A stretch of DNA of 64,000 bases from Thermoplasmata archaeon (GTDB lineage Archaea > Thermoplasmatota > Thermoplasmata > Thermoplasmatales > Thermoplasmataceae), in contig JAJZXU010000017.1 in NCBI GenBank assembly GCA_021806235.1, positions 1-64,000 of the forward strand, read 5' to 3'. Both the position numbers and the translations under genes were made by a program. Within the stretch, counting starts at the first letter, position 1; each line of letters opens with the position of its first letter. The notes below the pieces were generated by a model. The model had not been told where the DNA came from, did not search any database, and worked only from the letters and a program-made list of their open reading frames with translations. Of the stretch, positions 1 through 64,000 are shown piece after piece.

Positions 1-102
1 TCTATAGAATACAACTCCAAGCATGCATTTAAGGTAATGAACGGATATTATAAATCCAGGGATGAGATAAGGGAAATGTTTCAGAAGAGGTATCCTTTAT
101 AA
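1..102 (+). CDS. 3' end of an unidentified CDS (partial)
   Basis: Frame 1 is open from the window edge to a TAA at 100-102 and encodes 33 residues ending in 'EMFQKRYPL'. The peptide is basic, with evenly spread Lys, Arg and Tyr, and looks like a real C-terminus rather than random sequence. I do not recognise the family. A transposase or other accessory protein is possible because the next ORF also looks accessory, but this is a guess. The gene body lies upstream of the window. Confidence 0.5.
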   Translation, partial: SIEYNSKHAFKVMNGYYKSRDEIREMFQKRYPL

Positions 103-176
103 ATACACAAAATTATGTACACGATCGACTGTTTCAAATCCTTTTGTATCATTAGGCTTTAACCCATTTGCGTATT

Positions 177-219
177 TAACTTTTTGGTTCAATTTTTTGT
201 TTTTTTTGGTTTTTTGGTC
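177..219 (+). terminator. Oligo-T terminator-like tract
   Basis: Several T runs of five to eight bases follow the partial CDS, including 'ttttttgttttttttgg'. Archaeal RNA polymerase terminates on oligo-T without needing a hairpin, so this could end the transcript from the left edge. It sits about 75 bases past the stop codon. No other signal was seen in the 200-base gap. Confidence 0.35.
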
Positions 220-302
220 AGTTCATTGTTTTTATTACATCTTTTGCCACAGGGCTTTAAAGACTTCCCTAATCTGACCATTATAACTATATATGTTTAC
301 AG

Positions 303-623
303 TTGTATATTTATATTGGTTCACTGATAGTTTTCACATTCGAGAGAACTGAAAAAGGCATAAGTCCTGCATCATACTCAAGGCTATACAGAAAGATCTA
401 TGGATACAACAATTCATCATATTATGGAAAATATCATTCCAGGATACCTGGTTTCCTTGATGGAATCAGGTACATAAAATATGCAAATGGAGCGATCCTT
501 GCCATGAAGGGGGATAGCAGCATGATAGTTGAGTACCTGAAAGAGAATAAGGCAAGGGTCTTCCAGTGGGAGGTACAGCTGTCCAGAAAAGAGGAGATTG
601 ACCTGGGGAATAATGAAGAATAG
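303..623 (+). CDS. Uncharacterised protein, about 106 aa
   Basis: The ORF opens with TTG; no ATG lies near the 5' end and the start is uncertain. A TATA-like 'ctatatatgttt' lies just upstream. The middle is rich in Gly and Tyr ('YYGKYHSRIPGFLDGI'), followed by an alternating hydrophobic segment and a charged tail, so a small soluble mixed alpha/beta protein is likely. I do not recognise the family. Local GC is near 50 percent by hand count of one line, clearly above the ribosomal genes next door, which suggests an acquired gene. The overlapping minus-strand ORF at 417-662 is a shadow. Confidence 0.5.
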   Translation: MYIYIGSLIVFTFERTEKGISPASYSRLYRKIYGYNNSSYYGKYHSRIPGFLDGIRYIKYANGAILAMKGDSSMIVEYLKENKARVFQWEVQLSRKEEIDLGNNEE

Positions 624-655
624 CTGTTCTAAATAATTTCCATTTATATATTTAT

Positions 656-1183
656 TCAACACAGCATGTTTTCTATTCTTTTTATAATAAGTTCTGAAAC
701 CTCTTCAGGTTTATATTTATCTGTGTTTATTATTAAATCATAGTAGGAGAAATCCCTGTAATCAATGCCATAAAAAACCATATACCTCTTTATTTCAGAC
801 CTACTTCTTTCTATTATATCCTGTTTATCTATATTTTTATCCCGGGAATATAATCTTTTAATTCTCTCATCCTGGGATGCAGATAGATATATTTTACATG
901 CCTTTATATTATTTTTATATGCTAAATAACCTGCCAGCCTTGATTCCACAACTATATTATCACTGGTTTTAATTAAATTTAATAGCAGGGCATCCTCCTC
1001 ATGGTCTATTTCTGGATGTGCCTCAGCATATTTACTGAAATTAATTAGATCCATACTGTACTCCTTTGCCTTCTCCCTGAAAAAATAACCACCTGAAAAA
1101 AATTTATAATTAAAATGGTCTGATAATAAATTTCCTGCTGTCGTTTTTCCTGATCCTGATTCACCACTGATCGTTATAATCAT
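656..1183 (-). CDS. cmk: Cytidylate kinase, archaeal type
   Basis: Phosphorylates CMP and dCMP with ATP in pyrimidine nucleotide metabolism. The 175-residue protein begins with a P-loop, 'GESGSGKTT' (residues 7-15), followed by the 'FFSGGYFFRE' segment typical of compact archaeal CMP kinases and a lid-like basic region 'SRDKNIDKQDIIERSRSE' near residues 113-130. Length fits the archaeal family (about 170-190 aa). It is the last gene of the ribosomal operon, and its start overlaps the end of the DUF106 gene. Finding cmk close to secY and adkA is common in archaea and supports the call. Confidence 0.88.
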   Translation of the reverse strand: MIITISGESGSGKTTAGNLLSDHFNYKFFSGGYFFREKAKEYSMDLINFSKYAEAHPEIDHEEDALLLNLIKTSDNIVVESRLAGYLAYKNNIKACKIYLSASQDERIKRLYSRDKNIDKQDIIERSRSEIKRYMVFYGIDYRDFSYYDLIINTDKYKPEEVSELIIKRIENMLC

Positions 1184-1872
1184 ATTGATTTCGCTTCTTC
1201 ATCGTCTATTTTTCTTATTTTATATGTAAAATCAATATATTTCATTATCATGGTTACAAAGTATCCAACCGCAAGATTGCCAAGGGTGTATAAGCCCATC
1301 CACAGTGGCATTATATATAGACGTGCGGTTACAATGTTAAGATTAAGGTTCCATGGCATTGAAACGTACTGGTAATGCAACGATAACATGAAAACATATA
1401 ACCATATGAATATTAAGAAGAAAAATATCTCGGTTACCATCAGCGGTTTCATTGTATTCATTGACAGTGCGGCCTGATCCATCTGCCTCTGCATTGACAT
1501 TTTCTGCAATTTCTGTTGTTTTACACGGTCACCATTTTTCATGGCCTCCCTCATGGCCTGTGAATAGGCTCTACTTATCAGCTGGGTTTTACCCATTTTG
1601 ATCCAGTCTGTGAAGAAGTATCTCGGTATTGATGATATTAATCCAAGTATGATTCCCGTTAACATTAATGTGAGTACCGGTGATTTATGATGAAAACCTA
1701 ATAACGGTAAAAATACAACGTTCAAAGCATTGCCTATAGGATTTCTTATTGATGGGTCACTTATAACAAATATAAGTATAAGACCTGCAAACATAAAAAC
1801 GAATTCTATCATCATGAATTTGGTCATCTGCTGATTCTGTGGTGGCCTATTTTGTTGTGGTCTCTGTTGCAT
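1180..1872 (-). CDS. DUF106 membrane protein (YidC/Oxa1/EMC3-like insertase)
   Basis: A 230-residue membrane protein with a Gln/Pro/Arg-rich cytoplasmic N-terminus, a first membrane segment near residues 20-40, a cytoplasmic coiled coil rich in Lys, Gln and Met ('RVKQQKLQKMSMQRQMDQA', about residues 115-135) and further membrane segments after it. This is the layout of archaeal DUF106 proteins, relatives of EMC3, TMCO1 and YidC that help insert membrane proteins. Its place directly after secY and adkA is the classic archaeal location and fits a role with the Sec translocon. It overlaps adkA by 26 bases, suggesting translational coupling. Confidence 0.85.
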   Translation of the reverse strand: MQQRPQQNRPPQNQQMTKFMMIEFVFMFAGLILIFVISDPSIRNPIGNALNVVFLPLLGFHHKSPVLTLMLTGIILGLISSIPRYFFTDWIKMGKTQLISRAYSQAMREAMKNGDRVKQQKLQKMSMQRQMDQAALSMNTMKPLMVTEIFFFLIFIWLYVFMLSLHYQYVSMPWNLNLNIVTARLYIMPLWMGLYTLGNLAVGYFVTMIMKYIDFTYKIRKIDDEEAKSI

Positions 1873-2416
1873 AATCTAACCTCGTTACTATATTATCTGC
1901 TGCTATTTCAGGATTGCCCTCCTGATTACATATAAAATTTACAGTTGCACCGGAATATACGGAGTATGCCGCTGCATAGTATCTGTTTATTTCCTGATGT
2001 TCCCCTATATCTTCTACTGTATCACTGTCCCTTGATCTGGTTTTATCGTTATCCCTTCTTTTTTTTATTTCCTCAGGTTTTGATTCTATTAAAAAGAATG
2101 AGGAAACATTGAGTTCGTGCAAAACCCATTCCGGTAAACCGGGAAAATATCCGGAAGGTGATTTTATTGACATATGTGTGTCTATTATAATATTATTCAT
2201 TCTACCAAGTTCATTTGATGTTAACCTCTGGATGTGTTTCTGTGTCTCTATATCCAGCTTTCTTATATCATCCCTGCTATTTATAGAAGTCTCCTTTTTT
2301 GCGATCTCTAACATTAATGAACCGAAGTTTATTATTCGATAATCTGATTTTTTTGATACCAAATCCAGTATTGTAGATTTTCCTACTCCTGGAATACCTG
2401 AAATTACCACTCTCAT
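1847..2416 (-). CDS. adkA: Adenylate kinase, archaeal AdkA type
   Basis: Converts AMP and ATP to two ADP. The 189-residue sequence starts with 'MRVVISGIPGVGKST', the P-loop of archaeal AdkA rather than bacterial Adk. It continues with 'INFGSLMLEIAKK', a conserved 'IIDTHMSIKSPSGYFPGLP' block (residues 78-96) and 'NDKTRSRDSD' as the Arg-rich nucleotide segment. Length matches archaeal AdkA (about 190 aa). It lies four bases after secY in the same operon. Confidence 0.92.
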   Translation of the reverse strand: MRVVISGIPGVGKSTILDLVSKKSDYRIINFGSLMLEIAKKETSINSRDDIRKLDIETQKHIQRLTSNELGRMNNIIIDTHMSIKSPSGYFPGLPEWVLHELNVSSFFLIESKPEEIKKRRDNDKTRSRDSDTVEDIGEHQEINRYYAAAYSVYSGATVNFICNQEGNPEIAADNIVTRLDYATETTTK

Positions 2417-2420
2417 GTTA

Positions 2421-4178
2421 TCATCCCATAAAGAACTGCCTTATCAATGGATGCATTTCCATTAGCTGCTCCCTTCCCATAGCCTCGTAGAACTGAATAA
2501 CTATTCCAACAGCCAGCAATAAACCTGTACCGCTGGTATCACCCACAGTTCCGATAAGATCGGCAGCGCCGGCGAGAACACCTACTATGGCACCGCTGAA
2601 TATTGTTATTGCCGGTATGTATTTGCTCAAAACCCTTTCCATTACCCTTGGATCCCTTCTGAAACCGGGTATCTGCATACCACTTGACCTTATCTGCTTT
2701 GCCACGGCACCGGCACCCATATTCGTAGTTTCAATCCAGAATTTTGCGAAGAGTATACTGAAACCCACAAGAAATACCATAAACACCAGTATGTGTGCAA
2801 GTTCCTGAACCGGTGTATGGCCTAACAGTACATTCTGAGATGAACTTGGCTGCAGTATTGGGAACAACCAGTCCGATAGACCATTTGGCGTATACAAATA
2901 AAATGCCAGACCGCTGGTAGGTGTAGTAGACGAAATATTAAGTGTCGATATCTGTGAAGATGTAGCATATGCCCCGAGCATGTGATTATGTCCCAGAAGC
3001 GGGATCTTGCTTAAAACCGGACTACTCCAGAATAATAATGTCCACATTGATATGTTTGCTAATAATGCTGTTGCTAATATAACAGGTATATTTGATGCAT
3101 ATAATAGCTGTAATGGATATCTTCCCCTTGCTCCCCTTACCCTTTCGTGGGCTATTGGAAGTTCTATTTTACTGCTCTGGAAGAATGCAACTATAAAGAA
3201 TATTAATAATGTACCTACCAGTGCAATCATTGGATTAGGCTGTGCAAACAGTACCTGTTCCATACCTGTATTTGTTAAATAGGAACCCGGTGCGTTTAAG
3301 AATAAATATATGACCTTTGGTATTGCACCCCCAGGTGGATTGCTCAGAGATAATGGAGATGATATTGTTGATGGAATCCAGCTAAATGTTCCGGTAAACA
3401 ACTGCTGTGATACACCTGCAGCTATGAATAATGATATACCTGAACCAATACCGTATTTTGAAACAACCTCATCCATCAAAAATACCAGATATGAACCAAC
3501 AAATAACTGTGCTATGATTATTGACTGTGCAAGGAACTCACCGTATCCGGGTGAGAATTTATTTAAACCGGAGACAAGGGCTGTATCCGGTACAAGGAAG
3601 CCAAATGCCTGCGGTATGGCCTCAACAAGTATCATTATAATAACTAATAATTTCTGTGTTCCCTGGTACATTGCCTTATCTGCTGAATCCTCTAAATTCA
3701 GATTGAATATTTTTGCACCAGCAAATAACTGCATTACTATACTTGCAGTTACAATAGGGCCTATACCCAAATCCATCAATGAACCTGACGCACCTGCAAA
3801 TATAGCCCTGAATGAGGCAAAAACATCAACGGTTTTGGTTGTATTTAAACCGTATATGTATATATTCGTAAGTGCAAAATATATTAATACAACTATGACT
3901 GTCCACATTATTTTATATTTGAATGGAACGTGTCCCTGCGCCTTCTTTATAGCCGGCAACTTTGCAGTTAAATTTTCGAGACCATATAACTTACTCTTTT
4001 TTGGCCCCTTATAGCTTATCAGCAGATATGCTATTAAAAACAAAGGCGATGACAGAAAGGCCACAATGAATAATCTAAGACCCGTGTAATGATAGAAGTA
4101 GTAGAACACAAGTACATAAAGAGCGAATACAAAAACTACGGGGATTGCTGTACCCCTATTCCTCTGTATATCAGTCAT
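2421..4178 (-). CDS. secY: Protein translocase subunit SecY
   Basis: The pore subunit of the SecYEG/Sec61 channel. At 585 residues it is much longer than the usual 430-480. It has ten or more membrane helices, the plug-region signature 'GASGSLMDLGIGPIVTASI' (about residues 128-146) and the conserved cytoplasmic loop 'AHERVRGARGRYPLQLLYAS' (about 343-362), whose basic residues contact the ribosome. Extra length comes mainly from extracytoplasmic loops, notably a Ser/Thr-rich one around residues 390-460. The start overlaps the uL15 stop codon, so translation is probably coupled. Confidence 0.96.
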   Translation of the reverse strand: MTDIQRNRGTAIPVVFVFALYVLVFYYFYHYTGLRLFIVAFLSSPLFLIAYLLISYKGPKKSKLYGLENLTAKLPAIKKAQGHVPFKYKIMWTVIVVLIYFALTNIYIYGLNTTKTVDVFASFRAIFAGASGSLMDLGIGPIVTASIVMQLFAGAKIFNLNLEDSADKAMYQGTQKLLVIIMILVEAIPQAFGFLVPDTALVSGLNKFSPGYGEFLAQSIIIAQLFVGSYLVFLMDEVVSKYGIGSGISLFIAAGVSQQLFTGTFSWIPSTISSPLSLSNPPGGAIPKVIYLFLNAPGSYLTNTGMEQVLFAQPNPMIALVGTLLIFFIVAFFQSSKIELPIAHERVRGARGRYPLQLLYASNIPVILATALLANISMWTLLFWSSPVLSKIPLLGHNHMLGAYATSSQISTLNISSTTPTSGLAFYLYTPNGLSDWLFPILQPSSSQNVLLGHTPVQELAHILVFMVFLVGFSILFAKFWIETTNMGAGAVAKQIRSSGMQIPGFRRDPRVMERVLSKYIPAITIFSGAIVGVLAGAADLIGTVGDTSGTGLLLAVGIVIQFYEAMGREQLMEMHPLIRQFFMG

Positions 4179-4578
4179 TTTCTATCGTAATACCATAATG
4201 GGAAAGCTTACTAATAGTTTTTTCGGTAGCCTTTGGAATTTTGATTTTGCATTTTATTTCAAAATTTCCCGTCCCGAGTAATTTCGTATATCCCGCACTC
4301 TCAAGGTCAATTACATCGTTTTCAACATAGCCCTCATTTTTTAATTTTCCATATAAACTGTTTAACTGATCTAATGTTATGGCATTTTCATATGTTTTTG
4401 AGTGGCTTGTAAAACCATGGACACCATAATAGTTTTTATCATGTAATATCAACCATGTTTTCCTGTGTGCTCCAAAACCAGCGTTTCCATTTCCTCCTCT
4501 CTTGCCTTTTCCTCTTCCGGATTTCATTCCCCTGCCGTAATGGCCTCCTCTCTGTTTTTTAGTTCTTGTTCTCACCAT
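4171..4578 (-). CDS. rpl15: Large subunit ribosomal protein uL15
   Basis: Binds 23S rRNA in late 50S assembly. The 135-residue protein has the very basic Gly-rich N-terminus '[19 protein letters not shown]' typical of archaeal and eukaryotic uL15 (L27a). The ordered C-terminal half carries 'KLLGTGNF', the family signature. It overlaps uL30 upstream and secY downstream, as expected in archaeal spc operons. Confidence 0.95.
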
Positions 4579-5053
4579 TTAAATCAACTCCCGGAATAAT
4601 CATTTTTTTAATTAGATTATTAATTTTTTCTCCCCTGTAGCCTGATGACCCCTTTTCATGGAAGGGCTTCTGTATTGCCTCATAGCCTCCCCTTGGTGGA
4701 TTTAGCCTTATTACAGATATTAAATCCCCGGCATTTTTTAGCTTTGTTTTGTTATTTAAAAGTGCATCTGCAAAATCCTCAAAGGATTTGTATCCTAAAT
4801 TACTTATATAATCATCTGTAAGTTTTTTTCTGCCCTTCAATAGCATTCTATTTTTTAATATTAACGTTAGGGTTTCCCTATCCAGTTCTCCCCAGGTTAC
4901 ATAATCTTTCACCCTTTTAAGCATACCGTTTATGCTATCATTTTCATTAAATAATACCATATGGTTTATCCTGTTAAGGTTTAATAAATCTGCAGTTTTT
5001 TCCGCCGCAGGTTTTATTCCAGTACTGCCTCTAATCCTGATTATTGCTATCAT
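4559..5053 (-). CDS. rpl30: Large subunit ribosomal protein uL30, archaeal long form
   Basis: 164 residues, matching the archaeal/eukaryotic L7-L30 type rather than the 60-aa bacterial one. The start '[15 protein letters not shown]' is the family N-terminus. '[10 protein letters not shown]' and '[11 protein letters not shown]' near residues 118-141 are typical of the C-terminal extension in archaeal uL30. Overlaps uS5 by 23 bases and uL15 by 20. Confidence 0.94.
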
Positions 5054-5696
5054 GTTCTATGCCTCCAACATATATGGGTGTGGTAAGATTTATCTTCGGG
5101 TTTATTTTCATTGAAACCGTCTTTTTAATTGCATCAAATGTTGCCAGTGCATAATTTACGGTTGTTTTTGTATGCCCTGATGCAAAACCCCATGCATCCT
5201 CTATTCCTGCCATCTTTAATATTACCTTTACAACATCTCCAACAGCAAGTCCTACACCCTGTGGTGCGGGTTTCAACTTCACGATAACGGACCCGGATTT
5301 GCCAATTATCTGAAATGGCAGTGAATGTGGTCTACCACAACCGCATTCCCATGATCCACATCCCCTTTTTATTTCTATTATGTTTACTTTTGCATTATTT
5401 ATTGCCTTCCTTATTGCAGGTGCAGCTTCTTTTGCCTTGCCACGGCCTATACCGATATATCCATTTCCATTACCCACTACAGCGGTAATAGAATAATTCA
5501 TTCTCCTACCGGAATCGGTCATTCTCTGTGCTCTCTCTATGTTTATAACTTCATCCTTTAGATCAGGCATAAGGTAATCAACTATCTGATATTCCTTTAA
5601 AGGTAATTTTGTGTGTAATGCTTCTCCCATAGTTTTTATTTCATCGTTTGCTACCAATCTTCCAAGTTCAGTTTTTGGAATCCATTCTTCGTCCAT
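5031..5696 (-). CDS. rps5: Small subunit ribosomal protein uS5
   Basis: Component of the decoding-side 30S body. The 221-residue archaeal form has an N-terminal extension before the dsRBD-like S5 domain. That domain is recognisable from '[20 protein letters not shown]' (about residues 69-88) and '[15 protein letters not shown]' in the C-terminal S5 fold. A Cys-containing insert, '[18 protein letters not shown]', lies between them as in archaeal and eukaryotic homologues. Confidence 0.95.
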
Positions 5697-5698
5697 CT

Positions 5699-6169
5699 TT
5701 ATTCACCTTTAATATATTTATTTAGATCTGTTTTATTTTTCAGATGATCACCTTTTAACCTTGCATCATTAGGAAAAACCTCCTCATCTACAGGTATATC
5801 AATGCCAGAGTCCTTTATGCCCTTTAATGCTGCAGCCAATCTTCCACCATGTACGAATTTATACCTTCCTGTATCGAATATTGCTGATTCTATATGCTTT
5901 TCCATGGCCCTTTTACCTGCTAAATAACCACCAAGGTAATACATCTGGATATTGTTTCCAGTTACGTTGTAAACCTTTTTCAATGTGGCATCTGTTACCG
6001 TTACCACTACCTTATCCCCTTCGGGCTTATAATCTATGAACTCTATTATGAAACCCTTATTGCTCGGTCTTACAACTGCCCTGGTCATACCAGATTTTAA
6101 TAGAGTGTATCTCTTATGGTAATCGGTTATACCTTCCTTTCTACGTTTAAGAACTGGTATTGTTTTCAT
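5699..6169 (-). CDS. rpl18: Large subunit ribosomal protein uL18
   Basis: Binds 5S rRNA in the central protuberance. The 156-residue protein opens with a basic RNA-binding stretch ('LKRRKEGITDYHKR') and carries 'YLAGKRAMEK' and 'VHGGRLAAALKGIKDSGID', both typical of archaeal uL18. Two bases separate it from uS5, and its start overlaps the eL19 coding sequence by 23 bases. Confidence 0.95.
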   Translation of the reverse strand: MKTIPVLKRRKEGITDYHKRYTLLKSGMTRAVVRPSNKGFIIEFIDYKPEGDKVVVTVTDATLKKVYNVTGNNIQMYYLGGYLAGKRAMEKHIESAIFDTGRYKFVHGGRLAAALKGIKDSGIDIPVDEEVFPNDARLKGDHLKNKTDLNKYIKGE

Positions 6170-6623
6170 TTTTATCCTCCTTTATTAATGATGCTCCCTT
6201 TAAATGCGACACAAGCTGTGCCCTTGACACATATGACCCGCTTTTTATTGTTCTATAATACTTACGGTATGTTTTATTGTCTATTTTATTTTCATCCTTT
6301 AATGTTTTTAACTCAGACCTCAGTGCCCTTATAAGGGTTACCCATCTTCTTTTTCTTGGATATCTTGCATATTTTGTTCCCCTTACAGATCCGGGTCCTC
6401 TTCTTCTACCCTTTTTTAACTGGTTTATTCTTTTCTTCAATCTATTATTTGAATTAGTTTTCTTATCTTTTCTCTGTATTACGTGCAGGGCTATAAGTTT
6501 TCTTACATCCTCACGTGACGTTGCATCCAGAACCTTTTCAGTACTGTTTGTATCTATCCATACCCTTGAAATACCTATTTTTAATTCATCAGATGCTATT
6601 TCCTTTACACTGGACATTTTCAT
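6147..6623 (-). CDS. rpl19e: Large subunit ribosomal protein eL19
   Basis: An archaeal/eukaryotic-specific 50S protein. The 158-residue sequence has the long basic helix expected of eL19, with 'RKLIALHVIQRKDKK' and 'KKGRRRGPGSVRGTKYAR' (about residues 70-90), then an extended basic helix ending near 'YRTIKSGSYVSRAQLVSHLK'. Either of two in-frame ATGs (6623 or 6617) could be the start; both overlap or abut the eL32 stop. Confidence 0.94.
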   Translation of the reverse strand: MKMSSVKEIASDELKIGISRVWIDTNSTEKVLDATSREDVRKLIALHVIQRKDKKTNSNNRLKKRINQLKKGRRRGPGSVRGTKYARYPRKRRWVTLIRALRSELKTLKDENKIDNKTYRKYYRTIKSGSYVSRAQLVSHLKGASLIKEDKNENNTSS

Positions 6624-7027
6624 TTTACTACCACCCTATTAAATACATGAATCCCAAGTTCATCTGCTTCAGATTCTATATAAGTTCTTTTCTTATAACC
6701 AACGGTCGAGGCTATTCTTGCACCCTCAAGATCCGGATTAATTTTTCTTAATTCGTCCACATTGTGAACTAATACTTCCCTAAATCCTGATGGATGCAGA
6801 CCCCTTACGGCCTTCGGTGTTCTATACCCAGGATTCACCATAGGTATTCTGTAACCTATATGTTTCCTTAATTTCGAATGCTTTCCTCTTGGTTTTCTCC
6901 ATGAATCGTCAAATTTCTTATATCTGAACCATTCTTGCCTGTGGAATTCTACTCTTCTTCTATTTACTTCATTTTTCTTTTTTAATAATACTTTCTGTTC
7001 CTTTGTTAATAAAGGTTTATAACTCAT
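6620..7027 (-). CDS. rpl32e: Large subunit ribosomal protein eL32
   Basis: 135 residues with the eL32 core 'WRKPRGKHSKLRKHIGYR' (about residues 43-60) and 'GYRTPKAVRGLHPSGFREV', both typical of the family. An N-terminal Lys/Arg-rich helix precedes the core. The start overlaps the end of uL6 by 11 bases. Confidence 0.95.
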   Translation of the reverse strand: MSYKPLLTKEQKVLLKKKNEVNRRRVEFHRQEWFRYKKFDDSWRKPRGKHSKLRKHIGYRIPMVNPGYRTPKAVRGLHPSGFREVLVHNVDELRKINPDLEGARIASTVGYKKRTYIESEADELGIHVFNRVVVK

Positions 7028-7562
7028 CAGGATTCACCCCCTTCAAAAGATATATACCGTCCTGAAAAACCCTTGAATCGAAATGCTTTATGTATGTTGC
7101 CCTCTCTATATTTGCTGCGGTATCTCCCATATCTCTTTTGTCTATTCCCTCTATGGTTACCTTATCACCTTTTACAGAGACCTTGCAGTTTTTTATTTTT
7201 GCTATTCTTGGGGCCTTTCCTCCAAGGAAATTTTCTATATATAACAAATTGCCACGAACAGAAACCCTCATTGGAAAATGCGTGAAATCTATCTTCATTA
7301 CATATTTAAATCCCTCTGTTACACCCTTGAATACTATATTTAATTCAGAGTACCATGTACCAACTATGCTGTTGGTAAATTTATTTTCCTTACTTACGGC
7401 TATAATCAATGAATTGTCTTTTTTATAGACCTTCGCATATTTGTCTTTGAAATTCCTTAATGTTTCTCCCAGTTTACCCTTTACAGTTATAAGGTATTCA
7501 TCGACGTTTACCTGAATCCCTTCAGGTATTTTTAATTCCATTTTATCTTTCCAGTTTATCAT
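7017..7562 (-). CDS. rpl6: Large subunit ribosomal protein uL6
   Basis: Binds 23S rRNA near the sarcin-ricin loop and GTPase centre. The 181-residue protein has two tandem alpha/beta L6 domains, and the second ends with 'IERATYIKHFDSRVFQDGIY', the archaeal uL6 signature. Two starts are possible. I keep the upstream ATG at 7562 because a GAGGTG ribosome binding site sits nine bases before it; the internal ATG (MELKIPEG) has no comparable site. Confidence 0.94.
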   Translation of the reverse strand: MINWKDKMELKIPEGIQVNVDEYLITVKGKLGETLRNFKDKYAKVYKKDNSLIIAVSKENKFTNSIVGTWYSELNIVFKGVTEGFKYVMKIDFTHFPMRVSVRGNLLYIENFLGGKAPRIAKIKNCKVSVKGDKVTIEGIDKRDMGDTAANIERATYIKHFDSRVFQDGIYLLKGVNPDEL

Positions 7563-7574
7563 TTTATTTACACC

Positions 7575-7964
7575 TCAGTATACATAAGCAAGAAGCTTGC
7601 CGCCTATGCCAAATTTTCTTGCTTCAAGATGGCTCATAACACCCTTTGTTGTTGTTAATATTATTATTCCAAAGTCCTGAGCCGGGAGATATCTTGATTC
7701 ATATTTTTCTATATTTGTTTTTTTAACAGACAGCCTTGGCTTTATTACACCACAGTTATTGATTGTATCGCTTAAGTTAACTTTGAATCTGCCACCGCGG
7801 TCTTCTTCTATTACCTCAAAGCTTTTTATATAATTATAATCCTGCATTACCTTTAATACCCTTCCTATTATTATGGATGCGGGGTTTATAATTATCTCAT
7901 TCTTGCCTATTCTCGAAGCCATTTTTATTGTATTTATTACATCATTTAAAGGATCACTTTTCAT
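7575..7964 (-). CDS. rps8: Small subunit ribosomal protein uS8
   Basis: An early-binding 30S protein contacting helix 21 of 16S rRNA. The 129-residue protein begins '[20 protein letters not shown]', the standard N-terminus, and ends with '[20 protein letters not shown]' and 'GGKLLAYVY', the universal C-terminal S8 signature. A GAGGTG site precedes the ATG. Confidence 0.95.
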
Positions 7965-7973
7965 TTAATCACC

Positions 7974-8132
7974 TCAGCTATATTTCCTGAAGCCAATCTT
8001 CTCTGCTGTTTCTCTGAAGCACTGCCTGCACAATCTTATACCGTATCTTCTTACTAATCCTCTTTTTCTTCCACAGCGGACACACCCCTGGGAATGACCG
8101 AAATTCTTTTTTGGTTGTAATTTTACCTGCAT
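7974..8132 (-). CDS. rps14: Small subunit ribosomal protein uS14, zinc type (52 aa)
   Basis: This gene is too short for the supplied ORF track. Reading the minus strand from the ATG at 8132 gives 52 residues with '[16 protein letters not shown]' and 'CRQCF', so four Cys in two CXXC pairs that bind zinc, followed by the end '[10 protein letters not shown]'. This is the short zinc-binding S14 of archaea. A GGTGATATT site precedes the ATG. It fills the gap between uL5 and uS8, its universal position in the spc operon. Confidence 0.95.
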
Positions 8133-8136
8133 AATA

Positions 8137-8667
8137 TCACCTTATAATTTTAACATTAAAATTATCTTCAAGAAACTTTATTGACTCGTCCTTCTTAACC
8201 CTTATTTTTGAGGGTACAGTTTTACGATTTATTCTTCTTTTTGATATTCTATATCCGCCTGCTTTTTTCAATACTATGGCTACATCCATACCGAAAATAC
8301 CGATATCAGGGTCATACTTCATTCCCTTGAAATCTGTATAATCCGTTACTCCAAAGTATGCATTTCCCTGTTTATCAAATGAATAAACAGGTAATTTGTA
8401 ATCCTTTGCAAAGAAAGCTTCCTTCAGGAAGTTATACGCATTTTCCTTCCTTAATGTAACCTTCACACCTATATTAAGCCCCTTTCTTATATTGAAATCC
8501 CTTATTGTTTTTCCTGCACTTGTAACTACAGGTTTGTGCTTTGTCAGTAATTCTATTACTTTCGCAGCCTTGTTTAACCTTTCTCCTGCGGCACCAACAC
8601 CGATGTTTATTACCACTTTGTCGATAACGATTTCAGTCATAGGATTTTCTGTTTTTTCACTCATCAT
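8137..8667 (-). CDS. rpl5: Large subunit ribosomal protein uL5
   Basis: Anchors 5S rRNA to the large subunit. The 176-residue protein contains '[20 protein letters not shown]' (about residues 18-37) and '[20 protein letters not shown]', both standard L5 blocks, and '[18 protein letters not shown]' near residue 130. A GAGGTG site precedes tandem ATG codons at 8667 and 8664. The start overlaps the end of eS4. Confidence 0.95.
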
Positions 8668-9358
8668 TTATAGCCACCTCTTTTTCTGGTATTTTAAATG
8701 TGTATTTCGCACTGCCAATAACAAACATATAATCCTTTATTGTTGAGAATCCCTCATTAAGGTTTGCCATATTATGCCCTGATGATTTTTTAACCTCTAT
8801 TGACTTTATTGTGGCAATCTCACCAACGTGTGATCCACCGGTAATAAACGCCTTATCTCCTATACCCATCTTTATAACATCAGCTATCTGAAGTTCCGGG
8901 ACCTTCATCAGTACCACATCGGAGGTTTTTATATCATTTTTATCTGTTGTTATGGTTTTACCATCATGGAATCCTAACTGTAACCTGTTTTTACTTATTA
9001 CCGTCTTTTTTGTTACCTTTAATAATTTAACGCCCTTATTTTCATCTGGATTTGCCACACTTATAAGTTTGCCCTTTCTATCATATATGATCAGGAAATC
9101 ATGGTCAAATGTGTCTATTGACAGTACATCCATGAAACCCAGTGGGAATCTTCTATCTTTCACTATCTTGCCATCAACTTTAACATGATTTGTATTTAAT
9201 AATCTTGTTATTTCCCTTTCCTTATCTCCAATTTTTAGGTAATCCCTTAATACTATAAGTAAGGGTATGGAGTCTTCCTTTTTGTGTGTTGCTGGCGTGG
9301 GAGTAACAGACCAGAAATTTGTTTTCCTCGGTATTTTCAACTTCCTTGACGCCATCAT
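8657..9358 (-). CDS. rps4e: Small subunit ribosomal protein eS4
   Basis: An archaeal/eukaryotic 30S protein with an S4-type RNA-binding domain followed by KOW-like sheets. After an N-terminal 'ASRKLKIPRKTNFWSVTPTP', the sequence shows 'SIPLLIVLRDYLKIGDKERE', the S4 domain 'HVKVDGKIVKDRRFPLGFMD', and a late 'GSHVGEIATIKSIEV' KOW segment. The ORF is open to 9382, but homology to other eS4 proteins favours a start at 9358 or 9355; the extra 8-9 residues would overlap the acidic tail of uL24. The start is therefore uncertain. Confidence 0.92.
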   Translation of the reverse strand: MMASRKLKIPRKTNFWSVTPTPATHKKEDSIPLLIVLRDYLKIGDKEREITRLLNTNHVKVDGKIVKDRRFPLGFMDVLSIDTFDHDFLIIYDRKGKLISVANPDENKGVKLLKVTKKTVISKNRLQLGFHDGKTITTDKNDIKTSDVVLMKVPELQIADVIKMGIGDKAFITGGSHVGEIATIKSIEVKKSSGHNMANLNEGFSTIKDYMFVIGSAKYTFKIPEKEVAINDE

Positions 9359-9362
9359 AATT

Positions 9363-9908
9363 TTAGTTTTCATCATTATCACCGTCTTCTTTTACATTAT
9401 CCTCACTGGATTCTTCATTATCGTTACCCTCAGAATCTTCACTCTCTGTTTTCTCGTCATCTGTTTCCTCACTGCCTGCTTCCCTATCATCAATGATTTC
9501 CTGTTCTGTTTCCTCCGTGGTTTCTTCTGTTAATTCTTCGTTATTTTCTATATTTTCATTCTCTTCGGGTTCGGGTGCTTCCGGTTCCGGTGGTGGTAAA
9601 CTACGCCTTGCGGTTATATCCTTAATCTTATTATACCTTCCAGGACTTGATAGATCAAGCTTTGTTATAACAAGATTGCTGTGGTCTATGTAATATTCTA
9701 CCTGCTTTCCATCCGCTTTTGCTATTGTTACACCCTCTATGGATATTTTCTTTGATTTGTGGCTTACATCTATTACCTTGCCGCCTTCTCCTTTTCTTGA
9801 TCCTGAAATAATTTTTACAATATCACCCTTGACTATGGGGAATTGCCTTATACCGTATTTTTTACGTAAATCCTTATTTATTGCTACATTTATTTTATTT
9901 TCTAACAT
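9363..9908 (-). CDS. rpl24: Ribosomal protein uL24 with a long acidic C-terminal tail
   Basis: The first 105 residues are an ordinary archaeal uL24: a basic N-terminus and a KOW motif, 'IVKGDIVKIISGSRKGEGG'. Then comes a Pro/Glu linker ('PPPEPEAPEPEENE') and about 75 residues made almost entirely of Glu, Asp, Asn, Ser and Thr, ending 'KEDGDNDEN'. Archaeal uL24 is normally about 115-125 aa, so this tail is unusual. The start at 9908 is chosen over the longer ORF because a GAGGTG site lies just before it and the extra upstream residues overlap uL14. The tail coding frame continues uninterrupted to eS4, so it is not a frameshift artefact. Confidence 0.9.
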   Translation of the reverse strand: MLENKINVAINKDLRKKYGIRQFPIVKGDIVKIISGSRKGEGGKVIDVSHKSKKISIEGVTIAKADGKQVEYYIDHSNLVITKLDLSSPGRYNKIKDITARRSLPPPEPEAPEPEENENIENNEELTEETTEETEQEIIDDREAGSEETDDEKTESEDSEGNDNEESSEDNVKEDGDNDEN

Positions 9909-9916
9909 AATACACC

Positions 9917-10315
9917 TCATACTATTGTTGATGCTATTGATGCTATTCTGGGCCACCTTTCAGCTGCCTCCCTTGCAACCGGTCCCTTAATCTCAGAACC
10001 ACGTACTTCTCCTTCAAGGGTAACAAGAACAGCTGCATTATCCTCAAATTCTATAATATTACCATCCGATCTCCGGTAGGGTCTCTTCTGCCTCACTACT
10101 ACAGCATATACAACCTTTGCTCTCATCTCTGGAGTTCCCTTCTTAACACTTGCAATGAATAAATCACCAACACCAGCAGAAGGTATTCTTCTTGCAACCG
10201 TATGTAAATCCTTTACACCAATAAGGCTTACTATTTTAGCACCTGTATTATCGACACAGGGTATTACCGCACCTAAAGGTAAACCCCTTGATTCATTTCC
10301 CGAAATTCCTTTCAT
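9917..10315 (-). CDS. rpl14: Large subunit ribosomal protein uL14
   Basis: 132 residues with 'GAVIPCVDNTGAKIVSLIGV' (about residues 16-35) and 'GDLFIASVKKGTPEMRAKVV', the diagnostic L14 blocks. It lies at the 30S-50S interface in the ribosome. It follows uS17 directly with no spacer. Confidence 0.95.
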   Translation of the reverse strand: MKGISGNESRGLPLGAVIPCVDNTGAKIVSLIGVKDLHTVARRIPSAGVGDLFIASVKKGTPEMRAKVVYAVVVRQKRPYRRSDGNIIEFEDNAAVLVTLEGEVRGSEIKGPVAREAAERWPRIASIASTIV

Positions 10316-10636
10316 TTACTCCACCTTCTCAATGACGACAAAATTTATGGTTTTTGCAAGTTTTCTGCATTCACCAATCCTTACAATATCTCCGGGTTTT
10401 ACATCAATGCAATCCGGCAGATGTGCGTGATATTTTTTAAATTTTGTTCTGTATCTTTCGTATTTTTTTATGTATTCCTTTGTTTCTCTTTGAATTATAA
10501 TACTGCGTTCCATTTTTACAGATATAACCTTACCTGCTATCATCTGACCTCTAACAGGTAAACTACCGTGAAATGGACAGTTTATATCGTTACATTCCTT
10601 TTCTGGTGGTTTAACATCTATTCCTATGTTTCTCAT
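10316..10636 (-). CDS. rps17: Small subunit ribosomal protein uS17
   Basis: A primary 16S rRNA binding protein. It contains 'DINCPFHGSLPVRGQMIAGK' and 'KYERYRTKFKKYHAHLPDCI', both typical of archaeal uS17 (S11 in eukaryotes), then 'DIVRIGECRKLAKTINFVVI'. The ORF could start at 10645, but the AAGGAG site is only two bases from that ATG and eleven from the ATG at 10636, so I prefer the latter (106 aa). Confidence 0.94.
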   Translation of the reverse strand: MRNIGIDVKPPEKECNDINCPFHGSLPVRGQMIAGKVISVKMERSIIIQRETKEYIKKYERYRTKFKKYHAHLPDCIDVKPGDIVRIGECRKLAKTINFVVIEKVE

Positions 10637-10931
10637 TTCTATCATTACTCCTTAACCTTTTGTATATTTTTCTCCTATCCTTTGTTCTATCTTCGGGGCG
10701 TATCATTATTATATCGCCATCCACATCATAGAAACAGTTACCAAATTTTATGGTAAATATTGTTCTATGTTTTGGTATTTTCATTATCTTATTATTATTC
10801 TGGATGAACATCATATTTTTTGTCTCATTTATTAATTTGCCATGAATATTTATATTATTTATATTTGATGATTTCTTTATATTCACTTCATTACCGATAA
10901 ATTCAGAGATGTATACATTATCTGAATTCAT
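10611..10931 (-). CDS. rnp1: RNase P protein component 1 (Rpp29/Pop4)
   Basis: Protein subunit of archaeal RNase P, which matures tRNA 5' ends. The 106-residue protein has a small Sm-like barrel: 'EFIGNEVNIKKSSN', 'INIHGKLINETKNMMFI' and 'KHRTIFTIKFG' are consistent with archaeal Rpp29, followed by the basic tail 'RPEDRTKDRRKIYKRLRS'. Its location between SUI1 and uS17 is the standard archaeal one. It overlaps uS17. Confidence 0.88.
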   Translation of the reverse strand: MNSDNVYISEFIGNEVNIKKSSNINNINIHGKLINETKNMMFIQNNNKIMKIPKHRTIFTIKFGNCFYDVDGDIIMIRPEDRTKDRRKIYKRLRSNDRNEKHRNRC

Positions 10932-11227
10932 ACCATCTGAACCTTGAATCCCATGTTTTCCAGTTCCTTTTTCATAACGTCACGGTGATCGCCCTGCAGT
11001 TCTATTGACCTGCCATCCTTTACTGTTCCACCCGATGCTGCTTTCTTCTTTAATACCTTTGCAATCTCATTAATGTTCTCAGATTTCGGGTCTATGCCAT
11101 CAATAACAGTGACCATCTTGCCATACCTTCTTTTATCAACGCTAATTTTTACCAGTTCATTATCACGGTTGAAACCTTCCCATGGTTGCAATTCCTTTGG
11201 CATGCCGGTAAAGTTTTTATCTTTCAT
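10928..11227 (-). CDS. Translation initiation factor SUI1 (aIF1)
   Basis: A small initiation factor that monitors start codon choice on the 30S subunit. The 99-residue sequence contains 'RRYGKMVTVIDGIDP', 'KVLKKKAASGGTVKDG' and 'IELQGDHRDVMKKELENMGF', the SUI1 fold in its usual order. The short N-terminus lacks zinc-binding Cys. Its stop and start overlap the neighbouring genes, so it is tightly coupled to the ribosomal operon. Confidence 0.93.
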   Translation of the reverse strand: MKDKNFTGMPKELQPWEGFNRDNELVKISVDKRRYGKMVTVIDGIDPKSENINEIAKVLKKKAASGGTVKDGRSIELQGDHRDVMKKELENMGFKVQMV

Positions 11228-11421
11228 TATTTTTTTTCCTCCATTACAGTTAATATTCTTGCGATCTGCCTTCTGAGTGACCTGGTCTTACCAGGACTTG
11301 CAGGAGCACCACCCATTGCCACTGCAGATCTTTCCCTTAATAATGATTCCTTTAATGATTTTAATTTCTCATTTAATTCATCATCATTCATATTTCTTAA
11401 ATCCTTAGTTTTTAGCTCCAT
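11227..11421 (-). CDS. rpl29: Large subunit ribosomal protein uL29
   Basis: A 64-residue helical hairpin protein near the exit tunnel. '[20 protein letters not shown]' and '[20 protein letters not shown]' are the two helices. The ORF extends to 11439, but the ATG at 11421 has a GAGG site four bases upstream, so it is preferred. The longer form would also overlap uS3 further. Confidence 0.93.
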
Positions 11422-12070
11422 TATCCTCAACTCCATCATTATTTAAATTGTTATTTACTTTTGCACTCTCAACTATTACGCTGTTGTTAATATCAATTTC
11501 ATCCGGTAATCTGTAGTTTGTTTTTAATAATTTAACGTAAATACCTATAACGCCTGTTTTAAGCATGGCAACGGAATAACCGCCAGCAACTCCTGATCTT
11601 GCAGGTTCCCCTGAATATTTTATCTCTCCATACATGAACTTCTGTGTACGTGCTCTTTCACCGGATATTTTGCCGCTTATCCTTATTAAAACACCACGTG
11701 CATGCTGATCCATTATCCTTCTCAGTGTTGTTGTGCCTGCCTTCCTGTAATTCCAGCCCTTTTCAAGGAATAATGCAATTTTCTTTGATACAATCTGCGG
11801 GTTTAAATCTGGATTTTCTACCTCCTTAACCTCTATCTGTGGTGCCTCTAAACCGTATTTTGTTTCCAGTGCCAGTGTCATTTCCTTTATTTTTGATCCA
11901 TGGCGACCTATTACAAGACCGGGTCTGTTTACGTATAATGTTATATTTGTTCCAAATGGAGTTCTCTTCATTTCCATTCCACCAAATCCGGCATTATCAT
12001 TCTCCGTTCTTAAATATTCGGTAACCAGCAATTTTTTAATGTTATCACTTACAAATTTTTTCTCTTTCAT
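11405..12070 (-). CDS. rps3: Small subunit ribosomal protein uS3
   Basis: 221 residues with an N-terminal KH domain ('[20 protein letters not shown]', containing the GXXG loop) and the S3 C-terminal domain ('[20 protein letters not shown]', '[19 protein letters not shown]'). It lines the mRNA entry site. A strong site, AAGGAGTG, lies five bases before the ATG at 12070, which is why the longer ORF start at 12088 is rejected. An Asn-rich tail closes the protein. Confidence 0.95.
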
Positions 12071-12074
12071 ACAA

Positions 12075-12524
12075 TCACTCCTTTTCATTTTCCGTTACTA
12101 TTATCTCAAGATTTATTAAATCCTTAAAGAAAGCTCCTGCCCTTCCATATGCTTTTGGAGTGAATTTTTTCACCATTCTGCCCTTTGATGCGGATATATG
12201 AAAAATCTTCAAATCGTCTGATAAACCTTTGAATTCTGCATTTGCAGATGCATCATCTAAAAGTTTTTTGAATTCCCCTGCCGCTTTTATCGGGAATCTT
12301 CCCGGGCCTGTTGCCTTTTTATGTGAAACTGAATCAAGGTATCTGAAATATGGTACCGGTGTTTTCTTTTCAATAACACTATCTATAACATCTTTTGCAG
12401 ATTCAACGTCCATACCCCTGATAAAATGGGCTATATTAACCGCATCCTTCTCTGATATATCCGTTTCGTTAACCCTTGCCTTCGCATATTTTTCCGGTAA
12501 TTTATCTATACTGTATCCTTTCAT
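12075..12524 (-). CDS. rpl22: Large subunit ribosomal protein uL22
   Basis: 149 residues. '[20 protein letters not shown]' is the archaeal uL22 helix, '[20 protein letters not shown]' follows, and '[20 protein letters not shown]' is the extended beta hairpin that reaches into the exit tunnel. It is separated from uS3 by four bases. Confidence 0.95.
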
Positions 12525-12529
12525 TTACA

Positions 12530-12985
12530 TCACTTCAGTGGTAAGAATTTGGATGACCTTGTGGCTCCAACTCCGGGTCCGGAGTGTTTTACTACCTTTC
12601 TTGTTGGTGCAAATTCACCTAAATAATGACCTATCATTTCGGGCCTTATTTCAAATTTAAGATAGGAATTACCATTGTAAAGTTCTATAGTTTTACCTAT
12701 GAACTGGGGTAAAATTATTATATCCCTTACATGTGTTTTTATCCTTTCTTTATCGCCCAGTAAATCATCAAACGCCTTTTTTTGTTCGTGATTCATTTCC
12801 CTGTTATATGACCTTCTAACCCTTGCCGGGAAAATTTCCATTAACTGAGCTAATTCCATATCCTGCAATTCTTCTACAGTGTGCCCACGGTATGAAAACT
12901 CTCTGGTTCTTCCCGTAATAGCCCTCTGGGCCTTTCTTGATCTCCTTTTAATTGATTTTACAGATGCCTGCCTTCTAACTACCAT
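12530..12985 (-). CDS. rps19: Small subunit ribosomal protein uS19
   Basis: 151 residues. The long basic N-terminus is archaeal. The core carries '[19 protein letters not shown]', '[20 protein letters not shown]' and '[20 protein letters not shown]', which ends in the universal S19 signature. It overlaps the end of uL2 by seven bases. Confidence 0.95.
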
Positions 12986-13677
12986 TTCTTATTCCTCCTT
13001 TTTGGTGATAATCTACCCACCTTTGCACCCGGTGGTGATCCTCTAGCAACTGTGCTTGGTCCTCCAACATGCTGATGATTTCCACCTCCATGTGGATGAT
13101 TAACAGCATTCATTGCAACTCCCCTCACAGTATATGGCTTCTTTGCCTTGCTCTTTAAATATTTTATATGATTTCCTGCCTTTAATATAGGTATATCTCT
13201 TGCACCTGAACCGGCCACTACACCTACCGTTGCCCTGCATCTAGGATTAAACTCCTTTGTATTGCCCGATGGTAATTTTATTGAAACCGAATTGCCATGG
13301 CTTATTATAAGTCCCGCTGAACCAGCTGTTCTGCAGAATTTACCACCATCACCCGGCATGCTTTCTATATTATATACATATGAACCGTCATCTATCTTTG
13401 ATAGATGTGTTGTTGTACCGGTAACTGAATTGCCTTCAGAGCCTATTTTAAGATCCTGGCCTATGTAAGCCCCATTAAATGCCAGCATGTAATTTGTTTC
13501 GTTTTTTTCATTTTTTAATAATAAAAGGGGCGCATTTCTTCCAGGAGCCTGAATTATATCATCTATTTTATAACTCCCATCTCTTGGGTGCTTTATATCA
13601 GTTACATGCCTGTGACTTGGACTCTGATATGTTAACGAACCATGACCCCTTCTCTGTGCTACTATATGTTTTCCCAT
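12979..13677 (-). CDS. rpl2: Large subunit ribosomal protein uL2
   Basis: A 232-residue protein near the peptidyl transferase centre. It starts '[20 protein letters not shown]' and includes '[20 protein letters not shown]' plus '[20 protein letters not shown]', the universal L2 signature whose His is implicated in subunit association and peptidyl transfer. The basic tail '[12 protein letters not shown]' is typical. Confidence 0.96.
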
Positions 13678-13687
13678 TTATTTCACC

Positions 13688-13936
13688 TCAGAATATTCCT
13701 ATTCTACCTCCTATTTCTTCGGCAGAGAAATCTTTTGATAATTTCGCTATTGCCTTTTTACCTTTTTTTGTTATTAATATATTCAATGATACTACCTTTA
13801 CATCAAATCTTTCTTCTATTTCCTTTTTAATATCCTTTTTTCTGCCCCTGCGATCTACCATGAATGTAAGCTTATTTTCTTTCTCCATCATTAACGTAGT
13901 TTTTTCCGTAACAACCGGAGTTATGATATAATCCAT
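13688..13936 (-). CDS. rpl23: Large subunit ribosomal protein uL23
   Basis: 82 residues. It begins 'MDYIITPVVTEKTTLMMEKE' and contains 'KKEIEERFDVKVVSLNILIT', the core of uL23, the docking site for SRP and the Sec translocon at the tunnel exit. It lies one base from uL4. Confidence 0.95.
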   Translation of the reverse strand: MDYIITPVVTEKTTLMMEKENKLTFMVDRRGRKKDIKKEIEERFDVKVVSLNILITKKGKKAIAKLSKDFSAEEIGGRIGIF

Positions 13937-13937
13937 T

Positions 13938-14708
13938 TTAATTCACCTCTTCAAGTTCCTTTATTGCAGTTTCTGTGTATAATGTTAATCTTCCTGGAAT
14001 TCCTCCCGGAGCTAATTTTGTTATGCTTAAACTGTTTAATGATGCAGTTTCCACTCCAGGCAATGATGAAAATGCCCTTAATTTCTCATTTGAAGACCCT
14101 ACTACTAATATACTTTTAGGCTGTTTATACGTTCTATTTCTCATTTTTCCCCTTCCGGCTCTTATCTTTTTACCGTTCTTTGACCGTATAATATCATCGT
14201 AAATTCCTATATCAGAAAGCATCTTCACTGCATCCTTTGCCTTTGTTATATTCTCAAGGTCATCCTCAACTATAACAGGGAATGTTAGAGTATCCATAAC
14301 ATCTTCAGATATCCTGTGACCTCTATTTAATACATAGTCTTTATTTGCAGTAAATGCTATTGCACTTAATTTAGCTAATTTTCTTTCCTTTTTATTTATC
14401 TTTTTATATAATACCTTATCACTTCTTGGAGATAATGCACTTCTGCCGCCCACCGTACTTGCCAGCAATACACCCCTTGAGCCACCGGCTAATCTTGGTA
14501 TTCTTGATATACCGTGATTTGGGCCTAGATTATGACCGACCCTTCTGGTTCCTGCCAGTGGGCTTGAACCGTATGGTTGCCTCATTGATAATGATATGGC
14601 TTTAAATGCCTTATGAACAAGGTCTTCCCTTGTATCCATGCCGAACACTGCAGGTAATTCTATTTCCTTTTTCACTTCGCCATTTATTGAATAAACATTT
14701 GCTTTCAT
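13938..14708 (-). CDS. rpl4: Large subunit ribosomal protein uL4
   Basis: 256 residues. 'MRQPYGSSPLAGTRRVGHNL' and 'LGPNHGISRIPRLAGGSRGV' form the extended internal loop that lines the exit tunnel. 'RAGRGKMRNRTYKQPKSILV' and a C-terminal 'LAPGGIPGRLTLYTETAIKE' complete the archaeal/eukaryotic L4 type. Confidence 0.95.
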   Translation of the reverse strand: MKANVYSINGEVKKEIELPAVFGMDTREDLVHKAFKAISLSMRQPYGSSPLAGTRRVGHNLGPNHGISRIPRLAGGSRGVLLASTVGGRSALSPRSDKVLYKKINKKERKLAKLSAIAFTANKDYVLNRGHRISEDVMDTLTFPVIVEDDLENITKAKDAVKMLSDIGIYDDIIRSKNGKKIRAGRGKMRNRTYKQPKSILVVGSSNEKLRAFSSLPGVETASLNSLSITKLAPGGIPGRLTLYTETAIKELEEVN

Positions 14709-14710
14709 TT

Positions 14711-15703
14711 TTAATCACCCTGTTTGGATTCCTTTGATATATATGTTATCTCTACCTTTTCCGCATTAACTACCTTCTGCCTTGCAGGGTCCCTTAGTTT
14801 AATCAATCTTTTTGCTGGACCGGATACTGACCCATATAAAAGAATGTAATCATTTTTTACAAGACCGTAGTTAAGGAATCCTCCCTTTACGTTTATATCA
14901 TTGATATCTTCCTTTTTACCGTATTTTACTACCCTTATGTTATGTAATGTTCTCTGATGGAGACCGACCTGACCTGCCTGGGGTACTGTATTTCTAACCC
15001 AGTCGGGATGCCATGGACCAAGGGTTCCTATCATCCTTCTATGTTTTCTATTCTTTTTTGGCAGTAACTTTACTCCAAATCTCTTTACAACACCCTGGAA
15101 ACCCTTTCCCTTTGTAACTGATATTGTATCAACAAATGAACCGTCTGAAGTAAAATCGGTGAAATTTAATTCCTTGCCCAGTTTTTCTTCTGCAAGCTTT
15201 ATTCTATCTTCCATTGTTGATCCACCTACCCTTATCTCAAATATTTCTGGTGTTTTTGAGGGTATACCTGAGACAAGCCCGGGATTTGTGTGTACTAATA
15301 ATCTTACATCTGAAACATCTTTTAATTCTATTTCCCTTGGATTTTTATTTTTAATTTCTGGTATTCTTTTAAATACCTCCTTATCTATATCATCTGCCTT
15401 CTTCTCTGCAAATATTTTTAAACCGTTGTCTCCATCCTCATAATATCTTACCGATATAACCTTTAATGGAGGTACTTCCACAACTGTTACAGGTGCCATT
15501 ATAGTTTTTCCTGCTGTCACACTGGTTTTTCTATAGTCTGTCATCTGTATATGTGTCATGCCAACTTTATAGCCTGCGAATGCCTGAATCTTCGCATTGC
15601 CCTCTATTTCAGGCCATGATCTGATATCAGCCCCAATTTTTTTAGCGCGTACTCTGGGATAATACGCCATTGATCCCCTACGGGAATGATGCGGTGTCGC
15701 CAT
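14711..15703 (-). CDS. rpl3: Large subunit ribosomal protein uL3
   Basis: 330 residues, the archaeal long form. It begins with 'HHSRRGSMAYYPRVRAKKI' and includes 'FAGYKVGMTHIQMTDY', 'SVTKGKGFQGVVKRFG' (the L3 signature) and 'LGPWHPDWVRNTVPQAGQVG', the central extension that reaches the peptidyl transferase centre. As first gene of the operon it has a GGTGATAAAA site before its ATG. Promoter-like AT-rich sequence fills the 200 bases upstream; a plausible TATA element on the minus strand is 'CTACTATATTTAACC' around 15788-15802, but the start of transcription cannot be fixed from sequence alone. Confidence 0.95.
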   Translation of the reverse strand: MATPHHSRRGSMAYYPRVRAKKIGADIRSWPEIEGNAKIQAFAGYKVGMTHIQMTDYRKTSVTAGKTIMAPVTVVEVPPLKVISVRYYEDGDNGLKIFAEKKADDIDKEVFKRIPEIKNKNPREIELKDVSDVRLLVHTNPGLVSGIPSKTPEIFEIRVGGSTMEDRIKLAEEKLGKELNFTDFTSDGSFVDTISVTKGKGFQGVVKRFGVKLLPKKNRKHRRMIGTLGPWHPDWVRNTVPQAGQVGLHQRTLHNIRVVKYGKKEDINDINVKGGFLNYGLVKNDYILLYGSVSGPAKRLIKLRDPARQKVVNAEKVEITYISKESKQGD

Positions 15704-15909
15704 TTTTTATCACCAACCGTTACACTTTCTACATCGCCAATAAATTACGATATAACGGGATGCCTATAGCATTGCCCATTGTGTATGGTTAAATATAGTA
15801 GAGGTTTATTAATTTAATATTTATTAAGTTTGTTATTTTTTATTTAGGGATTTTGGGAGTTATAATTTATTCTAACATAATATTATATAGCTAAATATAT
15901 TAAAAAAAT

Positions 15910-17820
15910 CTAATTTTTATTATTAATGGCATTTTTATAATTTATTAGGGTTATTATTAACTGTGAATGTGACCATACCAGTGGTGAAACCGATAATGGC
16001 TTTTCCGTTATAGGGTCTATCTGCTCCGATAAAATTCCTGATTCTTCACTGTGCTTGATAACCCACTGGATCAGTTCATTTGCCTTATCAAAATTATTGA
16101 TTTTTATATAATAATCCGCAAGCCATAGTGTTGTTATTATCCATGGATTGCCTGTTATACCGGGGTTGAGCTCCACTCTCTGATAAAAATCATTACTATA
16201 CCTGGCTATGCCACCTGAGTTTTTGATCCATAAATATTCATTGATTTTTTCAACAGATGATTTTACCTTTGAATCGTTTGCATCCTTTACATCCAGATTA
16301 ACAAGGGCTAATATTGATGAATCCAGGGTAAAATCCATTTTACCATTATAATATGTTCTACCATAGTAACCTGTTAAATCTGAATAAAATGTTTCATCAA
16401 ATGTTTTAAGCATTTTATCCGCCTTATCCGAGTATTTCTGTGATAAATCGGTATCATTGAACATCTCGGAAAATTCTGATGCGTATTTCAATGCCTTGTA
16501 TACTGTAGCTACAGTATATGTGTGTATGCCGTATCTTTCCTCCCACAGATCAAATGATTCCTTGGGTAAACCGTTATCATATGTATAATTATATAGAAAC
16601 TCCGCTATTTTTGTTATTAGTTTTTCGTACAGGAATGAGATGTATTCAACATCCTTATTTGTTGAGTAATAATGCCAGATGGCTATTATTATCAGTGCTG
16701 ATTCATCTTCCTGTATCGGTAATATTTTTTTATTATCCATAAAATATGGTAACCAGCTGCTTGCTATTTTTCCACTGGAATTATATTTATGAAAAAAATA
16801 ACCCTCACTGGATATTGTATTTATGCAGAAATTAAAGAATAGTTTTGCAGGATCGCCATGGCCCGATAAGATCATAGACATTGCCGCATATGAGGAATCC
16901 CTCGGCCATGAGTAATAATATGAATCCATATTGCTTCTTAATATAGCGCTGTCACTTGATGCCATTATTGCACCCATACTGTTAATGTGTGACCTTACTA
17001 TAAATAATGATTTCTTAAACATATCATTATAATTATCGTTATCGATATTCAACGGATATTTGGAAACCCATAATTCCCAGAAATTCTCTGTTCTATTAAG
17101 CATTCTTCCCATGCCTTCAATATCCATATATTTTGAATTTTCAAACAGGTCTGATCTATCCCTTGAACACAGTATATAATAAAATAATTCTATAGAAGAG
17201 TGTGGCTCCATTTTTACATGATGCCTTATAACGGAATCAACAGATCCTGTTGCTATTGTGTCCATTGATAATTCATTATCCTCTGCATCCTTCCATGTGC
17301 CTTCCAGGCCATTAAAATTCTTTATGCCTACCGCGTATTCATCAAATGAACCTTTATTGCCTACTGTTGATGCCATAAAATATCTCTCTCCCTTATAATG
17401 GACTATGGAATTATTTTCCGGATAATAAAAGGCAGTATCGCCTATATTATTGCCATAAATTGAAAAATTTTGATGGAAAAATAATTTTATATCCCTTTTA
17501 TTATCTGTTTCGTTTATTATTTTTATTTTTTTTATATAAACATCTCGATAAATATCGACAAAATTTTGATCTTCGAAATTTATATCATTAACCCTGTATT
17601 TGACTATACCTATCATTGTGTGATCAAAATAATCCTTTGAAATAATGTTTGATTTATTGATCCATGTGAAATTGTTATCAATTGAAACACCATATTTAAA
17701 AGGTTTTCCTCCACTCTGGTTCTCCTCCATATCCCTTGAAAAGTAAAAATCCGTGAGATTGTAATCTTCATTAAAACTTACTAATAGCCTACCATTGCCT
17801 ATTGCTATATATCTTACCAT
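15910..17820 (-). CDS. Glycoside hydrolase family 15, glucoamylase-like
   Basis: A 636-residue (alpha/alpha)6-barrel enzyme. The N-terminal part (about residues 1-260) is the beta-sandwich typical of prokaryotic GH15 proteins. The barrel shows 'YYYSWPRDSSYAAMSMIL' (about 293-310), 'IQEDESALIIIAIWHYY' (about 363-379), 'SFDLWEERYGIHTYTVATVY' (about 423-442; the Glu pair is the likely general acid) and the late 'SPLVWSHSQLI' with the second catalytic-region motif of the family. No signal peptide is seen, so a cytoplasmic alpha-glucan or glucoside (glycogen, trehalose or dextrin) is likely the substrate. The exact substrate cannot be told from sequence. Confidence 0.87.
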   Translation of the reverse strand: MVRYIAIGNGRLLVSFNEDYNLTDFYFSRDMEENQSGGKPFKYGVSIDNNFTWINKSNIISKDYFDHTMIGIVKYRVNDINFEDQNFVDIYRDVYIKKIKIINETDNKRDIKLFFHQNFSIYGNNIGDTAFYYPENNSIVHYKGERYFMASTVGNKGSFDEYAVGIKNFNGLEGTWKDAEDNELSMDTIATGSVDSVIRHHVKMEPHSSIELFYYILCSRDRSDLFENSKYMDIEGMGRMLNRTENFWELWVSKYPLNIDNDNYNDMFKKSLFIVRSHINSMGAIMASSDSAILRSNMDSYYYSWPRDSSYAAMSMILSGHGDPAKLFFNFCINTISSEGYFFHKYNSSGKIASSWLPYFMDNKKILPIQEDESALIIIAIWHYYSTNKDVEYISFLYEKLITKIAEFLYNYTYDNGLPKESFDLWEERYGIHTYTVATVYKALKYASEFSEMFNDTDLSQKYSDKADKMLKTFDETFYSDLTGYYGRTYYNGKMDFTLDSSILALVNLDVKDANDSKVKSSVEKINEYLWIKNSGGIARYSNDFYQRVELNPGITGNPWIITTLWLADYYIKINNFDKANELIQWVIKHSEESGILSEQIDPITEKPLSVSPLVWSHSQLIITLINYKNAINNKN

Positions 17821-17880
17821 ATGGTAGTATATTTAATCTATATATAAAATAATATTGTAATGTGTTTGATACCGATGAAT

Positions 17881-17911
17881 TACCCCTATCCAGCAGGATG
17901 TTTCAGGGGTA
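17881..17911. repeat. Hairpin-forming inverted repeat in an intergenic gap
   Basis: 'TACCCCT' and 'AGGGGTA' form a perfect 7-bp stem around a loop that contains a second small inverted pair, ATCC...GGAT. It lies between the divergent-looking start of the GH15 gene and the end of the metallo-beta-lactamase-like gene. It could be a bidirectional transcript end, a small structured RNA or a leftover transposon end. No oligo-T run follows it directly. Confidence 0.4.
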
Positions 17912-17986
17912 CTGTTCTATCTCTAAAAACACACAGAGAATGGTTAATATATGTGTCCATTTCAGTTAAACAGGATGGGTATAAAA

Positions 17987-18610
17987 TTATATTAATTTAT
18001 AAGGTTCCCCGTGTGATGGGTATATTGTTACTGGCTTCATGCTTTTTATTTTTTCAAGTGATAAATTTGCTGCCCTTATATCCTGTATAAACATTCTATC
18101 TAATTTTATTTTATTTCTTTTAACTGTCAATGCGTCTCCAACAAAAATTGCATTATCCTGCTCATAATAAATGGAAACATTTGCATTTGTATATCCTGGA
18201 GTATCTATAACTTTTAGAAAATCAAGGTTGAACCTGTTGTATGATGAAATATTTTTAACACCATCGAATCTTAAACCCCTGCCCTCAACCTCCATAATAC
18301 CTCTTAATGCCGGACCGTGTATCATTGTATCCATTTCACTTTTGGTTACAAATATTTTTGGTTTATATCTATCATATAGTTCCTTTAATGCACCAACGTG
18401 AGTGTAATCGACCGAGGTTATCAGTATATAACCAGGTTCTTCATTTTTCTTGTCATAAAAATCATAAATTTTATTTATATCATTCCGTATGCCCGCGTCT
18501 ATCTGGATAACTTTATCCCCGTGCTTTATAACGTATATATTAAGGGCTGTTTTATTCCCTATTTTACTTATATTTTCTGGATATTCAAAATTACTTTTCA
18601 TAATAATCAT
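17987..18610 (-). CDS. Metallo-beta-lactamase-fold protein with degenerate metal motif
   Basis: A 207-residue single-domain MBL fold. The order is correct: 'VIQIDAGI' (strand before motif 1), 'ILITSVDYTHVGAL' in place of the usual THxHxDHxGAL, 'VIDTPGYTNANVSIYY' in place of DTPGHTxGS, 'AIFVGDALTV' and 'YPSHGEP'. Three of four residues of the HxHxDH motif are replaced (Ser, Asp and Thr) and the His of the DTPGH motif is Tyr. The late Asp and His remain. Loss of metal-dependent hydrolysis is therefore likely, or the metal site is altered. A TATA-like element lies about 25 bases before the ATG. It is adjacent to ctaB on the same strand. Confidence 0.82.
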   Translation of the reverse strand: MIIMKSNFEYPENISKIGNKTALNIYVIKHGDKVIQIDAGIRNDINKIYDFYDKKNEEPGYILITSVDYTHVGALKELYDRYKPKIFVTKSEMDTMIHGPALRGIMEVEGRGLRFDGVKNISSYNRFNLDFLKVIDTPGYTNANVSIYYEQDNAIFVGDALTVKRNKIKLDRMFIQDIRAANLSLEKIKSMKPVTIYPSHGEPYKLI

Positions 18611-18628
18611 TAATTATATATCATTAAA

Positions 18629-19495
18629 TTATATAAATGGATATAATATAATAACAACAAGCAGGATAAAAAGGTACATGTTGGATAAACCAAACGCACT
18701 TCTAAAGTATTTTTTATTATATTCGTGGAATACGGGTTTAAGTACATAGTATATTAGTAAAACATCCATTATAGCTGCTATTGGTATATATGCAAATCCC
18801 AGCTTTATACTGGACACAAATAGTGGAATCATAGAATAAAATATGAGTATAACTGTGTTAACAATAATCCAGAACTCTGCTTTTTTTATGCCTACAACTG
18901 CTGGAAGCATCGGTACATTGCTTTTTTTATAGTCATCGATATTATTTACGGAAAGATTCCAGAAATGCGTGGGTGTCCACATGAATACCAGAAATGCTAT
19001 GAATAGTGAGATTAATGATACTGAATCGGTTAATGATGCCCAGCCCGCCAGTGCAGGGAAACTACCTGCTATACCTCCTATAACAATGTTTAATGATGTT
19101 CTTCTCTTCAATATTATTGTATACAGAACCACATAGCTCAAAAATCCGGCAAATATGAAAACTGCGGTTAACGGGTTGATAAGTACATAACTTATGATAA
19201 ATGAAAAAATTATCATTAATGTGGATACTGCAAATATTTTATTCCTGGTTGATAAATTTAATGTATCTGATCTTGATCTGGTCCTTTTCATCTCTATATC
19301 TATATCCATATCATAAATATTATTGAATATGCTTGCTGACATTGATGCCAGGGTACCGCTTAGTAGTAAATAAAATAAAATCATGGGATAGCCTGTGCTT
19401 CCTGGTACAACGATAAAGCCTGCAACGGCAACTAAATCGATAAGAATAGTAATTTCCATTTTTGTAATTTTCATGAAATTTGTAATCTTTGACAT
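18629..19495 (-). CDS. ctaB: Protoheme IX farnesyltransferase (heme O synthase)
   Basis: Adds a farnesyl group to protoheme to make heme O for the terminal oxidase. The 288-residue UbiA-type protein has eight or nine membrane helices. The Asp-rich motif 'NNIYDMDIDIEMKRTRSRS' (about residues 58-76) binds the prenyl diphosphate through Mg, and 'GGIAGSFPALAGWASLTDS' plus 'MWTPTHFWNLSVNNIDDYKK' are typical of COX10/CtaB. A GGGGGGAG site precedes the ATG. It sits downstream of the oxidase genes in the same direction. Confidence 0.93.
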   Translation of the reverse strand: MSKITNFMKITKMEITILIDLVAVAGFIVVPGSTGYPMILFYLLLSGTLASMSASIFNNIYDMDIDIEMKRTRSRSDTLNLSTRNKIFAVSTLMIIFSFIISYVLINPLTAVFIFAGFLSYVVLYTIILKRRTSLNIVIGGIAGSFPALAGWASLTDSVSLISLFIAFLVFMWTPTHFWNLSVNNIDDYKKSNVPMLPAVVGIKKAEFWIIVNTVILIFYSMIPLFVSSIKLGFAYIPIAAIMDVLLIYYVLKPVFHEYNKKYFRSAFGLSNMYLFILLVVIILYPFI

Positions 19496-19550
19496 TGAAC
19501 TCCCCCCTTTAAATTTTTAAAAATATATAATAAATTTATAAAAAATATAT

Positions 19551-20378
19551 TTAATCACCAGCTGACGGTGGTGTTGGTGCTGCGCCATAAAGTGTTGGTC
19601 CATAGTTGTATGTTTTACCATGGTATACAAATGTCTGGTTCATTTCTCCAGCTTTCTGCTGGTTTTCCCATTTTGTAAAGTTATGTGGTGATAATACAAA
19701 TGCAGGCCCCCTCATATGGGCATGCCCTAATCCACACAGTTCAACGCATTCAAATTCGTACAGGCCCGCCTGGGTTATATTTGTCCATATATAGTTATAA
19801 TGCCCCGGGAATGCATCCACTTTGGTTACATTGATCAGATAGAACGAATGCATTACATCAACACTCGTTACATTAAACTGTATTGGCGTATTTGCGGGCA
19901 GTACTACGAAACGCCTTGATGATGAGTGATTTGGATATATAAATATCCACTGCCACTGGTAACCAATGACGTTGATATCTGTGTAATTATGGGCGTTAGT
20001 TGGTGCGCTTGGTGCTGCTCCTGCTACCCTTATTCCATATGCCGGTGGTAAATCGTAAACAAGCAGTGATAGCAGTATAAGGACAACGAATAGCACAAAC
20101 AATTTAAATATTGCTTTATTTCCCCGCTCTATTTCCTCTATTCTACCGGGTCTCATATCCTCCTTGGGGTTATACCTTTCATTCATGAAATTATCTGCTT
20201 CTTTCTTACGGTAACTCTTTATGAATACAAAGATATACCAGAAGGCAAATCCAGCACCGATAACTATTCCTGGCAATATATATGCCAGAAATATTGATGT
20301 TATCTCAGCACCGGTTATTGACCCTTTAGGTATAAGATGGTATACATCCGGAATTATATTATATATACTTTCTAACAT
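19551..20378 (-). CDS. Cytochrome c oxidase subunit II-like protein (CuA)
   Basis: 275 residues with two membrane helices (about 27-50 and 92-112) followed by a cupredoxin domain outside the membrane. The CuA site is intact: 'VDVMHSFYLI' gives the first His, and 'ECVELCGLGHAHM' gives two Cys, a His and a Met. It probably receives electrons from the neighbouring sulfocyanin-like protein rather than cytochrome c, which the window does not encode. An AGGTG site precedes the ATG. Confidence 0.93.
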   Translation of the reverse strand: MLESIYNIIPDVYHLIPKGSITGAEITSIFLAYILPGIVIGAGFAFWYIFVFIKSYRKKEADNFMNERYNPKEDMRPGRIEEIERGNKAIFKLFVLFVVLILLSLLVYDLPPAYGIRVAGAAPSAPTNAHNYTDINVIGYQWQWIFIYPNHSSSRRFVVLPANTPIQFNVTSVDVMHSFYLINVTKVDAFPGHYNYIWTNITQAGLYEFECVELCGLGHAHMRGPAFVLSPHNFTKWENQQKAGEMNQTFVYHGKTYNYGPTLYGAAPTPPSAGD

Positions 20379-20389
20379 TTTTTTTCACC

Positions 20390-21007
20390 TCATTTTATTG
20401 TGTAATATGGAGTTGTTACATGGCTACTTACTACCACGAATACATACATACCTGCTTCAGCATGTGTGGTTAAACCGCATACTATCCAGTAATTAGCAGG
20501 CAGTGTGTTGTTCCACCATATTGCTTTGGAATGTGCTGTGTTTCCATACCATATTGGAAGTATTCCACCTGTACTGTTTATAATCTTTTTAACGTGTACA
20601 CTTGTATGTGCCCATACAGGCCCACGTGACCACTGCGATGAGTGTGGCAATTCTATTTTTAATGTGTGTGCCTTTACCTCAAAATTTGTCATATTTGCAT
20701 GTATATCTGCATGTGCCGGTAAATATATTGTCATAGCACCATATGATGTACCATTAAAGTTAAATGGGTATGCATTGGAATGTCCATTTCCCCGACCCCA
20801 TGCAGCCAGTGAAAGATTGACCACTTCATGGATTGTTCCATTTGATGAAGTTACATTGTAATATGGTATATTTCTATGTGCTACTGCACCCTGATCTGAC
20901 ATTACTGTATTTGTTGGTGCATATGATACAACTGTTATTCCTACTGCTGCGATCAATATAACTGCCACTATAAGTACTGCAAATGCAGCTTTTACTAATG
21001 TCTTCAA
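20390..21007 (-). CDS. Sulfocyanin-like blue copper protein
   Basis: A 205-residue protein with an N-terminal membrane anchor (about residues 5-28) and a cupredoxin domain. The copper ligands can be seen: a His in 'KAHTLKIELPH', Cys and His in 'WIVCGLTTHAEAGMYVFV', with Met as possible axial ligand. 'FNFNGTSYGAMTIYLPAHAD' is close to the sulfocyanin pattern. Sulfocyanin carries electrons to the oxidase in Sulfolobus and Ferroplasma. The start is a TTG at 21007, because AGGTGG lies just before it and it overlaps the TGA of the preceding gene, the usual sign of coupling. The longer ORF in the track begins inside that gene. Confidence 0.85.
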   Translation of the reverse strand: MKTLVKAAFAVLIVAVILIAAVGITVVSYAPTNTVMSDQGAVAHRNIPYYNVTSSNGTIHEVVNLSLAAWGRGNGHSNAYPFNFNGTSYGAMTIYLPAHADIHANMTNFEVKAHTLKIELPHSSQWSRGPVWAHTSVHVKKIINSTGGILPIWYGNTAHSKAIWWNNTLPANYWIVCGLTTHAEAGMYVFVVVSSHVTTPYYTIK

Positions 21008-21225
21008 GAGAACCACCTGCCCATAAATACATTCAGGAATAGCCATAGTGAAAACCATATAGCTATTACAATTATAGCAAGTGCGTACGGGTTTTTCCAT
21101 ATACCAATCTCGTTGTATTCTAAGTCGTCATCCCCCAGTTCCATTTCAACGTCCTCGTATTCGTAAGACTTTTTCATCTCCTTCTTATTTACCTTCTCAG
21201 ATTTTTCATTATTTATATCAACCAT
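21004..21225 (-). CDS. Small single-helix protein of the oxidase operon
   Basis: 73 residues: a charged, acidic N-terminal half ('YEYEDVEMELGDDDLEYNE') and one membrane helix near the C-terminus ('ALAIIVIAIWFSLWLFLNVF'). I do not recognise the family. Its position between COX1/3 and the sulfocyanin-like gene, with overlap to the latter, suggests a small oxidase subunit comparable to the short subunit IV-type peptides in other heme-copper oxidases. That role is inferred only from context. Confidence 0.75.
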   Translation of the reverse strand: MVDINNEKSEKVNKKEMKKSYEYEDVEMELGDDDLEYNEIGIWKNPYALAIIVIAIWFSLWLFLNVFMGRWFS

Positions 21226-21236
21226 TTTTTATCACC

Positions 21237-23738
21237 TCACGCCACAAAGGCTATTGTAGTGAATACACTTGTAAGGAATACAAATGCAATGAACCACATT
21301 AGTATATTTGCACTTGTTGCAGTTCTTCCCCATAATATCCTCTTGCTTTTCTTTATCTGTATCATGTATCTTACCATTACAGCTATTACACCTACAGCAA
21401 ATAATACATCCATCAATGATATCATCCAGAACATAGATGACATTGGGTTTGCTCCTATTCCTGCAAGACCAAGTGCACTGTATGAATTTATTACTACGAA
21501 TGATAACAGGGATGTTATAAGATATATCACCGCAAATACTGTTGCTATTAACATATAGCTGAATGATTTGTTTCTGTTCTTTCCTATAGCACCACCTAAT
21601 GAGAACCAGGAGAATAAACCCGCTATTCCTATAGTTATTATTGATATTGCTATATATACAGATGCCAGTGATGGGAAGAAGAATGTTGTTGGATCGCTTC
21701 CTTGCACATATGGTGAAACTGACTGTAGTTTTATCCATTCCACCATACCATAGAATGTTGCCATCCATATCATATCACCTGCAAGGAATATTAACATTCC
21801 AAGCCTCATGTTGTTGAGGCCTTTTGTAATAGGTTCTTTCCTGTATGTGGGTGGTACGTTGGGTGATTTTAATTTGTAATCATCGTACATCCATCTGAAA
21901 CAGCCCAGTACAAATATCGCCAGTGCAACTGCAACTACTACATATCCAAGATATGCATAGACTGTTCCAAAGGCGTATGGTTTATATCCCATCAGGGTTA
22001 CAACTGCACCAACGAATGCTAGGAAAAGTCCACTGGCTATAAGTAGTGGTGCAGATGATAATTCCACTTTAGATGGTGCTATTGGATGATGTTGATCCAT
22101 TAATAAATCCCTGTGATCTTTACCACCTACATATGGTTCATAGTCAAAGTTATAATATTTTGGAGGATTTGTTGTGAACCATACAAATCCTGCTGTTGCT
22201 TTGTAAGGATTTGTTTCACTTATTGGTTTGTGTTTCTTCAAAGCGTAACCAAAGTTTGCAAACATTATAAGGAAGGATAAACCGAATATAAATGCACCTA
22301 CTGTTGATATCTGGTTAATTATCGTATAACCAGATCCGGCCTGATATGTATAAACCCTTCTGGGTAAATCATACAGGAAGAACATCGGGAAATATAATAC
22401 ATTTACACCTATATATGCAATTGCCCAGTGTATTCTTCCTAATGTTTCATTATACATTTTCCCGGTAAATTTGGGGAAATAGTAATATAAGTTGCCTATT
22501 AAGGCCATTGTAGCCACTCCTACCATGAAGTAATGGAAGTGCGCCACTATGTAATAATCACCGTGAACTATTGTGTCTATGGCAAGTGATGAGTTGGTAA
22601 CTCCTGTTACACCACCTATCATAAATGATGTTGATGCTGCAAGTGCAAATAATACTGGTGTCTGGAATTTGTGCTTTGCACCAAGTAATGTTGCTATTAT
22701 GCCTACTATAAGCATTGATGTGGGTATCGATATGGTTTCTGTGAATATACTATCTGCCATTAACCATGCAAATATTATGCCTGTCATAAATGTATGATGC
22801 AGGAATACCATTACACTATCAACCGATATTGCACCCATTGCGGCTATCATCCATTTTTTAAGGTAAGGCGCCTTATGGCCAAGATTTGACAGATAGTCAA
22901 ACATTGCACCTGTTCCGGGTAATAGCAATAGGTAAACTTCTGGATGACCGAAGTACCAGAATAGGTTTTCCCACATTAATGCACCACCATATGTTGATAT
23001 GTATACTGAAAAACCAAAAACGTTTGATAGAACCAGTATAAAGAACATTGCAGTAATTTCAGGGAAGACAAACCATGATATCATTGCAACCCATAGTATA
23101 GCCCATGCGAATAAGGGTAAATCCATTAATCTGAAACCTCTTGCTCTTGCCTTGAATATTGTTGCTATAACCTCTGTAGAAGCTATTATGGTACCAAATC
23201 CCCTGAGCACCACAGCGGCAGCAGCACTATCGGCTCCAAGATATGGTGTAAATTTAAATGATGATAGGGGCTGGTATACAGTCCAGCCCGTATCTAAATT
23301 GCCACCGGGTAAAAAGAATCCCGCCCATAATAATAGTCCACTGAATAGATATAACCAGTAACCCAATGCATTAATTCTTGGGTAAATCATATCTCTTGAC
23401 CCTATTGCCAGCGGTATTAAATATATACCAAAGCCAAAACCCAGTGGGCCTAAAAACCATACTAACATTGTCAATCCATGTAGTGTTACTAACTGATTGT
23501 ACTGTAGTGCATCAAGAAATCTTCCTGAGAACAAACTGAAATTGGTAAGGTCATACCTCGGTATTGTCAGTTGTATTCTCATCAATAATGCAAGTACACC
23601 ACCTCCAATAAAGAAAACCAATGATGTCAATATATACAATAGACCTATCTGTTTATGGTTTGTTGAAAAGACCCAACCTTTCACAGAATTATAGATCTTA
23701 TTATTTTCTTCGTACACTTCATTATTTCTGCCTTCCAT
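21237..23738 (-). CDS. Fused cytochrome c oxidase subunits I and III
   Basis: Heme-copper oxygen reductase. Residues 1 to about 560 are COX1: 'QLVTLHGLTMLVWFLGPLGF' supplies a heme ligand, 'YFGHPEVYLLLLPGTG' the CuB His crosslinked to Tyr, 'MVFLHHTFMTG' the two other CuB His, and 'YIVAHFHYFMVGVATM' the His for both hemes. Residues about 600 to 833 are COX3 with 'RLGMLIFLAGDMIWM'. The glutamate of the A1 D-channel motif is not seen where expected, but placement needs an alignment. COX1-COX3 fusions occur in Sulfolobus (SoxM) and Ferroplasma. The gene heads the oxidase operon. Confidence 0.94.
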   Translation of the reverse strand: MEGRNNEVYEENNKIYNSVKGWVFSTNHKQIGLLYILTSLVFFIGGGVLALLMRIQLTIPRYDLTNFSLFSGRFLDALQYNQLVTLHGLTMLVWFLGPLGFGFGIYLIPLAIGSRDMIYPRINALGYWLYLFSGLLLWAGFFLPGGNLDTGWTVYQPLSSFKFTPYLGADSAAAAVVLRGFGTIIASTEVIATIFKARARGFRLMDLPLFAWAILWVAMISWFVFPEITAMFFILVLSNVFGFSVYISTYGGALMWENLFWYFGHPEVYLLLLPGTGAMFDYLSNLGHKAPYLKKWMIAAMGAISVDSVMVFLHHTFMTGIIFAWLMADSIFTETISIPTSMLIVGIIATLLGAKHKFQTPVLFALAASTSFMIGGVTGVTNSSLAIDTIVHGDYYIVAHFHYFMVGVATMALIGNLYYYFPKFTGKMYNETLGRIHWAIAYIGVNVLYFPMFFLYDLPRRVYTYQAGSGYTIINQISTVGAFIFGLSFLIMFANFGYALKKHKPISETNPYKATAGFVWFTTNPPKYYNFDYEPYVGGKDHRDLLMDQHHPIAPSKVELSSAPLLIASGLFLAFVGAVVTLMGYKPYAFGTVYAYLGYVVVAVALAIFVLGCFRWMYDDYKLKSPNVPPTYRKEPITKGLNNMRLGMLIFLAGDMIWMATFYGMVEWIKLQSVSPYVQGSDPTTFFFPSLASVYIAISIITIGIAGLFSWFSLGGAIGKNRNKSFSYMLIATVFAVIYLITSLLSFVVINSYSALGLAGIGANPMSSMFWMISLMDVLFAVGVIAVMVRYMIQIKKSKRILWGRTATSANILMWFIAFVFLTSVFTTIAFVA

Positions 23739-23959
23739 GCATCTAACATATTTATTTTAGATATAAGTGTAATTATAGAATATTTTCAGATAGATTATGA
23801 TTCTATACAGATGTTATTTTACCGTCATTATAGTTTATTTTGATTTAAATTTGTTTTTATATCACCGGATATCATCGAATATCGATATAATATTACCATT
23901 ATTTTGCTAAAAATTACTGTAAATAAAAAACGATTTATACAGAATTGAAATTTTGGTAT

Positions 23960-24724
23960 ATGGCAAAGGAAAGGAATATAGATTATAAATTATTGACTTT
24001 CTTTATAATCTTCCTGATAATTGTTGCGTTTCTAGGTATATATGGTGCATACCATTATAATCCATCAGATGAGAACATAGAACTTGAACAGTACTGTCAA
24101 ATAAGCACTTCCAATTTAATAAAAAATAACAGCAATGAACATATTTATTTTGTTTCCTGGGGTGGTAGCCCATTTGGTGCTGCGAGTTCATGGGCTATAT
24201 ACTCGTTTTTGAATGAATGGGGTGTGCATAATATAAAATATAACTATACGGAATCTATGAATAATTTTCAGTATAACAATACACCTGGATTAATGTTATA
24301 CAACAGTACGTATAATTTCACATATAACAGCCATGCGGTTACATTGAGTACAATTTACTTATATGGTAAAAATATCTCTAATAATAGCCAGGAAATAAAA
24401 TTGGGGCTTAATGAACTAAAAAACATGGTGCCCAAAGATGTGTATAATGAAATAAAAATATATACAACCGAAGCCATAGTAGATGGTACAAGCAATACAA
24501 GTGCAAACATGAGCAGTATACCACATATAAATACTGTAACGTTGATAACTGGAAAGGATGGAGCCTATTTGTTTAACGGTTACCTTTTGTACCCCGGTAA
24601 TTCAGGTTTGGTCAATAATAGTAAACCATTAACTCCTGAAGTTGTAATGGGAAATATAACCTCTATAGGGGGTATAAAAACCTCTATAGGGGGCATAGAA
24701 ACCACATTAAATAAGGTTAAATAA
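23960..24724 (+). CDS. DUF929-like membrane-anchored protein
   Basis: 254 residues. One N-terminal membrane helix (about 12-32) is followed by an external domain rich in Asn, Ser and Thr (many N-x-S/T sites). 'IYFVSWGGSPFGAASSWAIY' is the hallmark of the archaeal DUF929 family, thought to have a thioredoxin-like fold; here the Cys pair of thioredoxin is not present in that loop. The ATG at 23960 is preferred over the TTG at 23945 because a TATA-like 'gatttatacag' lies about 25 bases upstream, giving a leaderless transcript. The C-terminus carries a 7-residue tandem repeat. Confidence 0.75.
   Translation: MAKERNIDYKLLTFFIIFLIIVAFLGIYGAYHYNPSDENIELEQYCQISTSNLIKNNSNEHIYFVSWGGSPFGAASSWAIYSFLNEWGVHNIKYNYTESMNNFQYNNTPGLMLYNSTYNFTYNSHAVTLSTIYLYGKNISNNSQEIKLGLNELKNMVPKDVYNEIKIYTTEAIVDGTSNTSANMSSIPHINTVTLITGKDGAYLFNGYLLYPGNSGLVNNSKPLTPEVVMGNITSIGGIKTSIGGIETTLNKVK
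24659..24700 (+). repeat. 21-bp tandem duplication inside a coding region
   Basis: Two adjacent copies of 'acctctatagggggtataa' (21 bases with its final bases), differing at only two positions. They add a second seven-residue unit 'TSIGGIK/E' to the DUF929-like protein without breaking the frame. This looks like a recent slippage or duplication event. Confidence 0.85.
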
Positions 24725-24767
24725 AAAAATTAAACGTCTTAAAATTCTTAATTGAAAAATAATTAAT

Positions 24768-24980
24768 TTAAACCTTATGTTTTTCCCTTAGTTTGTATAT
24801 TATAAGGACTGTAACAAATGCTAGCCCTACAGCCAACATGAACAAATCTACAGCATAACCAGCCGCATAAAAACCACCAATTATAGAACCCGTAGAATCA
24901 GGTTTTATTCCTCTTGTTATACCAGCCAGCGGTAATAGCGCTAGATTTCTTAGTTTTCCTGCTTTATCTCTATGTATCAT
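24768..24980 (-). CDS. Small single-helix membrane protein, unrecognised
   Basis: 70 residues with a basic N-terminus ('MIHRDKAGKLRNLALLPLAG') and one strong membrane helix (about 45-62) ending in 'IIYKLREKHKV'. No family is recognised. The gene is convergent with the DUF929-like gene. Codon use and the hydrophobic pattern favour a real gene, but similar small ORFs can arise by chance in AT-rich DNA. Confidence 0.55.
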   Translation of the reverse strand: MIHRDKAGKLRNLALLPLAGITRGIKPDSTGSIIGGFYAAGYAVDLFMLAVGLAFVTVLIIYKLREKHKV

Positions 24981-25066
24981 AATACATTAACTTAAAAAAA
25001 TATATAAGTCTTATTATAAAATATGTTTATAATTGGTTAATAATTAATTAAAATAAATAAAAATAT

Positions 25067-25315
25067 TCAGTCGTTTATCTGCTTATTTTTGTCATTGTTG
25101 TTTTTTATTTTGTTCTTGTCGCCGGAATTTTTAAATGAAAGTTTAACAACTGCCAGTGCTGTAATGCCTAAACCTACTATATATAAACCTGCCCCAAGTA
25201 TCCCGAAATATGCACTGAATGGTATTAATGAGAATAGAGATATCATAAATATCCCAAAACCTCCTCCAATTAAAATCAAACCGATTGCCAATCTTTTCCA
25301 CACGTTATCAACCAT
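25067..25315 (-). CDS. Small two-helix membrane protein, unrecognised
   Basis: 82 residues from the ATG at 25315; the ORF can be extended to a GTG nine bases upstream, which overlaps a GTGAT site. Two membrane helices (about 8-31 and 36-60) are followed by a hydrophilic Lys/Asn/Asp-rich tail ('NSGDKNKIKNNNDKNKQIN'). The 387 bases between this start and the AAA ATPase gene hold only promoter-type elements. Function unknown. Confidence 0.6.
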   Translation of the reverse strand: MVDNVWKRLAIGLILIGGGFGIFMISLFSLIPFSAYFGILGAGLYIVGLGITALAVVKLSFKNSGDKNKIKNNNDKNKQIND

Positions 25316-25622
25316 AATTATCACTATTAATAAATTATATACTATTTTAATATATAATTTTTATTGTAGACATTGTATATTGTTTATATAATGATATTCT
25401 CCTTACGGTTAAACATTTTTCAGCTTCCCCTATTGAAATAAAAATGCTTCAAGAACTTATTTCACACTCTCAACCCAAATTAAGGCCTATCCCTCATTTA
25501 TTTTATATAGGTTAAATCTCCTACAGTAATCGGGTAAATAATATTGAAGTGAATGTTATTATTTTATATTGAATTAATTTCACGGGCTATTCTTTAATTA
25601 TATAGATATATAATTAATATTG

Positions 25623-25663
25623 TTCCCTATGGTATGGGTAATATTTTATTAAAATTCCCTATG
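25623..25663 (+). promoter_or_regulatory. Direct repeats upstream of the AAA_14 ATPase promoter
   Basis: 'TTCCCTATG' occurs at 25623-25631 and again at 25655-25663, start points 32 bases apart, or about three helical turns. The second copy ends seven bases before the BRE/TATA element. This arrangement suits a regulator binding the same face of the helix. No regulator is known. The rest of the 387-base gap is AT-rich with nothing else visible. Confidence 0.4.
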
Positions 25664-25669
25664 CCAAAG

Positions 25670-25682
25670 GAAAACTTAAATA
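25670..25682 (+). promoter_or_regulatory. BRE/TATA promoter, leaderless transcript
   Basis: 'gaaaacttaaata' is close to the archaeal BRE plus TATA consensus. Its centre is about 25 bases from the ATG at 25703, so transcription should begin at or next to the start codon. Confidence 0.65.
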
Positions 25683-25702
25683 ACATTCATATATAATCTA
25701 TT

Positions 25703-27004
25703 ATGGCAGATGTTACCCAGCTTATGTATATTTTAAAAGACCAGAAAGATAGAATGATGCATCTCACATCTGAGAATAAAATCATAAAGAGGGAATTGCC
25801 ATTCAGTACAGATGTATTATCCACCGGTGCGGCAACAATAATACTTGGACCAAGAAGATGTGGTAAATCAACCTTTTCATTTGAGCTCCTTGGGGATAAA
25901 AAATTTGGTTACATAAACTTTGATGATGAAAGATTGAACATATCGATAGAAGATCTCAACCAGGTAATAGAGGCTATTTATTCCCTGGAGGGTAATGTGG
26001 AAATATTGCTATTTGATGAGATCCAGGAAGTACCCGGGTGGGAAAAATTCATATCAAGATTAATAGACGAAAAAAAGATAATGATAACTGGAAGCAATTC
26101 AAAATTATCAGGTAAGGGATTATCAACATACATGACTGGAAGGCATATAAATTATAATCTTCTGCCATTTAGTTTTACAGAATTTCTCACATATTACGGT
26201 TTTTATCTGGAAAAAAATAATGTTTATACAACAGAGAAAAAAGCGGAGCTGGTGAATTTTCTTAATAAATATATGGAGATGGGTGGATTCCCACTGGCAT
26301 TAAAAATAGGCAGGGATTACCTTGTTGATTTATATACTGATATCATTGAGCATGATATAGTACAGGCATATGGAATAAAATTAAAATTAAAATTAAAGGA
26401 ATTTACCAGATATGTCATTACAAATTATTCATCAGAAATAAGTTATAACAGGTTAAGCAGGATTCTAGAAATATCAGGTAAAAGTACTATAAATAACTGG
26501 ATGTCCTATTTTAATGATGCATATATTTTTTTTACTGTGGAAAAATTCTCATTTAAAATGAAAGAATCCATAATGTCACCAAAAAAGGTTTATGTAATAG
26601 ATGATGGCTTGATAAATATAAATTCATTTGATAGAAATACAGGCAGATTGATGGAGAATACAGTTGCTATTGATCTTTTGAAATGCAAGAACTATAGCAA
26701 TGGTAATTTTGAAATAAATTACTGGAAGGATTACAGTAACCGCGAAATAGATTTTGTTATTCATAAAGGAATGAAAGTGCTTAAATTAATAAATGTCACA
26801 TTTTCCTCGTCCATGAAAGATATAAAGGATAGAGAAATAAACTCGTTAATAGGGGGGTCAGTGGAATTAAACTGCAATGACCTGTATATAATTACCTGGG
26901 ATTATGAATCCACTGAAAAGTTTAATGGAAAAACAATTAAATTTATACCACTGTGGAAATGGCTTATCGATAAGGATAAAATAATTACCAGGGAAAATCT
27001 GTAA
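25703..27004 (+). CDS. AAA_14/DUF4143 family ATPase
   Basis: 433 residues. The N-terminal AAA domain has Walker A 'GPRRCGKST' (about 51-59), Walker B 'EILLFDEIQEVPGWEKFI' and sensor-like 'KIMITGSNSKL' (about 127-137). The second half carries a DUF4143-type domain ('RIDFVIHKGMKVLKLINVTF' region), related to restriction-endonuclease-like folds. Such proteins are widespread in archaea and often multiply in a genome; their role is unknown, and links to mobile elements or to stress have been suggested. It is a single gene behind its own promoter. Confidence 0.85.
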   Translation: MADVTQLMYILKDQKDRMMHLTSENKIIKRELPFSTDVLSTGAATIILGPRRCGKSTFSFELLGDKKFGYINFDDERLNISIEDLNQVIEAIYSLEGNVEILLFDEIQEVPGWEKFISRLIDEKKIMITGSNSKLSGKGLSTYMTGRHINYNLLPFSFTEFLTYYGFYLEKNNVYTTEKKAELVNFLNKYMEMGGFPLALKIGRDYLVDLYTDIIEHDIVQAYGIKLKLKLKEFTRYVITNYSSEISYNRLSRILEISGKSTINNWMSYFNDAYIFFTVEKFSFKMKESIMSPKKVYVIDDGLININSFDRNTGRLMENTVAIDLLKCKNYSNGNFEINYWKDYSNREIDFVIHKGMKVLKLINVTFSSSMKDIKDREINSLIGGSVELNCNDLYIITWDYESTEKFNGKTIKFIPLWKWLIDKDKIITRENL

Positions 27005-27219
27005 ATTTATGCATAAAATGGGTTATAATTACACGCAATAGTTTTGCGTTTTAATATATATGAGATATTTTCCCAGTAAGGCATCGCTTTTACACGCAAT
27101 ATGATTTTATCATATATTTCATCCACTTCCCGGAACTTACTATACGGCTTCTGAATTTCAATTCATGTTAACAAATTGCAAAAACATTGATACGGTTTCA
27201 AAATTCTTTTATCATTAAT

Positions 27220-27241
27220 ATTAGTGAATATATTCACTAAT
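27220..27241. promoter_or_regulatory. Perfect 22-bp palindrome, probable operator
   Basis: 'ATTAGTGAATATATTCACTAAT' is an exact palindrome with 11-bp arms. It ends six bases before a TATA element ('ttttatatatag') and about 50 bases before the ATG of a 48-residue membrane peptide. A homodimeric winged-helix regulator of the ArsR or MarR type would bind such a site. Which regulator does so is unknown. Confidence 0.65.
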
Positions 27242-27291
27242 TAACCTTTTATATATAGTTACAATAAATGTTTATGATAAGTGAGATAATT

Positions 27292-27438
27292 ATGAGTGCA
27301 GTTGCGCTACATAAAGTTGCATATAATCCAAATAACGAATTTCTGTTTTTAGGAGTGGTTATGACCGTAAGTTCACTTGTAACGATAGGCGCAACGATAA
27401 TGATGAAGCTATTCCTGCTAAGGAAGACAAACTATTAA
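27292..27438 (+). CDS. 48-residue single-helix membrane peptide
   Basis: Not in the ORF track. ATG at 27292, TAA ending at 27438. The product begins 'MSAVALHKVAYNPNNEFLFL', contains one membrane helix (about residues 17-42) and ends with the basic 'LLRKTNY'. It sits behind a TATA box and a perfect palindrome, so it is probably expressed and regulated. I do not recognise it. Because the next genes are membrane redox proteins, it could be a small subunit or regulator of that group. Confidence 0.55.
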   Translation: MSAVALHKVAYNPNNEFLFLGVVMTVSSLVTIGATIMMKLFLLRKTNY

Positions 27439-27721
27439 GTATGTTTTTATAAACTTTATACAAATAAAAAAAATATTATTAGTTTTGCCTACCAGTGTTT
27501 TTATTATTTTATGCATCATGTTTATATTATATTTTTGCGGGTTTTATGTGCTGTAATATCTGTAAATAAAAAGGGTTCTGGTACATCCTACCTTTAAATT
27601 AAATATATATGATAACCATTATCTAAACCAGAAATTGTTATAGAATATGTTAAAAATATGATTATCGAAAGTATATATAACCATAAAAATAACTATCAGG
27701 AACTGATTAAAAATGGGTATA

Positions 27722-29281
27722 TCAGTTTTGATTGGATTCTTTTGCTATCCCTCTTCTTTTATTTTTTATTATATAGGGTTCTTCCGGTATTGAATATTGA
27801 TACATTGTATCTATTGTACTTAACCACATAAATGGCAATGCAACCCCCCACAATATCGCAGAAAAGTATATTTGCTGTGTTACCCCATATAATGGATATA
27901 ATGTGGTTACATTTATAAGGGATATATAGAACAGTACAAGTGCTGTCATACTGAACATCATTGAATTAAACTCAACGTATGCCCTTTTAAGTTCATATAA
28001 ATTAATGTAAACAAGATATGTTATCAATCCTGATACAAGAGAAAATATGTTCATAAGCAGATAAAACATATAATATGTATATGCATAGTAAGCTATTGAT
28101 GGAATGAACCATATAAACATTAATAATGAGGCACCTATAACCATAGCGATTTTTATTTTATTATTCCTGATATTTGGTTTTATGCCTATTTTTGTTAATA
28201 CGTATACAAGGAATATGCCTGCAACAAACATTAATATGTTGATGCCATAAAAGAATAATAATGATGTAAATTCAAGATTAAAGGCTATTCCCAGGGTTTC
28301 AGCTACGGGTGTAATAATTATAAAGAATATTGCCAGTAATGGGAATGCGTTGCTATTCCTTATATCCTTTATATTGGAAACAAGTTTAATTCTTGATCTT
28401 TTTGTAAGAAAAACAGTAAGCATAAAATTACTGAATAGAAGCAATGCTATGCTTTCTGATAATAGTACTGTGCTTACAGTGGTGGCAATTACGGCAGCCA
28501 CAGTTGGCAGAGTTGCCGTTAACCCCTCACACTGGCAGCTAAGTACGGAAATACCACCACTTACTGTTGGACTTATCAGAGTTTTTGCATTGTTTCCTTT
28601 CTTATTATTTCCCATCTGGGATTTCCCGGTACCACCCTTCACTATGCCAAATATTAAAAAGTAGTTTTCTGTTAATAAGGCTGCGAGTATAACATAAAGT
28701 ATTATTGACTGAATTCCCACAGTAAGGTTCAGATAATTCACCCTCGTTATAATGCCATAATAGAAGAAGAATGGAACTTTTGACGCTGGAAAATCAGCAT
28801 AGATCGAATCAACAACTATTTTTGTGGGTTCTACCGGTACAGTTACTACAAGAAATTTTGATATAAACAGCATTATAAATAATATAAGGATAAATGTGGC
28901 ACCACGATAGAAAAGCTTTTTGTCCTTCCTGAAATATGTTATATCTATTATATCTGTATAAAATGCTAATGTAAACAGGACTAAAACCTCTATTAATGGG
29001 TAAATTATGTATGTAAACAACAGTATGATAAATGTTACAAGGCCTATGAATAGAAAATATGCATATATTCTATTGACTATGGAATTTTTTCTGAAAAAAA
29101 CTAGAAGTGGCAATATAACGTATGGCAAAATAATAAACAAAAATTGGTATGCTGCTGGATATAACCTTGTTGAGTATACAACAAAAACGCCGGTAATATA
29201 AGAATAAAAAAATAAGTATATTGTGAATACAGATATTAATATGCTTTCTATAGCTTCTCTCTTCATATTATTGGATATCAA
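27722..29281 (-). CDS. Polytopic membrane protein with a CQC motif, unrecognised
   Basis: 519 residues and about 12-14 hydrophobic helices. The central region (about 245-285) is distinctive: 'GGISVLSCQCEGLTATLP' is followed by a helix rich in Thr, Val and Ala. The closely spaced Cys could bind a metal or form a disulfide. A hydrophilic Gly/Asn/Lys-rich loop ('GTGKSQMGNNKKGNNAKT') precedes it; it is not a proper P-loop. No transporter family is recognised. It is divergent from the FixG-like gene with only 51 bases between starts, so the two may share a control region. Confidence 0.8.
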   Translation of the reverse strand: MISNNMKREAIESILISVFTIYLFFYSYITGVFVVYSTRLYPAAYQFLFIILPYVILPLLVFFRKNSIVNRIYAYFLFIGLVTFIILLFTYIIYPLIEVLVLFTLAFYTDIIDITYFRKDKKLFYRGATFILILFIMLFISKFLVVTVPVEPTKIVVDSIYADFPASKVPFFFYYGIITRVNYLNLTVGIQSIILYVILAALLTENYFLIFGIVKGGTGKSQMGNNKKGNNAKTLISPTVSGGISVLSCQCEGLTATLPTVAAVIATTVSTVLLSESIALLLFSNFMLTVFLTKRSRIKLVSNIKDIRNSNAFPLLAIFFIIITPVAETLGIAFNLEFTSLLFFYGINILMFVAGIFLVYVLTKIGIKPNIRNNKIKIAMVIGASLLMFIWFIPSIAYYAYTYYMFYLLMNIFSLVSGLITYLVYINLYELKRAYVEFNSMMFSMTALVLFYISLINVTTLYPLYGVTQQIYFSAILWGVALPFMWLSTIDTMYQYSIPEEPYIIKNKRRGIAKESNQN

Positions 29282-29332
29282 TAACTACGAATAAGTTTAA
29301 TTATAGAATAATGTCTACAATCACATAATAAT

Positions 29333-31555
29333 ATGATAACACAATTGCATAACCAGATGGGTAACCTTACATTAATTTTAGGACTGATTACGATAATTAT
29401 AATGGTTACTTACATAGTATTAGTATTTTCATACGTCCTCAGGCATAAATATGATATAACATTTGTAAGGGTAGCTGTAATAGGCATATTTACGGCCATG
29501 ATGGCAAGCATGCTTGACGCGTTATTACTTTATATTACAACAGCAAGGAATTTTTTAGATACAAGCCTTGCATTCGCTTTTGGAATGATTTTAATGACAC
29601 AACCGCTGGTTGCAACGTTTGTTGGAGTGATGCATGGCGGATTGCACAGAAAAGGTATTACAAAATCAAATTCAATAGCATTTACCGGGCTTATAGTATG
29701 GAATGAAATATCTATGGGATTATTCCTCTATTATCTTTTTAACCCAACAATAATACATTTTGACTATTATCATGCATTTTATTCCCCTGATTTTATATAT
29801 GCCCTAAGTAATGGAATAAATACCCTGTATTTCCTTATACCCATGAGCGTAGAGATGATTGCATTATTCTTTGTTTATAAACCAAAGGGAATGCATAAAT
29901 ATGCGGCAATATCAATATTTACTATGGATTTATTTTCCCCCACAATACTGGGGAACGATAAATTTGTTTTCATAGGTGGTGTTGGAGAAACAGCGGTTAT
30001 GATAATATTTATGATAATATTCTTTGAATTCATAGCATCACACAAAATGGTACTGCCCAGAGAAGATGCATACCATATAAAAATGATTTTTATAGACTAT
30101 GGCCTTATGGCAGCGGGAACCTTTATCGGTACAATTGTGTTAAAACCATTCGGACTTGTGTGGATATTCTACGCAATGGCTATAATATTTGGTATGTGGT
30201 ATTATTTCCAGAGCATGTTTTCAGTAACAATAAACACAACCACAGAGGTAACAGAGAACAATATTGAGATAAAAAGAAAGAAAACTGTATCAAAACCTGC
30301 CTATTTAATCTTCTTTGTACTGGTAACATCATTTGTATCTGAACTTCTAATGGCAGGTGCGATGGATTTTGCAACGTATGATTACCTTCCCTTTTATAAT
30401 GTTATAGATACTTTGCCTGTTTACGGCCATATTACTATAGCTTCCTTTTATGCAAAGGATGTGTTAAAAGAATTTGTTTCTCCATTTGTTCCAGCTACAA
30501 CAGGAACTAAAAATTTTCTTGTTTTCTACGATATGGCCGGCGGTGTTTATAAATTCACACCTGTATCCATATTTATTGAAATTTTATACATTATTGGTTT
30601 TATAACGGTTTCAACAACATTTTTAATTATAATGGGTATAGAGATGGGTGTCCTGGTAATAGCACAGATGAGAAAATTAAAGGATAGGGGAAAAAGAATA
30701 AACTTAACATTTGCATTAACAGCATATATATTATATACAATATTTGGGCCAAACTTCCTTGATCCGGCATGGTATAATAAATTGCCCCTGTGGGCAAATA
30801 CTGGTGCAGAGGCAGCATTATACCCAGATCTCATAATACCTTTACTTGGGTCATATGCATTATACGCAGTGCTTGCATTATTATTCGGAAGAAGGTCATA
30901 CTGCTCCACCTTATGCCCATCTGCAGTAATGTTTGGCGGTACTTTAGGGCAATCCATGATACAGTACAATTATAATACAAAAATAAGTAAAAAAATGCGT
31001 GGAAGCAAATTTACAGATTCCATAATGTTTATAGCAACAGGTAGCTGGCTATGGGCTATACTGGCATCATTATTTTCATATTTTTATACAACTACTGGCA
31101 ATTTAACATTCAGCATCTATGGCATAGACCCCTCAGTATTTTATTCGTATTTTATCTGGAATTTATTATGGTATGTATTCTTCTTTTCAATACCGTTTGT
31201 TGGTATGAGCCCGTGCCGTAAATACGGATGGTGCTCTACCGGCACTCTGGTAGGATTTTTCAGTGTTCTGGGATTTTTCAAACTTAAGGTTAAGGATAAA
31301 AATTTATGTAAAACATGTAAAACAAAGGATTGTGCAAAATCCTGTGAGGTTGGTTTATCCACAATGCCCGGGTCATTTATCAAAAATGGTTCCTTCAAGA
31401 GTATTAAATGTGTTGGTTCTGGAGATTGCATAAGGGCATGCCCGTATGATAACATATATTTTTATGATGTGAGGAATTATCTGGGTGAAAAACTCATGCA
31501 TAAAAAAGCAGATAAAAATGAGGAAATAACAAAACTTAAGGAAAATGATTGGTGA
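29333..31555 (+). CDS. FixG/NapH-like membrane polyferredoxin
   Basis: 740 residues. Residues 1 to about 500 hold 10-12 membrane helices with several His pairs near the membrane ('VGVMHGGLHRKG'). The second part resembles the NapH/FixG type: 'RRSYCSTLCPSAVMFGG' and 'GMSPCRKYGWCSTGTLVGFF' carry the CxxxCP-type motifs. A ferredoxin-like tail follows, with 'CKTCKTKDCAKSCEVG' and 'CVGSGDCIRACPYDNIYF', eight Cys for two 4Fe-4S clusters. FixG/CcoG proteins reduce copper during oxidase assembly and NapH passes electrons from quinol; either fits. The large N-terminal membrane half is not part of ordinary FixG. Confidence 0.82.
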   Translation: MITQLHNQMGNLTLILGLITIIIMVTYIVLVFSYVLRHKYDITFVRVAVIGIFTAMMASMLDALLLYITTARNFLDTSLAFAFGMILMTQPLVATFVGVMHGGLHRKGITKSNSIAFTGLIVWNEISMGLFLYYLFNPTIIHFDYYHAFYSPDFIYALSNGINTLYFLIPMSVEMIALFFVYKPKGMHKYAAISIFTMDLFSPTILGNDKFVFIGGVGETAVMIIFMIIFFEFIASHKMVLPREDAYHIKMIFIDYGLMAAGTFIGTIVLKPFGLVWIFYAMAIIFGMWYYFQSMFSVTINTTTEVTENNIEIKRKKTVSKPAYLIFFVLVTSFVSELLMAGAMDFATYDYLPFYNVIDTLPVYGHITIASFYAKDVLKEFVSPFVPATTGTKNFLVFYDMAGGVYKFTPVSIFIEILYIIGFITVSTTFLIIMGIEMGVLVIAQMRKLKDRGKRINLTFALTAYILYTIFGPNFLDPAWYNKLPLWANTGAEAALYPDLIIPLLGSYALYAVLALLFGRRSYCSTLCPSAVMFGGTLGQSMIQYNYNTKISKKMRGSKFTDSIMFIATGSWLWAILASLFSYFYTTTGNLTFSIYGIDPSVFYSYFIWNLLWYVFFFSIPFVGMSPCRKYGWCSTGTLVGFFSVLGFFKLKVKDKNLCKTCKTKDCAKSCEVGLSTMPGSFIKNGSFKSIKCVGSGDCIRACPYDNIYFYDVRNYLGEKLMHKKADKNEEITKLKENDW

Positions 31556-31561
31556 ATTAAA

Positions 31562-32338
31562 ATGAATGTAATATTATATTACTATTTTATATTCCAGACA
31601 GTTCTTGCATTTGGAATAGTTATAGTTGGCGGTACCGTTGAGGGTTACGGCTATGGCTTATCCCTCGGAACCAACTGGCCATATACAAAGGACATGCCAT
31701 TAAAGGCAAAGGCCGGAGACCCGGAGGTATGGCATAGAATACTTGCAACATTCCTGGGCATTGATGCTGTTATAATGGTTGTGTTAATACACGGAGCACT
31801 TGAAATTACCGGGCTTATCTTAATTATACTTACCGCTTTGCTTGGAATGGCAACCCTGTATACACTGGCAGGCAAAGCTCCATCTGTTGTGCAGGGACTG
31901 CATGATGTACTTGCATATTCAACGGCAATTACATATCTATTGATAGTTACAGGATCATATCCTAATGAAATATCATTAATAATTCATAATATACCGTTAT
32001 TATTCTTCTTTATAGTAATATATATGGGTGGTATGACCACCGGGGAGAGAGGGTATCAGAAAGCAATAGGCTATTTCAAATTTCCTAAAACAAGACCACA
32101 GTGGATATGGACGGTCCACGGGATAAGTGTTGTAATATTCCTATTTTCTCTAATATTTTTCTTTTACAGATACAATATAGCCCTAATAATAATAGCATTT
32201 CAGATAATAGTTGGCATAATAGTATTTATATCGGTTAATAAATCTGCATCAAAACCTGGATTTATAATACCATTGCATCAATTTTTTACAATATTAATAG
32301 TTATATCAATTATACTTCAATTAAGTATATTTAAATAA
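31562..32338 (+). CDS. CtaA/COX15-like heme A synthase homologue
   Basis: 258 residues and about eight membrane helices. The first half fits heme A synthase: 'EGYGYGLSLGTNWPY' is a shortened version of the loop after helix 1, 'EVWHRILATFLGI' matches the conserved HR-x-x-A helix, and 'GLHDVLAYSTA' gives a second His helix. In the second half 'WTVHGISVV' and 'PLHQFFTIL' provide His at roughly equivalent places. With CtaB also in this window, heme A or a variant could be made for the oxidase. The second half is divergent, so another heme or quinol function is possible. It starts six bases after the FixG-like stop, hence one operon. Confidence 0.62.
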   Translation: MNVILYYYFIFQTVLAFGIVIVGGTVEGYGYGLSLGTNWPYTKDMPLKAKAGDPEVWHRILATFLGIDAVIMVVLIHGALEITGLILIILTALLGMATLYTLAGKAPSVVQGLHDVLAYSTAITYLLIVTGSYPNEISLIIHNIPLLFFFIVIYMGGMTTGERGYQKAIGYFKFPKTRPQWIWTVHGISVVIFLFSLIFFFYRYNIALIIIAFQIIVGIIVFISVNKSASKPGFIIPLHQFFTILIVISIILQLSIFK

Positions 32339-32353
32339 AAATTTAGATGGATT

Positions 32354-32980
32354 TCATTTTACATTTTCGCGTATTATTTGTTTTATTTCCCTTCTCATCA
32401 GTAAATCTAGAGTTGTTTGTGGTATTCCAAGTACGGATGATAGATCCCTTAAACCTATTTTTTTAGGTACGTCAAAATATCCCCTTTCATAGGCTTCCTT
32501 AAGTATATATTCGGATTTTATGTCTATATGCCTGCCTATATATACCTTGATGTTTGTATCCTCTATATTAAATTTATTTTTTAAAGTATCGTCTATATGC
32601 TTTATTTTATTGTAACCGTTAACATCCATTTCCAGCTGCATATTACCGGCGTAATCAATTCTTTCCAGTTTCATTTTGCTACTATGATTTATCAATCTCT
32701 TCCTTATTATATCTATTACAGGGCATTCCAGTGTTGATATCTGAATCAAAACACAGTTTTTATTTTTTTCAAGTATAGATAGATTATTTGCATGACCATA
32801 ACTATTGAGATACTCAACGGTTTTATCTATTAATTCAGGTGAATTGGAGTATATTGCTACTGTTTCACTCATAACATTATTATCAAAATTCTGGTTTATT
32901 ACCTTTATCCTCACATTAAAATCATGTATTAGCTCATACGCAAAGCATTTGTCATATTTAAAGGAATATAAAACTTTCAT
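32354..32980 (-). CDS. Bacterio-opsin activator-like HTH_10 regulator
   Basis: 208 residues. The C-terminal 50 residues ('LKEAYERGYFDVPKKIGLRD', then 'LSSVLGIPQTTLDLLMRREI') are the HTH_10 domain of the Bat/bacterio-opsin activator family, found almost only in archaea. The N-terminal 150 residues resemble the ligand-sensing part usual in these proteins and contain no clear motif. It converges on the CtaA-like gene and is a good candidate for controlling the membrane redox genes beside it, though this is inference. Confidence 0.85.
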   Translation of the reverse strand: MKVLYSFKYDKCFAYELIHDFNVRIKVINQNFDNNVMSETVAIYSNSPELIDKTVEYLNSYGHANNLSILEKNKNCVLIQISTLECPVIDIIRKRLINHSSKMKLERIDYAGNMQLEMDVNGYNKIKHIDDTLKNKFNIEDTNIKVYIGRHIDIKSEYILKEAYERGYFDVPKKIGLRDLSSVLGIPQTTLDLLMRREIKQIIRENVK

Positions 32981-33409
32981 TGTAGGTCATTGTCTATAAT
33001 ATAGTGGTGGTTCTTAAACTTTGTGATTTAATAAATTTTGTGACTTAATTTAAAATTATTGAAAATATGTAGATATTTTATTGCTTAAAATATAATATTA
33101 TAAATAATATCGACACTGTGTTTATCTGAATCAACATTAAATAACATTTATTATCATATATAAAAATAAAAAATCTTGAATAATATAAAGAATAATAGAA
33201 CATATAGCCATTTTTTGTATACCTATATTAACATTTACCCTCCATTATTAATGCTTACAAAAACCCTTTTAAATATTCTGGGGATAATGACCGGAGGTTT
33301 AAGCAATTCCTGAAAGACAATAACTTCCGGATATAATGTTAACAGAGTCCACAAAAACCATGACCTGATAATAGTAAATGATATAATAAATAATAAAATA
33401 TCTGGGTGT
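32981..33409. other. 429-base intergenic region with a hairpin
   Basis: This gap separates the divergent HTH_10 and MFS genes. It is AT-rich with several TATA-like runs. The one strong structure is at 33291-33330, where 'CCGGAGGTT' pairs with 'AACTTCCGG' (nine pairs, one G-U) around a 22-base loop. The minus-strand ORF at 33235-33582 overlaps the MFS gene and I read it as a shadow. No gene or tRNA was found here. Confidence 0.55.
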
Positions 33410-34573
33410 ATGATGCGATTATTTGACAGAAAACAATTTAGAATTTTATTACTTGTATCACTTACTATTGGTATGAGGACCCTCGGTTTATTCATGGTGC
33501 TTCCAATATTTTCATTGTATGGTGAAAAATTTACAGATTCATATTTGCTGATAGGTTTGGCCCTTGGGGCATATGGTATCACAATGGCTATATTTCAAAC
33601 TCCACTTGGGAGGTTATCTGATAAATATGGGAGAAAATTAATAATTTCTATAGGTATTATTACATTTATAATAGGCAATATTATATGTGCTGATCCGGTA
33701 AATATATATGGATTGATTCTGGGAAGGCTGGTAGAAGGTGCAGGTGCGGTTAGTTCTGCGGGTATAGCCCTTGTACATGAAAATGTGCCCGTTAATACAA
33801 GGAATGTATCTGATGCAATAATAGGTATAGCAATAGGCTTTTCTTTTATGCTTGGCGTTATTGCTGGACCATTATTAAGTGTTGTTGTGAGTTATTCTAC
33901 CCTGTTTATAATAGTTGCAGTAATAGGTGTATTATCATTTATACCGTTATTAACAATAGAGGAAACAAGAAAGGACTATGCATTTGAAACAAAAGCAAAG
34001 ATGGATTTTAAACTTGCCATAATCTCTATAATAAGTTTCTTCATATATTTTTATATGATAATTTTTTATTTCTATTTGCCGTTCTTTTCACTTAAATATT
34101 TCAATGTAAGCCATTTTTATGAGTTTTTAATACCCGTTGTAATTATAGCAGGAGTTGTAGGGTTGGCAATAGCAAGGCCTGCGGATAAAAATAAAACTGT
34201 GCTGTTTTCTCTGATTTCACTGATAATATTGCTTATAAGTGTTCCAGTATTCTTTTTGAATAATAGGGTAAACGATGTAACATATTTTGGATTAAGTGTA
34301 GCAGCTTTTTACTCGGGGTATATAATAAGTGAAACTGTATTTCCAACACTGATTACAAGACTGGCAAGGGAAGATAGCTATGGCGGAAATCTTGGATTTT
34401 ATACATCAATGCAACATGCTGGGGTGTTTGCCGGCGCTGTTTTTGCGGGATTATTATTAGTAAAGATAAATCAGGATCTATCAATTATGATACTGCTTAT
34501 TATTTCCTTTGCTTTCAGTATATTTTTATTATATATTTTAACAAAATTCAAGGAAATATATCTAAAAGACTGA
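33410..34573 (+). CDS. Major facilitator superfamily transporter
   Basis: 387 residues and 12 predicted membrane helices. The loop between helices 2 and 3 has 'GRLSDKYGRKL', the MFS signature. Helix 4 region 'LGRLVEGAGAVSSAGIALVH' and helix 5 'GFSFMLGVIAGPLLSVV' fit drug/H+ or multidrug-type antiporters. The substrate cannot be predicted. Tandem ATG codons begin the gene; a GGGTGT site precedes them. Confidence 0.88.
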   Translation: MMRLFDRKQFRILLLVSLTIGMRTLGLFMVLPIFSLYGEKFTDSYLLIGLALGAYGITMAIFQTPLGRLSDKYGRKLIISIGIITFIIGNIICADPVNIYGLILGRLVEGAGAVSSAGIALVHENVPVNTRNVSDAIIGIAIGFSFMLGVIAGPLLSVVVSYSTLFIIVAVIGVLSFIPLLTIEETRKDYAFETKAKMDFKLAIISIISFFIYFYMIIFYFYLPFFSLKYFNVSHFYEFLIPVVIIAGVVGLAIARPADKNKTVLFSLISLIILLISVPVFFLNNRVNDVTYFGLSVAAFYSGYIISETVFPTLITRLAREDSYGGNLGFYTSMQHAGVFAGAVFAGLLLVKINQDLSIMILLIISFAFSIFLLYILTKFKEIYLKD

Positions 34574-34657
34574 TTTGTTTTTTATATATAAAAAATCATT
34601 TATAGAATATGTTAAACAATATCTGCTATAAATAATAAATATCTTATCAGTATTATA

Positions 34658-35158
34658 ATGAAAAGATGGATTCTTGTTATAGGGATAGTTTTACTTCTTA
34701 TTGGTGTTGCACTGTATGGTTACGAAAATTTTGAAAGACCAGGAATAACAATGGATAAATTTACACACAGTAATAATGAATATCTATCTGGCAATATGTC
34801 CGTTACCACAAACAATTATATAATATCCGTTAAAAACCCATCAAGCAATTCCGGGCTTGTTCCTGCAAAGGATGTAAAATATATAAATAATACAACAGCC
34901 CTCGGGAAATATGAAGTGCCCGCAGATTATACATTTGGAAATATAAAGGAATATAAAAATGTTACACCGGGAGCCTACGCATTCATAGACTTTTCTTCAA
35001 GAAACCCGGATACAAGTATTACGTATGGGCCATTTGAGTCCCTTGTTTATATAGGATACGCTGGAGATGTTAGTGCCTTTTTAATTGTAATAGGAATAAT
35101 AGTAATGATACCGGGAATAGTTTTAAGAAAGGATTATAAAATAAAAAATATATTTTAG
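34658..35158 (+). CDS. Membrane protein with two helices and an external domain, unrecognised
   Basis: 166 residues. A helix at each end (about 3-22 and 135-156) encloses an extracytoplasmic domain of about 110 residues with several N-x-S/T sites, so both termini lie inside. The external domain is mixed polar and may be a small beta sandwich. No family is recognised. It is 84 bases downstream of the MFS gene on the same strand, behind its own AT-rich promoter region. Confidence 0.7.
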   Translation: MKRWILVIGIVLLLIGVALYGYENFERPGITMDKFTHSNNEYLSGNMSVTTNNYIISVKNPSSNSGLVPAKDVKYINNTTALGKYEVPADYTFGNIKEYKNVTPGAYAFIDFSSRNPDTSITYGPFESLVYIGYAGDVSAFLIVIGIIVMIPGIVLRKDYKIKNIF

Positions 35159-35249
35159 TTTAATATTTTTATAAATATAATAAGTATATCCAACAGTTCC
35201 ACAAATTTAAAAAGTTAAAATACTATTTAGCAATTAGCATAGTGAACAA

Positions 35250-35282
35250 GAAACTCCACCCTCTTCAGAGGTAGGATGAGAG
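35250..35282 (+). repeat. IS200/IS605 right-end-like hairpin remnant
   Basis: 'gaaactccaccctcttcaga' followed by 'ggtaggatgagag' resembles the right-end hairpin of IS200/IS605 (TnpB) elements, which generally read GAAxCTCCxCCC-loop-GGGxGGxGGATG. No TnpB or TnpA gene is nearby. A second inverted repeat, CAGAGGT/ACCTCTG, spans 35266-35299 and touches the first base of tRNA-Lys. I judge it a solo end or a look-alike; similarity is by eye only. Confidence 0.35.
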
Positions 35283-35298
35283 CGAGCTTGAAACCTCT

Positions 35299-35372
35299 GG
35301 GTCCGTAGCTCAGCTAGGTAGAGCGATGGACTCTTAATCCATCGGTCAGGGGTCCAAATCCCCTCGGACCCG
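35299..35372 (+). tRNA. tRNA-Lys (anticodon CTT)
   Basis: Full cloverleaf: acceptor GGGTCCG pairs with CGGACCC, D arm GCTC...GAGC, anticodon stem ATGGA/TCCAT around loop CTCTTAA (anticodon CTT), T stem AGGGG/CCCCT with loop TCCAAAT, discriminator G. No intron and no encoded CCA, as usual for archaea. Confidence 0.96.
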
Positions 35373-35493
35373 CTCTAAACTTGATGCCGTAATGTACCTG
35401 AGAGTTATAGCATAAATCCTTTACTTTTTACCCCAGTTTTGCAAAACTATTGAATATATTTATATAATCTGATGGGGTATATATAATGCAAAT

Positions 35494-35781
35494 ATGAGAT
35501 TTAAACTAGGAAAATGGAGATGGAACCGCAAAATGGCTATGATATACTGGATATCTCTCTTCATAGGTTCTGGACCCATGTCACTTCTTCTAGGATTTAA
35601 TTCATATAAATCAACTATTTTTGGCAGTGATCCATTTGCTTATTATATGCTTAACGGTATTTTTATAGCCACCTTTTCTGTGGGCTTTATATATATAATT
35701 GATTGGATTGTTAAGAAAAGGAATAAATATAAAGGTTATGATAAAATTACAGGGGATTCCGGCATATATAAGAAAATATGA
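35494..35781 (+). CDS. Small two-helix membrane protein, unrecognised
   Basis: 95 residues. A basic N-terminus ('MRFKLGKWRWNRKMAMIYW') leads into two membrane helices (about 17-36 and 50-70) and a basic C-terminal tail. No known family is recognised. A TATA-like 'atatatttatataat' lies upstream. The stretch from 35782 to 35939 behind it contains no convincing gene. Confidence 0.55.
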   Translation: MRFKLGKWRWNRKMAMIYWISLFIGSGPMSLLLGFNSYKSTIFGSDPFAYYMLNGIFIATFSVGFIYIIDWIVKKRNKYKGYDKITGDSGIYKKI

Positions 35782-35939
35782 AAATCGTATAAACATAAAA
35801 GTTATAATTAAATTACGCAGAAACAGAAAGCTGTTGTATGCAACAGATAACTCTTCTTATTATGATTTACATAGCCATGTTGGACTCCACCTCTTCCCGG
35901 GAAAAGTTGCCATAATGAGTTATTTATTATTCTCAGGAT

Positions 35940-36407
35940 TTATTTTCCGGAATGTGCCAGTTTAGCCTCTCCTTCCATCCTCTGTTTAACATAGGCATAC
36001 ATTGCATCATATAGTGGAAACTGGAGTTTCATGTTCTCGTGATCATCCTTTGCAATCTCCCTGAACCCAAGTGCTGCAGCCTCAAGGCCGGGAGATTCAG
36101 GGGGAATATCTGGAATGTTAGCATCAGCACCCCTGACAATCTTTGCAAATTCAAGAAGTGCGGGATCAGTAAGATTATACTTCTTTATGATTGCGTCAAA
36201 GCTGACATGTTCACTCCCATTCTCCTTATAATGGAAAAGTTCAGCACCGGGTGTATCGAAAGCTATTGCATTTTCTTTCTCTGCAACTTCCAGTACTTTC
36301 TCTTTTGGAACGAAGAGGAATTCAGGTTCCTTATCAATAAACCTTGAGATAACCCACGGACATGCTATCCTGTCTACCTTTGCCTTTTCTCTTGTCACCC
36401 ATTTCAT
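35940..36407 (-). CDS. ChrB-domain protein (chromate resistance-associated)
   Basis: 155 residues matching the C-terminal domain of ChrB, here as a stand-alone protein. 'MKWVTREKAKVDRIACPWVI' and 'SRFIDKEPEFLFVPKE' are the family N-terminus; 'FDTPGAELFHY' and 'HVSFDAIIKKY' follow. In bacteria ChrB regulates or supports chromate efflux by ChrA, but no ChrA is present here, so the true role is open. Local GC is high (about 55 percent in one line counted by hand), unlike its neighbours, pointing to transfer. Confidence 0.82.
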   Translation of the reverse strand: MKWVTREKAKVDRIACPWVISRFIDKEPEFLFVPKEKVLEVAEKENAIAFDTPGAELFHYKENGSEHVSFDAIIKKYNLTDPALLEFAKIVRGADANIPDIPPESPGLEAAALGFREIAKDDHENMKLQFPLYDAMYAYVKQRMEGEAKLAHSGK

Positions 36408-36637
36408 AATTACTTATCATGTTGTAGATATTAAATCTTATCGATTTTATTGTGTACCGGAAAACCTTCTATAGCGATCAGAGATAGAAACGTGCAGTGC
36501 TGATAAAAACCAGATAAATTCATATAAATTATTGAAATAAGCCGTAATAAAATGGGTAAAAAATTAAAGGGCAATATAATTCCTATAAAAAACCTGAAAT
36601 AATGCAAAGTTTATAAATTTATATATTATCATGAGCT

Positions 36638-37789
36638 ATGTATCTATTATATATAGGCTTATTTTCAGGATTTGTTGCAGGTTTATTTTCAGGCATATTT
36701 GTATATTCAAAGGTTCATAAAAAAATATATAATAACATAGGCAAGGATTTAAAGATATCATTGAATGATTTTATGGTAAAACAGAATGAAAGTTTAATAA
36801 ATTCAAGTACGTATGCCTTTAAAAATGCAATAGAAATGGAGAACAGTGAAAATGAAAAAAACGCCATGAAAATTAATAGTTTAATAGAACCATTAAGGAA
36901 TTCACTGATAAACTATCAGAACTATGTGGATAATATAGAAAAGGAAAGGAAAACAGAATCCGGGGCATTGAAGGATAATCTGGATAACCTGTATAAAAAG
37001 ATAAATGACCTGGAAAGTGATACTAAAAAATTAACCGGTGCATTAAAGAACCCATCAATAAGGGGCAAATGGGGAGAAATAACGTTGAGGAGGGTCGTTG
37101 AAATAGCCGGCATGAATCATTACTGCGATTTCTATGAACAGGTTGTTTCAGATGATAGAACAATGAAACCTGATATGGTAATAAATTTACCCAATGGCAG
37201 AAAGATAATTGTAGACTCAAAGGTACCGTTAAATGGCTATTTTGAATATATTGAAAATGAAGAAAATAAAAATATTTACCTTGAAAAATATGTTTCTGTA
37301 TTTAACGGCCATGTAAAGGAGCTGGCATCAAAAAAATACTGGGAAAAATTTGACAACTCGGTAGATTTTGTTGTTATGTTTTTACCCATGGAATCATTAT
37401 TAAGTTTTATAATGGATAACTCCAGAGAACTGATTGAGGATTCCATATCAAGGAAGGTCATAATATCAACACCGGTAACATTAATATCGTTACTGTTAAC
37501 CGTGCATATGGGCTGGAAGGATGTAAATACAATGGAAAACTTCAATGAATTAATATTGAAAATAAAGAACTTTTATAGCAACCTTGAAACATTTATAAAC
37601 GATTTTAATGAAACATCAAAGAACCTTGGCAAAACGGTTGATTCATTTAATAAAACCTCAAGAAGTATGGAGAAAAGGCTGGAACCAATAATAAGCGATT
37701 TAATAAAAAACGAGTTGTCCAAGGATAATTCAGTATTAAAAATGAATGATGTGAATAAAAAACCGGATGAAATTAATCATCTAAACTGA
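36638..37789 (+). CDS. rmuC: RmuC family protein (DNA recombination protein)
   Basis: 383 residues. An N-terminal membrane helix (about 3-25) is followed by a coiled coil (about 60-135) and a nuclease-fold core: 'NPSIRGKWGEITLRRVVEIA' (about 137-156), 'MKPDMVINLPNGRKIIVDSK' and 'YVSVFNGHVKELASKKYWEK'. RmuC limits inversions at short repeats in bacteria; archaeal roles are untested. A TATA element 'gtttataaattta' about 25 bases before the ATG suggests a leaderless transcript. Its end overlaps the convergent DUF357 gene by 13 bases. Confidence 0.88.
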   Translation: MYLLYIGLFSGFVAGLFSGIFVYSKVHKKIYNNIGKDLKISLNDFMVKQNESLINSSTYAFKNAIEMENSENEKNAMKINSLIEPLRNSLINYQNYVDNIEKERKTESGALKDNLDNLYKKINDLESDTKKLTGALKNPSIRGKWGEITLRRVVEIAGMNHYCDFYEQVVSDDRTMKPDMVINLPNGRKIIVDSKVPLNGYFEYIENEENKNIYLEKYVSVFNGHVKELASKKYWEKFDNSVDFVVMFLPMESLLSFIMDNSRELIEDSISRKVIISTPVTLISLLLTVHMGWKDVNTMENFNELILKIKNFYSNLETFINDFNETSKNLGKTVDSFNKTSRSMEKRLEPIISDLIKNELSKDNSVLKMNDVNKKPDEINHLN

Positions 37790-38061
37790 GTGAATAATCT
37801 ATGGTCAGATTCACCGTTAAATAAACCTATCCGTATTGCGGAATCGATCCATCCGTATGAGTAATTCAATGCAGCAAAGGCATTTATTAAATCATCCTTT
37901 TCGTAGAAATATTTTGCATCCTTATAATAATTTTTTATCATATTTAAATGATCCCTGGCAATACCGTATAAATACGAATCCTCAGGAACTGAGATGCTGA
38001 TTTTATTCAATGCCTCCTCCTCTATTTTAAAATATTTTTCCACCTTTTCCCTTAAATCCAT
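37777..38061 (-). CDS. DUF357 protein
   Basis: 94 residues, all helical. 'YGIARDHLNMIKNYYKDAKY' and 'DDLINAFAALNYSYGWIDSA' are the signature of archaeal DUF357, often ending in 'RIGLF' as here. The family is conserved across euryarchaea but its role is unknown. It converges on rmuC. Confidence 0.88.
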   Translation of the reverse strand: MDLREKVEKYFKIEEEALNKISISVPEDSYLYGIARDHLNMIKNYYKDAKYFYEKDDLINAFAALNYSYGWIDSAIRIGLFNGESDHRLFTQFR

Positions 38062-38128
38062 TGTTGCATATTATTATTTATTATTTTATTATTCTCAAAA
38101 TTTAAATAAAAAACCATAATATGTGAAA

Positions 38129-38995
38129 ATGAAAAATGTCATAATGAGTGTTGATACTGGCATAGACGATGCCATGGCAATATACCTTTTATCAAAATAT
38201 ATGGATATAGACTATATAATAGCAACATCAGGCAATTCATATCTAAATAATACATTTAATAATACCAGTTTTGTTGTAAACTCATTGAAATTAAATATAC
38301 CTGTTTACAGAGGTTCGGAAAAACCACTGATAAGACCACATTTTGAGGAGAAATACCATGGAGAATATGGATTGGGAGATTATAAGGCAGAAAATGCTGT
38401 AAAAAAGGAAAACGGAATAATTAAATTAATAAATAGCCTGAAAAGTGATAGGTATACCATATTGAGTACGGGACCATTAACGGATATAGCACTGGCATTA
38501 TCCGTGGAACCTGATATATCAAAGAATATAGATAAGATAATAATAATGGGTGGTGCTTTCGGGTTAAATCAGTATGGCGTGGGCAATGTTAATAACGCTG
38601 AATTCAATATATATTATGACCCTGAAGCCGCAAAAATAGTTTTTGAGAATAATGTAAAGGAGTATGTAATAGGACTTGATATTACTATGGATCCTAAATT
38701 TTCAATGGATATTAATGGTTTTAATAGTATTAAGAATAATAATATACCCGAAATTATAGTTAACCTGTCAAAGTATTTAATCTCAGGACATGGCAGGCTA
38801 TATTTCCATGACCCAATTGCTGCTTTGTACCTGATAAATAAAAATCTATTCAAATTCATTGGTGGCGGTATCAAGGTCAATAACGATGGTAGCACAACTA
38901 TATTAAGTGATAATTCAGAGAGTAAATATATAGCGGTAGACCTTGATTACAGTGGATTTAAAACATATTTATATGATAAAATATTTGATATGTAA
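38129..38995 (+). CDS. Inosine-uridine preferring nucleoside hydrolase
   Basis: Cleaves the N-glycosidic bond of ribonucleosides. The 288-residue enzyme shows the calcium-binding 'SVDTGIDDAMAIYLL' (DxDxGxDD) at the N-terminus, 'ILSTGPLTDIALAL', 'IIIMGGAFGLNQYGVGNVNNAEFNIYYD' split across adjacent blocks, and a late 'FHDPIAALYLI', all typical. The ATG at 38129 is favoured over the GTG at 38123, because TATA 'aaaatttaaataaa' is centred about 25 bases upstream. Confidence 0.92.
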   Translation: MKNVIMSVDTGIDDAMAIYLLSKYMDIDYIIATSGNSYLNNTFNNTSFVVNSLKLNIPVYRGSEKPLIRPHFEEKYHGEYGLGDYKAENAVKKENGIIKLINSLKSDRYTILSTGPLTDIALALSVEPDISKNIDKIIIMGGAFGLNQYGVGNVNNAEFNIYYDPEAAKIVFENNVKEYVIGLDITMDPKFSMDINGFNSIKNNNIPEIIVNLSKYLISGHGRLYFHDPIAALYLINKNLFKFIGGGIKVNNDGSTTILSDNSESKYIAVDLDYSGFKTYLYDKIFDM

Positions 38996-38997
38996 AA

Positions 38998-40215
38998 CTA
39001 TATTCCCAGAATAGACCCGTAGCCTATTAATCTCCATCTGTTTGATATCCTTCTGCCTATTGCAATTCTATCATTTATATTACCTGCAACAGGATATTTT
39101 AATGAAACATCAACCTTTTCATCCCTTATTGATGTTATAACACCAACTGTATTTGCTGTACCCACAGTTAGCATTATTGTTTCGTTTGTTTTTAATGGCT
39201 CTACCTTTAATTCCTCATCAAAACCGACAACCCTGTTTAAAAGGTGGGAATCCATTGTTATATTAAACAGTGTTTGCGGTACCTTTCCCTTTTTACCGAT
39301 TATTCTTCCCGTGAATGAATCACCCTTTGTTAAAAATGGATCCAGACACGTTCCAACTGCTGCCAATCCACCCGGAACTATTGAGTCATAACTATCAGAT
39401 CCGGCCATTAACGAAACTATCTTTGTTGTTATATTTTCCCAGATATTTTTATTTCCCTTTGTTAGCTGTATGCCTGGAGATATTTCTATTTCATCGCCTA
39501 CACTTAATCTGCCCTTAATAAGTGATCCACCAAGAACGCCCCCCTTTAAATTCTTAGGTTTTGTCCCGGGCTTATTTATATCAAATGACCTTGCTATATA
39601 CATCATCGGATCATCGTTTTCATTAAGAACTGGTGTTTTAACTATCTTTTCTATTGCCTCTAAAACTATATCTATATTTGTATTATGATATGCACTTACA
39701 GGGATTACAGGTGAGTTTTCTGCTATACTACCCTTCAAAAAATCTTTTATTTCCCTGTAACTTTCAACTGCTCTTTCCTTTGTTACTAAATCTATTTTAT
39801 TCTGAACTACTATAATTTCCTTAATGCCCATTATTTCCAGGGCTGTTAAATGCTCCCTTGTCTGTGGCTGCGGGCATGATTCATTTGCAGCTATTACCAG
39901 AATTGCACCATTCATTATTGAGGAACCTGATAACATTGTTGCCATTAGTGTCTCATGGCCTGGAGCATCAACTATTGATATGACCCTTGATAACCTGCAA
40001 TCGGCATTTAACTTTTTACTGGAATAAAATTCTTTGCCGTTACTGTTATAACATCTGTATATCGGTGCATCGGCATATCCAAGTTTTATTGATATTCCTC
40101 TCTTAACCTCTTCTGAATGTACATCTGTTTTTTTGCCTGTTAAAGCGTATGTCAAGGTACTTTTACCATGATCGACATGCCCGACCATACCTATATTTAC
40201 AGAAGGCTGTTCCAT
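38998..40215 (-). CDS. eif2g: Translation initiation factor aIF2 subunit gamma
   Basis: The GTPase subunit that carries Met-tRNAi. 405 residues with G1 'GMVGHVDHGKSTLTYALTG', G3 'SIVDAPGHETLMATML', G4 'VVQNKIDLV' and G5 'VIPVSAYH', then two beta-barrel domains. The zinc knuckle between G2 and G3, normally two CXXC pairs, is reduced here to 'RCYNS' and 'NADCRL', only two Cys. The eS6 gene stops where this one starts, so both are co-transcribed. Confidence 0.95.
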   Translation of the reverse strand: MEQPSVNIGMVGHVDHGKSTLTYALTGKKTDVHSEEVKRGISIKLGYADAPIYRCYNSNGKEFYSSKKLNADCRLSRVISIVDAPGHETLMATMLSGSSIMNGAILVIAANESCPQPQTREHLTALEIMGIKEIIVVQNKIDLVTKERAVESYREIKDFLKGSIAENSPVIPVSAYHNTNIDIVLEAIEKIVKTPVLNENDDPMMYIARSFDINKPGTKPKNLKGGVLGGSLIKGRLSVGDEIEISPGIQLTKGNKNIWENITTKIVSLMAGSDSYDSIVPGGLAAVGTCLDPFLTKGDSFTGRIIGKKGKVPQTLFNITMDSHLLNRVVGFDEELKVEPLKTNETIMLTVGTANTVGVITSIRDEKVDVSLKYPVAGNINDRIAIGRRISNRWRLIGYGSILGI

Positions 40216-40604
40216 TATTGTTCTCCCTTTTCCCCTTTATTTTCTACCGGTTCAAGAGGTGCTTCTCCGTACTGTGTTATAACCATATTTAACTGGGATA
40301 TATCTGAACCTATGATATTCCCCCTGAATGTTATCCTTTTCCTAATTCCCTCTTTACCCTTTCTTCCAGTTTTGTATGAAACCAGAATTCTTTTTCTGCC
40401 CGCTATTGCCAGATCCTTTTTCATCGGGAAACCGTTATTGGCACTTCCACCTGTTAATTTCATCTTATAGCCTGGCATCTCAAAGAAAATACCATCTATC
40501 TCCTCGCCTATTCTCCTTCCAGCTAATGAACCGAGAACATCTTCTGATATTTCTTTTTTGTATGTTTTTCCTATCTTTGTATCTGCAATTACTGCTACTG
40601 CCAT
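40215..40604 (-). CDS. rps6e: Small subunit ribosomal protein eS6
   Basis: 129 residues. 'VAVIADTKIGKTYKKEIS' and 'DIDGIFFEMPGYKMKLTGG'-like sequence followed by 'DLAIAGRKRILVSYKTGRKG' and 'KRITFRGNIIGSDISQLNMV' give the eS6 fold. The ATG at 40604 is chosen because GGTG lies seven bases before it; the ORF extends nine bases further. The stop overlaps the start of aIF2 gamma by one base. Confidence 0.93.
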   Translation of the reverse strand: MAVAVIADTKIGKTYKKEISEDVLGSLAGRRIGEEIDGIFFEMPGYKMKLTGGSANNGFPMKKDLAIAGRKRILVSYKTGRKGKEGIRKRITFRGNIIGSDISQLNMVITQYGEAPLEPVENKGEKGEQ

Positions 40605-40689
40605 AATAAACACCTTAATAACTATTATTTATTCCCTATTTCATGCTTATTAATAAAATTATAGATTAATTGCATTTTAATATAAATAA

Positions 40690-41235
40690 TCATTTTAGAT
40701 TATTTTCTATTAAAAACGAGATGAAATTATTTATTGCTTTAGACCTGTGAGAAATCCTGTTCTTTTCCTCAAGTGATAGTTCTGCCAGGGTTTGATCTGA
40801 ATTTTCCGGTATGAAGATGGGGTCATAGCCAAATTTATTTTTACCCCTTTCCCTATCAGAAATTTTACCATGCAGAATACCTGTAAACTGGTATATCCTG
40901 TTATAATAAAATGATATTACCGTTTTAAAATAAGCCCTAGATCCGGAGGCAAGTTTTATAATGTTTTTATTTCCAAGTGTTGCCTGCACGTAGGATGCAT
41001 AGGGGCCCGGAAATCCGTTCAGATCCTCTATATATAGCCCGGTATCATCAATAAAATATGGTGAATCAACCACATTCACAAGTTTCTTACAGCTATCATT
41101 TGAGATATATTCTGTACTATCCGCCTGTATTTCTTCATATTCAAGTTTTACCATGTTAATTCTTATTTTATTATTTTCCATAATAGCATTTATCTCATTG
41201 AATTTGTTTAGATTGTGCGTTACAAAATTTATCAT
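40690..41235 (-). CDS. Non-canonical purine NTP pyrophosphatase (ITPase/RdgB/HAM1)
   Basis: Removes ITP, dITP and XTP from the pool. The 181-residue protein begins '[20 protein letters not shown]' (TxNxxK variant of the family start), carries '[20 protein letters not shown]' and '[14 protein letters not shown]', and near the end '[20 protein letters not shown]' and '[12 protein letters not shown]', all diagnostic of HAM1. It shares direction with the neighbouring genes. Confidence 0.95.
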
Positions 41236-41272
41236 CAGGTTGACATGTTTATAAATTATTTATTTTTTTATT

Positions 41273-42868
41273 TTAAACATATCTTCTTCTTTCACTGATC
41301 TTTTTTACTGTATCCATTACATTATTATATTCACTGTAATTATTTTTATATGAATCTAAGAATGCAACCTGCATTTTTTTCCCATCCCTGTACAGGGCTT
41401 TCAGCGATTCAGTAAACAAAAAGATATCATCACCAATATCCTCCAATTCGGGCTCTAAACTCCCCATGCTGGGGTCTATCAAATATATTTTATTATCCTT
41501 TATTATTATATTATTGGGCGTTAAATCACCATGTGTTATTTTTAGGGAATGCATTTTGCCTATAATTTCACCTGTTTTTGATAATATATTATTATAATCA
41601 TTATTATTAATTAGATATTCATTTAATGTTATTCCATCTATATTTTCCATTATTAATTCCATCCCGTATCTGTTAAAATCATATACTACCGGAACATTGA
41701 ATCCATTTTCATATAACCTGTATAATATTAAAAATTCATTCTTCATTCTCATATACCGGATTTTTTTGTCCAGCTCCCCATTTCTATAATTTTTTATCAG
41801 CCTCTTTTTTACTATAACATTTCTACTGAAAAATTCTGATTTTTTTATTATTGATTCCGCACCCTTATTCCTGTTTATTTCATTGCCGCTTGATCTGATC
41901 CATGGAGCGTAAACCTCATCTATCCTATATTTCTGGTTAATTTTTGTGTCCATTATACCCATTCTTATGCCGGAGTTATACATTAATAAACCTGCCTGCG
42001 CAATCATGGCACCGTTATCCATGCAGTATTTTTTATCCGTTAAATATGCTTTATACCCTGCGTTTTCAGCCATTAACGATACCATAGACCTTAATCGATC
42101 ATTTCTTGCAACACCACCTGCCAGTAATATTTCATCCTTGTTTGTGTAATATAATGCCCTTTCCAGTACCTCTATCACCATGGAAAATGATACCTCCTGT
42201 ATGCTGTAGCATATATCATTTATATCCTCCTTTTTTAAATAGCTTTTTGCAGCTGTATATATACCTGAAAATGATGTATCCATCCCCCTTACTGAATATG
42301 GTAAATCCAGTAATTTATGACCTTTTAATGCCATTTTCTCTATTACAGGGCCACCAGGAAATGGTATATCTGAATCCCTTGCAAATTTATCTAACAGATT
42401 ACCTAAACCAATATCCATTGTTTCTCCTAAAACAATATATCTATCGATCTCATGTGCTATTATCTGCGTATTCCCGCCTGAAATGTATAACATAACCGGG
42501 TCTCTGGCACCGGATAGTTTCCTTCCAATTTCTATATGCCCTAACGGGTGGTTAACACCTGTTATAGGTATATTATATTTAATTGAAAATGCCCTTGCTG
42601 CAGTGGCAACAACCCTCAGGCATGGTCCCAGTCCCGGACCCATAGAAAAGGCAACCAGATCAATATTTTCCGGCTGTACATCTGCATTTTCAAATGCATT
42701 TTTGATTACATCTATTATTTTATCTGCATGGTGTATTGCTGCCTCCCTGGGATGTATACCACCTGTTTCCGGTATATATGTTGAGGATGAATTTGATAAT
42801 ATTGATTTTTCATCTACTATCCCGGCACTTACTGTATGCGCTGTACCTTCCATACCTAATACTAACAT
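41273..42868 (-). CDS. Fused Kae1-Bud32 (KEOPS tRNA t6A synthesis)
   Basis: 531 residues. Residues 1 to about 325 are Kae1/TsaD: '[17 protein letters not shown]' gives the metal-binding HxxxH, '[14 protein letters not shown]' and '[17 protein letters not shown]' the ATPase fold. Residues about 340 to 531 are Bud32: '[19 protein letters not shown]' is the catalytic loop, and the following '[15 protein letters not shown]' stands where kinases have DFG. Fusion of the two occurs in many euryarchaea. The complex makes the N6-threonylcarbamoyl modification at position 37 of ANN-decoding tRNAs, including the tRNA-Lys and tRNA-Thr seen here. Confidence 0.94.
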
Positions 42869-42954
42869 AAAACTATATTATTATTTGATATTTTAACCTG
42901 TAATAAATCCTAAAAAAAATATTATATAAAATTTAATAAATAAAAGTTATTATT

Positions 42955-43227
42955 TTAACTCTTGTATTTTATTTTTGATGAAGCACGGAACACAAACTTT
43001 TCCTTTGCTGGAACCTTTATTTCAGCTCTTGTCTGTGGGTTTCTTGCTGTTCTTGCACTCTGTTTCTTTCTTTCGAAAATTCCAAAACCAGCTAAGTTTA
43101 TTTTTGATCCTTTGTCTACTTCCGAAACGGTTTCGTTCAGGAACTCTGTTATAACGTCTGCGGCTTTCTTCTGTGTTATTCCGGCTTTCTTGGCTACTGT
43201 TTTTGATAATTCGCTTATTCCAACCAT
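42955..43227 (-). CDS. HU-family DNA-binding protein (HTa-like)
   Basis: 90 residues: 'MVGISELSKTVAKKAGITQK' (N-terminal helices), 'VDKGSKINLAGFGIFERKKQ' (the conserved GFG) and 'SARTARNPQTRAEIKVPAKE', the beta arm whose Pro intercalates into DNA. Archaea normally use histones or Alba; bacterial HU in this form (HTa) is a mark of Thermoplasmatales, where it packages the chromosome. The gene stands alone behind an AT-rich promoter. Confidence 0.95.
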   Translation of the reverse strand: MVGISELSKTVAKKAGITQKKAADVITEFLNETVSEVDKGSKINLAGFGIFERKKQSARTARNPQTRAEIKVPAKEKFVFRASSKIKYKS

Positions 43228-43403
43228 TTTTTCACCAATACCATAATATATACAGATGTATTAAAATCTTTCGGTTTTATTACCAATAAATCATTGATTT
43301 TACGAATTTATCCTATATTTAAAAAATTTAATAAAAAAAATTAGATAATTAATGATGGAAAAACGCTTAATAAAAATTATATATATTATAAATATAACCG
43401 GTT

Positions 43404-44225
43404 ATGAGATTAATAGAGAATTGGTTTTCAGAGAGATATTCAGATAATTTACAGCTATCATTCAGGGTAAAGGATCAGTTATTATCAATTAAAACTGACT
43501 ACCAGAGAATAGATTTATTTGATACCTATGATTTTGGAAAACTTTTATCAATAGATGGCACTGTTCAGCTGACAGAGAAGGATGAATACGTATATCATGA
43601 AATGATAACAATGATTCCATACTATTTTAATAAAAAACCAAAAAATGCATTGATTATTGGAGGAGGTGATGGTGGGGCTGCAAAGAGATTGCTGAAACTT
43701 AATTTTGAAAATATTGTAAATGCTGAAATAGACCAGAATGTTGTTGAGGTTTCAAAAAAATACTTTCCGGAAATAGCATCCTCATTTAATGATAAAAGGG
43801 TGAAATTAATTATCGGTGATGGCATAAAATATGTTAAAAATAGCAGTGAGAAATTTGACAGAATAATAATAGATTCTACAGATCCGGTTGGACCGGCAGA
43901 GGGATTATTTTCAGAAGAATTTTACAGGGACATTAAAAACCACCTAACTGATGATGGAATTGTGGTAACCCAGTCAGGTTCACCCTATTACCAGGAGGGG
44001 GCATTATCACTGGCATATAAGGGTCTTTCAGAGGTATTCAGTAACGTAAAAACGTATTTAGCGTTCATACCAACATATCCCAGTGGACTGTGGTCATTTA
44101 CAATGGCATCCAAAAGTGAATTCACAGTAAGGGATGAAAACGTAATTAATGGCATATATTTTAATAGGGATGTTTTAACCGGATCGTTTTATCTGCCTGA
44201 GTTTGTTAAAAAGATAATATATTAA
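43404..44225 (+). CDS. speE: Spermidine synthase-like aminopropyltransferase
   Basis: Transfers aminopropyl groups from decarboxylated AdoMet to a diamine or agmatine. 273 residues with an N-terminal beta domain and a Rossmann core: '[17 protein letters not shown]' (about 88-104), '[13 protein letters not shown]', and '[20 protein letters not shown]' (about 154-173), where the Asp residues hold substrate. Final '[16 protein letters not shown]' is typical. In archaea the preferred acceptor may be agmatine; not determined here. Confidence 0.93.
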
Positions 44226-44591
44226 TTATCTTTTTATGCCCCATTTATGCTTTGCACTTTTTAGATTATCCTTATATTTTTCTCCGAATTTTTTTGATAT
44301 TCTTTCTAAATCGGGTAAATTTTCTAAAAATGTTTTTTTGCTTGTGCTATTCATCATGTCCTTAAATTTTTTAATATCGTTAACGTTGACTATAGCCATA
44401 TATACGAAATATATAAAAACTATAAAAGAAACTATTAACACCCAGTACTGCCATCTTCCTATTCTATTCAAACTTATATGTGCTATTATAACTGCATTTA
44501 CAAAAACCAAATCATTCATTGCTATTACAAGGAAAAATAGCGAGATTATGCTTATTAAAATATATATGATGTATAATTTATCTTTTCCCAT
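44226..44591 (-). CDS. DUF3198-like two-helix membrane protein
   Basis: 121 residues. Two membrane helices (about 8-28 and 50-70) precede a basic cytoplasmic helical tail with 'KTFLENLPDLERISKKFGEK' and 'NLKSAKHKWGIKR'. This resembles DUF3198, a small family described from Thermoplasmatales, though the match is by memory and should be checked. Its stop abuts the end of the convergent speE gene. Confidence 0.7.
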   Translation of the reverse strand: MGKDKLYIIYILISIISLFFLVIAMNDLVFVNAVIIAHISLNRIGRWQYWVLIVSFIVFIYFVYMAIVNVNDIKKFKDMMNSTSKKTFLENLPDLERISKKFGEKYKDNLKSAKHKWGIKR

Positions 44592-44625
44592 AAAAATGAT
44601 ATATGAAATATGGTTTTAAATTTTA

Positions 44626-44919
44626 TTATTTTAACTTTGAAAAAAGTTTCTTTCTTTCCTTTGAATTATAACCTGTTATTTCTTCCAGTAAATCATTAAA
44701 TTTTTTGATTGTTTCAGCTGGATTGGCATATTCCGTGTCTGTCTCTGTTTCTGCACATAATTTTTTACCATCAGTCCATAATTCAAGTTTTTTTAATCCC
44801 GGGTATGATGATATGATATGGTCATTTAAAACCTTATACTCACCAAATTCCGATTTTACAATATCTATAATGTAATCATTACTAATTTTTATTGTTTTTC
44901 TCACAGGGTATTCTCTCAT
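44626..44919 (-). CDS. Small conserved archaeal protein, DUF5611-like
   Basis: 97 residues, no membrane segments. The N-terminus 'MREYPVRKTIKISNDYIIDI' is followed by a beta-rich centre ('LWTDGKKLCAETETDTEY') and a helical end 'AETIKKFNDLLEEITGYNSK'. It resembles the DUF5611 proteins of Thermoplasmata, function unknown. It lies eight bases after the TIM-barrel gene, probably in one transcript. Confidence 0.62.
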   Translation of the reverse strand: MREYPVRKTIKISNDYIIDIVKSEFGEYKVLNDHIISSYPGLKKLELWTDGKKLCAETETDTEYANPAETIKKFNDLLEEITGYNSKERKKLFSKLK

Positions 44920-44927
44920 AATTTCAC

Positions 44928-45941
44928 CTATATTTTTTTTGCAAATTTTTTCTGGTATTTTTTTGATAATGCGCGCCAGTACATTAATTCCATATACTGT
45001 GCATCATGTTCCAGTAATGGGGACATGGATATTATGGTCATATCATTTTCCATGTTTGCAATAACCTCGGATAATGTTTCAAATTTTAAATCACCATGTT
45101 TTATTGCCGTAATTTTTAGTTCGTTGCCATTGCTGTAATCTACTCCACCGAATTCTGTATATAGATCATCCTTGGCATATTTTGAAAATGCAGATATAGC
45201 ATCTTCAAAGTTTTTTGTTTCAATTAAAGACCCGTTGTTTGATGAATGTAAATGCGGAAAATTTAGTATTGGCTCAATATCCGGTATTCTACCAGCCAGA
45301 TAGAATAAATCCTTCTGCGTGCCAAACAGGTCTTTCTTGCCCGATGCTTCCACGCCTATATATGGATATCCTTTCTCGTGTGGGAATTCCTTTGCTATTT
45401 CGGTATATGCTTTAAGTGCTTTTCTTGTGCTATCTGTCTTTTTCTTGCAATAGAAACCTGTATGTGTTACAATTCTTTTTGCACCCATGGCTTTTCCTAT
45501 TAGTAGTGACCATCTAATATGGTTCAGAGACCTTTCTGCCATTTCTCCACCATTTAATAAATCCATATAATACGGTGCATGCATTGTTATATTTATATCA
45601 AGCTCCTCTGCAATTTTTTTACCGTCATTTAAATCATTATAATTTTTTGCCATGTTCCAGAACAGTTCCTGGACTATGTCATCCTCCTCTATCTTTTTAT
45701 CCGTACCAATACTCTGGTAATTGCCATTATCATCCGGCCTTAAAATATCAACTATTATAGAATCCTCAACCTCACGCGGGTACATATCCACATATTCTAT
45801 AGCCGGATTTTCACTTACATTTACCCTTAAAAGCTGGACTTCAAGTGCATTAAGACCGAGATTTGCAACATCCTCAATAGAATCTATATATGTTCTCCCC
45901 TTGCTTGTGAGGGGTATGCCTGCTACTCCAAATCTAATCAT
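44928..45941 (-). CDS. TIM-barrel protein, endonuclease IV/xylose isomerase-like
   Basis: 337 residues. The start 'MIRFGVAGIPLTSKGRTYID' with 'LGLNALEVQLLRVNV', then 'DINITMHAPYYMDLLNG', 'GAKRIVTHTGFYCKKK', 'YIGVEASGKKDLFGTQKDLF' and 'ILNFPHLHSSNNGSL' place metal-binding His, Glu and Asp on successive strands, as in the AP endonuclease family 2 superfamily. The enzyme could be a DNA repair endonuclease IV or a sugar isomerase. The set of metal ligands seems incomplete for a classical Nfo, so I leave the activity open. Confidence 0.8.
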   Translation of the reverse strand: MIRFGVAGIPLTSKGRTYIDSIEDVANLGLNALEVQLLRVNVSENPAIEYVDMYPREVEDSIIVDILRPDDNGNYQSIGTDKKIEEDDIVQELFWNMAKNYNDLNDGKKIAEELDINITMHAPYYMDLLNGGEMAERSLNHIRWSLLIGKAMGAKRIVTHTGFYCKKKTDSTRKALKAYTEIAKEFPHEKGYPYIGVEASGKKDLFGTQKDLFYLAGRIPDIEPILNFPHLHSSNNGSLIETKNFEDAISAFSKYAKDDLYTEFGGVDYSNGNELKITAIKHGDLKFETLSEVIANMENDMTIISMSPLLEHDAQYMELMYWRALSKKYQKKFAKKI

Positions 45942-46062
45942 TCATTCTAATAATGGTTATACATTATTTTATTTTTTCTATCAACCAAATTTCGGGCATA
46001 AAAATAATAAAATATTATAATACTGACTGTTGGTTACAGAAATGTGCTTCCATATCACCGGA

Positions 46063-46323
46063 TTAAACTATATATGTCGTTTTATCCCTATCACTATTTT
46101 TATCTTTTGCAATTAGATTTGCCTCATCAAAATCAATATATGCAATTGAACTGATAGGTATTAACCTTAATTTATTTTTATTGCCATCATTTATCCTAAA
46201 AACCAGTGAGCCCTCTTCACCAAGTATTGCGTAGCCAATATATTCGCCCTCTGTTGTCATTGGTTTTCCGTCCCCATTTCCTGAAACAACTGTATATTTA
46301 GCTCCCTTTTTAATTTCTATCAT
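46063..46323 (-). CDS. Small conserved beta-rich archaeal protein
   Basis: 86 residues from the ATG at 46323 ('MIEIKKGAKYTVVSGNG'). The ORF is open to 46359, but a TATA-like 'GTTATATAC' sits where the longer N-terminus would be encoded, about 25 bases from the ATG at 46323. 'TTEGEYIGYAILGEEGSLVF' and 'RLIPISSIAYIDF' look like a small beta barrel with an Sm- or SH3-like pattern. I recognise the pattern as widespread in archaea but cannot name it. Confidence 0.6.
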   Translation of the reverse strand: MIEIKKGAKYTVVSGNGDGKPMTTEGEYIGYAILGEEGSLVFRINDGNKNKLRLIPISSIAYIDFDEANLIAKDKNSDRDKTTYIV

Positions 46324-46541
46324 GTCCATGCCATTATATCGCAGTTTTGTATATAACATTAATTATAACCGGCACTCTGAAAATAGAAACCGGTATAAAA
46401 TTTTTAAATTTTAATCCTGTTAACTGGAATTACTATTTAGCAGGAGAACTATGGGGGTTTCCACCAGTGGATATGATGGTTCACACTATTATAGATCATA
46501 TAAAATGAATTATTTTTAATATTAAATTATGATAACCTTAT

Positions 46542-47216
46542 ATGAAAATGCCAGATATATTCATATCCATTTATTTCAGGAATTTTAACGAAATGAAAAA
46601 TGCATTCGATAAAAATATTTTATCATTTCAAAATAAGTATGAAATCAGATATGATCTGTTCAGTGATAAAAGCGGGGAAAATTTAATAAAAATATTAAAT
46701 TTCTTAAATGAAAATAATGTATTGTATATATTCACATTCAGGTCAGATGATAATAATGAATTAATGGATATATACAGCATTGCAGTAAAAAACAATGCAC
46801 CGGTAATAGATATAGATATAAACTCATTTAATTATGATAGAAGTATTTTTAAAAACTCAAGGTTAATGATATCATATCACGGAAATAATGATGACGATAT
46901 TATAAAAATTCTTAATAGAATTACTGAAATAAAGCCTGATATATATAAGATAGCCCTAACATATACCAGCAATGAGAAATTTATCAGCGATTTAAATGAA
47001 GTATATAAATTTAAATCCATTCATAAAATAAATATGGCATTCGTTCCAATGGGTGAAAATAATAGCTTTTTAAGAGTTGTTTCCGGTGGCCTTGTTTCTG
47101 ATATATTATATGCAAAATATATTAAAAATACAGCTCCTGGACAGTTATCCATGGAAGATTATGATAACATATTTAAAATCTTTACAGTGCCCGGGGATAG
47201 AAAGTCTGAGAAATAG
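46542..47216 (+). CDS. aroD: 3-dehydroquinate dehydratase, type I
   Basis: Third step of the shikimate pathway. The 224-residue protein is a shortened TIM barrel. 'NVLYIFTFRSDDNNELMDIY' holds the substrate Arg, 'PDIYKIALTYTSNEKFISDL' the Schiff-base Lys (about residue 129), and 'LRVVSGGLVSDILYAKYIKN' followed by 'APGQLSMEDY' the Arg, Ser and Gln of the active site. Sequence is divergent but each motif is in order. It stands alone; no other aro genes are in the window. Confidence 0.82.
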   Translation: MKMPDIFISIYFRNFNEMKNAFDKNILSFQNKYEIRYDLFSDKSGENLIKILNFLNENNVLYIFTFRSDDNNELMDIYSIAVKNNAPVIDIDINSFNYDRSIFKNSRLMISYHGNNDDDIIKILNRITEIKPDIYKIALTYTSNEKFISDLNEVYKFKSIHKINMAFVPMGENNSFLRVVSGGLVSDILYAKYIKNTAPGQLSMEDYDNIFKIFTVPGDRKSEK

Positions 47217-47274
47217 CTTGTAGCATAGATATAAACAGCGGGTGATAATAAATTTATTGAACCACATACCTATA

Positions 47275-47901
47275 TCACAGAAATATCCTCATTATACCGG
47301 TAGTTATAAGTTCAATAGCTATTGCGGTAAGTAATAATCCCATTATTCTTGATATTACCATAGATCCAGTTTTACCGAGTTTTGCAAATATTTTTATTGA
47401 ATACTTTAGCAGGAAAAATGAAAGTGCGAGTATTACAATAGCGGCGGCAACAACTATAAGCCTGGATATAACCGTTATGTTTGTACTATTAAAATAAATA
47501 ATAGCCGTTGTTATTGCTCCAGGCCCGACGAGTAATGGTGTTCCTATGGGTGCTATTGCAATGGCCTCCCTTTCAGCCGAATCCTGTTGCTCTGCGGGAG
47601 TAATTTTAGTATTTGATGTTTTCCCCTGAAGCATGTCGAAACCGACCTTAAATAATAATGCACCACCGGCAATTTCAAAATCATATATGCTTATACCAAG
47701 CACATCAAATATGTAAACCCCAAGAAACATAAATCCAAAAAGCATACCTGAAGCCATGTATATACTTTTTCTTATAACATCCTTTCTTTCTTTTAAACTG
47801 TAACCATCCGTTAATGATATCAGAATTGGTACTGCACCTATTGGATTTATTATTGCGAATAGTGCTGCAAGAACAGTTACAAATAAAATTACAAGGCTCA
47901 T
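47275..47901 (-). CDS. MarC family integral membrane protein
   Basis: 208 residues, six membrane helices. 'FAIINPIGAVPILISLTDGY' is the MarC signature near the N-terminus, with 'AIAPIGTPLLVGPGAITTAI' in the middle. Members were once linked with multiple antibiotic resistance in bacteria, but this has been withdrawn; their true role is unknown. The gene is 54 bases downstream of the Lon-like ATPase on the same strand. Confidence 0.9.
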   Translation of the reverse strand: MSLVILFVTVLAALFAIINPIGAVPILISLTDGYSLKERKDVIRKSIYMASGMLFGFMFLGVYIFDVLGISIYDFEIAGGALLFKVGFDMLQGKTSNTKITPAEQQDSAEREAIAIAPIGTPLLVGPGAITTAIIYFNSTNITVISRLIVVAAAIVILALSFFLLKYSIKIFAKLGKTGSMVISRIMGLLLTAIAIELITTGIMRIFL

Positions 47902-47955
47902 TTAAATCAGTATAAATAACCATTATATTAACTTTTAAAAAAACAATAAAAATAT

Positions 47956-49437
47956 TTATTTATATGACCTGTCATCATTATAATTGTAATAGTTATAGTA
48001 CTCCCCCTTCTGTGATCCTGTTGATTCCTCACCCAGAGCATTGTGCATGCTGCCGTAATACTTCTTTATTTTTTCCTCTACAGGTACATATAATTCCAGT
48101 GCTTCCTTGACATCGTCCTTTTCTATCAGTTTATGATTTTTTTCAATTGCCATATCACCTGATGCCCTTATTAAGCCACCCAATTCCCTCAATCTCAGTG
48201 TCAGTGCATTATTTTTATGATTTTCTCTTGCTTTCCGTTTTCCTTCTTCTATTATAAGGTCTGTTGAATCTATCGTCATATGTGGAATTTTACCATCCAT
48301 GTTTATTTCCTGGGCTATAAACTGTAAATATTTTAACCTATTCTCCCTGTTGTCAGGCATTGAATCCTCCATTAGAATTTCATAACCGTTACCAACTATT
48401 CTAGATCTTAATGGGCTCAGTATATACTGTAAATCCTCTATATTGCATGCAGCTACCAGAATAAAATCGGTGGGTACATCATCAATTTTAACACTTGCAC
48501 CTGCGCTCTGTGGATTTCTTCCAACTATGGGAAATTTTCTTTCCTGCATTGCAGTTAATATAAATCTCTGTAAATTACCCAAATGTGTTATTTCATCTAT
48601 GAATAACACGCCTTCATGTGCCATATGTATTGACCCGGAGACAACCCTTTCATACGGTAATGTACCTAACTGTGGATGACCACCATATGGGTCATGCCTT
48701 ACATCGCCAAGAAGCTCTGTTTCACTGGCCCCTGTTGCAAGAACAAATGGATTTCTATCGATAGGTACTATTATTTTACTTGGGCTCTTCTTTTCAAGTT
48801 TTCTTCTTCTTTCAAGCGTTCTTTCATCCAAAACTCTTATTTTATCCCCATATTTTTCATACACAATTATTTCTTCCCTGTCACCAATTTTTCTTGTCTG
48901 TGTTACCCTGTCATTATTGTTGTTTATTCCAAAAGTAACTCCTATTACGTTAAAAACATCGTTGAATGGCCCCTGACCATTATTAACAACCTTGCTGTTG
49001 TTACAGTTGGGGCATATGTTATCAGTGGGTGGTGAATAAAATCCACAGTGCTGGCATTTATAACCAAGACGCTCGGCAACATTCTGCGGTGCATCCTTTG
49101 CATCTATTATTTCACCCTCTATTGAATTCATTTCATGCTTCTCTTTTTCTATTTCATCCAGTGTTTTTACCTCGATAAACGGCCTTTCTGGATAGGATGG
49201 GTTGTGTACAACTCTTATTTCCTCTTTTGGCCTCTCAATGTAAAACGACATTGCCTGTGCAATCATGGATTTTCCAACTCCCGGAGGACCTACAAGTAAT
49301 AGGTTCCTTCTCTGCCTGGATGCAATAAGTGCCAATCTTACGGCTTCATTCTGGCCTATAACCCTGTCAAGTGGATTTGTTGGTATTTTAATATATGATG
49401 TATCCGGGTATCTATCCACATTTATATATGTTCCCAT
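47956..49437 (-). CDS. Lon-like AAA+ ATPase without protease domain, with zinc ribbon
   Basis: 493 residues. Walker A 'LLVGPPGVGKSMIAQAM' (about 46-62), an inserted zinc ribbon 'YKCQHCGFYSPPTDNICPNC' (about 124-143), then 'SETELLGDVRHDPYGGHPQL', 'HMAHEGVLFIDEITHLGNLQ' (Walker B) and 'ILSPLRSRIVGNGYEIL', all of which closely resemble archaeal LonB. LonB has two membrane helices inserted in the AAA domain and a Ser/Lys protease domain at its end; both are absent, and the protein closes with a Tyr/Asn-rich tail. It overlaps the end of dnaG by 16 bases, so the two are made together. Confidence 0.85.
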   Translation of the reverse strand: MGTYINVDRYPDTSYIKIPTNPLDRVIGQNEAVRLALIASRQRRNLLLVGPPGVGKSMIAQAMSFYIERPKEEIRVVHNPSYPERPFIEVKTLDEIEKEKHEMNSIEGEIIDAKDAPQNVAERLGYKCQHCGFYSPPTDNICPNCNNSKVVNNGQGPFNDVFNVIGVTFGINNNNDRVTQTRKIGDREEIIVYEKYGDKIRVLDERTLERRRKLEKKSPSKIIVPIDRNPFVLATGASETELLGDVRHDPYGGHPQLGTLPYERVVSGSIHMAHEGVLFIDEITHLGNLQRFILTAMQERKFPIVGRNPQSAGASVKIDDVPTDFILVAACNIEDLQYILSPLRSRIVGNGYEILMEDSMPDNRENRLKYLQFIAQEINMDGKIPHMTIDSTDLIIEEGKRKARENHKNNALTLRLRELGGLIRASGDMAIEKNHKLIEKDDVKEALELYVPVEEKIKKYYGSMHNALGEESTGSQKGEYYNYYNYNDDRSYK

Positions 49438-50738
49438 GTAACCACCCTTATATCATCAGGTTTTTTTGTTATATGGCCCATTTTCATGCCGTAGATGCTT
49501 TTTATTCCCATACTGTATGATATATCTATAAATCTCTGGGATATAACACCACCAGTTATTATTACCACTCCGTTTTTAATGTTCTGCATTAATTCAGCTG
49601 CATCAGAAATGGGATATCTGACTATAGGATTGGAATTTTCATCATATATCTCCATGGTCTTGGTTTCATACAGTTCATTTAATTTGTTTCTTATGAATCT
49701 CGGGTCATTTGTATCCTTCAATTCCTCAATGGTTGATACCTGTGCTTCATTTTTATTAACTATTTCCTTTTTTTCATTGTTTCTCACATTTTTTTTATCC
49801 TCGATATTTCTGCCCTCACTGTTATCAGTTTTTTTCGTATTTTCAATTTTCACGTTTTCATTGTTTCTACTGGCGGTTTTTTCAGAAAATTCCTTCAATT
49901 CCTCTATCATTCCATGTGATTCTAAATACTGCTCAACAGGCGTTTTATATTTCAGTGCTTTAACTATCTGTTTGTATGTAAGTTCCTCAACCTCTGTTCC
50001 TGGGGGGGCTCTTGCTATAAAATCAACATCCGCAACCTGCAGCATTTCCTTTATTATCAGTTCTCCACCGTGGTCTCCATCAACAAATAAGGTTACAGTC
50101 CTTGATTTTGATAAGTCTTTTACTGCTTTGGGTACGCTTGTTCCCTGAACTGCTATGGTATTTTTTATTCCGTATTTCAGTAAATTTAAAATATCATTTC
50201 TTCCCTCAACAACTATTATTGAATCCGATGTACTTACCATAGGCCCTGCGGGTAAATGGTCCTCACCGTATGATATTATCTCCTTTTTCTCCACATCTTC
50301 TCTCACGGACTGTATTATACTCTCACTGAGGCTTTTTCCATTATTCCCCATGTTCTTATATAATTCTTCCGCTCTCTGTATTACCTTATCTCTCTTGTTT
50401 ACTCTTACATCCTCTATGTTCTCTATCTCAACCTTAGCCTTGCATGGTCCTATTCTATCTATTGTTTCAAGTGCAGCAGCAAGTATAGAGCTTTCTACCT
50501 GATCAAGCCCGGAAGGTATCAGGGCAAAACCATCTGTCCTACCTTTCTTTGTATCAATTTCTACCTCTATCCTACCTATTTTACCACTTTTCTGTAAATC
50601 CCTTAAATCTAATTCATCACCAAGTAAGCCCTCGGTCTGGCCAAATATGGCACCTACAATATCGGGTTTTTCCACGACACCGTCGGTGATTATTTTGGCT
50701 TTGATAAGATATTTTGTTATATTTGGATCGACATTCAT
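49422..50738 (-). CDS. dnaG: DnaG-like primase, archaeal type
   Basis: 438 residues. The TOPRIM domain sits at about 165-260 with 'SIIVVEGRNDILNLLKYGIK' and 'SRTVTLFVDGDHGGELIIKE' giving the catalytic Glu and Asp pair. The flanking segment 'AIFGQTEGLLGDELDLRDLQ' is typical. A Lys/Asn/Glu-rich linker (about 285-345) separates the C-terminal domain. Archaeal DnaG binds the exosome as well as priming RNA in vitro. I choose the ATG at 50738, six bases from GGTG; upstream start codons exist up to 50747. Confidence 0.93.
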   Translation of the reverse strand: MNVDPNITKYLIKAKIITDGVVEKPDIVGAIFGQTEGLLGDELDLRDLQKSGKIGRIEVEIDTKKGRTDGFALIPSGLDQVESSILAAALETIDRIGPCKAKVEIENIEDVRVNKRDKVIQRAEELYKNMGNNGKSLSESIIQSVREDVEKKEIISYGEDHLPAGPMVSTSDSIIVVEGRNDILNLLKYGIKNTIAVQGTSVPKAVKDLSKSRTVTLFVDGDHGGELIIKEMLQVADVDFIARAPPGTEVEELTYKQIVKALKYKTPVEQYLESHGMIEELKEFSEKTASRNNENVKIENTKKTDNSEGRNIEDKKNVRNNEKKEIVNKNEAQVSTIEELKDTNDPRFIRNKLNELYETKTMEIYDENSNPIVRYPISDAAELMQNIKNGVVIITGGVISQRFIDISYSMGIKSIYGMKMGHITKKPDDIRVVTWEHI

Positions 50739-50740
50739 CA

Positions 50741-51082
50741 TTATCACCGTTACTTTTATTAATTATTTCATGATAACTTACATTATCATATAATGTTATG
50801 TTTAAAATGTATATAACCTATTCGTTGCAACATATTCTATGTTACATTATATGAATAATTTAATTACTATATGTTTTTATATCTAATTCGGCATGTGGAA
50901 AATCCTATTTAGCAGGATAGTAAACGAAAGCGATAGAAAACATTTATAACTCAGTGGTATTCCATCTATCCTGATACACACATAACACTGGAAAATTCCA
51001 GTATACTGCCACTGAAAATATGAGAAAAATAGAATAGTTTTCCAGTACTTATAGATGCCCTAAAAAATGTGGTTATTTTATA
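50741..51082. other. 342-base gap with nested inverted repeats
   Basis: This stretch between dnaG and the cooC stop holds no ORF of note but is full of symmetry. 'CAGGATAG' (50913-50920) pairs with 'CTATCCTG' (50966-50973). 'CAGTGG' (50952-50957) pairs with 'CCACTG' (51009-51014) and encloses 'ACTGGAAAATTCCAGT' (50987-51002), itself near-palindromic. 'CTATTTAGCA' is shared with two other gaps in the window. It could be a structured RNA, a terminator system, or a degraded mobile element bordering the CODH genes. Confidence 0.5.
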
Positions 51083-51967
51083 TCAGGAACTTCCATAAAT
51101 CCTGTTTAGTAGTTTCCTAACGGCAGGAACTATTTTACTGTTGCTGGTTAATAATGATTTTACTGATGGATCCACAGTTCTTAGATTTTTATCAAAGGGA
51201 ATCTGGTCAACTGTAAATGGTATGCTGGAATCGATTTCGTCTATAAGGCTATCAATATCCTCCTTATTGCCTGCAACCCTGTTAAAAACAAGGTGAATGT
51301 TTTTTATTCCAAGATCCCATGCCAGTGTTACTGCACTTGCTGCGACCTGTATAGAGTTAAAAGATACCTCACTGACCACTATTGCATGACCGAAACCTCT
51401 TGCTATGGCCCTTCCAAAATGCTCCACTCCAGCTTCAGTATCCATAAGAATCCGTTCATCATTTCTGATCGATATGTGCCTCACCACAGATTCCAAAAGA
51501 TCGTTCTCAGGGCACAGACATCCTATTCCCGATTTGTGTAATGTTCCCATCACAAGTATGCTGATTTTATCGTTGATACCTATTCCAAATCTTTCTACAA
51601 CGTCGCTTACATCAGGATTAAGTGAGAGAAATTCACCCCATCCAGATCCGGGCCTGGCACCGGTTTTCTCCTCGATATAATCTGCCTGAACATTTAGGGG
51701 CACGATTTTCGCTGCAACTTTTCTGTCAAGTCCAAGAGCATACGGCAGGTTCATCTGTGGATCAGCATCAACATCCAGAACTTTATGTTTCTCTGCAATA
51801 AGATATGAGAGAATTGCAGTTATAGTAGTCTTGCCAGTTCCACCCTTTCCAGTAATTACAATCCTGTTTTCTGGATTGTTAATACCGGCTGATTCAGCTC
51901 CCATTACCAGATCCTTGACCCTGCTATCTCTTTCTTCCTCACCAGAGAGTATAAATTCTGAACACAT
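51083..51967 (-). CDS. cooC: CooC-type nickel-insertion ATPase for CODH
   Basis: 294 residues. A 38-residue N-terminal extension precedes the deviant Walker A 'VITGKGGTGKTTITAILSYL', followed by 'VLDVDADPQMNLPYALGL' (switch I) and 'DERILMDTEAGVEHFGRA' (Walker B/switch II). The metal-binding CXC, which receives Ni(II) or Zn(II) at the dimer interface, is 'KSGIGCLCPENDLL'. These are the features of MinD-like CooC proteins that load nickel into CooS. The ATG at 51967 follows a GGTGAT site; the ORF start at 51976 is a GTG inside that site. It starts ten bases after cooS. GC is above the local background. Confidence 0.94.
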   Translation of the reverse strand: MCSEFILSGEEERDSRVKDLVMGAESAGINNPENRIVITGKGGTGKTTITAILSYLIAEKHKVLDVDADPQMNLPYALGLDRKVAAKIVPLNVQADYIEEKTGARPGSGWGEFLSLNPDVSDVVERFGIGINDKISILVMGTLHKSGIGCLCPENDLLESVVRHISIRNDERILMDTEAGVEHFGRAIARGFGHAIVVSEVSFNSIQVAASAVTLAWDLGIKNIHLVFNRVAGNKEDIDSLIDEIDSSIPFTVDQIPFDKNLRTVDPSVKSLLTSNSKIVPAVRKLLNRIYGSS

Positions 51968-51977
51968 TTTTATCACC

Positions 51978-53936
51978 CTATGTAGGAAGCCCGAGGGCTT
52001 TTCTTTTTTCCTTTATTATCGCTACCATTTCTTTAGCTGCCTTTTCCGGATCCATCTCGCTAAAAGCCTCGGCTCCGGTAAGATCCTTCAGGCTTTCCGA
52101 GAGAATCCCCTTAACCTGTTTTCCACCTTCTATATGTAGTTCTGGAGCAGTATGAAGTGGAAGTCCTATGGATAGGGCCCATGTTCCAATAGCCACGGCC
52201 TTTTCTGTAATAAGCTCGGGAGCCGATGCAACTACAGGCAGGGCAGAAACATCAACATCCAGTTTTTCTGAAATATTCTTTACCAGAACCCCTATTCTTG
52301 AATTATCCACACAGGAACCCATATGAAGGGTTGGAGGAAGAGAACTCATACCGGCAACACCACCAAGTTCTTTTAGTGTTTCCCTTAATCCATTGCCCAT
52401 CTCAAATTCATCTATCCTCGCAGGGTTCATGAAACCTTCCTGAGCCGATATATGTGCAATACATCCAGTAACCAGAACCAGTATATTGTTCTTGAAAAGT
52501 TCTCTAATTAGCCTCTCAGTATAAAGTTCCCTGCGTAGTTTTGGATTTGGGCAACCCACAATGCCAACTATACCGTATATGTCGCCTTTTACGATTTTGT
52601 CAATCAATGGTTTCAGTGGATCCTCATTATTTACTTTAGCAAGCAGTTTGGTTATAGCCTCCACTGAAAATCCACCAACCACTGGTTCAACCTGTTTAGA
52701 TAACAGTACACGGGATGGATCACGTTTTACGTAAGCTTTAAGGGCTTCCCTTACAATCTGTTCCGCCACCTCATCAGCACGTTCCGGCGAATACTCTATA
52801 TGCAGTGCTCCAGGGATCTTGACATATGGAATTGTTGTAATAAGCTTTGTATGATAGCATGACGCAACCTCACCAAGAACTGGCCATATACACTGGAAGT
52901 CCACAACCATTGCATCAAGCGCCCCTGTTGCAATTGCAAGTTCTGCCTGCATTTCGTTGGCTGCCATGGGTACACCGTGTCGCATTAGAACCTCATTTCC
53001 ACTGCAGCACACACCAACAAGATTGAGTCCCCTCGCGCCCAGTTTCTTTGCCTCATCATCAAGGCGTTCTGCCCATTCAACAACCTTCTCAGCCACCAGT
53101 GGATTATGTCCGTGTATGGCCAGATTAACATAATCTTCCTTCAAAACTCCAATATTTGCAGTTGAATTTACAACTTCAGGGGTTCCAAATAGAATATCGG
53201 ATAACTCTGTACTTGGGGTAAGACCTGAATACCCATCAAGAATTCCCATTCTAATATCTGCAAGGAGAATATTACTTACCTCCGCATCATTTCCCATGCT
53301 GGTTCTATGAAGGGCATTCATTATAAATGACCACGAATTGGATGGAATAATATTTAGATTCTTCCAGTGAAGATAGCTTGATGAGGGTGCGTATCCCTTT
53401 ACCCAGACCATAGGCTCATGGTCAGCCTTACTGAAATCAGCAATTGTTACATCTGCTATTTCATTTGCTATTTGTTTATCTGTCTTTCCCTCAACTTCAA
53501 TTCCCAGATTTGATGCAACACTTAATAACTTAGTCTTATCCTTTATTTCATAACCCTTTATCTTATTAGTGGCTACAAGCTTCAATGTCTCTGCTATTTC
53601 AAATGCATGTTCTGCATGCGATGCGGTTCCACCAACAGTCTCACGGAGCAGATTCCTTGCAACTATAGTATCGGCTGTGGCCCCACAGACCCCCCTTGAA
53701 GCACCCCTGTTGAATCTTGCACTGGTAATCCTGCATGGACCCATGTAACAGATTCTACAGCAAACACCCCACTCGCCGAACCAGCACGAGGGATCCTGTT
53801 TTGACAACCTTTCGAAGGAAGATGTGCCTGTATCATCCATAATTTTATGAACCAGATCAATGGACGGTTTTGTGGCTGTTGATGATCCAAATCTTCCAAG
53901 TTTTAAATCAAATTTTTGTTCGTTTTCTTTTTGCAT
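51978..53936 (-). CDS. cooS: Ni,Fe carbon monoxide dehydrogenase catalytic subunit
   Basis: 652 residues; interconverts CO and CO2. B and D cluster Cys: 'DPSCWFGEWGVCCRICYMG', 'PCRITSARFN' and 'SRGVCGA'. C cluster: His in 'NLAIHGHNP' (about 277), Cys in 'GVCCSGNEVLM', 'DFQCIWPVLG', 'IVGCPNPKLR', 'LVTGCIAHISAQEG' and 'LHMGSCVDNSR'. Acid-base residues are in 'GGTASHAEHAFEIAETL' and 'ELITEKAVAIGTWAL'. Nothing essential is lacking. No CooF ferredoxin, hydrogenase or acetyl-CoA synthase genes are nearby, only cooC. GC is about 48 percent in one line counted, well above the genes around. The protein is cytoplasmic with no signal peptide. Confidence 0.96.
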   Translation of the reverse strand: MQKENEQKFDLKLGRFGSSTATKPSIDLVHKIMDDTGTSSFERLSKQDPSCWFGEWGVCCRICYMGPCRITSARFNRGASRGVCGATADTIVARNLLRETVGGTASHAEHAFEIAETLKLVATNKIKGYEIKDKTKLLSVASNLGIEVEGKTDKQIANEIADVTIADFSKADHEPMVWVKGYAPSSSYLHWKNLNIIPSNSWSFIMNALHRTSMGNDAEVSNILLADIRMGILDGYSGLTPSTELSDILFGTPEVVNSTANIGVLKEDYVNLAIHGHNPLVAEKVVEWAERLDDEAKKLGARGLNLVGVCCSGNEVLMRHGVPMAANEMQAELAIATGALDAMVVDFQCIWPVLGEVASCYHTKLITTIPYVKIPGALHIEYSPERADEVAEQIVREALKAYVKRDPSRVLLSKQVEPVVGGFSVEAITKLLAKVNNEDPLKPLIDKIVKGDIYGIVGIVGCPNPKLRRELYTERLIRELFKNNILVLVTGCIAHISAQEGFMNPARIDEFEMGNGLRETLKELGGVAGMSSLPPTLHMGSCVDNSRIGVLVKNISEKLDVDVSALPVVASAPELITEKAVAIGTWALSIGLPLHTAPELHIEGGKQVKGILSESLKDLTGAEAFSEMDPEKAAKEMVAIIKEKRKALGLPT

Positions 53937-53949
53937 ACTTAATTAATCT

Positions 53950-53962
53950 TAAAATATATATC
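53950..53962 (-). promoter_or_regulatory. TATA element of the cooS-cooC operon
   Basis: On the minus strand 'GATATATATTTTA' lies 15-27 bases before the cooS ATG at 53936. The short distance implies a leaderless or nearly leaderless transcript. No inverted repeat is seen between it and the start codon. Confidence 0.45.
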
Positions 53963-54017
53963 AAACTTATTATTAGCATGAATATATTAGAATGAATTTA
54001 CAATATTAATATACAGG

Positions 54018-54458
54018 ATGATGAGCATAAGTATTCATAGAAAAATCAGGAAGATATATGTGGAGGGTGCAATGGAGAATTATAACAAACATTATCCTGA
54101 TCTGGCAATGTTTAGCCTGTATCGGTCTTTAGAACTTTATTTAAGGTGTATGCTGATCTATGAGAATTCTCCACATACGCATAATTTAAGGTGCGGATTA
54201 GATGTTTTAGAGTCCTATAGGCATGTGCCTGTTTTTGAGATGAAAAATCGTCCGTTAGTGCAGGGTAATTCACATATATTTACAGCACAGTCCATTGTAT
54301 ATCCTTTTTTCTTCGAATATACTATTATACAAACAGACTTTATCTATTGTTATATTGAACTTAATGTCACTTTTTATAACTTCATGGAATTTTTTGAAAC
54401 GGTATATTGTAACATGGGGTGTAAAATTATATTTTTTCAAATTAATTTCATCGACTAA
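54018..54458 (+). pseudogene. HEPN-like ORF, probably truncated
   Basis: The first 70 residues look like a HEPN domain: 'ENYNKHYPDLAMFSLYRSLE' and 'LYLRCMLIYENSPHTHNLRC' fit the helix pair and the final HxL segment seen in these proteins. After about residue 85 the ORF enters the last part of the oppositely oriented thpR gene, and the translation there is low-complexity and rich in Phe, Ile and Tyr, so it is not a natural protein. The gene therefore appears cut off at its 3' end. HEPN proteins are often RNases in toxin-antitoxin pairs; no MNT antitoxin partner is present. Confidence 0.5.
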
Positions 54459-54743
54459 TTTCTTATAAATATTATTTACATATTCGCTATCTACGCTAAA
54501 ATATAAAATACGGGCATGTTTATCATCTGGAAATCCATGTATGCCATTTATGGTTATCTCTGATTTTTTTATATCCAGTGAATTTATTTTTGAACATATG
54601 TAGTTTGAATATGATTCGTCAATTTCACCGAGAAAATAATACGTAATATGCAGCAATGCCCTATCAGTTTTTTTACCGTCATAATTTATGGAATTATAAA
54701 TATTCTCATCTATATTTAACGGAGAACCAAGAAAGCATCTCAT
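54270..54743 (-). CDS. thpR: RNA 2',3'-cyclic phosphodiesterase (ThpR/LigT)
   Basis: 157 residues with the two HxT/S catalytic motifs: 'ALLHITYYFLGEID' (about 28-41) and 'FTPHVTIYRFKKFH' (about 108-121). The start 'MRCFLGSPLN' and the order of strands fit the 2H phosphoesterase fold. It opens 2',3'-cyclic phosphates in RNA. Slightly short (family about 175-190). It overlaps the tail of the HEPN-like ORF. Confidence 0.87.
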   Translation of the reverse strand: MRCFLGSPLNIDENIYNSINYDGKKTDRALLHITYYFLGEIDESYSNYICSKINSLDIKKSEITINGIHGFPDDKHARILYFSVDSEYVNNIYKKLVDEINLKKYNFTPHVTIYRFKKFHEVIKSDIKFNITIDKVCLYNSIFEEKRIYNGLCCKYM

Positions 54744-54887
54744 AACTTATTTAACAGATTTGAATATTTATATTTTATGCATAATATATAATAAGGACCC
54801 ACAACTTATCCAGTTTTTTGAATCACAGAAATTTTGGCAGGTCTATAAACATAAAAGTTTAAATATAATAATTCACTCATAATAATT

Positions 54888-55199
54888 ATGTTGTATCCAG
54901 CATCATTAGAACCGATGGCCCCATATATCACCATGGCACTGGTGTTTATAGATGGACTGTTGTTTGGAATTGCAATAAGGAAGGCAGTTACGTCTATTGT
55001 CCTGTTAGTTGTAGCTTTTGTAATTGCAGGGTTTGTGAGCATAAGCTTTATACCGCACATATCGTCTTCAAATATAATCTCAAATGTCACAAAATATGCA
55101 ATAACATATTCTTCAACACTCCACCTTACCGCCATAGACGTAACATTTACCGTCATTCTCTTCATAGTCGGTTTTGCCTTAGGACTGTGGAAGGGATAA
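54888..55199 (+). CDS. Small membrane protein with three or four helices, unrecognised
   Basis: 103 residues, hydrophobic throughout, helices at about 8-24, 28-50 and 78-100. 'aaaagtttaaatataa' about 25 bases before the ATG is a good TATA element and fits a leaderless message. The overlapping minus-strand ORF 54806-55165 is rich in Thr, Asn and Ile and has no promoter; I treat it as a shadow. Function unknown. Confidence 0.6.
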   Translation: MLYPASLEPMAPYITMALVFIDGLLFGIAIRKAVTSIVLLVVAFVIAGFVSISFIPHISSSNIISNVTKYAITYSSTLHLTAIDVTFTVILFIVGFALGLWKG

Positions 55200-55254
55200 A
55201 AATTATATATTTTTTTAAAAATGAAAATTTAATATTAAAATTTTAAAATTAATT

Positions 55255-56220
55255 TTATTCAGATATAGATTCTAAGGTTTTTCTTGATGTTACAGGTCCA
55301 CCTATTGCCATTATAATTCCTGCTATTAACCCTGTTATTGCTATAAATATAAAACCTGTAGAGAATGTGTATAATGAAACTATTATGGGCAATATTATGG
55401 CACCTAAGGCCCCACCAATATGGCCTAAACCATCTGTTAATGCAAATCCAGAGGCTCTGGCTCTTGTCGGGTAACTCTATGCTGTGTAGGTATATGCCAC
55501 CTGCAAATACATTCCCAGTGCCAGTGAAGCCATAAATGACCCTATTAATAATGTTGGTTCGGTTTTAAGTGAAAATATTAAAAGGCCTACAAACCATACT
55601 ATTGTATCCATAAATATAACATATTTTCTTTCGTATTTATCTGCAGTTAGTGCCATTAATATTGCACCTACGGGATAACCTACTGCACCTATTCCTAAAT
55701 ACAGTATTGATTTTGCTAACGGTATATGGGCGGCTGCCAGTAAAGTTGCTGCATCCCCTAAAAATGCGTAGTTGCCTATATACCAGAAAAACCATGCAAA
55801 AACTAGGATTGTTAATCTTTTCGAGTATACTTTTCCCTCTCTGCCCTCAAACAGGTATAATGTCGGAAACCTTGTTTTATATTCCTCTAAATTTACCTCC
55901 TCAGGATGTGATGCCGGTAATTTACCATAACGTTTTTCTGCTATAGTTTCCATCATTGCAAGGATAGATTCAGCCTTACCAAAATTATTCTTTTTCAGTA
56001 CAAGCCATCTTGGTGATTCCGGTAATTCGAATCTTAACAGTAATGCTATTACAGCTATTATACCGCCTATGGCAAATAGATATCTCCATCCATTATAAAA
56101 TACAGGCACTAAACCTAAAGCGACAAAGGGTACCAGTGCCTGCCCCATTATACCCAGTATAAATGCATAAACTGTTATAAAAATGGAGATCAATTTTGCC
56201 TTAGAGGTGCCGATAAACAT
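55255..56220 (-). pseudogene. MFS transporter pseudogene: N-terminus lost, in-frame TAG
   Basis: The frame from 56220 to a TAG at 55477-55479 encodes helices about 5-10 of a sugar-porter-type MFS protein ('FELPESPRWLVLKKNNFGKA', 'LTADKYERKYV'). After the TAG the same frame continues 73 codons with 'SYPTRARASGFALTDGLGHI', exactly the expected next segment, so TAG replaces a sense codon (GAG expected) by one base change. Upstream of 56220 a stop follows within eight codons and no MFS sequence is seen, so helices 1-4 are missing. Both defects argue for a dead gene. A sequencing error could explain the TAG but not the truncation. It lies 69 bases from tRNA-Thr. Confidence 0.85.
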
Positions 56221-56288
56221 ATAAAAAAATGTGGCAGGTTAAGGTGTTTTACACAAAAACATAGGGAAGCTTTACACCAGATTATAAT

Positions 56289-56364
56289 AAGCCATCGGAG
56301 GGATTCGATCCCCCGACCTGCTGATTACAAATCAGCCGCTCTACCTAGCTGAGCTACGATGGCT
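56289..56364 (-). tRNA. tRNA-Thr (anticodon TGT)
   Basis: On the minus strand: acceptor AGCCATC pairs with GATGGCT, D arm GCTC...GAGC, anticodon stem GCTGA/TCAGC around TTTGTAA (anticodon TGT), T stem CGGGG...CTCCG with GATCGAATCC region, discriminator T as in other archaeal tRNA-Thr. No intron, no CCA. Confidence 0.95.
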
Positions 56365-56433
56365 GTAAATACTGTATATGAAATTATTATATAAAATTTC
56401 CAGTTGTTCTTAAATAAAAATTATTAAAATTAT

Positions 56434-57096
56434 TTACTCTTTGTGGTTAAAAGCTTCCATTACATATTCTGCGAACTGGTCATCAGGATATGCACCTACA
56501 AATGTAACGTCATCGTTTATAACAATATGTGGTACTGCTGAGACACCAGCGTCTGAAGCTTCCTTCTCGAATTCCAGAGATTCTATCATTTCACCTCTTA
56601 TATTTTTATTTAATAAGGCGAATTTATGTGCTGTTCCAACTGCCCTAGGACAGTACTGGCATGTGGGTGTTACATATACCTTTATCGTTACAGGTTTATC
56701 AACCTTTGACAGAAGTTCAACTGCTTTCTTTGATACATCAGCATCGCCTATTGATATGTTTTCTATATCCTCTATTAATGACCCGAATTCATAGCCAGAT
56801 GGAATACCATAATATATAATTCTTCCGTCCTCTACACCCTTTGGGGCCACTATAGTTGCAGGATATTTCTCAACGCCATATTTTTCAGCTACATCCTTGT
56901 TATCCTCGAATATATATTTTACTACGTTTATTTTCTGGTCTAATGCAGCAAGTTCGTCAACAAGTTCCAGGGTTTCCTTGCAATATTTGCAATCGCCATT
57001 GTTTGAAGTAAAAACAACAACATCTATATCGTTCTTTAACTTTTTATTAAACTCATCTATTAAATACTTCTTATCTTCATCTCTTATCAATGCCAT
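56434..57096 (-). CDS. Protein disulfide oxidoreductase (two thioredoxin folds)
   Basis: 220 residues made of two thioredoxin-like units. The first active site is 'NNGDCKYCKETLELVDEL' (CKYC, about residue 36), the second 'TPTCQYCPRAVGTAHKF' (CQYC, about 152). Each is followed by a cis-Pro loop ('EKYPATIVAP' and 'SAVPHIVIND'). This is the archaeal PDO/glutaredoxin-like family, which makes and rearranges disulfides in the cytoplasm and can pair with thioredoxin reductase. Confidence 0.93.
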   Translation of the reverse strand: MALIRDEDKKYLIDEFNKKLKNDIDVVVFTSNNGDCKYCKETLELVDELAALDQKINVVKYIFEDNKDVAEKYGVEKYPATIVAPKGVEDGRIIYYGIPSGYEFGSLIEDIENISIGDADVSKKAVELLSKVDKPVTIKVYVTPTCQYCPRAVGTAHKFALLNKNIRGEMIESLEFEKEASDAGVSAVPHIVINDDVTFVGAYPDDQFAEYVMEAFNHKE

Positions 57097-57204
57097 TTTT
57101 ATCTATGTGACATTTTAATGTTCTATATAAATATTTCTGCACAGATCTGTGCATTGCAATTTTAATGTAATCAAATTAATATATTATTTTTGCATATATT
57201 TATC

Positions 57205-57921
57205 ATGACATTGCAATTATATTTTACTGAAATGTATAAAAAAGAATTTGATGCAACTGTAATTGACACATACGATAATAACATAATACTGGATCAGACA
57301 TTGTTTTACCCCACAAGTGGCGGACAGCCAAGCGATACGGGCATTATAAAATTTAATGATAAGAATATAGAAATAACGGACGTGAGGAAAGAGGGAAATA
57401 ATATTTTACATATAGCAGACAGCAGCACTGGAATAAAAAACGGAGATAAAATACATGGAATGATAAACTGGGATAAGAGGTATCTGCATATGAGATACCA
57501 TACGGCAGTACACATAATTGACGGTGTTGTAAACAACGAGTATAAAAATGGTCTGTTAACCGGTGGCCAGATATATGATGACCATGCCAGGGTTGATTTC
57601 AGCTTCGATATAATAGATAAGGACCTTATAAATGATATAATAAAAAGGTCAAATGAGGTAATAAATAAGGGGTTAAATGTTTTCCAGAGAGATATAACAA
57701 GGGATGAGGCCTTAAAAATACCTGAACTATCAAGAACTGAACCTGGCAGGGAGTTAATAAAAAACCTGGATAGGGTAAGGATAATAGAGATAGAAAATTT
57801 TGATTACCAGGCCGATGGTGGAACACATGTTAAAAATACGGGTGAAGTAGGTAAGATAGAAATATTAAAAATAGAAAATAAGGGCAGAGGCCATAAAAGG
57901 CTGAGTTTTAAATTAAATTAA
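57205..57921 (+). CDS. alaX: Alanyl-tRNA editing protein AlaX-M
   Basis: 238 residues. Hydrolyses Ser-tRNA-Ala (and perhaps Gly-tRNA-Ala) in trans. 'DQTLFYPTSGGQPSDTG' is the glycine-rich strand, 'RYHTAVHIIDGVV' gives the HxxxH zinc site and 'QADGGTHVKNTGEVG' completes it with His; the family Cys is replaced by Asp in this subtype. ATG at 57205 is used because TATA 'attaatatatta' is centred about 25 bases upstream; the ORF track begins with a TTG at 57190. Its end overlaps the aminotransferase gene by 14 bases. Confidence 0.92.
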   Translation: MTLQLYFTEMYKKEFDATVIDTYDNNIILDQTLFYPTSGGQPSDTGIIKFNDKNIEITDVRKEGNNILHIADSSTGIKNGDKIHGMINWDKRYLHMRYHTAVHIIDGVVNNEYKNGLLTGGQIYDDHARVDFSFDIIDKDLINDIIKRSNEVINKGLNVFQRDITRDEALKIPELSRTEPGRELIKNLDRVRIIEIENFDYQADGGTHVKNTGEVGKIEILKIENKGRGHKRLSFKLN

Positions 57922-59029
57922 TATCATTTAAGATAAACTCAGGCAATACCGTTTCTTTCGGTATTTCATTTTCATCTATATTCTCATTTATCCCGGCAAC
58001 TTTAAAATATGTATCTAGGAATTTTTTTATGTAAAAATTATTTATAACACCCATTGTACCCAGTCTTATTGTTTTTTCCGCCATATTTCCCATACCCTTT
58101 GATACAGTTATATTATTCAAATTTAATTTTTTAATTAAATCCTGGTTACCGTTATAAAAACATACAACGGTGTTTGAATATGTATCATCGCTGCCAAATA
58201 TTTTTATATCGTTTTCCATTAATTTTTTCCTTATAAACTCTGATGACTTTTCTATTCTTTCAATCCTGTTATTAAAACCTTCACGGTCTAGTATTTTTAA
58301 TGCTAAATTCAATGAATTAAAGGCACCTGTTGACGGTGTGTACGCCGTTTCATTTTTATTTAAAAATTTTAATGATGTTTTTAAATCTAGGTAAAATGGC
58401 ACGTTGCTGGTATTATTCATTAAATCGCTATATGCTTCCTCTGAGAGGAATATTATGCCGGTTCCGGGAATGGCGGCTATATTTTTCTGGCTACCAGTAA
58501 CCATTGCATATATGCCATCCATGGTTATATTATAGCCACCGAAACCGGAAACACCATCTATTAATAGCTTTGAACCCTTGCTTTTAACTATTTTTATTAT
58601 TCTGTTTAAATCATTTATGGCAGTACCGTTGGATGTTTCATTATGTACCAGAAATAATAAATCAAAATCTCTTTCACTTATATCCGCTATAAGATTTTCT
58701 ACATTTAATTCATCATAATTTAAATATTCAACATTTTTTGTTTTTCTTTTTATAGAATCTATTAATCTCTCACCGAAGTTGCCATAGCTTATGGATAAAA
58801 CCCTCTGCCCTTCATTTATCAGGGAAAAAACCATAGTTTCAACTGCTAATGTGCCTGAACCGGTTACAACCACAGATTTAAATGCACCGGAGAATTTATT
58901 CAATAATTCCTGATTTTCTCTTACAATATCCCTGAATTTATCTGACCTATGATTTATTACAAGACTGCCAGCATTGGAAACACTGAATGGTACCTCAACG
59001 GGACCCGGAATTAATAACATTTTTACCAC
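57908..59029 (-). CDS. Class V aminotransferase, likely phosphoserine or serine-pyruvate type
   Basis: 373 residues. PLP enzyme of fold type I: 'SVVVTGSGTLAVETMVFSLI' (cofactor phosphate loop), 'LLIDGVSGFGGYNITMDGIY' (Asp contacting the pyridine nitrogen), and 'VTGSQKNIAAIPGTGIIF' with the Schiff-base Lys (about residue 186). This is the alanine-glyoxylate/serine-pyruvate group. Because it overlaps serA (start/stop overlap of seven bases), it probably transaminates 3-phosphohydroxypyruvate in serine synthesis, as in archaea that lack classic SerC. That substrate is inferred from context. Confidence 0.87.
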   Translation of the reverse strand: MVKMLLIPGPVEVPFSVSNAGSLVINHRSDKFRDIVRENQELLNKFSGAFKSVVVTGSGTLAVETMVFSLINEGQRVLSISYGNFGERLIDSIKRKTKNVEYLNYDELNVENLIADISERDFDLLFLVHNETSNGTAINDLNRIIKIVKSKGSKLLIDGVSGFGGYNITMDGIYAMVTGSQKNIAAIPGTGIIFLSEEAYSDLMNNTSNVPFYLDLKTSLKFLNKNETAYTPSTGAFNSLNLALKILDREGFNNRIERIEKSSEFIRKKLMENDIKIFGSDDTYSNTVVCFYNGNQDLIKKLNLNNITVSKGMGNMAEKTIRLGTMGVINNFYIKKFLDTYFKVAGINENIDENEIPKETVLPEFILNDINLI

Positions 59030-59925
59030 TCATTTATTATATTATCTGCAGTCATTATTGCTATTCTTTTCTGTGCTTCATATGTCTGGGCACCTAAATG
59101 TGGGGTTATTAAAACGTTATCCAGTTTTAACATTTCTAATTCATAGTCTTCCTTTGCAGGTTCATTCCAGAATACATCACTTACAAACGCAGATATTTTA
59201 CCATTTTTTAAATATTTTAACATATCCCCGCCATTTATTGCCCTGGCCCTTGATGTATTTATTATTATTACATTATCCTTTAACATGGATAATTCCCTAT
59301 CGTTTAATATATATGGAGAATCTTTTCCCATTGTTACATTTATTGATATTAAATCTGAATTTTTTAATAATTCCTCCAGTGATACTTTCTTTACATAATC
59401 TGGATATTCCACAGGCATCGGATCATATGCAATAAAGTTCATACCGAAGATCTTTGCAGCATCTGTTATTGCCCTGCCTATCCTACCAAATCCCAGTATT
59501 CCCATGGTTTTACCTGATAATTCAGAACCCATTAATTTTTTAAAATTATTATTTTTTGTGTTTTCTATACCTTTTACAAGGTTTCTTGCACCCATAACCA
59601 TCATTGCAATGGTAATTTCAACAACGCTTTCTGTTGATGATCCTGGAGCATAAACAATTTTTATTTTCTTTTCCTCCGCATAATCTGTATCAATATTATC
59701 AACGCCTATACCTGCCCTTGCTATAATTTTAAGATTTTTACCCCTGTCAATTATTTCCTTATTTATCTTGGTTCTGCTTCTTACAACAACAACATTATAT
59801 TTATCTATAACATTTAATAATTCACCCTTTAATATTTCGGGTTTATAATCTACATCAAATTTATCCTTTAATTTATCTCTTAAAACATTATCTACAGGAT
59901 CGCATATTAATATCTTTCCATACAT
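59023..59925 (-). CDS. serA: D-3-phosphoglycerate dehydrogenase
   Basis: First step of serine synthesis. 300 residues: 'VVVVRSRTKINKEIID', NAD-binding 'MGILGFGRIGRAITDAAKIF' (about 142-161), 'VIIINTSRARAINGGDMLKY' with the catalytic Arg, and 'LITPHLGAQTYEAQKRIA' with the catalytic His. It ends right after the catalytic domain, so it lacks the C-terminal ACT domain that gives serine feedback in long SerA. Upstream, an ACT-domain regulator is encoded divergently. Confidence 0.9.
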   Translation of the reverse strand: MYGKILICDPVDNVLRDKLKDKFDVDYKPEILKGELLNVIDKYNVVVVRSRTKINKEIIDRGKNLKIIARAGIGVDNIDTDYAEEKKIKIVYAPGSSTESVVEITIAMMVMGARNLVKGIENTKNNNFKKLMGSELSGKTMGILGFGRIGRAITDAAKIFGMNFIAYDPMPVEYPDYVKKVSLEELLKNSDLISINVTMGKDSPYILNDRELSMLKDNVIIINTSRARAINGGDMLKYLKNGKISAFVSDVFWNEPAKEDYELEMLKLDNVLITPHLGAQTYEAQKRIAIMTADNIINEW

Positions 59926-60095
59926 GGGGCTTAATGCTATTATTATTTATAAAAATTTCTTTATTCGTTATATTATTCATCATTGTTAATTATTTATGAT
60001 TATAATAAAAATAAAATGCATATTTTTATTAAAATAATGTCATATAAAAAACGATAATATAAAGTTTTTATAGGAATTAAAATTTATCATATACA

Positions 60096-60683
60096 ATGCA
60101 TTTAATATTTGATGAATATTTTAAGAATTATCCGGTAAAGAAAAAGATAGTGGAAGCACTATATAAAAACGGCATATCAATTATTGATGATAAATTCTTT
60201 TTAAATAATATAGAAATACCATTGAGCAGCATTGCAAATGCAATAAATGTAAATAGAAGGACACTGTATGAAACTATAAAATTTATAAATAAAAACACTA
60301 TTGTAAAAGGAATAATGGAAAATATTTCTGTAATAACCGACGAATCAAAGGTATCTTTAATGATGGGAAACGAGATGGTTACGGTTTACATAAACATAGG
60401 TTCATTTCCAAAGGTGTTATGGGAATTTATGTCCATTACAAAGAGGTATTCCTCATACATAAGAGAGATGTATTCAGTGAATTCCGATCGTGAGGAAAAC
60501 TTCATAAGGGTAATATTTTATAACAGGATAAATAATGATATATTTAATGAACTTAATAATGTTCCGGGAATAAATAAAATAGTGATAAATTCACCTGAAA
60601 AAATAAATGTTATATGTGATAAATGTGAGGTAAAAGTATGCAAACATAAATTATCATCTGAAATTGGGAGAAATACTATATAA
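60096..60683 (+). CDS. Predicted amino acid metabolism regulator with ACT domain
   Basis: 195 residues. The N-terminal half is a helix-turn-helix: 'YPVKKKIVEALYKNGISIID' and 'PLSSIANAINVNRRTLYETI' (about 47-66). The C-terminal half fits an ACT fold. This matches the archaeal COG2150-type regulator. It closes with Cys residues in 'VICDKCEVKVCKH', a possible metal or redox site not expected in an ordinary ACT domain. It is divergent from serA with 170 bases between, so control of serine synthesis is a reasonable guess. A TATA-like 'gtttttatagg' precedes the ATG. Confidence 0.78.
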   Translation: MHLIFDEYFKNYPVKKKIVEALYKNGISIIDDKFFLNNIEIPLSSIANAINVNRRTLYETIKFINKNTIVKGIMENISVITDESKVSLMMGNEMVTVYINIGSFPKVLWEFMSITKRYSSYIREMYSVNSDREENFIRVIFYNRINNDIFNELNNVPGINKIVINSPEKINVICDKCEVKVCKHKLSSEIGRNTI

Positions 60684-60746
60684 TATTAAATATATTATTA
60701 TTACGATATTATAAAAGTATATATATAAGTATATTAATATTACCGT

Positions 60747-61679
60747 GTGGATGGGAGAAGAGAATTAATAAAAAAGGTATACGATTTTCTTAAAAAAAAT
60801 AATTTTAAGGTATCAGAGCCGGATCTATATGGTCTGGTTACATTTGATTTAATCTGTAAAAGTTATAATGAAAAGTATATAATAAAAATATTATACAATA
60901 TTGATACATTCAGTAAAATAAGTGTTACACCCCTGATGAAAATGGGTGTGCTGACGGGTTCTATCGCTATAATAATAGGAGAGAAAGCCGGTAATGGTAA
61001 ACTTGAGGAGGGTGTGCTGTATTTCAGGCATGGTGTTCCTATATTATCTATGGGAACGTTTATAGAATATATAAATGGGAGAGAACCCTATATTTACTCT
61101 GCACCTGGAGGTTTTTATGTTCAGATAGATGGGGAAAAAATGAGGGAGATCAGGGAGAAAAAGAAATATTCTATAGGGTATATATCACAGAAACTTGGCA
61201 TCTCAAGAAGATCTGTTTCGCTATATGAATCCGGTAGTTCCGCTACAGTAGATATATATTTTAAACTTGAAGAGATATTAAAATGTGATATCAGTAAGAA
61301 TCTGGATATAAACGTTATGAAAAATAATGTTAGTATAAAACAGGAGTATTCTGAAAATGGCTTTATAAAGGAGGTATTTGGTATAATGAATAATTTTGGT
61401 TATGTGTCTGAATATATTAGCAGGAATCCATTTGATGGTTTGTCATACGATCTGAAATCGTTTTTAATTATAGGGGCATTTGATAATATAAATAACAATG
61501 CCAACAGGATAATATCAATAAAAAAGATAAGTGAAATACTGGATGATATACCTGTAATAATTAATAGGGAGAATACAGAAAGAGAGAATATATACGGTTG
61601 CCCCGTTATAAATATAAGGGATCTGAAAAATATATATGATGGTGACAAATTCAAAAAAATACTGGCAAAACGTTTATGA
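60747..61679 (+). CDS. HTH-type transcriptional regulator (Xre-like), archaeal
   Basis: 310 residues. A central Cro/C1-type HTH is clear: 'MREIREKKKYSIGYISQKLG' and 'ISRRSVSLYESGSSATVDIY' (about 132-171). Residues 1-125 form a nuclease-fold-like domain ('VYDFLKKNNFKVSEPDLYGL') common to this archaeal family (COG1395). The C-terminal part repeats a similar fold. GTG at 60747 is the start, with TATA 'atatatataagta' about 25 bases upstream. Target genes unknown; the next gene overlaps its end. Confidence 0.85.
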   Translation: MDGRRELIKKVYDFLKKNNFKVSEPDLYGLVTFDLICKSYNEKYIIKILYNIDTFSKISVTPLMKMGVLTGSIAIIIGEKAGNGKLEEGVLYFRHGVPILSMGTFIEYINGREPYIYSAPGGFYVQIDGEKMREIREKKKYSIGYISQKLGISRRSVSLYESGSSATVDIYFKLEEILKCDISKNLDINVMKNNVSIKQEYSENGFIKEVFGIMNNFGYVSEYISRNPFDGLSYDLKSFLIIGAFDNINNNANRIISIKKISEILDDIPVIINRENTERENIYGCPVINIRDLKNIYDGDKFKKILAKRL

Positions 61680-62287
61680 TATACAGTATTAATGATAATA
61701 TAACAATATTCGGCGGCATAAAAGGTCTCGTGCGTGATGGTGATGAGCTGCGGAAGGAGCTATTATACGAGAGACCGGATATTATACTGATAACAATATC
61801 CCCTGAGGAGGTTGATGGCATGAAAGCCTTTATTAATGACCCCTTTGAGATGAATTTATCTGATTATGAAATAATGTATGGTGTCCAGTTATCGAAGTAT
61901 GGTGAGGTGATGACACCGTCACCTGTATATATAGAGGCGACAAAATATTCCGTTGAAAATGATATACCGATGATAGGCCTGGATATGGATGAAAATACGT
62001 ACCAGAAAATATATAAAAAACATATAAAGACCACTGATTTATTGAGACATTCCCTAAGAAAAAAGAAGATAAGCAAACTACAATTTGAAAATGAAACACC
62101 TGAAGAATTTGTTGAATCGTGGAATTATGTTGTGGATATTAAAAGTTTTAAGAAAGTGAATATAGAAAGGAGCAGTTATATAATAAATGGATTAAAGGAA
62201 GAAATAAATGAAAATGAAAACAGGAAAATAATATGCATAACCGATTATGATTTTTATGATGATATTGTTGAGTCCTTTAAGGATTAA
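61676..62287 (+). CDS. Conserved archaeal protein, unrecognised (TraB-like start)
   Basis: 203 residues. The opening 'ITIFGGIKGLVRDGDELRKE' and 'ERPDIILITISPEEVDGMKA' recall the TraB/TIKI-type fold, but the conserved Glu/His set of that family is not evident. The rest is charged and helical. Its ATG overlaps the TGA of the HTH regulator (ATGA), so both are co-translated. It converges on rlmE with a four-base overlap. Confidence 0.7.
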   Translation: MIYSINDNITIFGGIKGLVRDGDELRKELLYERPDIILITISPEEVDGMKAFINDPFEMNLSDYEIMYGVQLSKYGEVMTPSPVYIEATKYSVENDIPMIGLDMDENTYQKIYKKHIKTTDLLRHSLRKKKISKLQFENETPEEFVESWNYVVDIKSFKKVNIERSSYIINGLKEEINENENRKIICITDYDFYDDIVESFKD

Positions 62288-62868
62288 CGCTTATTTTTAA
62301 ACAGTATATATATCTCTTTGCTGTGTGCCCTTGATGCATGTGGTTTTGTTATTTTATAAAAATTAAAATTGCCCTTCCATTTATCTAAAAATCCGTTTGT
62401 CATATCTCCCTGAAATTGTTTCAGTAACATATTGCCATTTTTTGATAATAAATCTACTGATAATTTCATTACGTTTTCACACAGTTCATATGAACGGTAA
62501 TGGTCCATTTCACCATTGCCACTGGTTTTTACCATGGCATCGGATACCACTGTATTAAATGATTTTATACCGTTTGAAACCATTATTTCATTTATCTTAT
62601 CATGCAGGGATCCATCATTGATATTGCCCTGAATAAATATTACATTATCCAGTGGTGCCATTCTGTTTAAATCAACTGAAACTACAGGCATATCTGTATA
62701 TTCCCTTATAATCTGCGTCCATCCTCCCGGTGAGGAACCGAACTCGAGGATATAATCATCTCTGCCTATTACATTATATTTTTTCTCTATTTCTATTAAT
62801 TTGAATGCAGCCCTGCTTCTATATTTTTCTTTCTTTGCCCTGGTATAATATTTATCCTTTCTATCCAT
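62284..62868 (-). CDS. rlmE: 23S rRNA 2'-O-methyltransferase RlmE/FtsJ
   Basis: 194 residues. 'YYTRAKKEKYRSRAAFKLIE' carries the catalytic Lys, 'ILEFGSSPGGWTQIIREYT' the AdoMet-binding loop, 'VVSDAMVKTSGNGEMDHYRS' the catalytic Asp, and 'NMLLKQFQGD' the second Lys, giving the K-D-K-E tetrad. It methylates a uridine in the A-loop of 23S rRNA in bacteria, or tRNA in some homologues. Confidence 0.93.
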   Translation of the reverse strand: MDRKDKYYTRAKKEKYRSRAAFKLIEIEKKYNVIGRDDYILEFGSSPGGWTQIIREYTDMPVVSVDLNRMAPLDNVIFIQGNINDGSLHDKINEIMVSNGIKSFNTVVSDAMVKTSGNGEMDHYRSYELCENVMKLSVDLLSKNGNMLLKQFQGDMTNGFLDKWKGNFNFYKITKPHASRAHSKEIYILFKNKR

Positions 62869-62886
62869 GTTATCATTCTTATAAAG

Positions 62887-63261
62887 TTATTCACCAATAT
62901 ATTCCTTATATTTTTTAGAATCCATGGATTCAAACCTGTCATCGGATAATTCTATTCTTACCAGCCAGTATTTATAAGAATCAGAATTAACAAGTTCGGG
63001 TTTATCATTCAATTCATTGTTTATTTCCACTACCTTTCCATTTACCGGAGAATATACATCCTCAGCTGATTTAACCGATTCTATCGTCAGTAAAATGTCC
63101 TTAATTTTTTTTTGATCCCCTATTTTTGGCATATCAATATAAACGATATCTGTTAACTGATTCTGGGCAAAATCAGTTATTCCTACTGTGGCTATATTAT
63201 TCTCTATAACAAACCATTCATGGTTTTTTGTATAATTTAAATTTTCAGGTATTGTGGACAT
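62887..63261 (-). CDS. gcvH: Glycine cleavage system H protein
   Basis: 124 residues. 'SVKSAEDVYSPVNGKVVEIN' (about 61-80) holds the lipoylated Lys; 'NHEWFVIENNIATVGITDFA' is the N-terminal hammerhead strand. It shuttles the methylamine group between GcvP, GcvT and GcvL, none of which is in the window. It lies just upstream of rlmE on the same strand. Confidence 0.93.
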   Translation of the reverse strand: MSTIPENLNYTKNHEWFVIENNIATVGITDFAQNQLTDIVYIDMPKIGDQKKIKDILLTIESVKSAEDVYSPVNGKVVEINNELNDKPELVNSDSYKYWLVRIELSDDRFESMDSKKYKEYIGE

Positions 63262-63326
63262 AATAGGGTATAAAAATTTAATATAAAAATAGTATGATTT
63301 TTAAGATGTGTTATTTATTAATTTTT

Positions 63327-63557
63327 TCATTTATCTAAAACATTGTGCCTGTTTTTTACAATGTATACAAATATTACTACAATAATTACCAATATTATAA
63401 GAAGTATATAAAGCAAGATATTTATATGAAATGTGAGGTATAAGAATCCAACAGCATCAAAAATAATCCATAACAAAATAGCAATTATTCTTAATCTTTC
63501 AATTTTTTTTCTGCTTATTTTATTTTTTTCTATGCTTTTATTACTGATCTTATTCAT
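63327..63557 (-). CDS. Small two-helix membrane protein, unrecognised
   Basis: 76 residues. A strongly basic N-terminus ('SIEKNKISRKKIERLR') precedes two membrane helices (about 27-44 and 47-67) and a short charged tail. No family recognised. Its ATG overlaps the TGA of a possible 44-codon upstream ORF. Confidence 0.55.
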   Translation of the reverse strand: MNKISNKSIEKNKISRKKIERLRIIAILLWIIFDAVGFLYLTFHINILLYILLIILVIIVVIFVYIVKNRHNVLDK

Positions 63558-63688
63558 TTACCAGCCTCCAATACAGGAATTTTGCAGTCTATCCTGCCTG
63601 ATTTTCCCTTTATTAGTTCCTTTAGCCATTGACCCATTTTACTAATAAATATTTTTTTCCGTATTTTAGGCACAACGTAGAATGACAC
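63554..63688 (-). CDS. Possible 44-codon ORF overlapping the next gene
   Basis: Not in the ORF track. A GTG at 63688 opens a frame of 44 residues ('KMGQWLKELIKGKSGRIDCK' in the middle) that closes with a TGA overlapping the ATG of the following membrane protein (ATGA). The overlap and the orderly basic sequence are in favour; the GTG start and short size are against. Confidence 0.35.
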   Translation of the reverse strand: MSFYVVPKIRKKIFISKMGQWLKELIKGKSGRIDCKIPVLEAGK

Positions 63689-63888
63689 CCCATGAAATGA
63701 ACACTTGTTTCCGATGTGTTACACACTTTTGGCATACTTATTGTATAAATATATTCTTATATATACCTATTGCCATTACTACGGTTCACTCTTATCTCAC
63801 CCATAAATGGCGCGGTATTTCCAGTTCATATTGTTAAATATAGATTTTATTTAAATTCCCATCACGTTTGTAAATTCAAACATACTAT

Positions 63889-64000
63889 TCATTGCTGTAG
63901 CCCGAATTGGGATTTCATAACTCTTTTACTTATTATTATTTCATCCAATATAAATATAATAAACCCAATTACTTCATACAGTGTAAAATAGAAGATATTT
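63889..64000 (-). CDS. Possible C-terminal end of a membrane protein (partial)
   Basis: On the minus strand a frame is open from the window edge through 36 codons to TGA at 63889-63891. The translation has a hydrophobic stretch ('YEVIGFIIFILDEIII') and a basic, polar end ('SKRVMKSQFGLQQ'). This is compatible with the end of a membrane protein but also with chance in AT-rich DNA. 63689-63888 contains no other gene-like feature. Confidence 0.3.
   Translation of the reverse strand, partial: NIFYFTLYEVIGFIIFILDEIIISKRVMKSQFGLQQ

Follow-up and report, generated by a model that had tools for sequence, protein, structure and literature searches.

The cooS-cooC gene pair of this Thermoplasmata archaeon is a conserved two-gene unit under purifying selection, and it appears from its sequence to encode a complete, working nickel-containing CO dehydrogenase (Ni-CODH) together with its helper protein. 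On balance, we lean toward a reading in which this is a laterally acquired, probably functional, monofunctional CODH of clade F, similar to that of Candidatus Kryptonia, that would pass electrons from CO to ferredoxin, then to complex I, and so into respiration.

The window (the whole 64,000-nucleotide stretch of DNA that was analysed) is contig 8 of a 1.93 Mb genome in 37 contigs (G000), which is 99% complete and contains one CooS. Both open reading frames are real, intact and adjacent, as the sequence-only reading had described them, and they lie between dnaG and an RNA ligase gene. The features of the locus are as follows:

51978..53936, minus strand: cooS, Ni-containing CO dehydrogenase catalytic subunit, 652 aa (TIGR01702, 647 bits; 14 ligand and catalytic residues)
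51083..51967, or to 51976 with a GTG start, minus strand: cooC, Ni-insertion ATPase (3kje match; GKGGTGKTT, GCLCP)
51972..51977, minus strand: GGTGAT, Shine-Dalgarno-like site of cooC, just past the cooS stop codon (from the sequence)
53950..53962, minus strand: TATA-like element GATATATATTTTA, 14-26 bases 5' of the cooS ATG (from the sequence)
53735..53786, minus strand: codons for the CooS D-/B-cluster cysteines C51-C68, C-x7-CC, type II D-cluster (alignment to CODH-II)

In a profile search, CooS matched the TIGR01702 family, "anaerobic carbon-monoxide dehydrogenase catalytic subunit", well above its cutoff of 478 bits (E 2.4e-194), and also Pfam Prismane (E 1.2e-153). All cluster cysteines and the His/Lys pair had previously been picked out by eye, and alignment to the positions of CODH-II, using a residue numbering that we take to be that of the CODH-II structure, recovers 14 of 14 cluster-ligand and catalytic residues. 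These are C51 and C59 of the D-cluster, C60, C63, C68 and C84 of the B-cluster, H277, C311, C349, C462, C492 and C542 of the C-cluster, and the acid-base residues H107 and K579. The family match and this full residue set identify a Ni-CODH of the CooS type, and the C-x7-CC spacing of its D-cluster is the "type II" of Inoue 2019. CooC is homologous to the solved CooC 3kje (E 4.4e-34) and carries both a P-loop and the CXC motif noted earlier, which marks it as the Ni-insertion ATPase. Its start is probably the ATG at 51967 rather than the GTG at 51976, since the ribosome-binding-like site (51977-51972) directly follows the cooS stop codon, and the two genes may be translationally coupled within a single operon. 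The TATA-like element is weak evidence, since it is kept only in a 97%-identical relative.

Among 77 genomes of the family, CooS was found in six: three of ten from the same genus, two in a second genus and one in a third. It is absent from the remaining seven same-genus genomes, including three that are single contigs. CooS identity among the six genomes is 77-97%, and in each of them cooC directly follows cooS, although the surrounding genes place the pair at four distinct loci (dnaG/RNA ligase; MFS/phosphoribosyltransferase; isochorismatase or DNA glycosylase/Nudix-PEPC; and Asd). Compared with the 97%-identical relative, dN/dS is 0.09 for cooS and 0.08 for cooC, somewhat above the 0.03 of dnaG and the LonB-like gene in the same close pair but still clearly purifying; cooS values against three genomes at 77-78% identity are 0.07-0.09, with dS near saturation. 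Purifying selection, together with a full set of active-site residues and the accompanying maturase, argues for a working CO enzyme. A clean "empty site" was sought in CooS-lacking relatives and rejected: the genes after dnaG are different and rearranged in five of them (G020, G021, G023, G026 and G028), so that no simple insertion can be made out there.

The CooS phylogeny, a check that the sequence-only reading had proposed, gave a clade F placement with Kryptonia as the sister. In a tree of 36 sequences, which includes just four PDB anchors and has long branches in places, the archaeal CooS unit and the Ca. Kryptonia CooS form a 100/100 clade. This clade falls inside a 98/98 group with CODH-IV (6elq), CODH-II and the CODH/ACS-type CooS of other Thermoplasmata, apart from the clade E anchors of Thermococcus AM4 and N. 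vulgaris, and the assignment to clade F follows from that of the CODH-II and CODH-IV anchors (PMC13056359). The other Thermoplasmata CooS sampled group with CODH-II, apart from the window CooS. In two other members of the class (L041:1441-4851 in G273 and L044:1441-4878 in G299), the CooS frame runs on into acetyl-CoA synthase, giving a CODH-ACS fusion protein with Prismane, CODH_A_N and CdhC domains. Similar open frames of about 1360-1415 aa occur in many other genomes of the class, and a literature search returned no paper obviously describing a CooS-CdhC single-polypeptide fusion.

The nearest non-archaeal CooS is that of Ca. Kryptonia, and no other close CooS was present in 396 genomes of the Kryptonia phylum, so the direct donor appears to be unsampled. 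The pair is probably a bacterial gene unit that was laterally acquired, and the tree suggests that transfer ran from bacterium to archaeon. The simplest history would be transfer from a bacterium with a Kryptonia-like operon, of which only cooS-cooC was retained; the pair would then have moved to new loci or been passed on again between family members. Neither this probable origin, the patchy presence within the genus nor the recurrence of the two-gene unit at different loci had been recognized in the sequence-only reading. The cooS region has a GC content of 42% against 34% for the window, but this excess is largely due to amino-acid content and cannot date a transfer. Composition was rejected as a sign of recent transfer, since the GC3 of cooS (0.345) lies inside the window range (median 0.30, maximum 0.40). 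Transfer by plasmid was also considered and set aside, as only two distant plasmid CooS were found. In Neobacillus sp. PS3-12 (L014, 4663-8759), cooC and clade-E/F-like cooS fragments are split by other open reading frames, resembling a broken copy.

Partner families were searched one by one over G000, a draft in 37 contigs, and nine relatives. CdhC, the acetyl-CoA synthase, was found in 0 of 10 genomes, and no NiFe-hydrogenase large subunit scored above cutoff in any of them; control genomes were positive for both, and PF00374 was absent from G000. G000 therefore appears to contain neither a Wood-Ljungdahl CODH/ACS (no CdhC/AcsB) nor a hydrogenogenic CODH/ECH system (no NiFe subunit with Ni-binding CxxC pairs). 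A CooF query retrieved no full-length homologue from these genomes, only short 4Fe-4S ferredoxins; its sole match in G000 (C23) was a 74-aa 2[4Fe-4S] ferredoxin adjoining a geranylgeranyl-reductase-type gene, which it may serve. The candidate ferredoxin partners turned out to be this protein and a FixX beside FixC. In a genus relative (G022), FixX-/FixC-like genes for an ETF-quinone oxidoreductase (L008:9966-11518, minus strand) lie 2-4 kb from cooS-cooC, probably by chance because the FixX-like ferredoxin also occurs in CooS-lacking relatives. CooF and FNOR are beside cooS in none of the six archaeal genomes, which thus have no CODH-IV-type operon. FNOR was rejected as a hidden partner, since every genome has matches at 30% identity, and these are stronger in some without CooS. 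Aerobic Mo-CODH of form I was likewise rejected as the true CO enzyme: G000 encodes two CoxL-like proteins, which at 188 and 174 bits against a cutoff of 991 are not form I CoxL, as in CooS-lacking relatives. The sequence-only reading had described only two genes with no acetyl-CoA synthase, hydrogenase or CooF partner, and its proposed search for CooF, CdhC and hydrogenase bore this out genome-wide, with no alternative locus found that would use this CooS.

No redox partner or CO-related function was found among the neighbouring genes, which are dnaG, a LonB-like ATPase, a 2'-5' RNA ligase, a broken MFS gene and a protein disulfide oxidoreductase. The MFS transporter gene (55477-56220, minus strand), two genes upstream of cooS, is a pseudogene that lacks its 5' part and contains an in-frame TAG; the 97%-identical relative has an intact 460-aa copy (L007, 5304-6686). 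The heme-copper oxidase genes reported earlier on the same chromosome were confirmed, spanning 18.6-23.7 kb of the window, about 27-34 kb from cooS-cooC:

21237-23738: COX1, confirmed in the window
20390-21100: sulfocyanin, confirmed in the window
19551-20378: COX2, confirmed in the window

Also in the window, a 740-aa protein that spans the membrane several times and carries a NapH-like ferredoxin domain at its C-terminus (29333-31555, plus strand) is encoded next to a membrane-type protein without a family match (31562-32338, plus strand). Lying about 20 kb from cooS, the two could form a redox pair linked to quinone.

Two NuoD-type proteins are encoded in G000. One belongs to an 11-subunit NuoABCDHIJKLMN locus, and NuoE, F and G were not found in the stretch read around it; the other is part of a Hyf-like membrane complex, and the Ni-binding Cys pairs are missing from the large subunit of that complex. 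Given that neither an acetyl-CoA synthase nor a hydrogenase was found, the evidence best fits CO oxidation with electrons that would pass through ferredoxin to complex I or to the Hyf-like complex. CooC would load nickel into CooS, and the CooS homodimer would oxidise low-level CO (CO + H2O -> CO2 + 2 e- + 2 H+) where oxygen is scarce within acid biofilms or sediments. Lacking CooF and FNOR, CooS may pass electrons from its exposed D-cluster to a 2[4Fe-4S] ferredoxin of general use. That ferredoxin would in turn feed the complex I without an NADH module, or the related Ni-less Hyf-like complex, from which electrons would reach the quinone pool and finally O2 or Fe(III). Complex I and ferredoxin would be merely available rather than dedicated, since CooS-lacking close relatives have the same complexes. 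No gene neighbour or co-occurring gene identifies an electron acceptor, and the sequence-only reading had likewise found none evident. Ni-CODHs are usually oxygen-sensitive, which counts against this best explanation. Richmond Mine air contains up to 50 ppm CO, as cited in the main text of Yelton et al. 2013 (PMC3750248), where a complex I without NuoEFG and a CxxC-less Hyf-like subunit are also described in these archaea. A more general possibility, less likely than not, is that a transferred, partner-stripped clade F Ni-CODH feeds ferredoxin and an NADH-module-less complex I in oxygen-respiring acidophilic archaea, making cooS-cooC a pluggable respiratory module.

The main rival, which we regard as unlikely, is that the enzyme resembles CODH-IV in acting as an oxygen or redox-stress sink, using electrons from trace CO to remove O2 or peroxide rather than for energy. 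The host respires oxygen, and CODH-IV is the best-scoring solved relative (659 bits, with 562 for the next), still has 20% of its activity after 1 h under O2 (PMC13056359) and belongs to clusters thought to serve oxidative-stress defence (PMC6896113). However, its CooF and FNOR partners are missing beside cooS in all six genomes, the FNOR-like flavoproteins encoded elsewhere show no greater similarity in genomes with CooS than in those without it, and the archaeal unit is not specifically sister to CODH-IV in the tree. It is improbable that CooS has another main activity, such as the hydroxylamine or NO-type reduction of hybrid-cluster proteins, or is a sensor. While it shares the Prismane superfamily and weakly matches hydroxylamine reductase models, it keeps all C-cluster ligands and both acid-base residues, which vary in clades C, D and G, and it is always accompanied by CooC.

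The patchy presence (6/77), lack of partner genes and adjacent pseudogene would also fit a recently acquired, non-functional passenger that is being lost, but this is very improbable: both genes are intact in 6/6 genomes, even at 77% identity, and their dN/dS is low; they remain so beside an MFS gene that decays, and a GC3 within the range of other window genes speaks against a very recent arrival. Least probable is that CO2 is reduced to CO to supply a new pathway of carbon fixation. Enzymes of this class work in both directions, but the genome has no acetyl-CoA synthase and no known CO-using enzyme, and CO2 reduction demands very low-potential electrons, which an aerobic heterotroph is unlikely to spare. 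This route was suggested for Fer2 in the main text of Yelton et al. 2013 (PMC3750248).

If the favored route from CO through ferredoxin to complex I is functional, it would show that an aerobic acidophile can run a Ni-CODH with its maturase alone, using the host's ferredoxin and respiratory chain, and that CO electrons might enter at an NADH-module-less complex I. What is still of interest is where the CooS electrons go. Since CooF and FNOR are retained in the bacterial sister operon, comparison with it also offers a natural way to learn which CODH partners can be dispensed with once the enzyme has been transferred.

A Ni-CODH and maturation factor pair is already known from Ferroplasma. The main text of Yelton et al. 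2013 (PMC3750248) reports Ni-CODH fer2_31_0047 with an adjacent maturation factor in Ferroplasma type II, its absence from Fer1 and a lack of Wood-Ljungdahl genes; fer2_31_0047 and the window cooS are probably the same gene or orthologs, and G000 most likely represents Ferroplasma type II or a very near relative. The sequence-only reading had suspected such a Ferroplasma precedent but placed the novelty in the stand-alone setting, a claim that is not supported, as very small CooS-CooC operons are frequent in clades E and F (eLife 2026 survey, PMC13056359) and the setting is thus not unusual by itself. What this analysis adds is the kinship with Kryptonia, the recurrence of the two genes as a portable unit at four loci, and a set of genome-wide searches whose negative results bring the question of the electron acceptor into sharper focus; the main text of PMC3750248 contains no Kryptonia relation, multi-locus recurrence or CooF test. 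In Nitratidesulfovibrio vulgaris, a small CooS and CooC operon likewise lacks a dedicated redox partner (PMC13056359), but it is of clade E, its D-cluster is of type III and the operon also includes a transcriptional regulator. The closest solved relative, CODH-IV of Carboxydothermus hydrogenoformans (6elq, clade F; CooS 48.6% identical), shares the complete C-cluster and type II D-cluster, whereas its operon has FeS and NAD/FAD oxidoreductase genes (PMC13056359) that are absent beside the window cooS. The supported sister, Ca. Kryptonia (L009; CooS 61% and CooC about 56% identical), has the same cooS-cooC order within a locus of sigma-54 activator, cooF, cooS, cooC, FNOR, acetyltransferase and NiFe hydrogenase genes, of which the archaea have only cooS-cooC.
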